Assembly (NCBI GenBank): GCA_964035545.1
Contig: OZ037771.1
Coordinates: forward strand, 3,330,128 to 3,394,127
Reading direction: 5' to 3'
From: Bugula neritina
Taxonomy: Eukaryota > Bryozoa > Gymnolaemata > Cheilostomatida > Bugulidae
Length of the DNA stretch: 64,000 bases
This document shows, piece by piece, positions 1-64,000 of the stretch (position 1 is the stretch's first letter; every line of letters begins with the position of its first letter). A program made the translations under genes and the position numbers. Below the pieces are notes generated by a model. The model ran no database searches and was not told the DNA's origin. It saw only the letters and a list, made by a program, of their open reading frames with translations.

Positions 1-294
1 AACACAAAACTCATTTAAGTCATCATGTAGACGGAATAAGATTTGTCCTTTTTGACCTTTTCGTATGGTACCGAAACCTGCACCAGTCATGCAGAGTAAA
101 AACTGTAATGATCTGTTTCTTTTATGTTTCCCTTGACCATCCCGAGGACAGAACTTTCCCACGGTGAGGTCTCTTAGAGTCAATTCTCTACCCATATTTT
201 CTAAACTTCTTGCTTTGTTCACAATTCGCTTCACGTGGGCTTTATACTTGCCAAATAAATCATCTTTTAGAAAATCTCCAAAATCTTCATTAAC
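1..294 (-). CDS. Internal exon of an unrecognised gene (partial)
   Basis: An uninterrupted frame of 98 codons begins directly after a good splice acceptor (TTTTCTTAG, reading the minus strand) and runs off the window edge. The other two frames have early stops, so the upstream exon must end in phase 0. The peptide is basic and mixed in character, starting VNEDFGDFLKDDLFGKYK and including a KRIVNKARSLENMGRELTLR stretch. I recognise no domain in it. The gene's 5' part should lie at higher coordinates but before the stop at 2537 of the next gene. A possible short upstream exon ends at a consensus donor near 1476, but its phase does not match this exon, so another exon would be needed between them. 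Confidence 0.5.
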
Positions 295-2536
295 CTAAGA
301 AAATGTGCAACTTGAATATAGTCAGAAACATCAATTTCATAATGAAACATGGATAAACTTGACTTCTGGATACAAGCCTACTATTGGTATAACTTAAACG
401 AATCAGGCGACGTATTAGTTTTATAACTTATAACTTACACTAAACATGCAACAGTACTATTACCATGGCTTACATTGAGAGCAGATTGAATATTCACTAT
501 CTAATTGCACAACATTATTGAGTCAAGGTAGAGTCATGAAAGCATAAAGATCAACTTCCAATCAATCCAAAATTATATTACTAAAAACTTTTGGCACAAA
601 CATTTACCATTATTGTACAACAAGCAGGGAACAATAAATCATCTGCCCAATTATTTCACCCAGAACAAATTCAAATGTTGACTTTTCATAACAAAAACAT
701 TCTTTTCATATGCTAATTAATTGACTGATGGATGATAAATTTTACTGTATCAATTAAAATTTACAATGTTTCTAGGTTAAATCAAAATCACTCTACAATT
801 GATATTACAACAACTACACCACTTTAAAACTGCCTTTGGAAATTGCATTGCAAAGAGTTGCCAACACAAGGAAAGCATGTCACCATCTGAAATAGACTTT
901 TATCACAGTGAAATATTAAAGGGTATATGCCCCCCCCCCCCCCCCCCCGTAAAATTGCTGACAGTTTGAAGAAAGCTATCAGTGGTCTCAACTTTCTATT
1001 TATTAATAAAAATTGAGATTCCTACATGGATTAGAGTATTGACTTGACGCTCAACAACTTTGCATTGTTCTCGAGGAAAGGTTAGCAAGTTTTCGCCAAC
1101 AGCTAGAGTAATTGTTGGGCACCAGAACGTATTACATGAGAAGCAATAATACATTGCATAGAGGAACACAACTCCTTAGGCAAGCAGGCAGTTTCACAAA
1201 TTCATCCGAATTGAACAAACATTTTCAGTTATAGACTTTAAAGCTGCTGATAAGATGCATATAGTAAGTGCCTATCTACCCTATCTAATACATAAGTTGC
1301 CCATCCTATTCCAAGTGACAGATTCTTACAGAAGCCATCAATTACAATATTTAAAGTAATTTAATATAATGTATACACACAGCTGTACATAAACAAATAG
1401 ACCCACACAAATAAAACCACAACTAATCAACAGTGTAATCATACATACAGCCATTACCATTCATATTTTCCTTACCTGATCCAACAGCAGCCACCAGCTT
1501 TGAGTATTCCAAGTTTTTCCACCAGTTATCACATTTCCTCAATATTTTTTGCAGTCAACCCACGGTTTCACTAGCAACTAGTGTTTATTAGCAGCAACAA
1601 CTTCAGTGTTTCCAAATATGTCACAGACTCTGCTTGAGATCATTTACTTTGAAATGTTCATATTGCAGGTACAAATAATAACACTATTGAAATACACAAG
1701 TAAAAATAGCATCTTGTAAATTGATGAGTAATATGAAAAAACATCCACTAGCAATAAGACGAAAAGCCACAAAACCTTAGGGGAACTTCACTACTACTAC
1801 TAACAGAAATCTCAATCTTATCACAAACATAAAAAAATGCTATATAAAAATCATGAATAAGAATTTGTCCACTCTTTAATACACTGAGCAGTAGTTCATC
1901 CCCACAGCAGTTAGCAGGTGAACGTATAAGAAGTTGAGACCACCGATTTCCTATGTTATGCTGTCTAGGTTACTTGAGTGTTAAGTGAAGGCAGTTATAT
2001 TGCCCACGCAGTGAAGAAGATGGCATTTAGAGACAGTTTAGATGCAGTATGAGGAGACATTGCACAGTGAAAACGCGAGAGTATATCCTGGGTAACACCG
2101 AAGTGGTACTCTATGAATATTGGAATGCCAACACAGCATTTTCACACTAACAGTGAAGTGGCCAGCAGCACTGGTGGTAGAAGAACTAGAAAGTCAAAGC
2201 ACTTTCTCATTTTTTAATTGAGAAAACTTCCTCAATTTGAAGAAGTGAAAATGAGTTTCTAGTACTTTTAACCACAAACTGCAGAAATCACACTGACTTG
2301 CTAGAGATGATGAGCTACGAATATGTATATTATATATTTTTAGAGCGAACAATCAAAACAAATAAATATATTAAATTTGATTTCAGGTTTCAATGGAAAA
2401 ATATTAAAAATCTGTGAGTCGGTATAAGTTTATACAATGTTTTGATTGGCGGTCATTAAATTATCAACTTCATATTACAAATCATGATATAAAAACCAGT
2501 CTGCCTGATTGACGACATAAGTGGCTAGCTAAGCGG
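295..2536. other. Non-coding stretch, intron and/or spacer
   Basis: AT-rich sequence with no long open frame. It holds a run of 19 C residues (930-948). A possible small minus-strand exon, about 1477-1541, encodes CDNWWKNLEYSKLVAAVGS and is followed by a consensus GTAAGG donor. It may belong to the gene whose exon is at 1-294, but the codon phase does not match directly. Confidence 0.4.
930..948. repeat. Poly-C tract
   Basis: A run of 19 C on the plus strand in otherwise AT-rich sequence. Its length may be inexact in the assembly, because homopolymers of this size are error-prone. Confidence 0.9.
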
Positions 2537-5225
2537 TTACCCTATATCCTTCGAGTTAGTGAGTGTTTTTATGGTAGGTTTTGACCATACTCGGGTGGAC
2601 ACGATGGTAACACCGTGCTGACGCTTCAAGTGATTTATCATGTTACTTGTATTACCACCAGTGGACTTAATAACTTGTCTACAAGCTCTACAGACTGTAA
2701 AATCTCTGGAATTCTCCACAGACCCTTCTGCCAAAGTTTCAAAATATTTCCAAACCTCACTTCTAAAAGGGCGCGGAACTGTTTTATGCAGCTGAGTTGC
2801 TGGATTGGTGAGGTTACAAGAGTTCCGACTCTGAAAAGACCAGATTCACGCGTCAACGAGCTGAGAAAGCAAATTCTCTTCACATCGGCTCATAACCTTC
2901 CTTGCAGGACTAAACACAGAACTCGTGCTTCCACATTGGTCGGGTATGCAAATTAACCTTCATTTGAGTAGCGAAAAGAAACACCACAAGTTTTTGTTGT
3001 CTTTTTTTTAGAAAAAAGGGGAATAAGGAATCTGAGGCCTCTCGAAGTCAGTGTGATTTGATAAGCATTGCAATGTGTAGCAACTTGAACCTTCAGAAAA
3101 TGCTCAGCCAGTTGGTGAACGTTCAAATTGTCACACGTTCCAATTTAAGAAAGAATGACATAAACACAAACCTTTTGGCTAGACTGGCTAGGAGTAGGTT
3201 GAGAGTGGAACTGTGGACGATATATATGCTGATTGGGAGTCATACTGGGATAAGTCGACGAGATTGGCCCTGTGGGTATCTTTATTCCTGACAGCGGGCC
3301 CATAACAAAGTCTGGCCGTGACGGTGTTTCCTTTTTATACATGTGCTGCGGTGTGGAGGTGGTGGGAAGCGGGTTGATTGATTGTGAGGGTGTCATGGTT
3401 TGACTGTTGAATATGTTCATCATGGAGTCGATACTGGGGTCAGAGGGAGGAAAAACTACATCTACAAATGAAAGCATAAAAAGTGTATCAATTGTATGCA
3501 GCTTGGCTAAGGTTTACGATGAGCAAAGGTGTTAGCAATCATACATTAAAGAAACAGTAACATCAAAAGCTGTTGGGGAGCATCGTAAATAATTCTAAGA
3601 ATTAGAAAAACCTGGCGAAAGCAATGGAAGACCTACTAACCGGGCAATACATTCATATCCAGTTCTTTGTTGCGACTTGCACCATCTTGTTCCCCGACTT
3701 CCACCTTGATCTCTAGAATATCTGGGTCAAACTCGAATGGCTGTTGTTCAGTTGGGTCGTCCGAAGGTCGTTGTTCTGATTCCGAGTCTCGTTCCGTCTC
3801 AGGTTCATCCTACAGCAGAATGTAAGAGAAATACAGAAATTGGACGTTGTTTGGTTGTATGCAGTACCGACAGCCACATGAAGAAGTAAAGTGCTTGCGG
3901 TAACTCACCTTATTGGGTACATCTTCAAAGTCGAGTCCAGAGGGAGTTTCCGAGTCCTTATCAACAACAGGGGGGATATCAATGTAGCCCGGGCTGGCCA
4001 TCTCAGAGTCAAACTCCAAGCTAGCCGGCTCCATCGACACTATGTTAGAGTCCGCAGGATTGGTCTAATAAACAGGAAGTAAAAGAAGACTAACCAGACA
4101 TGTCTTACTAGACTCTAGAAAGAAAGACATGATGAAATGGCAAAGTTAAAAAATAGAACACAGCAGATAGAAATATTTATGATATCACATCATATGACTC
4201 ATGGTAATTATTTTTTGAAAACCAACTTTTGTTTCAACAGATTACTAGTCGAAAACTAAAGTAATGAGAGTCAAGGGTTTTAATTTAGTGCTAAACATGT
4301 CTGAAACAACAACATACAGCAGTCGATGTCATTATACAAAGGCGATGTGCTTACAGTGAGTGTAGGCATGCTGGAGGTAGCCACAGGTGTGGAAGTATTG
4401 TTTGATGAGGCTTGACTAGATGTTGGATTGCTGAGAGAAAAACCCGCCTTTAAGGGGGGCGGCACAGGAGGCGCCGAGAGTAGCACAGCCGACTGTGAGT
4501 CTGGATCTGAATCTACAAAGGAAAGACATGTATTTAAATCTGATAGGCTTTAAACTCCAAGAAAATGTTCACCTGGGAACACATACAGGTTAGCAGATAA
4601 TGGTGAGCACTTGACAGTACCTTCATTACGTGGGTGAGTGGTGCTAGAAACCCGTTTCGGTGCATTGACTTTACGCTTCTTGGTGTGAGATCTGAAATCT
4701 TGAGACATTATGCAGATGTGTTTGTGGTGCTCCATCTCGTGTGAGTAGAAGGCTTTATACTGACACTTATCACACTCAAAGTACCAGCTGAGTTTCTGAA
4801 TATAGCCGTCATGTGGCAGAGTCATGTCAGTGTGTTTGTGTCCATTAGGGTGCATCGACTCGACTATCTGTTGAAGAATATGACGCAGGGCTATCGAGAG
4901 GTTATGCTCTCCTGCAGTGTGCTACAAAAGAGGTAAAATGACAGTCGAAGAAAGGTATGTAGAGGCATGCTGATTAGATGAACTATAATTTCATTTCATT
5001 TCTACCAGAAACGTAAGCAAAACACATGTAATTATTACTACAATAACTTGTACTAGTTTTAAATACAGATGTGTGGGCTTGCATAAAACTAACAGAGAAC
5101 ATTATCGCATTGTTTTCATATTCAATAAAAAAAAATACATGAATTCTATCAAGTAACCAGAAGCTACTATAAAATATCACACCAGTTTTTATAGACATAC
5201 AAAAGGAAAAACTTACCACAACCAT
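2537..5225 (-). CDS. C2H2-like plus BED-type zinc finger protein, 474 aa
   Basis: Seven coding exons join in frame: 5225-5217, 4921-4573, 4512-4355, 4064-3909, 3809-3641, 3461-3172 and 2830-2537. All have GT-AG borders and matching phases. The start is the ATG of a 9-nt first coding part (MVV), just before a GTAAG donor. An N-terminal block has a C2H2-like finger (C53, C56, then H68/H69 and H71), followed by a basic KKRKVNAPKR stretch that looks like a nuclear signal. The middle is Pro/Ser/Thr-rich and acidic. The last exon holds a BED finger: W404, the SEVWKYF start, C424, C427, H444 and H449, with the typical GGNTSNMINHLKRQH. BED fingers bind DNA and are often inherited from hAT transposases, but no transposase domain follows here. 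The protein is probably nuclear and DNA-binding. I recognise no named orthologue. The first, very short coding exon is the least certain part. Confidence 0.7.
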
Positions 5226-6863
5226 CTTTGCTGTGTGGGGAATGTATTATTTGGAAGTCAAAAGCTGAAAGAATATAAAAGTAACTCAAAAGCCTGTTTT
5301 ACATGTTATAAAACAAATAAAAGAACAGGTATAAAATTATAGCAATCCACACCAGATTTTGCATAAATAGAAGACAATTGCAATGATAAAACTAATATGC
5401 ACAACATTACCAAAAAGGAGAGAAAACTATAAGACAAACTGAGTTGCATAAATACTTGTTGGAGAAAAGACGTGAATAAATACGATGCAAATGAATTAAA
5501 ATTCAGATAGCTCATCGTGGTTTGATTATTACAGCACTAAGCAATTGGGCGCTTGAAATTCAAATAGAATGCTATTTTTTACTTGGGAAGATTTATCAAT
5601 ATTATTATTCTCAGCTATGTCTAAATTTCTGCAATTTTAATGCAGGTTTCTCTTAAATCAAAATTTAAAAAAATTATTTACATCAATAATATTAAATTTA
5701 ATATAATTAAAATTATAAATATATTCAATTTACCTATTTATATTGATATTCATATTGACTCGTCAACCTCAACCTGGGGAAAAAATAAGATCAGTTTTAG
5801 TTTAACTTTAAGTTTAAGACTGAGATTGGGAATAAAACTTCAATTTAAATTTGAAGTAAAAATTCAAGCTCATAACTAATAGTAATACTATTAGTATTAT
5901 TCTTTAAGTTTAACTTCAAGTATTAGTATTACATTTTGATTTACTGTTACACTTACTGTTAGTTACTAGTAATACTAATATTTAATTGTATATTCATACT
6001 CGCAGTCAGTGTCACTTCATCATGATTAGAATAAAATATATAAATGACAAATATGTAACAACATGGCGCAGCCGCAACAGTTTTAGCTACTTAATAAACT
6101 TGCCTTAATATTTAACAAAACATATACTATAAGAATACTTGTGTACGACTCATTGAATAAATTCTACGAGAACCGACTTCGCCACGGTAAATTGAACGCT
6201 TTTGCACCTACAGGAAATACGGGCACTTGTTGCAGGGCGTAAATGTGTCAAATTACATTCAAATGAGTAGATAACTCTGAAACCTACCGATAAATCAAGT
6301 GATGATAGTTTAACAATTGTGTTACTAAGCTGGAAGGAGAGTTGCTAGACTACATAGACTTGGCTAAATAAAATCTGTACTGTCTACATGCATATTTTAT
6401 AGTTCAAAATGTATTACTTTAGCTGTCTTAATGAAGACTTTAGCTCTCTTAAAAAAGAACAACTTGAATTCAAAAGATGTGTGAATTCAGTCTATAACTA
6501 TTGCCAGCATAATATAATGATATATCATGCATTTAGGGCTAACCCCAATCATCAAATGCTGTGCTTTTCAAGTATAACTGCCAAATTAAAATACAAAAAT
6601 TTTATTAGAACTATATCAGAAAGCAGTGCATTGACAGTACAGTTCAGAACTGTATCTCAAAAGACAAAGACTCAACATACTATGAGAATAAACAAGATCA
6701 ACTAGTTTTATATTACAACAAAATGTTAAAATTATACACAAAACAAGATAGCTTCCGTAGCAGCCAGATACACATATTTGGCCTTGACCTTGGCCCAAAG
6801 AGTAGAGGGTGTGACAACAGCAGGTGAAGTGATATATGCATGTGATATGGCTGTTGGTGCCGT
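5226..6863. other. Spacer between the zinc-finger gene and the ADAR 3' end
   Basis: AT-rich, with no supported gene. It includes degenerate AGTAATACT/TTAAGTTTAA simple sequence at about 5780-5960, with a short palindrome at 5877-5905. It should contain the 5' leader and promoter of the minus-strand zinc-finger gene at its low end and the 3' UTR of the ADAR gene at its high end. Confidence 0.5.
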
Positions 6864-9800
6864 TTATACTGGCGCCAAAGCTGCTGCCGCCGGTGTTACT
6901 GATGCTGTCACCGGTGTTACTGGTGCTGCCGCCGGTGTTACTGGTGCTGCCGCCGGTGTTACTGGTGCTGCTGCCGGTGTTACTGGTGCTGCTGCTGTTA
7001 CTGATGCTGCTGGCACTGTGGCAGCTGATGGAATGGTGATAGGGGGTACGCTGTCAAACATGTCCTGCTCTACAGGCTTCCTCACCCACTTGCCATATCC
7101 CCGAGCTTCAAGATTGGAGTAAAGGTCCCTTTTCACCTCCTGAAAATATCCACACACATGATATTTGATCTGCTGCCAGAAATCTGGTCAGAAAATGATT
7201 GGAAGTTTACAAGAGAGTTTCTTGAACCAATAAGTAGTGATAAAACATGTAAGTACCAATATTTAAGGTGACAATAAATTTTATCACTGTAAGAACTTTG
7301 TCATTTTCTATAAAAGGTGTCTAGAAAATGTGCAGAATGTGTTCTAATCACAAAAAAACTGTTACATTTCGAATATTGGGGTAGAAATCATATCTCAATC
7401 AAAATACTGATACAGGAAATACACAGAGCCAATTACCAACCTGGTATTGTACGGCTTTGTCTTTAGCAGCAGAGTAAATGTCCGCCTCAGAGCTTACAGC
7501 AGTCTTTTGCACTTTCCTAAAAATCAATGACTGAACAGATATTTTGCAAAATTATGCAACCATTTATTAATTACAGTATAACTTGATTATATGATAAATA
7601 TTTTGCTAATCATACTGAATCTACACTCATTGCCATGGCCATAGCCATTAGTTATATTACAATACTTTATATTATGATTGCATGCAACTTTAGGTAATAA
7701 AAGTATTTAGCTAATGGTAACCATATTTAGAGTGATCTATTCAAGAAATACGAAATAAAAAAAGAGAAGACGAAACCTAATTACCATCAAATGCTTACCT
7801 GAACTGAAGAAACAGCATTTTCTTAGATAAGCTGGAGTAGCTGTTGTCAAAGCAGATACCAGTTCTAGTGGTGAGTATTTCTGAGATGTCATCAGTTGAA
7901 AGCCACACAATCCTACAACAACAACGTTGTATTAAATGTGGTAATAAATGATTATGATATGAATCTCAGAGATTCAATGAAAACTATTAGTGAAAAATAC
8001 AAACAGGTATTGAATTAAATGTGGTAATGAATGTTTGTAAGACAAGTTTAATGATCCTAATGAGTGAAAAAATTGGTGAAAAAGAAAACAAATTTTATGA
8101 TTTTAAACAGTGGACACGTTCATTCTTGAAAGTTACTCGGATGAATCATTCAAAATCATAAGGTTATAAAACAGACCTGGGTGAATGATATGTGGCAAAA
8201 AGCAAACTAATTAGTAATCAGCATCAAATTGTATTTAGTTTTCATTTTTCTTGCTTACAAAACTTTTCATCACATCTTTTAAAAGTTCAAATTTTTCATC
8301 GCTGTTGCATTGCACAATATTTAAAAAACGCAAGCTAGAGATGGTTACACAGCAAATTATACGTGAACTCAGCATTTAGAGACAATAATAATGCCTGGGG
8401 TACTTTCTCATATGTAATGAATCATAGGGCAGACAACTCACGAGTAGGTGGGGGGTTTGTGAGTGTCCCGAGGTTCAGGCATTACTGTTCCAATGATCTC
8501 TGGGCAATGATGTCTGTATGGAGCAGGTAGCTTCTCAATGAGCTCTAACTCATTAATACGGCCTTTAACATCAATAAAATAGCAACTGTAATACACAAGC
8601 TCATACTTGCAGACAACACACATATGAGCTATAGAGCAGGTGGGTGTTTACAAAAGGAACAATTACAGATATATTTCAGTTTAGTCACCCTCAAAACATT
8701 AGATACATGACAGCACAAATATCTCAACAACAAAATGTCTCAACAACTTCAAATCAAATCCTCCATAAATATCCAGTATTAGTTTTCGTTCATTCACAAG
8801 TTTTCACTGATCTTGTATATTTGTATGTGTTGCTAGCGAACATATTTACAACTGAAAATATACTGAAGTAAGGCATACGTTGATTACTTCAGCATATTGA
8901 AACATGCCTAGACTATGGGCTTACAACAATCACCATAACTATTAGGTTGGCCACCAGAAATAGCTGCTGTTATATACAGACAGCCAAGAGCTGTTGATAA
9001 ATTTCAAAGACTATCAAATATCACATTCTAGTATGTCATGGAGTACAAATAGACTGGCAGCTAGTATTACTGTATATTAGTTCAGCTATACGAGCTGAAG
9101 GCATGTGTACAATATAATAAACAGATGTAATGAGATACATACCATACAGCCCTCTGTATATATGAGCCTGATTAAACATGCTAGCCACAATGATGCTGGA
9201 GAAATAGACAGGCTGTATCAGCGTACTCAGCAGTGACCCTGTAAGTATTTCATACAACTATCACATAATATATACCTGTATATGTTTATATGTATATATG
9301 TATGTATGTAGGTATATATGTATGTAGGTATGTATCCATAACCATAACTGCTGCTACTCAGCAAAAAACACAATTTGCTAGTACACTGCATACTCACAAC
9401 CTTTAGGTATGCGACATCACGTTAAATCCATTATTCTTATAGAAATAAAAATAACAAACTGTTCTTGAAAACGTGTCGAGTAAATTTACAAGTTTTGAAC
9501 ACAATTACGATCATAAAATACATATCGACCTCAAAGTAAAATATATCAAATATTGACCACTAAGTTGAAAGTCTCTCCTACCTTGAAACCCGAGGACGGC
9601 CCACCTAGCCACCTTGTCACAGCAGGACATGTTCAAGTACCTGTCTCCAGATGCTATCCCATCTAGCACCTGCACCACATTCATTTCCTGTTCATTCACA
9701 GGCAGTGTACCTGTAACAACAACACACACATACTACTGTAAGTGGTGAATTACCTGTAGCAACATACACGTAGGTGGTATACTGTGAGAGTCAAGTGTAA

Positions 9801-12800
9801 ACTATAACTTGTGTACTAAACAACATACATAAATTCAACAATCAATAAACTATTTCGAAAATCTTTTTATAATAAATTGAGTAGTTGAAGTATTGAAGAT
9901 CTCCAACTGGTTATATAACATTTATAAGGATTTACACCATACATTTCCTATTAAGATAGTCAATATAATTAGGCATTCACTATTAAAAACTATTTTACGA
10001 ATTTCATGGTGCATTTCAATTTTTAATGAGAAGACAACTTCTATATATTATGAAAAATCTCTGGTAATAACTATCCAAAAAAGAACAGCCTAGTTACACA
10101 TTGACAGTCAATCACAAACTAGGAAGGTATAATGTAGAACAATCAGGAGGATAAGTACCCTGTCCAGTTTCCATCTTGACCCTCAGTTGACCCCTGCTAG
10201 CTCTCAGAGGATTCGTGTCGATGTTCTCAGATGAACTCTCGCCCTCCTTCAACAAACTGGAGGTGAAGACTCGAGAGTCTCCACAAGGAGGGGAACTTAT
10301 ATACAAGTGAAACTTCACTCCATCCGCCAACTTGTACGGAGCTCCGGAAGGATCTAGAACAGACACGTGAGTGGTACAAGTGACTAGAAACTATATGAAC
10401 CACCAGATTGTTTATTTGAATTACTAATTTATTTGACCTACTAATTTATTTGAATTACAAATTTATTTGAATTGCAAATTTACTTGAATTACTAATTTAT
10501 TTGAATTACTAATTTATTTGAATTACTAATTTATTTGAATTAACAATTTATTTGAATTACAAATTTATTTAAATTAACAATTTATTTGAATTACAAATTT
10601 ATTTGAATTGCAAATTTACTTGAATTACCAATTTATTTGAATTACAAAGTTATTTGAATTACTAATGTATTTGAATTACTAATTCAGCAAAGAACCTGAT
10701 CTAACTTGTTAGTCAAATGCTGTCTGCTACACTAGATTTGATCAAAGAGACCAAAGAGCTGACTGACACCAGAAACACTCACCATTGTTGACAGGCACCA
10801 GGATACTGGGCTGTGAGGCCTGCACCAACTCAACCTGCCTATACAGATATTTCTTCATAGCTCTTCTAACCAGAATCTCAGCGTGCATGTCATTGACTGG
10901 CAGACCAGAGGTTGCGATGAACTCACCGGAAATACATTTCGTACCTGTATAAGACAACCCTAGCTAGTAATATCCTAGATAATTCAGGGTTATACTCAGA
11001 TATAAGACAACTCCATCTAGTAATACCGAAAATACTTCAGATTTGCTATCAAGCCTCATCTGGTCAAGAGAATGATATTACAAGGTTCCAAGTAAGCAAA
11101 TATACAGTGCATATATCTGCTTTTCAAAAACACTGTTAATAAAAAGATATATAAAGCTATTATAGTAAAATCCCAACATAAAACAATACACAAATCATAT
11201 ATTCAAAGTTCTACAAATAGTTTCGAAGAATTAGTTCCAGGGCTACAGCGCAACGTCTACAGGCAGGTCACTTGACACAAACCTGAAGCAACTGCGAGCA
11301 CCTCTGCGGAGGTGAGGTCATCATCTCTGGTCATCACACAACCTGCCAGAACTTTCTTGGCGTGGAACTGAGAGCCGAAAATCGCCATCAGTTCACCATA
11401 CTTCTGCACCACCATGCGTTGGACCTGGCAAGAAACATTGTATATAGAAAGTCCATACGTAAGTAAATGTTACGAAGTTATATGGTAGACCTACTAAATG
11501 TGTTGTAGAGTTTATAGAGGCTCTACTGTTTATTATATGAGAATGCTGAATAAATCCCATCTCTCTTAGCAATTACGGTTCATAGATAGTTTATCACATT
11601 TACCCTAACGAAAAATAGTTGACAAGAAATGAACTCCTGCTATTATGTAATAAAATAAAATCAGGAGTTTACTAGATGAAACATGACTCCTACGGTAACT
11701 AACCTTAGTAGAAAGAGATTGATGGTCCAGCTTTCCAATATCCCCTCTCTTCATATCTGCAGCTGTCTTGGGAGAACTAAAATCCCCTGTCAAAAGAAGA
11801 TATAATGTTATTAAGAGAAGATATCTGCCAGCTATTGCCATAAAATGACCACCCACCAACAGCATGGAAATACGCTTTAATAAAAGTCATCAGTCACTGT
11901 CCTTTGCATAATTTTACTAAACCGTGCACCAAACAGTGAGCTGTGACCACACATAGCCTGTATCCTCAGTTGTTTGTGCAGCAGATGCTGTCCATGCAAC
12001 TGGAGCACCTGTTTGGCTCTATCACTTTCAGTAGAAGGTGGCACTTGGCAGATGACACATGTCAGTAACTTGACTCTTTGCACAGTGACCGACATGTGAC
12101 ACCAGCAGTCAGTGCTACTTTAGTAAGTGCAGTTGCTGCTGTTTGCTGCACACTGGGTGCTATGAGAGCACAGTCACAGAGCGCAGTAAACATGAACACC
12201 TGTAAATACAGAAGTTGTTAGCAAAAAGAGTTTTAAAACCCTACAGGATATGAGAATTTATTCTGTGAAAAACTTGACTCCCTTCCTCTGCCTATCACTA
12301 CTACAGGTTCTAAATATATCTAGGTGGTTTGGTTTCAATAGGTCATACAAATAGCATTGTCATGGTCATATACATTTAAATGTTTCCCATAATTCTAGAC
12401 GGTTTGCTTTATTTTTTATCCATTCTATCTGAAGAAAACACAGTGTTCACGAAATAACAAGTTTTCCACCAACCGCTTTTGACTCTGGAACCAGCAGTGG
12501 AATTTAAATTCAGAAATATCCATAAGGAAATGAATTAAATGTTTTATCTGCTAGAGAAAACTTTTAACTTAGTTGTTTCCAAAACAATGCATGTCAAAAG
12601 TAAAAAACACCCAATTGAAATTATTTTACAAACTTCAAAACTTATTCACGGAATAAAAAGCTTTTGTTTTATGAGATTTCAAACAAAACTGTTTATTATT
12701 CAACAGAATTCAGGGAAACTATACAGGAATGCCTCATTCAAAGTTTTTTTTGTAGGCTTTGCTATTAAAAAACTGAACAACAAGATATATTTCTTCTGTG

Positions 12801-15800
12801 TGGTGTCTAATCACAGAGGAAATAAGCCAAGCTTTAAATAGAACAGATTTCTCATTCCATTGTAAATACTCCACTCATCTTACTGATTAATGCCGGGCAG
12901 AACTCTCTCAAATAGAGTGTTTAGAAACTAGCAGTTTTCACCCTCCGTCCATCCTGCAAAATAATGACTAGAAATGACAACACATACCTAGAGGCAGCAG
13001 TAAGCAAATAGAACAGCACAGTCTTTATCTGGATGACTAGCGAAATTATGAAACATGTAACTTCCTAATGTTAAATGCCACAAAACTACTTGATATAAAT
13101 AAAAACCATAAGGAGAAATCCTAATAAAACTTCGACTTTTTTACAAAGAGAATTTTACTTTGTTTAATAAAATTAATTTAACAAGAAAAAATTAAATTAT
13201 AAGTAGATGCAACGGAAAAGAGAGAATATTAGTGGTAACAGAGAAAGAATAACTGATGTAGAGGAAACAATGCAATGGTTAGAAGAGCATTGAAAAAGAT
13301 GAGAAAACTCCTGAAAACATCAAATGTACACATTACGAGGGAAATACAATCAATAGAATAAAACACAAAACATCCATAAATATCCAACATTATTTGTATA
13401 GGGTAAGGATACAGTGAGGGGGTAACATACCTAAATTAAACTTATGCCCGTACACCTCCACTAAAATCACAGCCGCACAGTTGTGTTTGGCGTGCATCTT
13501 ACTTTTACCAGAGCCTTGGTATTCCTGCAACACGAAGCACACCATTCAGCATATGAAATGACATGAGCTTCCTGTACATCAGGGTAACAAAACTAAAAGG
13601 GGTTTATAGTCGCTATCCCAGTGAGGACCTCTGATGGAAAGGGGTTTTTGTAAGTGGTCTAATAACTTGTTTTCTATTATGGTACAGGAGCAATTATAAC
13701 TGAATGCTCTTCCTAACATCACCAATCGTACTTACTAGAATGTGTTTATTAAGCCATCAATCTAAACCTAGACCACAGAACAGGTTTAAAAGTTCTGCAC
13801 AAAAGGAGAGAGACGCTATAAACTTATAAACCTATATTAGTGCATCTAGTTTAGTCCAACTCACGTGTCCGTCCACAGTAGCCTTGGCTAGGAAAGTGTT
13901 ACCAACTCCTTGTGAACCCAGACATGTCACCTCAATGTTGATTTCTTTATCGACTTTCTCATTCAATATACTCATTGGTGTCTTCTGCAAACAAAGAGAG
14001 ATCCTTGTGAACATTATACGACACATCAGTTGATATTATACAACTCATCAGTTATTATTGTACACAAATCGACAAGAAATATGGTCAAACAATATTTTTA
14101 TATTTAAATCCCAAAATCACAAGTAATCATTTTAAGCTGAGATTCTGCCATTAGGAGACGACATGCTGGCGAGTGGACAGGAAATGAAAAGAGTAGAGCT
14201 TACCGGACCATCTGGATGCAGCACCATTTGGGCCTCCAGCGCTTGTCTAGCAACTTCCTGCTGGGCTTCCGCCGCTGACTCAGCAGCTACAAGTTATAAC
14301 TCAACGTCTTAATTGGTAGACAACACAACAGTACCTCTGAGAGGTACGCAAACAGTGACATGACACAACGTTGACTTGTGGGGCATGTCAAGTATAATCA
14401 ATATCACATTATATGACTACCAGGCTAGTTGCCATATATGGTACTCCAGCAATTACAAAATATAGTGCATATCCACTCGATCTATACACACAAAGATCTC
14501 TAAATATGTTTTAATGTAGGCCTAATTGATAAACAAAAAAGAAGTATTGCTAATATTAAAGTTTCATTACAAATACTATGGGATTCAATAGAAATTTTTA
14601 CAAAATCTCAGAGATTTTATAATGAAAAGGCTTTAATACCCATTCCTTAGCCTACATGAATACGTAGTGTAGACACTCACACGTGGCGCTGTACACTTTG
14701 TCACCGTGTGTGAATGTAGCTTTGTAAAGACTGCTTCCTTCAGATTCAGTCACCTCATACGGTATTGTCTTTTTCTTGAACATTCGCTTGAACTTGGCCA
14801 TTATTGGATTCTGGGGAAAGGCAAAGACAGCATAAATAAATGAGATTAAGAAAGATATGCCTTTAAAATCTGATCGAATTTACTGAAATATTTGCCAATC
14901 TATCTACTGATCACACTCCCTGCCAATCTATCTACTGATCACACTCCCTCCTAATCTATCTACTGATCATACTCCCTGCCAATCCATCTACTGATCATAC
15001 TCCCTGCCAATCTATCTACTAATCATACTCCCTGCCAATCTATCTACTCATCACACTCCCTCCCAATCTATTGCACTCACTCACACAGCTTAAACCACAA
15101 CACCCCATCATATCACTGCATCACAGCACCAGCATATCAAATGCTGGAGACAGACAGACAGAAAAAAGAATACCTGAACAGGTGTAGACGGAGCAGACGT
15201 CAGAGCACTGTTCTGTAAAGCACTGTTCTGTAAAGCACTGTTCTGTAAAGCGCTGTTCATAAGAGCAGCTGAAGCTTCTTCCTCAGTAGCCCCTACAAGT
15301 TTAAGTTGTATGAAAAACTCCCAGCCAAGTGACTTCTATTTTTCAGACAGTCCACAAACGTTCAGTTTAAAAAAATTCAATTCACAAATGATTAATAATT
15401 GCAAAACAGTTTTTGAAAAAAAATCCTATCAACTATTTATAATTTTTCATGTAACATAATTGTAAAATATTTTCTTTTTGTTTTATCACCTATGTGCTTA
15501 ATTAAATTAAAAAGATATTGTTTTACAAAGTTGTAAACTTCAAAACACAATGTAGAAACGGTTGATCATCCACATTATTTCTAGAATTGACAATAAATTA
15601 AAAACTTCAAGAGTCTGGTTACTTTAAGGTAATTACACTCAAAGCCAGAAAACTGTACACATTTCAAGTTCTACTTATCTTTTATATACTCACACTTTGA
15701 ACAATGAAAATATTTTTGACATTCTAAAAGATACGTCCAACAGAGTCACGGCCATCAAAATAAAGTGCATCTTAAAACAAACCAGTTTCAGTAATTGTCT

Positions 15801-18800
15801 GCCCATCAATGGTGGCCGATGCTTTATAGATAGGAGAGTCCTGGGAGTTGTCTGTTTCCAAGTTAATCTGAGGATTCCCAAATCTCTTATTGAACTTCTT
15901 GCTGAGAAAAAATGTTTTCGGGGCTTTCTGCAATCGTGAGAAACAAACAACACATCAGTTCAATTTGCACCTGAGATAACTTACCAAACTGCATTTCTAG
16001 GCAGAGGAAACAGAATACACAAAGCTATGAAATTACACAGTAATGAAAACAGGAGACCAGTAAACAAAATTTCAAGGTAAATTGGCTCCAAAAGACTTCA
16101 CAGGAAATGCACTACCAACAGGAAATGCACTAGTGACAGAAAATAAACGACTCACAGGAAATAAACTACTGACAAGAAATGAACTACTCACAGGAGCCGG
16201 AACGTGATGAGGATGGATAATGCTGGCAGCAGAAGCAGCCAAGATCTTCTGGCAGATCAACGCCTTGGCTTGTTTCTTGTTGCTACCTACAGATGGACAA
16301 TAAGACCATTACTACAGTTAAATATATACCATCAGCTGCTCCACACTCATAAAGGAAATATATACAGAAGGGATTAAATTCTCCAATATTCTGAATGGGA
16401 CAGCTTTGTCTTTGACAAGGACACTGCTGCCAAAGTACCGAATATGCAACTACACAGTAACTATATCAATTCTTTTATCTGAAACTGCCGGCAGATGTGA
16501 GCTATGAAAAATACTTACTAGACCATTTGGCAAATAGATCATCTACTCAATTAGCCAATTGTGGTGCAGAACCCAAGTATATATTCACAGCCCACAGCCA
16601 AATAATGAATCAGTAGAGCAGCGTCAGTAAATCAAGCAGGGCTACTTTAAAACCACCCTGAAGGTGTTCAAGTTGCAGGAAGCTTTACTTCAGTAAAAAA
16701 AACTACATTTTTAATGAAAAAGAGAAAACCAAGCACTTCAAAATATTATCACCACTGTCTGAGAATTGGACAGGTTAAATGGTAAGAATATCACTTAGCC
16801 CCCACCACTCACTCCCCCAATTTAACTGTGTAAAGCAGTAACTGAAATCTGCACCAAGACTAACCTGTCACTTCAAATGGTACTCCATCAATAGTAGTTG
16901 AGAAGTGACATAAGTGTTGGTTACCTTTAACCTCAATCCTGTGCTCCCATTCTAGCCCTGGCCACAGCCTGCCAACTACAGCTTGCGGAGGTTCAACCTA
17001 ACAATTAGTGGAGTACAAGACGTGTCTACACCCCACCGTGTCACTAACACAAATCAGGCATTCGGCAATATAATTCAATACAAACATGGCTTCTGTACTC
17101 GCTGTTACTGATAAATAATCTCAATGAAAAGGAGAGACTAAACTCTAATCGGCAAAATGGCATGAAAAGCTCACCGTAAACTACTTTGCCCCGTTTTAAT
17201 TATATTCATTGAAAAGAATCATCAAACAAACATGAAATAACGATTTTCCTGTGTTTCTATCAGCATATCATAAGCACACTAAAGGCTATACCATAATATT
17301 TATCTCAGAAATGAAACATTAGGATCTCAGTCTACACAACTACAAAAAATGGCCGTTATACTGATAAGTTGAGATGCAAACAAAAACTGCTTAGCAAGCA
17401 TTCTTATGCCAGCTAAATAAGGGGGTGGTATCCGAGCCTGCCTTCAACAGAACAGAGAACTAAACTAAAACACAACGCAAGACCGAACTGAAGTCAAGAA
17501 GGAAGAAAGAATACCCTTTCCTCAGCAGTTATCTCCCCATTCTCTAAGGCTAACAAGATTTTCTGACAGCATTCCATTTTGCATTGTTTCTTCGAAGCAG
17601 CTATAAAACAAAACATTGTGTGAGAGCGCAACTCCCCTTAATATTAAAAACTTGTACAATATCAATACACAATATTATGGAGCAGCCGTAGTCTAGGGGG
17701 TTAGAGTGTTTGCCTAGTAAACACGAAGTGATGGGTTCAAGTCCTAGTAATGCCCATTGGTGATGTTAGGAAGAGCATTCAGTCATAATTGCTCCTGTTC
17801 CGCATATGCATAAGTCCTTAGCCTGCTTTAAAAACCCCTTTCCATCAGGGGTACTAACAGGGATAATGACTTTAAACTTGCAAAAGTGAGTTTTTTTTTC
17901 TCAATACACTATATTAATAGAGACAGAGTAGCCGGTCTATGATAAATCAGTATCCATTGCCTAGTCTTTGGAGTTGTTCTCCCAGAGATCCTGTGTTACA
18001 GTAGAATACTACACATTGAACAACTCTCTTTGAAAGCCAGTCACAGCCTACATAGCCCTATCACTAAAGGTCAAACAAATCAGTCTGTATAGCTTACTAT
18101 CAAAGGGCAAAACAAGTCTATGAGGTTCACTAGGGAAAGCTGAACAGGCTTTAAACATTTTTTTACTAAAACTGCATGTGTATGAGAATCAGTTGACTGA
18201 CCAGTACTGCTGAACACTTTGTCTCCTATAGTAGTTGTCATGGAGATGAGTGGCTGGTTATTCAGCGTAGCCTCATTAGTCTGCTCCCAGAAGATATTGC
18301 TAAACTTCCTTGACACGAGAGATATTGGGTTGTTAGGCTACAAAAATACAACAACTCCCTGTACACAATCGCAAAAGGAATAACTGAAATCATGAAGTCA
18401 ATGAATAAAACTTGTTATTAAAAATGTACACTGGAAGGAATGGTGAGGGTCTAAGTTGGTAAAACGCAATCAGCACAAACTGTTTCCTTTAATTCTCAAA
18501 CTGTAACAACTTCTCTCTCTTGTCAACAGAATTGTATCTGAATCAACTATATGTTATACATATAAACAAGGTGAGACAGATAGTCATATGTGCCCGGCCA
18601 TCTCCAATAAAACAGAAAATCTGAGAGCTTACGTCATTCCCGCCTTCTGCACTCGGTAAGGTAATATCCTGCTGAGCAGGTTCAGCCACTTCCATAGACT
18701 CAGACTTCACTTTCTCCATATGCGGGGGTTTGACTTTGGGCGGAGGCTCAGCTATACTCCCATTGGCTAGTGCCTCCAGTGCTGAGACACACGCCAAGAA

Positions 18801-21800
18801 TTTAGCTTCTTTCTTATTACGACCTGAATGAAACACAACATACTGTAAAACTTTCTCCATCCTGCTTCATCTGATACAGCTGAGTTACTAATCAGAAGTG
18901 AAATATCTTCACAGGTGAGTGGATACACTTACCAGTGCCGTTAAATGTGATGCCCTGCAGTACAGTTGTAGCTGTACACTGCGGGGCGTGTGGAGGCCCC
19001 GCCAGCTGGAAGTCCCACTGCAGTCCTGGGAACTTCAGGTTAAGTTGACTAACAGGATTCAGACTCGTTGTCTCAGTTTTAACCTGAACAACAATGACAG
19101 TGTCAAGGGAGATAATAACCAATAGCTACAGAGTATGACGGGGGGAGGATAACAACCAATAGTTACGGAGTGTGAAAGGGATAACACAGCTTAACTTCTT
19201 ACTTTATTAACAATTTCCTAATTTTACCCTTAATTTCAGAAAATCTTTGCTGCAACTAACTATTGAAGCAGCGAGTCATGAGCTACTCACAGCTGACTCA
19301 CCTTTTTAATGGCTGGAGCCGCGTCAACACCTGGTGCGTCCGTGCTGTCAACCGGAACGGGACGTTTTAGTACCTTTTTAGGCCCCTCTGGCAGAACAAT
19401 AGTGCCTTTCTCTATTGCTTGCAGAATTTGGTCAGCAACAGCAGCCTTGGCTCCCTTTTTAGTTGAATCTAGATAATAGAGCCAAGAGTTGACAACTTCT
19501 GATCGATATTACTGAAAGAGTATATTCATATACTACTCTTTGCATACAGGTAATGCAGACAAGAGGCACATTGATTGTAAGAAGGAGCAGGCTATGGGGT
19601 TCATATTACTGAGAGAGTATATTCATATACAATGCAGAGAAATCAAGTTATAATAATATTAATACCTTCACATGCAGACAATATATAGAACACAGAGAAA
19701 AGTATTATCAGAAGGAGCAGGCTCTGCTACTTCTTACCAGATGCACGGAACTGCTGATGGTAAAACTCCACAGATGCAGTGTGCAGATGGGCATTTCCTG
19801 CGTTCAGCTTAGCTGACTGAAAGTCCCAGACGAGACTGGCAGCAGACAAACCAGCGGCCACTAGCTTGGAGTTCAGCTGGGAAAGTGGATTCGTCAAAGC
19901 AGACTTTGCTGCCTGGCCCTCCTCCTAGCAAAACAAACATGTAGGTTGGTAGGTAATATAAGATAAAAGGTACACCTCAAAGGGCTTGAAAATTCTGTTT
20001 ATCTCACAAAGAAACATGCCAGTGAGATGTGAATCTACGCAAGTTTGTAACAAGGTCTAACAAAGCACATCTTAAAAGATAATAAAGTCTATAAAAGGGC
20101 TCTAAACAGAAATGCATGATTTACATGTCCTGGACTATTCTAACTAGTTTCATGCAATAATTCAACAGTAAAACACATAACACTGTGTGAAGTGATGAGT
20201 CAACACACAACAACACAGATGAATACTTTTCATAAATACAGGGAAACTTTCAAAGCATCAACATTGACACATAATAATTTTCTTCCAAAATATACGAGGT
20301 AAAACCCCAGGGCATTAGAATGTTGATGCACATAGTAACTGCTCACGGCATCTGACAGTCACTAAGGACCTTAAGATGCCATGTTTAAACCACAGTTGTA
20401 CAAACACACCATTTTCTCTTCAGACGAGGGCACAGGGATCTCTAGAAGACCCACAGTGATGGCATCAATGATCCTCTGAGCCGTGGCAGCCTTGGCAACT
20501 TTTTTTGTGTTTCCTGCAGACAACAACCCAATGTATGTGAGGCCTAACAAAAATATCTTTACAAACAAATCAAATCATACATAAATAATGGAATTGTCTT
20601 CCCTCAACTTCAGCACAAGTTTTACACTTTACTTAGGTAACAAACACTGAAGTGTGAAAACTCCCACAAGTGTGCTTACCGAGTCCGGTGAAAGTGGTGC
20701 CAGCCACAGTGGAAAAGCAGACGAATGGCGTCACTTCACCGTTATATGTAAACTCCAGTTTCTCTGAATATTTCTTGGCCTGGAGAAGCTCGTACAGTTT
20801 GGGTATAACGTTAGACGCTGCCGGGTGCTGTCGGATGAATCATCACAACATCATCATACAATGAATAGTATGCGCACTAAATATAACAATAGTTGAAGTG
20901 ATAAGGTGAAGAAGATATTGCCAGCTTGCATGCTGGTAACAGCAAATGAGTAGTTATCTTCCCTCTACACAATATGCGTTCACGAGGGAAATAACTCCCA
21001 TGCTGACTAAAGTATACGTTTAAAACAGTGGCAAGCTCTAAACATATCCCAATACAAATATGCTTTTGTTTAGCTTGAGTTTTTAACTTTAGATTGAGGC
21101 TTGAGTTTAGAGTGTGACTGCTATATTTAATGGGGGAGAGTTTTTCAACCCATAAATATTTAATAAACTGCATTGTTTTTTAAAGCTCACAAATAAGTTT
21201 TATGGTGAAATTATTAAAATTAGCATATCAAATGGTTGGGGATTTATACATATCATTGTCATTATTTACTGTAAAATTTTATATAAGTATGCCTGCTGTA
21301 ATCGGTCTTAGAGTCATGCTTTAAAATGAAGTCCAGTTGCAAATCATCATAACATTTTAATTATTTTAATTACCATAAACTATAAGCAAACTCTAGAACT
21401 GAAAAAGCTGTAGGACTGTGAGTAAAACAGAGTTGCTAAACTAAACGTCAACTATAAAGTTTCTGAATAACTAGCAAACCTTTAGCCAACTCGTACATCT
21501 AACATATCTCAAATATTTTTTGAAACTTCAAGCTAAAATAAGACTCCCATTCAAATTCCAAGGTTAAAAATCAATTAAATTGCCTACTTTTGATCTCTGA
21601 TTCTATTCTGCAGTTATGGATATAAATAGTGTAATTTGTGTCTAATACTTTAAAAGAGCTAAAATAAAACCAATACCTAGTGCCAATAACGAAGTAAGAT
21701 ATTACAGAAACAAACACTTGGAATATTAGTCTGACAGGGGACATAACTACTAACCTCTTCAGGAACGAAGGCTAGGCTGTCACCGAGATACTGCAGCAAG

Positions 21801-23953
21801 TATTTAGAAGCATCATTATATGCATCATTCTGACTACGACCTGTCAATACATACAAAGCAGAGTATTTAGAATGTTCCAGTAAACTACTATAGTGAGAAA
21901 TTGTCTGCCCACAGCTGGGTCTTAACTTCAAAGATAAACTTCCAACTAAAACTCTAAATTAAAAGAACCATTGTTTTCACTCAACAATAATGCCAGATAG
22001 TAAAATGAAACTACCACATGCCTCCAGTTCCATTGAATTGGTTTAAAAAATAAAGAGAAGATTACTCCGCATACCAGTGCCGAAGAAATCGTGCTTTGCG
22101 TACGAGAATGAGGCTACATATATGCGCTCCTCGCCATCAACAACGCGAATATTTTGCACCAAACCAATTAGATTTTTCTGGTTCAGCATCTGAAGGGGAC
22201 TCAAGGCTGGCAGATTCTATAAAGTGGTAGATAGTTCACTATACAATGCTTATCAAACTATACCAAGTGATGTTGTGAGTGTGACTGCTAGGCAAGGGTT
22301 CAAATATGAGCACAACACTTATCAAATACAAGCATCTTTATATTTGCTGGGAGAAAATAACTACCAATATAAGCAGTAAATACTTGCAACAAAGTCACTA
22401 TCTCAAAACTACAATATATCTTCACTAACATGACAATATAGCTACAATTTTAGTAACAAACACTATTTTACAATAAGAAAAATCTTTGAAACATTTTTAG
22501 CAACAAAGTAAAAGCTAAGCATGCTAACTCATCAGTAATACTGTTTTCAGTTTGATTGTCATGACCACTAATATGTGAAAGTAAACATCTTAGACTGAGA
22601 TCTTACTGGTACCTTCAGTTGGGACTTTTGGCCAACTCCACCACGTGCACCCCATCCACGGCCTCGACCACTGACCATACGGGATGTTATTTGAGCGTTG
22701 GCCATCTGAAACACCTGGGCCTGTGGAAGTAGTGGGCCGGACCCATGTCCTGCTGAAGTTTACATGATAACAGTGCATGGTATCTAGCTCAATGACTTAG
22801 TAAGTGTTCACATTGAAGATAAGTCAGCAATCTCACGGGCTCTTCATTTTATAAATGAAAAACATGCTACAGAGTCTAGTGTCTAGATAGTATGAGCATG
22901 ATGATGAGTGATAATATACAGGATGCAGCATAAATGTTCTGTTTTCTTTACAAAAAAAACTATCAATAGCTAAAACATTACAGAAAAAATTTTCAATTGT
23001 AAAACCTCCATCTTGATTTTTACAAGAAATTAATTAAAGTAATACACTGAAATTGAGACCTTCAGTCAGTGTTTACAGCCCATACCTGAGGTATACACAT
23101 CATGGTTGAAGTCCTGGTGACTTTGAGATGTGAAGTTAGGCTTGAAGTCCTGCTGCGATGAAGGAGGTGTGAAGTACGGGGCCCTAGACTGTGAATCTGA
23201 TTGGCTGAACATCGAAGGTGACGGCTCAGCGTGCAACGATCCACCCTATCCGTGTACAGAAAGAATATGGAAATTAGGGCAAGTTGAGATCAAAAATAGC
23301 AAAAAATATAGACTAAACACTTAGTAGCATGTGAACTAAACACTTAGTAGCATGTGAACTGAACATTTGGTGGCGGGTAAACTGAGTGTCCCTAAAAACA
23401 GATATAATAAAGACGAGTAGCCTCACCTTGTGCCAGCCAGACCTCTGCTGCCACCCAATTCTTGCATCTGGTTTGGTGGACTGGTTGGGAGAAGAGTAGA
23501 AAGGAGTAGATGGTGTTTGGGGAGCAGGTTGAGTCCAGTTCTGTGTGCCTGGTGAATACATGATACAATACATGTCTTGATTGTATCATTAGTTCACACA
23601 CAGTAACAAGTTGTACAAAAATTATTTCGAAATATTGATAACATTTTATAAAATCATTTCACCAGATCAAGCTATCTACGGCCCGGTTTAATGGTGGCAC
23701 TACAAGTCTTGCTATAGATAAACTACTAGTTTATGGAAAACTATAGCAAAATATTTTATTTATAATTAGAATTTTAGAAGCCATTTCGAGGCTTCATGAA
23801 TTATATTGATTCTACAGAGTTTAGAAAGAGACTGAACACAGGTCTATGAGTACCTGGGTTGACTGGGTTAGCCTGTGCTGGAGAAGACATCCAATTGGTT
23901 GACTGATGGGACATTCCATTATCGTAGGGGTTGTAATACTGATTGTTTGCCAT
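6864..23953 (-). CDS. ADAR: ADAR-family adenosine deaminase with nine dsRBDs, 1,410 aa
   Basis: Converts adenosine to inosine in double-stranded RNA. Thirty-two exons join in one frame from the ATG at 23953 to the TAA at 6864. Exons 1-4 (23953-23854, 23548-23427, 23245-23086, 22752-22613) encode 174 residues of Gln/Asn/Ser/Pro-rich sequence ending in an RGRGWGARGG patch. No Z-alpha domain is visible. Eighteen exons then encode nine dsRBDs (about residues 175-946, listed separately). A linker exon (11786-11704) and nine deaminase exons follow: 11424-11283, 10944-10783, 10353-10159, 9710-9582, 9238-9143, 8562-8442, 7912-7799, 7516-7441 and 7139-6864. Zinc ligands and the catalytic Glu are present (H1042-A-E1044, PC1099GD, SC1170CDK). 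The base-flipping position is Gln1140 instead of Glu. The tail is a repeat-rich Ala/Pro/Val/Thr extension. Animal ADARs usually have one to three dsRBDs, so this protein is unusually large. The identity is very secure; single exon borders could be off. Confidence 0.93.
6880..7010. repeat. 21-bp coding minisatellite in the ADAR last exon
   Basis: The unit GCTGCCGCCGGTGTTACTGGT (plus strand, with small changes) recurs about four times plus degenerate ends. On the minus strand it encodes the AAAPVTP heptad of the ADAR C-terminus. The plus-strand reading is an open shadow frame. Confidence 0.85.
10418..10686. repeat. 17-bp tandem repeat in an ADAR intron
   Basis: About 16 copies of a unit close to TTTATTTGAATTACTAA, in the intron between deaminase exons 10944-10783 and 10353-10159. 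Copies differ by one or two bases. Confidence 0.9.
13431..13984 (-). other. ADAR dsRBD 9, deaminase-proximal, different intron position
   Basis: Exons 13984-13865 and 13524-13431. It starts TPMSILNEKV and continues NTFLAKATVDGHEYQGSG; helix 2 is GKSKMHAKHNCAAVILVEV. The intron lies earlier than in the other eight domains (between His and Glu, phase 0), so this copy is probably the ancestral ADAR dsRBD and not one of the recent duplicates. Confidence 0.85.
13596..13737 (-). mobile_element. SINE fragment, antisense, in an ADAR intron
   Basis: Read on the minus strand it matches the middle and 3' half of the SINE at 17683-17890: the ATTGGTGATGTTAGGAAGAG segment, TAATTGCTCCTGT, and AAAACCCCTTTCCATCAG. 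The tRNA-like head is missing. It lies in the intron splitting dsRBD 9, in opposite orientation to the copy at 17683. Confidence 0.8.
14204..14810 (-). other. ADAR dsRBD 8 (degenerate helix 2)
   Basis: Exons 14810-14681 and 14286-14204, phase-1 intron splitting a Ser codon. Helix 1 is basic (NPIMAKFKRMFKKK) and the beta region SLYKATFTHGDKVYSAT fits a dsRBD. Helix 2 is SAESAAEAQQEVARQAL, without the KK pair. Confidence 0.75.
14892..15071. repeat. 28-bp tandem repeat in an ADAR intron
   Basis: About six copies of a unit near TGCCAATCTATCTACTGATC followed by ACACTCCC. It lies in the intron between the dsRBD 7 and dsRBD 8 exons. Confidence 0.9.
15174..15927 (-). other. ADAR dsRBD 7 (acidic helix 2) with NSALQ repeats
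   Basis: Exons 15927-15783 and 15292-15174, phase-1 intron in a Gly codon. The beta region YKASATIDGQTITETG is typical, but helix 2 is ATEEEASAALMNSAL, so the basic RNA-binding patch is replaced by glutamates. A 15-bp unit encoding NSALQ is then repeated: four NSAL copies at 15185-15255. Confidence 0.75.
16192..16997 (-). other. ADAR dsRBD 6 (KKxAK intact)
   Basis: Exons 16997-16865 and 16286-16192, phase-1 intron in a Gly codon. The beta region reads HLCHFSTTIDGVPFEVTG and helix 2 is SNKKQAKALICQKILAAS, close to the equivalent part of dsRBD 5. Confidence 0.85.
17515..18337 (-). other. ADAR dsRBD 5 (KKxCK)
   Basis: Exons 18337-18202 and 17600-17515, phase-1 intron (an Ala codon is split). 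Helix 2 is ASKKQCKMECCQKILLALE. The intron between its halves contains a complete tRNA-derived SINE. Confidence 0.8.
17683..17890 (+). mobile_element. tRNA-derived SINE, full-length copy
   Basis: The head resembles a tRNA: an A-box-like TAGTCTAGGGGGTTAGAGTG and a B box GGGTTCAAGTCC about 30 bases later. A tRNA-unrelated body follows (ATTGGTGATGTTAGGAAGAG, TAATTGCTCCTGT, AAACCCCTTTCCATCAGGGG), then a short T-rich tail. Related pieces occur at 13596, 42940, 56690 and 63838. It lies inside the dsRBD 5 intron of ADAR. Confidence 0.85.
18633..19083 (-). other. ADAR dsRBD 4 (KKxAK intact)
   Basis: Exons 19083-18933 and 18823-18633, phase-1 intron in a Gly codon. It starts NPVSQLNLKF, similar to dsRBD 3. 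Helix 2 is GRNKKEAKFLACVSALEAL. A Lys/Pro/Glu linker of about 35 residues follows. Confidence 0.85.
19302..19924 (-). other. ADAR dsRBD 3 (KKxAK intact)
   Basis: Exons 19924-19738 and 19468-19302, phase-1 intron. Helix 1 begins NPLSQLNSKL; helix 2 is STKKGAKAAVADQILQAIE. A Pro/Lys-rich linker follows. Confidence 0.85.
20410..20827 (-). other. ADAR dsRBD 2 (KKxAK intact)
   Basis: Exons 20827-20680 and 20513-20410, phase-1 intron in a Gly codon. Ends with GNTKKVAKAATAQRIIDAI, the classical helix-2 RNA-binding motif. The N-half helix 1 reads VIPKLYELLQAKKY. Confidence 0.85.
21755..22216 (-). other. ADAR dsRBD 1 (degenerate KKxAK)
   Basis: Exons 22216-22075 and 21840-21755, joined by a phase-1 intron inside a Gly codon. 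The N-half shows LSPLQMLNQKN and a beta segment RIYVASFSY. The C-half has GRSQNDAYNDASKYLLQYL, where the lysine pair of helix 2 that binds RNA is replaced by S-Q-N-D. It may fold but bind RNA weakly or act as a protein contact. Confidence 0.7.
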
Positions 23954-25761
23954 GCTGAGCTGGCCTTAATACTAAAACTATCATTTCAGGTAATTGTTAG
24001 AAAAATACATCACTGTGAACTTTAAATCTTTTAAAAAATGATTAAAACTACAAACAAAATAAAAACCAAAGGTATTTGGTTAAATAAATGTCTTTTTTTC
24101 CCCAGTACTAACATAAAAGGTAGTGATTCCAATCACACTTTCAAATTAAGTAAACAATAAGTAAATAACCATACTCCATAGACCATAGCTATAAGTATTA
24201 CTATTAGTAATATTATTATTATAGTTACTAATACTGAGTATTTGTAACCGCAATCATAACTAGTAATATTAGTATGAGTACCTTTAAGTTTAAGTTAAGC
24301 CTTGAGGCCTACAAAGACTAAAACTGAAAGTATTACTATTAGTAATACTAATACTAAATAAGTAAAATCATATTAAATACTATAAGTAAAATACTAATAC
24401 TAATTTATTTATTTGCTAAATAGCAAACAATTAATCCAAGTTTATTTACATATACATATATTTCAATAATATTCAAATAAATTGCACATAAAATATATAT
24501 TGTACCAAAATAAATAAATAGCGTCTAACAGTATGAGTAACTGGGAAGCGTCTAAGAATAAGTGGGAAGCGTCCAAGTGGGAAATTTAGCCTAGCATCTA
24601 TGATTCTATCTGGGAAGTGTCTATGTGAGATGACACCACTGATTGTCATTGCCATTGTGATTGAAGCATTAAAATTGTGATCTTCATATAATAGTAATAC
24701 TAATAGTACTTAGTAGTAATACTCACTGATAGTGATAGTAATACTAAGTCTAATAGTAATACTAATAGTAATACTATTACTATTAGTATTTGTCATTAAG
24801 ACAAAGTGAGAGTGAGAGTCAAAGTGAGTAACAGTCTTAGTCATAATCTTCATTAGGTCTAAGTTTCTAAGAGCTTTAGTTTGGAATAGTAAACTTGACA
24901 CTAAAAGTAAAACTATGAGTATGAGTAAAGCTGGATTTATACTTACAATTAACTTATACTTAATCTTAGTTATAGTATTAGTTAAACTTAATGTTATACT
25001 TATACTGCTTATGATTATGAAAATTTACATAGCGGTTGTTATTGCGAGTAGTCGTAAACTTTACAAATAATTAACCATTATTCACATGGCCGTCAGTGGC
25101 AGTGGTACAGCGTTCAATGCTGATGACAATAAATATTAAAATGTTTAATTAAAAAATTAAAATTATTATTTGCTTGGACTAGCACAAATTTTACAAATGG
25201 AACTTTTGTAATCGCTGTTCGCCCTGAAGAGGAAAGACAACTTCACAAAGATGTATGCAATTATTGTTCAAGATTAAAATACTTAGTCTTCATGCACTTT
25301 AATACTTGTCTATTTTAATTATAAATCTGTCTATATAAACATAGCACTAACCAATATTTAAACTCTGTTCAATACGCAAAAATATTTTGCACGATATAAA
25401 CATTTGTAATTTATTGCCTTAGCAAGAGCAGTACAGCACCAACTGTACATTTGCATAAATTATTTGAAATTGATGATATTAAATCTCTATTATAAACAAT
25501 CAATATTATTTCAATCTCTTTATGGTGGCTTTATTGCCTGTTGAAGTTACACCACTTTTATTAGGAAGTTAAATGCTACAATTATTCCATCAAAACTAAA
25601 CTGTCCTGATACTCAGATAAATAATTCCTATTTATAGAATATTATGTTTAGCTTTATTAGTCTTTATTTCATATCAAGTATAGATTTTAGAGTCAAGTCA
25701 TGACTTGTACACATTTTCATTTTTATATTTCAAATACTGTTGCATATTTTACATGCATATT
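23954..25761. other. ADAR 5' flank and spacer
   Basis: No gene seen. It should hold the ADAR promoter and leader. Two blocks of degenerate AGTAATACTA sequence (about 24180-24390 and 24690-25020), partly palindromic near 24740-24790, resemble the blocks near 5780-5960 and 50140-50390. Confidence 0.5.
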
Positions 25762-27262
25762 TTATTTTCCAAATACTAGTCCTGAAATGCCAAATGATGT
25801 TACATCCCTTTCACAAATGTAGTTAACCAGCACTTGACACCGGCCATCCCCCCATTGCAAGTTTGGTGAGATTCCCTTGTAGAAGAGTGAAAGGCAGTTT
25901 TGGCCATTGTAAAGGTTGTCTGGTTGGCCTCGGGTCCAATCAGTGCTTATTATTGGAGTTTCACTGGTTCTGGTTTCCCACATCCAGCGTCCCATGGAGT
26001 TCTTAAAGCCACCTATCCAAAATCCATCAGCTGCAAAAATTTTAGTCATAGTTACTATGTATGTTGTATTAGACTAGATAAAAGTCACCTTAGAGGTTAG
26101 AATTACATATATAAGATGGCTTAATAATAAATAATCCGAATTATAAAAAAATTTACCAACAATCACTAATTAGTACACCAACACATCATGCATATAAATT
26201 TATAAAAATCACAAAAAGCTCATTAGTAAAACATATGACCAATTAAACATGGTGTTCAACATTCTATAGCCACATGCATGTAATCTCTTGGTTAAGCTCA
26301 TCAGCTAATTTAAAACTTTGAAATCATTGACTGCTTCTTTGGAAGACATTTTATAGTTATTTTGTTATCAACCATAAGAATTGCTCTGTGTAATAATTAG
26401 CACCTGAAAGGAATGTATTGGTAGGTAGCACAAAAATACCTGTTTACTTACATACCTAAATGTGTTTCTATCAAATTTTTTTTATATAGACATCTACAGA
26501 TTAAAATATTTTTTATTCTATCTTGTTACTTTTTGCTTTGTAAATCACATTGTAACATTCTGCACATGTATTGCGTTGCATATCAAGATTAAATAAATAC
26601 TGCATCTACTATTTTGTTTCTTATAATATAATGTTAACAATACTCAATATAAACTCACTTAATCCATGGCTCAATCTGTAGCCTTTCATCCATGCTATTT
26701 CATCACGAGACTCTAGTACAGCGAGTACACCACCCAACTTTAGGCATGCTTTCTGGGCATTGTGCCAAGAAACTCGGCTTGAGGTCACAAACAAATAGCA
26801 TGAGCCAGACAAGCCTTTCACCCACCCATTACCACACGTACTCTCCGTAGAGGCTGTAAAAACATGTCTTGATACAGGAAAATAATACAAATGGTTTCAG
26901 AAACACGGGCAGAGATTGTTATGTATTGATTTGATGCAATGTGTAGAGGATCACTAGAAATTAGGCAACACTATTTAAAAAAGTACACTGACAATGACAG
27001 ATTTTAGTTGTTTGCCATTCAAACCAAAATAAATTAGATATATTGAAATGTAAATATAATATACATGACAGATGATACATTCTAAAGATTGAGGCTGTTT
27101 AAAGAATGTTGCAAATGGTGCATATTTTTACAATGTTTTAATACCAACTTCCATTAATAATACATATAATACACCAACATGATAAAAACAGTTCAGTTTA
27201 TGCTTACCGAGTAGAAAGAAGTAAGAGAGTAATATCAGCACACTCTTTGCTAACTGAACCAT
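25762..27262 (-). CDS. Secreted C-type lectin, 172 aa
   Basis: Three exons in frame: 27262-27208, 26853-26659 and 26030-25762. Exon 1 encodes a signal peptide (MVQLAKSVLILLSYFFLL). The rest is one C-type lectin-like domain. It has CGNGWVKGLSGSCYLF at its start, a SWHNAQKACLKLGG helix, the core W88-I-G-G, Q119-P-D121 in the long loop, W143-G-D, C148, and the terminal NYIC156ERD. In this family QPD usually goes with galactose-type ligands and EPN with mannose-type. The downstream Ca/sugar motif is usually WND and is WGD here, so calcium-dependent binding is likely but not certain. There is no membrane segment or second domain. It is probably an extracellular lectin of immune, mucus or adhesion type. 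It lies downstream of an unrelated gene on the same strand. Confidence 0.85.
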
Positions 27263-27980
27263 CTTGTAGCTTGCTGTCAGAGTAAGTCACATGCAACACA
27301 GCACAATAAGCCAGCTGTTAACTCCTTACCTTTACACCATCTGTATGTTCACATCAACATTAGTATTGTCAGTTAAAATTTTATTATGACAAGCATCAAC
27401 TGTTGAAAAAAGAAACACATATTATGTAAAAAGTTGTACTTATTGATGAAATTGTTGTATTGGTATAATTGTAATACAATATCAATAATCAGATTATTAG
27501 ATAAGATGTTGTATAAAAAAGAACAAGGGCTTTAGATTAGCATTTCAAAGTAGCCTTATTTCTTGCAAACATTTGACATCTAATTGCTGTAGTTATCCTT
27601 GTAAAAACTTATGGCTGAAATTAACTTGCAATGTTTAAAGATTATATAAAAGGTGTTTCTATAATTGAATTATTTATTTATAACACATTATTATCAGAGT
27701 TTCATATAAGCCAATATAACCTTCCCATTAACTGCTGAAATGCAAATTTTCCCATATTTTATAAACTCATAACTTTAGAGTTTGATTTATTTTAGCTTCA
27801 GATACTTTTGAGCAGAAACTAAAAGCTAGACTTTGATGGCAGCTAAAACCGCTGGTTTTCATTTATATCTTTCAGGTTTTATAAAATTAGCTCTAAAATC
27901 TGGAAGAACATGGATACTATCCCAGGTGCCTTGGTTATATTATTATAGTATGATATTGTGGTGTTCCCGAGTCTCTAACT
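27263..27980. other. Spacer between the lectin and the 224-aa gene
   Basis: AT-rich; no coding signal seen. It should contain the lectin promoter and the 3' UTR of the upstream minus-strand gene. Confidence 0.5.
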
Positions 27981-30084
27981 TCACTCTTTTTCAACATACA
28001 GCTTGGTTATTAGGTAAAGAAGCTTTCTTTGTAGGTTAGCGAGATGCGGGATGAATCCTACGAACCCTATCAATTCCTTTTCACTCACACCAGTCCGATA
28101 GGCAAACAAGTTTTCTTTGGTATTATGAGTGTCGGTAAAATCGAAATCTAATTCACTTTTAACAGAAGCTTCTCTAGCTAAAGAATCAATCTGAGTTTTA
28201 ATGTTTGGGTCTCGCAGTCGAGTTATGGTAAAGCAGTAGGCGTTCACTGGAGCGAGTACTGAAGTGTCACACTCGCTTCTTAGCTCTTGCAGTCTGTCCC
28301 AGAATTCTCTGTACTTTTCTAAGTGTTCCAATCCATTGCAGGGCAGATATAGCTTGTTTGCTCTACATTGTATCAAGTAAGCATGAAACATAATTTTAGT
28401 TATATACCTGAGATAATTATAGGAAATAAGACTGTAATACAAGTTAGTATGAAATTTGTTGTTGGTAAATTTCCTTGACATAGTTCACTAAATATCAGAT
28501 TGAAAGACTAATTTTATAACTACTTAAGTTTCTCCGTAATTTGTTTTGAAACGATTAAGATGTGACTAACCTAGTAAATGGCAGTATAACAGAAAATGTA
28601 AATATAATATAATAATACCATATGTAACATATAATATTAATAATATAGAGCATGTAATATATTTATTACAGCTTATATCATATAACATATAACTGTATAG
28701 CTTTATAAATTATTAATTAAAAGTTAAGTTAATAGTTTATTGCTACTGTTTTGCTACTAAATAGAAGTATTATAAATTAATTACATTAAAGAGAAAATAA
28801 CAAAGATTTGTTGCTTTTAGATGAGCAAAATATATAACTGATTGGAATTGCATGCTTGGAGTACAAATTGTCTCTTGTATGACATGCAGATATATTACTT
28901 TGACTAAATGAAGCAGCGGTTGCATAAGTATTACTATAATCACTCCAAACTTATCTTGCCAACATTAACAGTTTGACATTACATAACCCAAATTAAATAT
29001 CAACTAATCAGACCTCACCTACAGCACCTGACTAAGCAAGTCGTCTTATCAAACCTACTTGAATTGCGCTCTGTAAGAAATAGCAGCATATCAAAGACTT
29101 TGAACTTATTGTATAAAATTTCCTACCTTTGAATTTACTTACATCTGATTTGTAATTGAACTTATTGTATGATATCTAACCTTTAAACTTACTGCATAAT
29201 ATCTGACCTTTGAACCTGATGTATAATTTATGTTTTACTTACAAGAAACCTACTAGGTTATATATTATCTAGCTTCTATCTCTATTGACTCACTTCTTGA
29301 AGATATATGTCATTTCCATTAGTTTATTGAAGTTGTCTATACACTGTATTTTCTGAGGACACATTGACCTGTCCAGCATCTGAACCGTGTGTAGTGCTTT
29401 TAGGAAAGAGCTTGACCTGTTACCCCACCACTCCTGTTCAATAATGGTAGTTATTTATACATCTAATTGGTAGCTGACAGCCGCTCAACTGAGCCACCGT
29501 TTTAATATCACTGCCTCAACAATAATTCTCATTACATGAACAATACATATGAAAAATACAATTTATGGTGAAAAGAAATTTAATAGATTTCATTGAAAAA
29601 CAGTGCCTACAATATAAACTTTAATGCTTCTACCTGCAGCCTACTCATATTTTTTGAGATTTAATGCAATCAAGTTCAAACCCAAGTTTATGCACGAAGC
29701 TCAATTGCAGAAATTAAAATCAACTAAAAGCTTTAATATTTAATATTTTCCCAACTACATGAATATATTGTTGAAAATTGTTTTTTGGAAACAAAAAGCA
29801 GCTATTTGTAGCATCAATTCCAATGTTTCACTTTTAAATTATGTGCAAGGCATGCAATAAATTGTCAACCAGCATGTGAAAGATTTTAATCTTTCTTAAT
29901 CATAAAAGTTATGCTATAGCTTTATACTTGCCATATATTCTAGTTTCAGTGCATTGACTTTTCTCATATGGAGTACTGCATCCCGTTTAAGTCTGTCCAG
30001 TTCAGAGGCTTTCTCGTCAAACGCCGTGATGGTCATCTGAGACATTGACCGAGGCGTTGAGCACGTTGAGTACAGGAAGGACAT
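27981..30084 (-). CDS. Unrecognised helical protein, 224 aa
   Basis: Three exons close in frame: 30084-29932, 29433-29294 and 28362-27981. The ATG at 30084 has a stop three codons upstream; a second in-frame ATG is at 30045. The first intron would use a GC donor (ATG then GCAAGT) with a normal AG acceptor; the phases match on both sides. The protein is mostly charged and helical: an N-terminal KASELDRLKRDAVLHMRKVN stretch, then ALHTVQMLDRSMCPQKIQCI, LEKYREFWDRLQELRSEC, and a C-terminal LANLQRKLLYLITKLYVEKE. There is no signal peptide or membrane segment. I do not recognise a family. Confidence 0.6.
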
Positions 30085-32045
<1,961 letters not shown>

Positions 32046-35000
32046 CTAAACTTCATTTACAGCTGCATTCAAATACTTCTTCCGTCTCTCCATCCTAAGG
32101 AATAAACATTATTATGAATTTTACTATTTATTTCATGCAACATAATTATCTTTGTGTGTACTGTGCATGAGTGCGTGCATGTGTATGTGGTGTGTGCACA
32201 TGTGTGTGGGCGTGTGTACCTGCGTGTGTGTGCGTGTGTGTGCGCGTGTGTGCGCGTGTGTGTGGTATAAGCTCTGCATCATTTGATCTTGAACAAATGC
32301 ATGTAAAATCATAATGAAAGGTTGTACATATAATATAGAAATACCCTACTACATGTATGCTTTCTATATCATTCTTTTCAATTAGCAGCATAAAATAAAA
32401 GCGTTAAACAAATAAACAAGGAATAATGATCAGGATTGTATACTTACACTACGTTGATGTCACTGAAAAGTATATCATATATTTTCATATTAAATTGAAT
32501 ATATTGAAGTAATTAATACTTTAATATGGTATAAAAGCACATCAAACTGTAACATAATCAACATTTTTTAAAAATAATCAATGTGTTCATGTTTAAACTA
32601 GGAAAATTTTTAATTTAAATAAAAGTTTTATAAAAAACATCTTGTTATCTTGGATGTATATAGAAAAAGCTTGCAATTAGTTTGTTTCATCGACATTAGA
32701 CATTTTGTTCATAAAATAAAAGACAATAATACATATTTCGCAAACAAAACAAATAACTCACTGGTCCAACACTGGTAAGATTCGAGTTTTCATTGCATAT
32801 CTATCAGTGTATTCACTAAAGTGAGGCCACTGCTCTTTAATCTGCCCCAACTGGTCTTTTTGGTATTCTTCAATTTGTTTGTAGAGTTGTGTGCTCTTAG
32901 CAGGTACAGTTTGTAGTACTTTGGTTCTGTTCAGTGGAACTCTAGACTCATTCCAAGTGGTGTCAGCTAAAATTTCCCACAGAAACTTGATAATTTATGA
33001 AGGATATACACCCTAATGAACACACCTACGTACGTATATAAGTATGTTTGAATATATATGTATGTATATGTATATTTATGTATGTATATTAATATAAGTT
33101 GTCAGCTACAATAATTGTAGTCTTTATTATAAAAGTAAAATGGGTAATGAACTAACTTTTTTTTTACAAATTTTTAATAAATTCAAGTAATGAAGTTGAA
33201 AAATATTTAGATATTTAGATATTTTAATTCTATGTCAAATATAAAAAAATGATGTACTACTATAAATAAACCGAAATAGCTTGCTACACCACAGTAAGAC
33301 CAATTGCAACAGGCAAGTGTAAACAAAAATGAACAAGGTTCAATGAAGTAAGGCTTTAGCTTAATAGTTTACAAGAGCAAGTATAAGGTTCTTACATGGA
33401 TACTTTTGGGTGTAGTATCCTTCGGCAGGTCGGCCATATTTAACAATTGTTTCTCCTGGAGTATTGGTAGGATTCCTTCTATACATGTCTATCTTAGTGT
33501 ACATGTGTGTAGGCTGGCCGTAGTGGTATCCAGCAGTTCTTATTCCTACACATATGAATCACAGCTACAGTGATAACAGCTTAACTATAGGCTTAGCATT
33601 TCACATGTTGAAGTTGTCCTCTCCTACTGCTTGTTGGCTGTCAGTGTATACTTGTATAGCAATATAGTGAAGTGATTATTATGCAGTAATAGATGTGAGT
33701 GGAAGCATCACATCCTACTTTAAGCATAATGTATTACAATTTTATATTTATAAATATATATCAATGTAGTAATTATCTAGTGAAATAGTGTAATTCAGTA
33801 GGGTGTAGAATAGCTTAATGCAGTACGGTATAAAGCGGTGTAATGAAAAGTATTATAGTGTAGAGTTAGAGCAGGTCATTTATCTAGCTTTAGCATTACA
33901 AATGCACAAAGCAAACTTTCTTCTGCTCCACTATGCATGTATATAAATAATAACACATTATATGCTGTAATATTATGTACAGTTTATTACTACATATAAT
34001 TATTAGCACATTACATATTATATGTCATAATATTATACAATATATACAGTTCCTTATTACGTATATTATATGTCATAATATATAGAGTATATTACTAAAA
34101 ATATTAACTCACCACATTTGTATGTACCCCATTTCTCTGATGCCAATGGTCTACACGTGTCATACTGTTGGGTTGGATATCGATTCCATTGGTCGTCCAC
34201 ATAGCAAAACCTGCAATGTGTTTGCAACAAAATAGTTTAATAATGCTATAATAACTTCTGATATTACATTTTAGTCTATCGACTCAGAAAATTATGTGTC
34301 CCAATTTCCAAAGTATATGAATATTCCCAGAACTTAATTTATATTTCTACAAGCTATCTGTTAACTTTATTCATTATTTTCACTATAAACAATGAATTAA
34401 CTTTAATATATCTTATATGAGAGTTAACAGCAATCAATGGAACAGTTATTATCTAATAGCATGTACTAAGTCACATCTGTTAGAGTTCTGGCTGAACCAT
34501 TGGCAAAGTTAAAAAGGCAGTTAGTCATAATGTTCCTGTGCTACTTGGAAACTACCAAAATAGTGACAAGCATGTAAATACCAGGAATTTGCACAAAAAT
34601 AGACACTTTGAACAAACAAGTGTTTATATGATAGTAAATGTCTCAATGTAATCATTAGTAGACAAATATTTTAACATAGAAAATGCAGTGCTTCTTTAGG
34701 CTATTAATTGAGTTTAAATGGAATTTTGACAGTAAAGTTGAGAATAAGTAAAGTTCTATGTTTATTGCAATTGTGTGTAAATTTTATTTAGTGCTATATT
34801 CTCAATTAACTCTAATTTAAATGACTTTAGTGCCTAGTAATTTTCAGGCTCTTGAAGCAAATAAATTCTAACTTAATCATGCTGGTTTGGTAAAAAAACT
34901 TATCACACAAGCAATTCACCAAAGAGAAAATACATGTATTTTTGTATTGTTGCATGCAAAACTTTATTTTAAACTTACCTTTGTGTTTTGTATCCTGATC

Positions 35001-35331
35001 CTTCTCTTGTCAAGTGCTGGCTGTAGCTATCCACGTATCTATTTTTGTAATGTTTAGTCTCATCAAACTTTTTAGGGATGGAGGCCGCAAAAAGTGTTTC
35101 AGATTTACTTTTCTAAAAGACAAGAACTTAAATTAAGTTTTATACTTTGAAGAGAAGTTGCATATCAGGTTGCTATTCTTATAAAGTTTTTAAAATTCTA
35201 GTCATATGGAGTTGTCATACCTTTTGAATATTAGCTAACTGTTCATCAGTTAGACAAGTATATTGTGTATTTGGAGTCCGTGGTCGTCCTGTAATTACAT
35301 CTATCGGGACATCTTTATCAGCTGCAGCCAT
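32046..35331 (-). CDS. Tyr-rich 253-aa protein, possibly ciliary/axonemal
   Basis: Seven exons join in frame: 35331-35221, 35112-34979, 34210-34113, 33545-33396, 32966-32762, 32462-32448 and 32094-32046. The start MAAADKDVPIDVITGRPRTP is the first ATG. The sixth exon has only 15 nt; without it the frame would stop after LDQ, and with it the protein ends NVVMERRKKYLNAAVNEV. The sequence has no signal peptide, membrane segment or enzyme motif. It is rich in Tyr, Gln, Lys and Thr with short repeated turns such as GYHYGQPTHMYTK, RYPTQQYDTC and GRPAEGYYTQKYP. That composition recalls small microtubule inner proteins of cilia and sperm tails, but I cannot assign an orthologue. The ciliary idea is inference only. 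Confidence 0.65.
32152..32264. repeat. TG/CG-rich microsatellite
   Basis: GTGTGC/GTGTGT repeats of about 110 bp within an intergenic spacer, or in the intron of the 253-aa gene before its last exon. Confidence 0.9.
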
Positions 35332-37133
35332 AATTACTAAAAACTAATACAATAGAGATCTTATTAAAAAAATTTAAATTAACTTGCGTTTAGTTTGATG
35401 AACTAAAAACTAGTATTTTTTGAGTTGTGTAGCTCTGGTGTACACACAAGTCTTGCAAAAAATCGCTATTAGCTGCATTTTATTGTACCAATTCTCAAAG
35501 CTAACTAACTAGCTTGATAAGCAGTAAGTAAAGACAACTTAAATAAACTTGAAAACCACAATATAATTATTTTGACAGCACCATTGTATTGCACTATAAC
35601 ATCCCATAATATAAGACTATGAGATGAAATGGGTCACATATGGGATAATATTGACAATGCCTTAGTAAACAAACAAAAACATCACTGTAAGGTGACTTAT
35701 TTGAAAGCTAGGAACAAAATATTAAATAATGTACTTTATTGAAATATAAGTCAACTATTAAGTATTAGCCTTAGCCCTTAGGCCTTAGGTAACTATGATA
35801 ATGATAACTACTAAATTTATTATGTTCTGTAATTTAGAATAATGGTCATTTATATTCATAACTATACTTAAAGTTTTAGTAAATTTTATACCTGTGTTTA
35901 CTTTAAAGTTTATGTAATAAATAATAACTAATAATTACAATAACTATGAATCTAAAATGCAATTATAAATATTTGTGATCTGAACCATGAAAAATAAATA
36001 AATTAAAAAAAATGTCTATATTAGTGTGAATTAGTAAACAATAAGTTACTTGCAAATTGTAACAAAACAGGCAATAAATTTTTATACAAATTAATGTTCC
36101 CTTACTGATGTTACAGTGATGGTTGGCCAATAAACAAATTTGAATTAACACATCCAAGAAAACTATTTACATCTTATTATTGTGAGAAGTTATTGAGGTT
36201 TGTGGTTGCTATGCAATAGTAAAATTAAAATATTTTATTAATTGACTCGGTAAAACTTTATATATAGTCGTCGAATCAAAAGTTGTGTAAGTCGTTTCTG
36301 CGAATGTTTTAAAGATGGCTGCGCCCTGATGGCTAAACTAAAATGTGAGCGTTCAAATTTTGATCGTTTTATTATGAAATTAAATCAGCATTCTAACGAA
36401 TGAGCATGAAACAGTTTTTACTTTTTAAAATTGTTTAGTAATAATAAACACATGTTGGTCATAAATGTACTAATTACTATCAAGGATTACTTATTACTAA
36501 CAATTGTAATAATTAGTACTAGTACTAGTAGTACTACTACTAGTAGTAGTACTACTACTAGTAGTAGACGTAGTACTAGTAGTAGTAGTAGTACTACTAC
36601 TAGCTGCTACATTCAGTTTCACATTGAATTGTACATTTATATTGTCATTGTAATTTATTGATAATCATTATCAATATCATTGTAATTATTAAATTGAATA
36701 TCAATCACAATGGCAACAGTCAGTGTGAATATAGCCAAGCCTACGGCTATGCTTGCAGAACTAAAAGTAAAAGGAAATATTTTATTGCTGTTAATTTTCA
36801 ATTGTATGGCTGTCTGAACAATTGAATTTTTCATTTTTCTTACCAACTGTTAGTGATGCATGTGAAGATTATTAAATTGTGCCTGAAAGCGATATCTAAC
36901 AATTATTTATAATTTTGAAATGAACTTAGACTTAGAGGTGGGTACAAAATTGCAGGTTTATTTTTGATTAGCGCTCGAATTAATGGAAGTTTGTAATATA
37001 TCAAGTATATATTGCATTGTAATACTAAGTATATATTATAAGGTAATACTAAGCATTCACTAGTAATAGAGTAATCATGCTGAACAGAAATCTACATATC
37101 ACTTTCTTTTCTTGCAGGTAGATTGAAGTAAAA
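35332..37133. other. Divergent spacer upstream of AARS2
   Basis: It separates the minus-strand 253-aa gene from plus-strand AARS2 and must hold both promoters. An AG acceptor (TTTCTTTTCTTGCAG) ends 16 bases before the AARS2 ATG, so AARS2 has a 5' UTR intron and its first exon lies somewhere upstream in this stretch. Contains a TAG/ACT trinucleotide block. Confidence 0.6.
36511..36606. repeat. TAG/CTA trinucleotide repeat, partly palindromic
   Basis: Alternating runs of AGT and ACT trinucleotides, such as TAGTAGTACTACTACTAG, give several short self-complementary stretches. Confidence 0.85.
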
Positions 37134-47727
<10,594 letters not shown>

Positions 47728-48236
47728 CAGTTATTGCACTTGGTATATCGCCTGTTTATTTGTAGATACTATTTATAAATGTTATTAACCATTTAGTTTA
47801 AATCATTTTTTACTCTAAGATATTTTTTCTAACATTTTAATAAATTTAGAGTCAGATGTTCAAGTGCCAGTCAAAGTATGTGTTGCTTTTCACTTTGTCC
47901 TAAAGCAGTGATTAAAAGTACACTGTAATATATCGTCCAGTACAATACCGCTGTCAAGACATCAATTGTGTTACTGTATACATTTATTTATGATAAAATA
48001 GTAGATACATGAATTGTTCACATGATAACAACTGCAGTGATTTACAAAACATAAACAATGTACTGAAGTGTTGACAATAATAAATATTCCAATCATATTG
48101 CTACCAATTGCGTTACAACATTTACAATAAACGTCAGGTGTTCATTGCTGGAACTTAGCATTACAGTTGAAGCAAGGAATTCTACATTTTTACATAAAGA
48201 ATAGAGGAATTGATGAAAAAAGAGATGAAATGTTCT
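47728..48236. other. Convergent 3' region of AARS2 and ATP6V0C
   Basis: About 510 bp between the stop of plus-strand AARS2 and that of minus-strand V-ATPase c. No coding signal. Both 3' UTRs and poly(A) sites must lie here: AATAAA occurs on the plus strand near 48079 and its complement is frequent. Confidence 0.5.
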
Positions 48237-50480
48237 TTATTGTTTGGAGGTAAGAATGAGAGCGACAATGAATCCGTATAGACCGAGTACTTCCGCAAAG
48301 ATAAGAATCAAGATCATACCCACAAACAACCTAAAAATTCAGCAACAAACAGTGTCACACCAAGTGATTTTACATTAAAGAACAAATAATGTTAGCAACC
48401 TGCATTTAATAGCATGAAGGTTTGGTAAAACCCCTTGAATCTTGTAAACACTCTCCATGAATGAACATCTGAAGCAAAACAAGCCCTCACCTGGGTTGTT
48501 GCGCTGTCCCTCTAACACCAGAATCTCCGACGACTCCTATAGCATAGCCGGCAGCCATCCCACTAATACCTACACTAAGTCCAGCCCCTAAGTGAGCAAA
48601 ACTCCTACAACACAGAGATGAACACTAAATCAGTATACGGGGCATGGCCGCTCACACTTCAACAGATAGCTTGTGACCGCTAACAGTTGAGGTGGCATTT
48701 CAAAACTGCAAAACACAAGATTCAAGAATTTGCCATCAATACTTACTGGAATAGTGTGTACCCGGTGGTGGGAATATTGTTAGTTATGACAGCAGCCACG
48801 ACCAGACCATAAATACCTAAGATACCAGCCATGACAACAGGGATAACGCTTCTCATGATTAGCTCAGGTCTCATAACAGACATTGCAGCGATACCTGTAC
48901 CAGACTTGGCTGTCCCATAAGCAGCGCCCATGGCTACAAAAATATTCAGTGCTGAGGTATACATCTCTTATAAATAAGCTCTACTTTTCAAGATGCATTT
49001 GATCTCATTGACAGAGTAATAAATAATTACTGACCAGCCGTTGCACCCACAAAACTATAATTTTATTTTAAATAAGAAAATGGATCCAATTACACAGAAA
49101 AAGGTGGGTAATATTTTAATACTGAGTCAAAATATTGCATCGAAAGTTGCATTTTATAATTCCGGATTTCAACTTTATGTATTTCTAGAAAATTTAAAAT
49201 ATATTTCAATTGAACGCAAGCCTTGTCCCTCTAATTATTATAATAACAATGTTAACTACCATTGCCACTTACATAAAATTTATTGTTGAACTACTTATAA
49301 CAGATTTTGCTAGTTGAGTTGATAGACTTTGAAATGATTTAACTGAGTTGGAGTCAATTTACGGCTACATCTACAGTTGAAGAATTAAAAACTAACAGTC
49401 TGTTGCCATAACAAACCAAGAATCTTCAGTTTTTGTTTGAAGTTATAACTACTGCCCATATTGACTAGTTAGTCAAGCCTGCTTGGTTTAATTATGGAGT
49501 GGTATAATAATAGCAGGCCTAACTATTTTAAATTTTAATTAGCACCAACAAATACTCTTCAGCTGTTAAAGTTATCAGAAAATCTTATTTTCATTTTGTT
49601 AGAGTTTAAAGTTAAATTGATCATCAACTAACAAAGATAAACACATTTGTAAAAGGGCGAATTTCAAAATCAAAGTGTTTGTCCAGAATAATCATAATCA
49701 CAATGACCATAATTGAATTATAGGGGAGCTATGCACATATGAACTTGAAGTGATGACAAAAAATTGACATAAAATGAACATAATGAATTTACTTTTAGCA
49801 AATTCAATCATGTATCCAAAAAAATATAACCTCTCAATCCTGTTTGGTATTACGCTTACTGTTTCATTTTTTATTCAACATAAAACTCAATCAGTAAATG
49901 AATCGCTATCATTCGTTATTAGGCTACTAGTACTAGAGTAAGAGTTCCAATAAATTTAATAAGAGTCAGTGGTTACTGATAGTGATACTGATTAGTCTTT
50001 ATTTCCGAGTGTGTCCAACTGAAGCTAAAGCAAAGGTGGCTAACCCAACTACTACTAATGGTAATTATAATACCAACAGGAAACAAGATATCAGTATACA
50101 TAATTCATATAAATATTCATAAATTAAAATAACTTAAATTTAAGTTTGACACCAAAAAACTAAAAGCAAAAGTAAAAGTAAAACTAAAAGTAAATTATCA
50201 ACTTCACGATGAAGAGGTAAAGCAAGAGTTGACTCCAAGTTCTTAAAAATTAAAGTAGCTATATAAACATAGGTATTTCTCATCTATAATTATATTAATA
50301 TTTATATCAAGTTCAACTTCGTGTTAAAGTTTAACTAAAACTTCAATGTAAAACTAAAAGTTCAACTTTTACTTTTAGTCCAAACTGAGACTTACCACTG
50401 AATGCGACAGCTGCTGTGGCGCCCATAACGCCAAAAAAGGGAGAGTACACAGGTGCACCGGCTGTGAAGGTAGCAGCCAT
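48237..50480 (-). CDS. ATP6V0C: V-type proton ATPase 16-kDa proteolipid subunit c, 159 aa
   Basis: A membrane rotor subunit of the V0 sector; its ring carries protons across vacuolar, lysosomal and secretory membranes. Four exons in frame: 50480-50396, 48933-48747, 48604-48491 and 48330-48237. The protein has four membrane helices arranged as two hairpins. Family sequences are plain: [92 protein letters not shown], and [16 protein letters not shown] with the proton-carrying Glu. The length of 159 aa is normal for the family. Intron 1 is 1.46 kb. The gene sits head to head with MRPL52, with 292 bp between the two start codons. Confidence 0.96.
50140..50390. repeat. Degenerate AAAGTAAAACT / AGTTCAACTTTT block
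   Basis: Inside ATP6V0C intron 1. Short A-rich units (AAAAGTAAAAGTAAAACTAA) and their complements (AGTTCAACTTTTACTTTTAG) alternate, giving internal inverted repeats. Similar in style to blocks near 5780-5960 and 24180-25020. Confidence 0.5.
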
Positions 50481-50772
50481 TTTAATTTTGATAAATTTCA
50501 AATATACTTTCAAGAATAAAACAAATAAATAATTAAACTACGCTCACGTCCTTTCTCGGTTACAGAGGCACTGACACTTATCGACCGTCAAATCCGTGAA
50601 GAATTGAATTGGCAATCATGTGACCAGCGAAGGCCAAGGTTGTTTCCGGCTGTAACTTACAGGAATGACTATTGGGCTAGGGTACAAAAGTAAGCCAATT
50701 AAATCAAGATGTGTTTAAACCGTAGAAAAATATTTCTCCTATAAAAAACCTGATAACAGAATCAGCTCAAGT
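50481..50772. promoter_or_regulatory. Divergent promoter region of ATP6V0C and MRPL52
   Basis: Two start codons point away from each other across 292 bp, so the two transcripts must start in or next to this stretch. The part at 50540-50660 is less AT-rich than the surroundings (CGCTCACGTCCTTTCTCGG, GGTTGTTTCCGGCTG). No TATA box stands out. This is inferred from the layout. Confidence 0.6.
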
Positions 50773-51279
50773 ATGGCTGCCTACAGGGAGATAAATAGCT
50801 TGTTTGCTTTAGCAAAACGCACAGCTACAGCTCAACCTTTTAAATTATTTTACGTTCAGAGAGTATGTTTCAACACATCTTCTCCTAATTTTAAAAAGAT
50901 TAAAAAGTTTCCCAAACACGTATCATATTATAAAATTGTTTCTGAATATGAATTAGATAGGATTGAAAAGGGCCTCTCACGCACTGGCTCGGAGTATGGC
51001 CCATTGACAGATAAATCCGACTGGTCTTTTGCTGACGGCCGAGCAGGTTACATGAGCACTGGACAGCGTCGTCGTCAACTGCAACAACGTCGTGTACTTT
51101 CCGAAGTTGCTAGCTTCCATGAATTTTTGGCTGACACCAAAATAAAGGATGCTGATATTCATAATGATAGTCACACTCACAGTTTTAAAACTAACAGTAA
51201 CAGTGATAGTAATACTAAGCTTGAACTATCTAGTGGAAACCAAGCAAATACGGAGAAAAATGTCGATGTCATAAGTTAA
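50773..51279 (+). CDS. MRPL52: Mitochondrial large ribosomal subunit protein mL52, 168 aa
   Basis: A component of the large mitochondrial ribosomal subunit. One uninterrupted coding exon. The diagnostic block is SEYGPLTDKSDWSFADGR followed by a basic QRRRQLQQRRVLSEV helix, matching the family's conserved YGPLT-x3-DWSYADGR plus arginine helix. The N-terminal about 60 residues are basic and poor in acidic residues (LFALAKRTATAQPFKLFYVQ), as expected of a mitochondrial targeting region. The C-terminal 40 residues are a low-complexity Ser/Asn/Asp tail that the family does not need. The protein is longer than the human one (about 120 aa). The start is the first ATG after the divergent promoter region shared with ATP6V0C. 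Confidence 0.85.
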   Translation: MAAYREINSLFALAKRTATAQPFKLFYVQRVCFNTSSPNFKKIKKFPKHVSYYKIVSEYELDRIEKGLSRTGSEYGPLTDKSDWSFADGRAGYMSTGQRRRQLQQRRVLSEVASFHEFLADTKIKDADIHNDSHTHSFKTNSNSDSNTKLELSSGNQANTEKNVDVIS

Positions 51280-52652
51280 TTGTGTTTCAACAAGTCTGGT
51301 TGAAGGAATTTCATCATGTGCAAAGTGAAAGTAAGTTGAAAAGTGTGTCGACTAAAACTATAAGTGTTATCATGATGCATGTTCATACTAATACTGCTAC
51401 CATTTTATTGTAGGTTTTAAATCAATTCTTAAAATCTCAAATTGAAATTTGTTTAGTTTCCAAGATCAATGTTCAAATACCGGTATGGATAAAATACTAA
51501 TTATAGACCTATGATTGAGTAATAGTAGTAGTAGTACTGGTATCCACAGAAAACTGAGTAAACACATTAAGATGATCATTTCAGGCTCAGCTGTTTCAAG
51601 TTGACTCAACTATTCATTTTGAGTGATCTAAATTGAATTATTTCCAGGTTATTGTTACTGGATTCCAATTTATGTAGAAACTCATTATTAAGTGGGCATA
51701 TTCTGATTAATTTACGAAATTGAAAGACACTGCTATTTAAATATTTTCTAATATATTTTAGCTAGTATTCATACATGTATACATCATACAAGCAAACATC
51801 ATTCTCCATCTCTTTAAAATTTTATGCATCTGGGTTCCACGGTTTTTTTTTGCAAATCTCGCTTAGCATTTTTTGTACAATTTAAAAAGTATAGAAAAAA
51901 AATTTACATAGCATCTCTTGTGTTATATAGTATAAACTTAATCATTGCTATTTTTTGTAGATTAGCTACTCTAAGGACAATTGTGTAAGCAATACAGCAT
52001 AAAGGTTGAAGAAACGATGAATCTTAACAAGTGATAGCCAACATCCCTATATTTATGGATAGTTGTGTTTTGTAAAAGTCTGCCATTTATGATATTTACT
52101 GCAAAAATAGATTACTACTGTTTTATAGTATATCTGCAATTTATGTGATCTGTACATGTTGTATTTTATTGATCCAAGTTCAAGAATTTGCATTTTCAGT
52201 AATTGTATTTAGTGAGTTGTAAAAATAAAAATGTATCTTTGTAAAATTTATAGTAAAAAATTGTATTGATGATAAAATAGTATACTGTGTGCATAGCCAT
52301 TAAGCAAAATAAAAGAGTAACAGATTGTACATAGTTGAGTGATTTAATGTTTTTCATTTATATACATATTAGTTTACTGCAACTGGAATAATCTAAAAAA
52401 ATAGAGTAATCTTTGTGGCTTCATAATAATGCCTCTTCATTAGAATAAAATATAAGATAAATGTAATGCAACATTGCATGTTGAATATGGAAGAACCAAT
52501 ATTTGATGAATTGTAATGAACTGTTAGCTATCAACAAATAGTTTTTGCAACATGTTTCCATTTTCCGACCTCTCTTCAAAAATCAAGTTTTCAGAAATGG
52601 CTACGCCTATACAATCTTTTAAGCCATTGTCCATTGATTGGAACTAAAATCA
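51280..52652. other. Convergent spacer between MRPL52 and the receptor gene
   Basis: AT-rich, with several AATAAA/AATAAAA poly(A)-like signals (near 52222 and 52310). No gene seen. Confidence 0.5.
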
Positions 52653-55600
52653 TCACCTCCTAGCATCTAGCACATTTTGGTATATGTTCTCTTCACAGTC
52701 GCTATAATTATTCTGCTGGCCAACATCGTCATATGCTTGCTGTTGGTCATCATATGCTTGCTGTTGGTCATCATATGCTTGCTGTTGGTCATCATATGCT
52801 TGCTGTTGGTCATCATATGCTTGCTGTTGGTCGTCATATGCTTGCTCTTGGTCATAATTTCCTACGTGTTGATCCGTTGTGCCAGTATTGCTAGCAGCAT
52901 AAGTGTATTCCTCTTCACAAGGCTCTCTCTCAGCAACTGCTGGTGATTTGCTGTAATTAGCAGCGGCTTGTAACAACTTAATAGTGTGTTGAAGGCCCTT
53001 TGCAACTGGAGCATTAGTATAACCGTGTCCAGTCTGATTAGTATTAGTATCACTTGTAGTTGCTTGAGAGTTTTCAGTCATCGACAGGTAGGAGGGCTGT
53101 TGGTTGCTGCCATCCATTGGTAAATAAACTTGTTGTGACTCTCTATTAGCTGGTGTTTGCATTTGACTCTCTGTTGGACGTCTTGGGCTAACAATTTCAT
53201 TGTTCTCATATATTTCTTGTTCAACAACTGTAGGAGATGGTGAGAAATTTTCATACACTTCTTGAGTAGATGAATCTTGCATTTCCACATTTTCATAATC
53301 TTCTAAATTCTGGTCATCAATCTAAATTACAAGAACACAAGTTTTTCCTACAAAATTGCGACTGATGACTATAGGCTATGCATTCTGTATATTACTATTC
53401 TATATAATATATATTAATATATAGTTTTTTTAAAACAAGTTAGAAATAGTAAAAGATAATCACTGTACTAACTGGGAGTATACGTTAGAAGGCCATCAGA
53501 ACTTTCAAAGCTATGATAAATTAATTTTAGTAACATAACCTTGTTCAAAATAAATTAGCAAAAAATCCTACAGCCACAAAATTGCCTTTCTCTTGTTGGC
53601 TCATGTTTAAGCTGGGAACAATATAATATTTTCTATAGGATTATCTGCATTTATAATAGTTGCATGTCTTATTTCATTGTTAGAGAAAAGTTGTTAGCAG
53701 CGAAATGTGCACACAGGTGCACACAATATAAATAGGCTGTTTATTATAAAATGTGAATTGTGAAAGAATATATAGAGTGGTAGAGGGTTTTAATTATGAA
53801 GGTACGAAAAACTTAAACCCGGAGCATTTATGAAAAATACATGTTTTAGCTGTTGATATTTTTACCTACCACCATAAATTTGGTGGTAAAACAAGCCATT
53901 TTAAGGATAATCGCCTTTCATCAAGAAAAACTCTAAAAACATTGACATAAGTACCTGGGATTGCAGGGGTTGCAGGGGTTGTATGCTGTCTACTACACCA
54001 TAGTCATCCGCTGGTGGAACGTGAACTCCCTAACAAAAGAGGAAAGAAACATTATCCTCTACTCTCGGACAACACACTATGCATGCATACAATGAGAAGG
54101 CATCAGTTCTGTGACAGCTTTTAAAAAATAATCTACAGACTCCAACAAATGTAAAAAATCTGCATAATGTCACAAAATTTACAAAGTGCACACATGTGTA
54201 GTTTGTAGGTTGTCCCATTTTGATCAACATGTTATATACAATTCAAGCTGAAGATGCATTCATGCTATATGCTATTTATTAGTATGCTTAAGTTATTAAT
54301 ATTACCGGGAGAAAACATTTCTTTATATTGAGAACCTTTGAGTTGAAAAAATAAAAAAAGATCACATGAAAACATATTATCTGATTGGTTCTCTCAGTTA
54401 AGATATGATTGGAGAAAAGTCACTTGAGGTCTGAACACAATTTGAGAAGTTTGTGGCAAGAAAAGAAAGTTAAACTTAAAATTTAGTTGCTTGACCAATA
54501 GTCTGCAAGTGGGTATTGCGAAGTAAGTTTACTTTTGCTTTTCCAGCTGTTCAATAAAATGCAGTTCACTAAGTTCACTAGCTATTTAACTAACACTGAT
54601 TATCAAACTCAAGACAGTAGTCCATCTCGAGAACTTCCTTGCTTTTGTTTGCAGCAAAACATGAGACAGTAACTCTTAAACGAAATAATTTAGTACCTCA
54701 TTCTGTTTCTTGCTAGCTACTAAAATTTAAATTTTCAGTGATTCACTAATAATCAAAATGAAGAAATTATAAGTTGTTAGTTACAATATTTATAGCACCC
54801 CATGCACCACTAGAAGGTTATAAATAGAATTATTGAATAGATTAGTAAAAGATGTAGGAATATTTATTAGATTATTGGAGAGTGTTAGAGCATGTCATGC
54901 TTTAGTAAAAGAAGCATAAGGATGCGTTGTGTTGCTATATCGTTGTATATCCATCATTGGTGAGATGTATCATGCTTTATTAGAAGGTGTAGAAGTATAT
55001 TTCATTACATTCTTAGTGAGTATGAAAACATCTAATGCATTGTTATCTGCTAACCTGTACCGTCCCTTTCGATCCCTTGTAATCATTAAATTTAGTAGGC
55101 CTTCTATTACTTAAATTTTTCAATGAAGGGCGGGCAAATCTTGAACTTCCTTTTTTATCACCAAGCTCTTCTTTCTAAAAGAACAGAGTTAGGATTGTTC
55201 ATCATGAATTTGTAGATTTTACCTAAATCTAAAATTTCTGCTCAACACCTAGGTTTGTAATATTATTGGAAATTCCAACAAGTCCTTCAACATATAACAG
55301 TCTAAATATATTGCATATAAATTTCAGAACTGAGCTAATAAGTTATGATTTAATATTGTTTTTTTTATTCACTTTGTACCCTGAAAAATACTTGCTGGTG
55401 AAACTTTCTATACGTGAAGTTAGCAAAGGAGTTGTGCATACGTGTGGGGTGCAGCTAAATCTGATTAATTCAGATGCTGATTGTGTAATCTATTCAAAAA
55501 TTATACGTATAACTATAATGATTTCATAGCTCTTCGATACAAAATAACTATTAGAAGATACTTTTGATTTAACTAAGACTGTATAATAACATATAACATG

Positions 55601-58600
55601 AAACAAGTTCTACTTTGTAAGAGACACAGAATTTTACATTGAAAAAGATTTTAAAAACTGGGTCAACATCATTTTTCTCAACATTTATATAATGACGGTC
55701 AATATCAACCAATAATGCAGCAGCGAATAATTCAGCTATAGCAGTTGTTTACTAACATTTGGGACCAAAGGTTTTATCTAATCATATGCAAATAACTTAC
55801 TTGCCATTTAATACTGATTCATTGTTTAACAGTTTGAGCAAAAAATAAAGGATTTTAATAAACAAATTATATATCTAAACAAGCAGCACATTTATTCTCA
55901 GCTGTTTTATTCATTTTGTTGGAACATCGTAAAAAATTCAAAACATTCATTTTCAAACAAATTATGCAATGAGCGAAATCATTTGTATTTCAGTATAACC
56001 ACGTTTAAATTTTTCTTTATTATTTCACCATAAAGTATTTGTGCTTTGTTTAACAGTCTGATTATTCAAAGGCTTGTTGGTTATTAAGTGTTAACAAAGT
56101 TATTATCTCTACATGAAGCGAACCAATCTGCTAGGTGGAACTGCAGTTTAACTTCCTGGTTTATTAGTCATCAGAGAGTTGGGGTAATTTTGTTGGTACA
56201 AAGAGAATTGAAAGCAGACAATACGCAGTATGAAGTATTCCTACGCGGTATTCTTCCACGAATTACAGTCGTGAAAATGGGAAAAAATACTTTCCCTTTA
56301 TCCAATAGAATAGAATTAGTTTTAGCATTGTAGGCCCGAACAGTAGTTCATATTTCGCGTATTATCTTCAATCATTCTATAGGTGCTTATCCTTAATTCT
56401 CAAGTACTTGTAAAACTGTATAATAATTATTATATTTTCAAAACAAATTCACCTCTTTACAACATTTTCTACATTTTCAATAGAATTTTATTCTTTTTAC
56501 TTATTTGCTTTAAAGTTCTTCAATAATACTATATAGCAAAGAAAATTATTATTATTACGCGAAAGAAAATACACCTCTAAGGACTATAAAGATCTAAAAT
56601 AGCAACACACCTAGCATGCACGTGGCACACCTCTTATATTATATATTATGGCGATGTAATACAGTGTAAGATGATGCAAGAAAGAGCATCATAATTGCCC
56701 TTTTATAGCCCTCTTATAAACCCTTACCATCTGGGGTACTCACAGGGTACAAACCCTTTAGCATCTGGGGCACTCACAGGGATATAAATTTTATATAAGA
56801 GTGTCATTGCACTAGTACTAAATACATAATATAATTAAGGAGATATTTAGTATTTGTGTTGCAATGTCACAGTTACTTACAAATTTATCCAATGTACGCA
56901 CAGAAAGTATTTCAAGTGCATACATTTTAGATTATTACAAAAAAATATGATTTGTGAAGTTTTTATTTGATCTGTTTAAAGAATAAATGCATCAATAGAG
57001 AAATAATACTCACACCAGGTGGTGAATTGGTCACTTCTGGGTTTCTTCTTCTACATCTTTTACAACAAACCGCAACAAGTATAATAACCAATATCAGAAC
57101 AGCCCCTGCTGGAGGTATAACAACAAGAAGGTAGAAGTTTGGAACAAAAGGAACGCATTTTCCGTCACCAGTAACTTCATATATCTTAAAGAGCAGCTTG
57201 TTGCAGGGATCTTTTTTGGTAGGCGCAGCAGTTGTGCTAGAGAATGCAGTAGTGGTTTGGTCAACACTTGTGGTTGGCATGAAAATTGCTATGCATTTGG
57301 ACGAAATCAGTTCATAACCACATGGACAGCTTCGCACGCAGGTATTGTTGTATACATATGTCTCATTACAAGAGGCTGAGGGTAGAGTTGTGGTACCATT
57401 AACACATGTATCATTTACCACTTGACACCCAGAAACTGTTTCTAACGGGGATTCAATTTTGCATCCTGAATGATGAGTGTCATTTTTTTCTGTGCAGCAC
57501 ATAATGTTCTGGGAACTGTTGCAATAGAAGACTGTAGGTAAGACCATGGTGGTGTTCTGGCTACTGTACGTAGTACTGCCATAATTGGTTAAACTAACAG
57601 TTGTGCAATTGTCTGAATGACAACTACAGTTCGGGTATGTTGGATGTGTTTCCCCCTGTAAAATAGTCAACAAATTTTGAAGGATGTAATATGATGCATA
57701 AAGTAACAAAGAATAGGAGTTTGATTAATTAACAAGTAAACAACAAGCAATTATGAATAATTTGTAATAATGATTAGCCAAATACTAAATAACAACTGTT
57801 TGGTTTAGAAATGAATTAGCAAATCAGGCAGTCAGGAAAAGCAAGGAGTTATCTTTCCTTGTCAACAGAGCATGGTACCCTTTTATCAATAGCCAAACCT
57901 AACATTAACTGCCACATAAACATGTTATCTTTTTAAGCTAGTTCAATGTATTTGAAATACTCGAGGCAAATGATCTAACAAATAAATAACTTAGTCTAAA
58001 AGGCCATGGTAGATTCTAGATTATATAGTCTGCGTTGTCTACAGTCTTTTTAGCTTTCAAATTCATTTAAAAAAATATATTAAACACATTTTTGAATAAA
58101 AAATGTTTGTCCCAGATGAGTCACTTTCTTATAAAATATCAAATTATCTCTTAGCATAAAACATACAAGTTGATAAAGAAAGCAAATAAACTTTGGCTAC
58201 AATTTGCATTACTTAAACTGTATGCTTACTTTCACTGGAGTGCCTTACCTACATATATACACAAGTTCTCTCTCTTTCATATATAGTGGTTTATGATAGT
58301 TATTGTCATAGTTAGCAATACAGAATAGTTGTAACTATTGGCTATATAACTTTCTAACAGGGTTAGGCTGTTATAACTAAGGACATTATAGTTCTATCTA
58401 GAGTCTATCTTATAGCAATGTTCATGCAGCTGGTAGCTTTACGTGGCCCATGAACTACGTTCGTAGGTTCTGTTTTCATCACAAGATCACATTAATAGTC
58501 TCATGTTCTAATATTTCCTGTTGATAAAAAGTAATGCGCATTGTTGCTTCACAGCGATAAGAAATGACAGAGGCTGTGACAATTTGATAATGACTTTGGC

Positions 58601-59938
58601 ATGCACAGTATATTATAATCTACTGTGTTATGTTGTAATATATAAGGAAATGTGATGCATCAAATGCCCTATCCTAATTCACACATTGTTTCAGCAATTC
58701 ACAAAATTTAATTGAAAATGAGTTAACAGTATGGCATTTGCTAAAAAAAACTATAATGCGTAAACCAAGCCTGTCTGTCAAAACCTGGCCTGTAAATTAG
58801 CTTTTTTCCTTGTTTATCATCACTCACAATATTCACAAAGGGTTCGTGGTTGAAGCATTTCATGGGAAGACTACTCAGCTTACTTATTATATCTTCGCAT
58901 TTATATGCTATAATTATTAATAATACTTTCACAAGTTTGATAAAAGTTTAGAAAGTCACTGCAGTTATAAAATATTGTCCGAAATAACTCAAATGCTGTA
59001 CTGCAACAACGAGCATTAAAAATCACTATAAATCTGTGACAGTCTACCATATGTTTATCATCTATATTCTATAACATCATAATGTTTATCATTTTATGTA
59101 TTTGTAACCACTTCACAGCATGCATTACTTGTAGCTTTAAGGAAGATGGCTTGAAACTGTACACTGATAAGATTGAGTTACAAACTAGTTTATAGTGGTT
59201 TATGATTTGTAATAAAACACTATCATCAGAAAATGTTACATAACATTGTAGAGTTTAGATAGTATGTAGTGGTGTGATGTAGCAGAGCAGTTACATGTAC
59301 AATCTCTGAATCTGTTTTAGACTCAGTACCAATATCCTATATATGGAATCTTGTTGTTTCTACATGATTTATAACCAATTCAGACAAACAACTATAACTT
59401 TCAATAATTAGTCTAATAATAATAATAGCATCAAATGCTTGTCTTCCCCAAAGAAAACTCAACAGTTGTACTATATGTTAATTTTTTAATTACCATTATC
59501 ATTATCACTTTGAAACTTCGATAACAATTCAAAAGAGAGAACTGGAGCTGCTTTAATGACTCATTACAGCAGAACCTTTTTGAACTTGAAGTACTTCAAG
59601 TCTAAACTTGTTGTCCAATTCAAGTCACCAAATCTAGTTTGTAGCTATGCACATTCAAGTCATTAAATTTAGTTTGTAGCTACGTTTAAGTCACCAAGTC
59701 TACCAGGTGACACCTGTTTAAATTCAAGTAATCAAGTCTAACTCTAGCGCTCTGATACATTCAAGTATACATAGGCTACATGATTGAGAATGGAGCAATA
59801 TTGGCTACGACCTCCAACACGATATACACAGAATTCGCTACACACCCGCACTAAGAGAAGCTGTAAGAAAACCAGGAGTAGTCCAACGGTGATGCTGCTT
59901 TTCCATCTGCGGTCAACTGATGAAGTTGCTGACACCAT
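52653..59938 (-). CDS. Single-pass receptor-like protein with phosphotyrosine docking tail, 530 aa
   Basis: Five exons join in frame: 59938-59846, 57655-57016, 55170-55055, 54029-53955 and 53321-52653. Exon 1 encodes a signal-type stretch (VGLLLVFLQLLLVR). The extracellular part (to about residue 203) is Cys-rich, has many N-glycosylation sequons (NCT, NTT, NSS, NDT, NGT, NET), a PCGYELISSKC module and a Thr/Ser-rich stalk. One membrane helix (about 205-227) is followed by CCKRCRRR. The tail of about 300 residues carries tyrosine motifs: YENV317, YENF331, YENN346, YTNA409 and YQNV522 (Grb2 SH2 type), and YLPM374 and YLSM386 (PI3K p85 type). It then has six AYDDQQQ heptads (469-505). No kinase domain is present. 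It looks like a receptor or scaffold that is phosphorylated by a tyrosine kinase. I recognise no orthologue. Exon 1 is the least secure part, because the 2.2-kb first intron could hide others. Confidence 0.7.
52727..52850. repeat. 21-bp coding tandem repeat in the receptor tail
   Basis: Six near-identical 21-bp units (CATATGCTTGCTGTTGGTCAT and close variants on the plus strand) encode AYDDQQQ on the minus strand. Near-identity at the DNA level points to recent expansion. Confidence 0.9.
56690..56795 (+). mobile_element. SINE 3' fragment with internal duplication
   Basis: Matches the end of the 17683 family (AAGAGCATCATAATTGCCC, AAACCCTTACCATCTGGGGT). The segment CATCTGGGG(T/C)ACTCACAGGG occurs twice in tandem. 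In the large intron between receptor exons 57016 and 55170. Confidence 0.65.
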
Positions 59939-60985
59939 GTTGCATCTGTCTTCTGCAAGTCTCCCACAGGTGAGCGCTGACTTTAACAAGGAAAGCAGAC
60001 TGCGCAATGAGGGCTCCACAGAACGTAATACTTGAGTTTTTATCAGCAGTGAGCTTCAAGTCTCTATACTGTTTACTAAGCAAATATACTTATGCCTCCT
60101 CCTGATATCATACCACTGCTGATAGTGCTTCAAACTTCCTTATTCCACTAACAAACGTTCTGAGCTCCCACTATAACCTTAGCCAGCCAATCACATTGTC
60201 TTTTACATCGAAGCTCTCTGGACATGTATTTTCAATAGCTTTTGGGAAAACAGCTACTACTAGTAAATGGCTTTAGCCTCTTGACCTTCCTCATTGTGTA
60301 GCCTAAGTTCTTATGACTAGTGTGGGGAGAGGGGGTAGAGCATCAGTCCCGTAAATGTGACATGTAAACAGCTATATAGCAAGCAGACGCAGAACTGGAT
60401 GAACAATCATATTACAAAGTACAAAGCAAATATTATGGCTCTACCAACCCGATTGTTAAACTGAAAGAACTTGATTGCTATTATGAGTTGAAAATTCCTT
60501 TCACAGCCACAGCAAGGATAGCAAAAGATGTTGAAAGTGTTTGTATTCATGGAGTTTGTAGGGCGTTTTCTGTGTTCATACAATTCAAAGAGAATTTTTT
60601 GACACAACAAAAGATGTTTAGCTTCTTTGAGTACATTCAAATGGAGTTTAGAATTAGTATCCCTAATTAGGGATGAGTCATATCTAGTGAGCATATTGGT
60701 CTAGCAGGAACCTATAACTAATCCAGGAAAAACAAGTGGCATTAAACAACCGGAGTGCCTCATAATGTAGTCATCCTATATTACAAATGAATGAAATGCA
60801 GTGAAGTAACTTACTAATTGGGAGGGGAAGAGAGAAAGGGCAAAGGTGGGAAGAGCAGTAACAGGAGATTTGAGGTCATACAATGTTTAGACTAATAAAT
60901 AATGAAAGTGTATTAATAGTTTATAAATATCTCCAGAAAAAGGTGATTGACATCATACAATAAAAAGTTGCAGTCTACCAGATGC

Positions 60986-61382
60986 GTATGCTACATGCTA
61001 CATGCTACATGCTACATGTTACATGCTACATGTTACATGCTACATGCTACATGCTACATGCTAAATGCTACATGCTACATGCTACATGCTATATGCATAC
61101 ATGCTACATGCTACATGCTACATGCTACATGCTACATGCTAAATGCTACATGCTACATGCTACATGCTACATGCTACATGCTACATGCTACATGCTACAT
61201 GCTACATGCTACATGCTACATTCTACATGCTAAATGCTACATGCTACATGCTACATGCTACATGCTACATGCTACATGCTACATGCTACATGCTACATGC
61301 TACATGCTACATGTTACATGTTACATGCTATATGCTACATGCTATATACTACATGCTACATGCTACATACTATATACTACAT
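60986..61382. repeat. 7-bp satellite ATGCTAC, about 56 copies
   Basis: Nearly perfect ATGCTAC units for almost 400 bp, with rare variants (ATGTTAC, ATGCTAA, ATGCTAT). Because 7 is not a multiple of 3, all three plus-strand frames stay open and repeat HATCYML, giving false open frames. Confidence 0.95.
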
Positions 61383-61539
61383 GTTTTCAAACAAAGAGGA
61401 ACTGAAACAAACCAAGTTTTTTACTAAAAAGTACATGTAATTATATACAAAAACTAAACTTTCAACCTATATTACATGCGCCTATCTTTTATCCTTTGCC
61501 CTATATCCTGTATTATATTCCAATGTACCCTATATGCTA

Positions 61540-61571
61540 TACCCTATGTTAATGCAATACAACATAGGGTA
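61540..61571. repeat. 11-bp perfect inverted repeat with 10-nt loop
   Basis: TACCCTATGTT (61540-61550), loop AATGCAATAC, then AACATAGGGTA (61561-61571). It sits in a wider mirror of CCTATATCC (near 61500) and GGATATA (near 61605), so a longer, imperfect hairpin is possible. Confidence 0.75.
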
Positions 61572-63837
61572 CATATATTGAATATAGGGTGTCAGGTATA
61601 GGATATAACAAATAGTGTATTACTTGTCGTCATTTACATGCAGTATTACATTTGCACACCTCTTGGATATGAAAAGACAGGTTTAAAATTGCTGTCAAAT
61701 CATGTTGTTGTTTGCTCTGAAAAAGCAATAGTTGAGCAAAGACTTTTATCAAACTGGTTGCATTATGGGCATCAATTACTGTAGAGAAATTACTACTTTG
61801 ATCAAGCGATGAGGTTAAAACGGTGGGAAGCGGCAGGAACCAGTGAGAAATAGTGAGAAATAATGAGGAACAAGACATGAGGTATAAGCAGGAAAACATA
61901 GCTTTAGTATGCAGTGTGCTGGCTTGGCTTTTAGTTTGTGCTATAATAAACATATTATTACAGTAAACAAATCACAAATACTTTTTGATTAACTAGTATT
62001 GAATTCTACAGCTCAACAACCTTTATACAAAGAAGAAATCTGAATGTAAACATGCATAGGCATGAACATGAATTTATATATTCGTAAAATAATTATGGAC
62101 ATTAGGGGAGGGGTGGTGTATAAACCCGCAATATGGTAAATTAGTTAGGTTGCTGTGAAAGCAGTACTTAATAATATAACATAAGCAATCAGAAGAGGAA
62201 GTATATTGTTATACACTTTAATCTGTTGGGCTAAACTGCTTTGATAAGAATTCCCATATTCCACTGTAGAAGTTTTCTGTTGGTTGTTAACGCACAGCTG
62301 AATGCAATTTAGAGTAGTGCAGTGCACAAATTTGTAAAATAAAACTGCTAAAGTCATTTGAAAAATACACAGTTACATGGATAATTTTATTTTGTGAAAA
62401 ATATCTTTGTAGTAACAGTGGATTTCAAAAATGCTAATTGCAAACCCTATAAGTAGTTGTTCAAAGCATATAAAGCCACAAAAAATATGCATAGGTTGTA
62501 AAATATTATGAGTTCTGGTGCTTTGGAGCTGTGCCAGAAACGTTAAAAGAATAACCTTGTACTTTGTCATCAGCCATCGGGGAAATTGTTAATAAAGTTT
62601 GTTACTGACTAGCCAATCAGGATCTGAGATAAAAATTATATTGTTTTATCATACTCGAGTTAAGCTGACTATTTATAGGAATGCTCTGATTGGCTACACA
62701 GTAGGCCTATATTTGAAGTCGTCTGGTGACAGTTAGATATGCTGTTGACCTTTACACTGGGAAGACTAGACAGTGCCAACATGATAGCATTGAGTAGTAA
62801 GTTATGTAACTTAACCCAGAGCAGATGGCAGAGGAATTTAGCTCTAGTTCTTACTACCCTTTACTAGATTACAGAGGAATGCTGTCTCTGCCTGTAACAT
62901 ATGCATCTGTTTAAACAAGCAACATAACATGATGCTTGTTTTCTGTGATGATGAAATTAATTTCCCTCAAAAAGGGTGTAAATTTCAGAGAATTTAATTG
63001 TTTGGCCATATTTCATCTGCTCCATCATACCCAAGCATCATGATGTTTCCATGTAGCTAAAAGGCATTTGGAATCGGCTACTATTGGAGTAGCTGTGGTA
63101 TGTTTTACAGTCAAGTCTCACAGAGCGTACTCACTATAACTACTTCAAGTCAAACCCGCAGCCTACTCTACTTTGACAGAGCAGTGCCAAAAGAAACTAT
63201 GCTGTTGCTAGGAGCTTATCTTACTGGGTTACTTACATTGGCAGCAACTACAGACTATTACTACAGCAGCAACATCAAAACAAGCACTTCTGTAGTACAG
63301 TCCATATAGCAGGAAATATGAAACTTCGAAATCAACTATACATGAAAAAACTGCAACAGTCACACATCGATAAAATAAATGGTTTGCTAAACGATAATTA
63401 CAACTTATTACAAACACTTTTCAGGAAATTATTCTTATCAAATACCACTGAGATAACTCATGTTTGAAATTCATCAAGTTGAGTTGTTTGTCCGAAAGAA
63501 TGGATCTTAATTTAAATTACTTAAGATAGGTAGTGTGTGCACAACATGTTAATATGATATTGTGATAATGATATGTTATAGTATACCTACCTACTGAGAA
63601 TGCACTAATTTTTGATAAAGCAAATTCATATTAAAAGTCTTTTTAATTTCCTTGTCAATCAAATATGCCATAAAATACAAAACTTTAGACAATTGCAAGA
63701 ACATGCCATTTTATAGACAGAAAGGTAATGCTTTAAAATTGTTAGTTGAATAAATTATTACAGTCCCTTCATAATGCCTAACTTCTTATACAATTAATGC
63801 TATAGGCCTAGTTGCTTGTTCACAAATTAAAAATGCT

Positions 63838-64000
63838 CCTAATCGAGGTCATGGGTTCGAATCCAGGTAAAGCCATTGGTGATATGCTAGGAAGAGCATC
63901 CAGACATAATTGCTCCTTTACGACAATAGAAAGCAAGTTATTAACTCTCTTTGCAAAAAGCCCTTACTATCACGGATGGAGACTTTAAAAAAGAGAAGGG
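63838..64000 (+). mobile_element. tRNA-derived SINE, cut by the window end
   Basis: B-box GGGTTCGAATCCAGG, then the body ATTGGTGATATGCTAGGAAG, GCATCCAGACATAATTGCTCC and AAAAGCCCTTACTATCACGG, as in the 17683 family. The head seems truncated and the 3' end lies beyond the window. Confidence 0.75.

Follow-up and report, generated by a model that had tools for sequence, protein, structure and literature searches.

The described systems closest to the gene reported here include human ADAR2 (ADARB1) with its engineered mutant E488Q. E488Q is reported to edit faster, bind RNA more tightly and contact the orphan base more closely than the wild-type enzyme (PMC11334849, PMC8809894). In the structures described, Gln488 inserts in the same manner as Glu, with an orphan C contact of 2.85 versus 3.11 Å, and low pH, which protonates the Glu, renders wild-type human ADAR2 more active (PMC11334849). 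While the human enzyme is faster once Glu488 is replaced, nearly all animal ADARs examined retain Glu. E485 and E488 are described as ultra-conserved among more than 30 ADARs from 16 non-nematode animals, and an uncharged residue 488 in an editing enzyme has a natural precedent in E488M, which is found in the ADR-2 proteins of Caenorhabditis and of the genera closest to it (PMC9989829). In the account given there, C. elegans ADR-2 lost Glu488 in a species that edits, but the Met is accompanied by E485D and a shifted motif, whereas the Bugula neritina enzyme considered below keeps E485. Neither a natural Gln488 nor a bryozoan ADAR is the subject of any title or abstract in the literature listed, which leaves out most subscription journals.

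The gene and its flipping-loop codon

The window, a stretch of 64,000 nucleotides, is part of B. neritina chromosome 7. On its minus strand, an ADAR gene was modeled in 32 exons joined by 31 GT-AG introns, running from 23953 down to 6864 with an open frame of 1409 amino acids to a single stop. The model was assembled by hand without transcripts and is least certain in its N-terminal exons and start ATG. The features are as follows.

22613..23953, minus strand: N-terminal exons N1–N4, encoding a low-complexity N-terminus; putative start ATG at 23953
13431..22216, minus strand: 18 exons N5–N22, encoding nine dsRBD-like units and linkers, with one intron inside each unit
11704..11786, minus strand: exon A, linker from dsRBD unit 9 to the deaminase domain
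11283..11424, minus strand: exon B, beginning of the conserved deaminase domain
10783..10944, minus strand: exon C, TKCISGE and NDMHAEILVRR (zinc ligand His, catalytic Glu)
10159..10353, minus strand: exon D, PPCGD zinc ligand, RNA-binding loop, RGQLR and the flipping loop up to METGQ and the first base of the next Gly codon
10160..10162, minus strand: CAG codon, Gln at the flipping position (human ADAR2 residue 488; model residue 1139), from the exon sequence and a numbered alignment
9582..9710, minus strand: exon E, remainder of the loop (GTLPV), dimerization-helix region, MSCCDK zinc ligand
9238-9143, 8562-8442, 7912-7799, 7516-7441 and 7139-6864 with the stop, minus strand: exons F–J, C-terminal part of the deaminase domain

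The first-pass annotation had reported a Gln codon in the flipping loop within 10159-10353, with no strand given. This reading holds: the interval is exactly one exon of the minus strand, bordered by the acceptor TTCTAG and the donor GTACTT, and it is the sole strong tblastn match in the window. The exon ends in GGA CAG G and exon E begins with GT ACA CTG, which gives METGQGTLPV once spliced; between the CAG at 10162-10160 and the intron lies one further base, the first of Gly489. The residue is number 1139 of the present model rather than 1140 as first annotated. In a numbered alignment it falls on human ADAR2 residue 488, so that the proposed equivalence to E488Q is in register. Of the structures that can be set beside it, PDB entries 5ed1 and 5ed2 stand at the top of the match list and carry Gln at this position as an engineered mutation, while the sequence of 1zy7 has Glu.

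The Gln could in principle be a sequencing or assembly error, or be bypassed in transcripts by an unannotated alternative exon carrying Glu, which the first-pass annotation had named as a refuting observation. No point in support of either was found. The B. neritina assembly tzBugNeri2.1 is described as having approximately 132-fold HiFi coverage and a QV of 53.7 (PMC11480708), and an independent database protein, P0014, has the identical METGQGTLPV loop; an assembly error is therefore unlikely. A tblastn search and a motif scan of the window yielded neither a second exon D nor a flipping loop bearing Glu. Taken together, this explanation is barely credible.

Self-editing of the CAG codon, which would yield Arg, was considered separately and rejected as there is no inverted repeat of at least 14 bases in 9500-10800. 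The folding energy of 10360-10000 is also ordinary (z = 0.12). By eye, an AT-rich tandem repeat with a unit of about 17-20 bases is seen at 10400-10690, inside the intron that directly precedes exon D.

An ADAR2-type protein with an extended dsRBD array

The gene is an ADAR2-type ADAR. Its product matches the A_deamin family (PF02137) with an E-value of 2.5e-80 over profile positions 1-329 of 329, and the HAE, PCG and SC zinc and catalytic residues that mark an ADAR deaminase domain are in place. The catalytic equipment that the first-pass annotation had called intact is indeed complete (H394, C451, C516, E396, RGQLR and SC(C)DK). T375, K376 and R455, rather than N/R/A, form the signature shared by human and oyster ADAR2, although one abalone ADAR2 (2a) does not have it (PMC6651903, Table 2); the Bugula protein carries all three. 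It departs from ADAR2s in having Gln at 488. With Met reported at this position in Caenorhabditis ADR-2 (PMC9989829), Glu488 is a conserved ADAR2 trait rather than a defining one. Pfam, run on the complete protein at an E-value of 0.1, detected no Z-alpha domain of the kind expected in an ADAR1. A search of the genome with profile PF02295 gave no match, its controls being silent as well.

Three database searches (thresholds 1e-3, 1e-10 and 1e-10, the second scoring the 8000 candidates with most words in common) yielded 116 distinct proteins among the matches listed. The closest relatives among them are P0001 from the bryozoan Watersipora subatra (1305 amino acids) and P0014 (429 amino acids, from a JGI contig), each 56% identical to the Bugula protein over approximately 400 amino acids. 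Over aligned positions, the deaminase domain of the Bugula protein shares 41% identity with human ADAR2 (40–42% across the three proteins). All 20 residues on a zinc and inositol hexakisphosphate (IP6) list drawn up for this study are kept in all three; P0013 keeps 15 of 20, and P0093, a frog protein resembling ADAD1, keeps 13 of 20. That list leaves out L511 and E689, which are placed around IP6 in PMC11120146. Both are changed in Bugula, to Tyr and Arg respectively, and T513 is replaced by Asn. In exons F–J (6864..9238), Y658, K662, Y668, K672, W687, K690 and D695 are kept. A short tandem repeat at 6867-7010 on the minus strand encodes the C-terminus itself, which is made of degenerate APVTPAA repeats.

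The surfaces that meet RNA and the dimer partner are less conserved. Twelve of the 18 RNA contacts of human ADAR2 are kept (the list being that of PMC11120146 minus 488 and plus H460), with differences at 348, 460, 473, 475, 486 and 495; this count resembles that of other ADARs of the same divergence. The dimerization helix keeps 3 of 9 residues, below most of the ADARs compared. W502 is replaced by Leu in Bugula, while D503 is kept (Glu in Watersipora and P0014). In the measurements given for human E488Q ADAR2, W502A lowers the rate to 0.056 and an Ala at D503 lowers it to 0.001 (PMC7641318). An AlphaFold2 model of P0014, calculated from a 27-row alignment, had a mean pLDDT of 77 with much of the core above 90 and the flipping loop below 50; the geometry of the loop is therefore not predicted.

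The nine dsRBDs claimed in the first-pass annotation stand as anatomy, since nine dsRBD-like units form a very long array ahead of the deaminase domain, where an ADAR carries at least one, and they align one to one and in order with those of Watersipora. As nine RNA-binding domains the claim is too generous: the KKxxK motif occurs at its usual place in six units (2-6 and 9), in Bugula and Watersipora alike; matches in the window gene's units 7 and 8 lie near the beginning of the unit and are not counted. Three of the nine units may thus not bind RNA. With each unit cut out singly, PF00035 scored above the cut-off for four (2, 4, 8 and 9) and below it for unit 6; units 1, 3, 5 and 7 had no dsrm match. 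On the whole proteins, Pfam identified four dsrm stretches in Bugula and six in Watersipora. Human ADAR2 has two dsRBDs. Relative to the human enzyme, the Bugula protein is further set apart by T486 and L491 and by its altered RNA loop and dimerization helix. Watersipora P0001 shares the co-linear nine-unit architecture and differs in the loop, with Met for Gln at 488 and Ala486.

The source name of P0001, "A-to-I RNA editing regulator adr-1-like", together with the many dsRBDs, could be taken to mean that these proteins are regulators that do not edit, in the manner of ADR-1 or the ADADs. ADR-1 is described as inactive and without residues crucial for catalysis (PMC9989829), whereas the catalytic Glu and the zinc ligands are intact in all three proteins, the loss of catalytic residues that marks ADADs and ADR-1 is absent from the Bugula gene, and the tree presented below groups it with ADAR2s. 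A regulatory role in place of editing is very unlikely. The name of P0001, which keeps its catalytic residues, is probably misleading in suggesting an inactive regulator.

Residue 488 among relatives and host paralogs

The alignment comprised 117 rows (the 116 proteins and the window gene), nine of which have no readable loop (P0092, P0093 and P0110-P0116). Of the 108 readable rows, 102 have Glu at 488, four Gln, one Met and one His. All 102 Glu rows present it in a GEG context (99 GEGT, 2 GEGS, 1 GEGA), and many of these are fish ADAR2s and so not independent. The Gln rows are the window gene, P0014, P0109 and P0012. P0109 is another natural GQGT (KIEKGQGTVPT); P0012 has a degenerate loop, and Gly487 is missing from it as well as from P0010.

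With the loop columns excluded, Bugula, P0014 and Watersipora formed a clade with support of 100/100 in a 37-row tree and 100/99 in a 35-row tree, the latter excluding ADAT1 and ADAD rows. From its place in the tree, P0014 is inferred to be bryozoan. In the 35-row tree a split with 97/96 support separates human ADAR1, two other Bugula loci (C4 and C2), Actinia and Biomphalaria from 30 rows that include human ADAR2 and the window gene with its clade; deep forks among the ADAR2s are weakly supported. Glu is found at 488 in none of the three clade members: Bugula and P0014 have Gln and Watersipora has Met. Thus, the alignment with related species that the first-pass annotation had proposed indicates that Gln is not fixed. 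The variant of this known enzyme is natural and real, and it belongs to a lineage rather than being a one-off.

Inside the clade, Watersipora and P0014 pair at 92/74, and an AU test rejects neither Bugula with P0014 (p = 0.317) nor Bugula with Watersipora (p = 0.287). Parsimony suggests a change from Glu to Gln on the stem followed by Gln to Met in Watersipora, a reconstruction that falls short of proof because the branching is not firm. P0109 and P0012, both on long branches, join the bryozoan clade at 40/83, so that Gln may have arisen once or repeatedly; the count of three changes at 488 depends on this weak fork.

The genome was searched as 295 contigs totaling 215,847,546 bases, nearly the whole of the published assembly, which is given as 320 scaffolds and 216,009,554 bases (PMC11480708). 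Among the best candidates scored, the A_deamin family search identified three multi-exon host loci: the ADAR2-type gene, C4 and C2. By their description, the ADAR1, ADAR2 and ADAR/D-like genes of squid make up a similar spiralian set of three (PMC10278661). C4 and C2 are ADAR1-type on the tree, and C4 scores 275 bits against human ADAR1 versus 202 bits against ADAR2. With both read from joined pieces, the zinc and IP6 list is kept at 19 of 20 positions in C4 and at 16 of 19 in C2. Both read GEG with a GAA codon for Glu. A fourth A_deamin match (G000:C144:32084-32617) is a gene that looks ADAT1-like and has an open frame only under the ciliate code, with its in-frame TAA and TAG translated as Gln; its contig therefore probably comes from a ciliate, as a contaminant of the assembly or an epibiont.

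The position of the loop intron sets the ADAR2-type gene apart from its paralogs. In C4 (AAG ATA GAG ACT G, intron, GT GAA GGA ACT) the intron interrupts codon 487, leaving the codon for Glu as the first complete one of the following exon. The junction in C2 is identical, with an exon start of ttag followed by GT GAA GGT ACT after a stretch reading LRTKMEDG. In the ADAR2-type gene the intron is in the same phase inside codon 489, six nucleotides downstream, so codons 487-488 (GGA CAG) end the upstream exon, unlike those of the paralogs. Provided that these introns are homologous, a shift of two codons would have carried the junction across exactly the residue that changed.

Residue 488 could have been rewritten with little functional effect, under relaxed constraint or splice-driven drift, perhaps in the course of such a shift. 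The variation at 488 inside the clade (Gln, Gln, Met) and a stem branch of 0.77 would fit this explanation along with the displaced junction. The homology of ADAR1 and ADAR2 introns is nevertheless assumed, the DNA compared being that of Bugula's own genes alone, and two point changes (GGT GAG to GGA CAG) suffice without any shift. Moreover, the full set of zinc and IP6 residues and the order of the dsRBD units have been kept between species that are 56% identical in the domain, and Gln and Met are both long and uncharged. Drift with little effect is accordingly judged improbable.

Predicted effect of Gln488

The explanation that best fits these observations, with a probability of roughly 55%, is that the gene encodes an active ADAR2-type A-to-I editase whose flipping residue, originally Glu, became uncharged within the lineage (Gln, Gln and Met). 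It draws on the clean 32-exon frame, the monophyly of the three proteins (100/99) and the absence of Glu from 3 of 3 members compared to its presence in 102 of 108 rows. By analogy with human ADAR2, from which it differs in that Gln488 was engineered there and is natural here, the dsRBD array, with six units carrying the lysine motif, would load the enzyme onto long double-stranded RNA. The METGQG loop would then enter the minor groove, as in the human crystal structures, with Gln filling the space of the flipped adenosine. If human E488Q is a guide, the uncharged Gln would act as hydrogen-bond donor toward the orphan base with no prior protonation, and the intact zinc and IP6 site is predicted to deaminate the base. 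Since Gln needs no proton, flipping should be faster and less dependent on pH than if this scaffold carried Glu. The flipping rate is likely higher and the choice of sites looser than in a Glu version of the enzyme; the editing level of the animal need not be higher. Human ADAR2 mutagenesis, from which the first-pass annotation extrapolated, makes hyperactivity of the Bugula enzyme plausible; the further suggestion made there, of an enzyme tuned for heavy editing, goes beyond what the present observations directly support.

The effect of Gln in the Bugula background may differ from that of human E488Q, because 6 of 18 RNA contacts, 6 of 9 dimerization-helix residues, L511 and E689 have changed. 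Met, moreover, cannot form the hydrogen bond of Gln; what the lineage shares is therefore the loss of charge and not the chemistry of Gln.

The differences from human ADAR2 in RNA contacts and dimerization helix, equal in number in each clade member, allow for an enzyme that is not hyperactive overall, in which an uncharged residue restores normal activity after the RNA surface or the dimer contact was weakened. The loss of W502 in Bugula would be in keeping with such compensation, as would the finding that most changes in 442-460 and 469-495 reduce the activity of human ADAR2 (PMC8809894). The comparison with equally diverged ADARs that bear Glu speaks against it, as these have lost as many contacts: 12 of 18 are kept in P0008, 11 of 17 in P0076, 12 of 18 in P0077, 12 of 16 in P0090 and 7 of 16 in human ADAR1. 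The dimerization helix of the three proteins is below most, but P0090, P0091 and P0013 retain Glu with 2 of 9 residues. Compensation is therefore considered somewhat unlikely, and an active editase with an altered flipping residue is preferred.

A broader proposal, offered tentatively although it has some chance of being correct, is that a conserved brake on ADAR2 was lost in bryozoans. Glu488, a residue most effective in its protonated form, would have been replaced on the stem of the sampled clade by an uncharged residue, possibly with the two-codon junction move, leaving a naturally fast, pH-insensitive and mismatch-tolerant editase joined to a nine-unit dsRBD array. If this is true, Glu would be kept in other animals to limit editing and not to perform it. 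With a Glu-less lineage and two Glu-bearing ADAR1-type paralogs in one genome, the idea of Glu as a brake is testable. A natural deaminase domain that already carries Gln, with its predicted activity, is also of interest for RNA-editing tools.

Within the window, the ADAR gene is flanked by a BED zinc finger open reading frame at 2537-2845 and by C-type lectin open reading frames at 25765-26896, all on the minus strand. Further away, at 60947-61402 on the plus strand, lies an open frame built from a short repeat (YMLHATC units).
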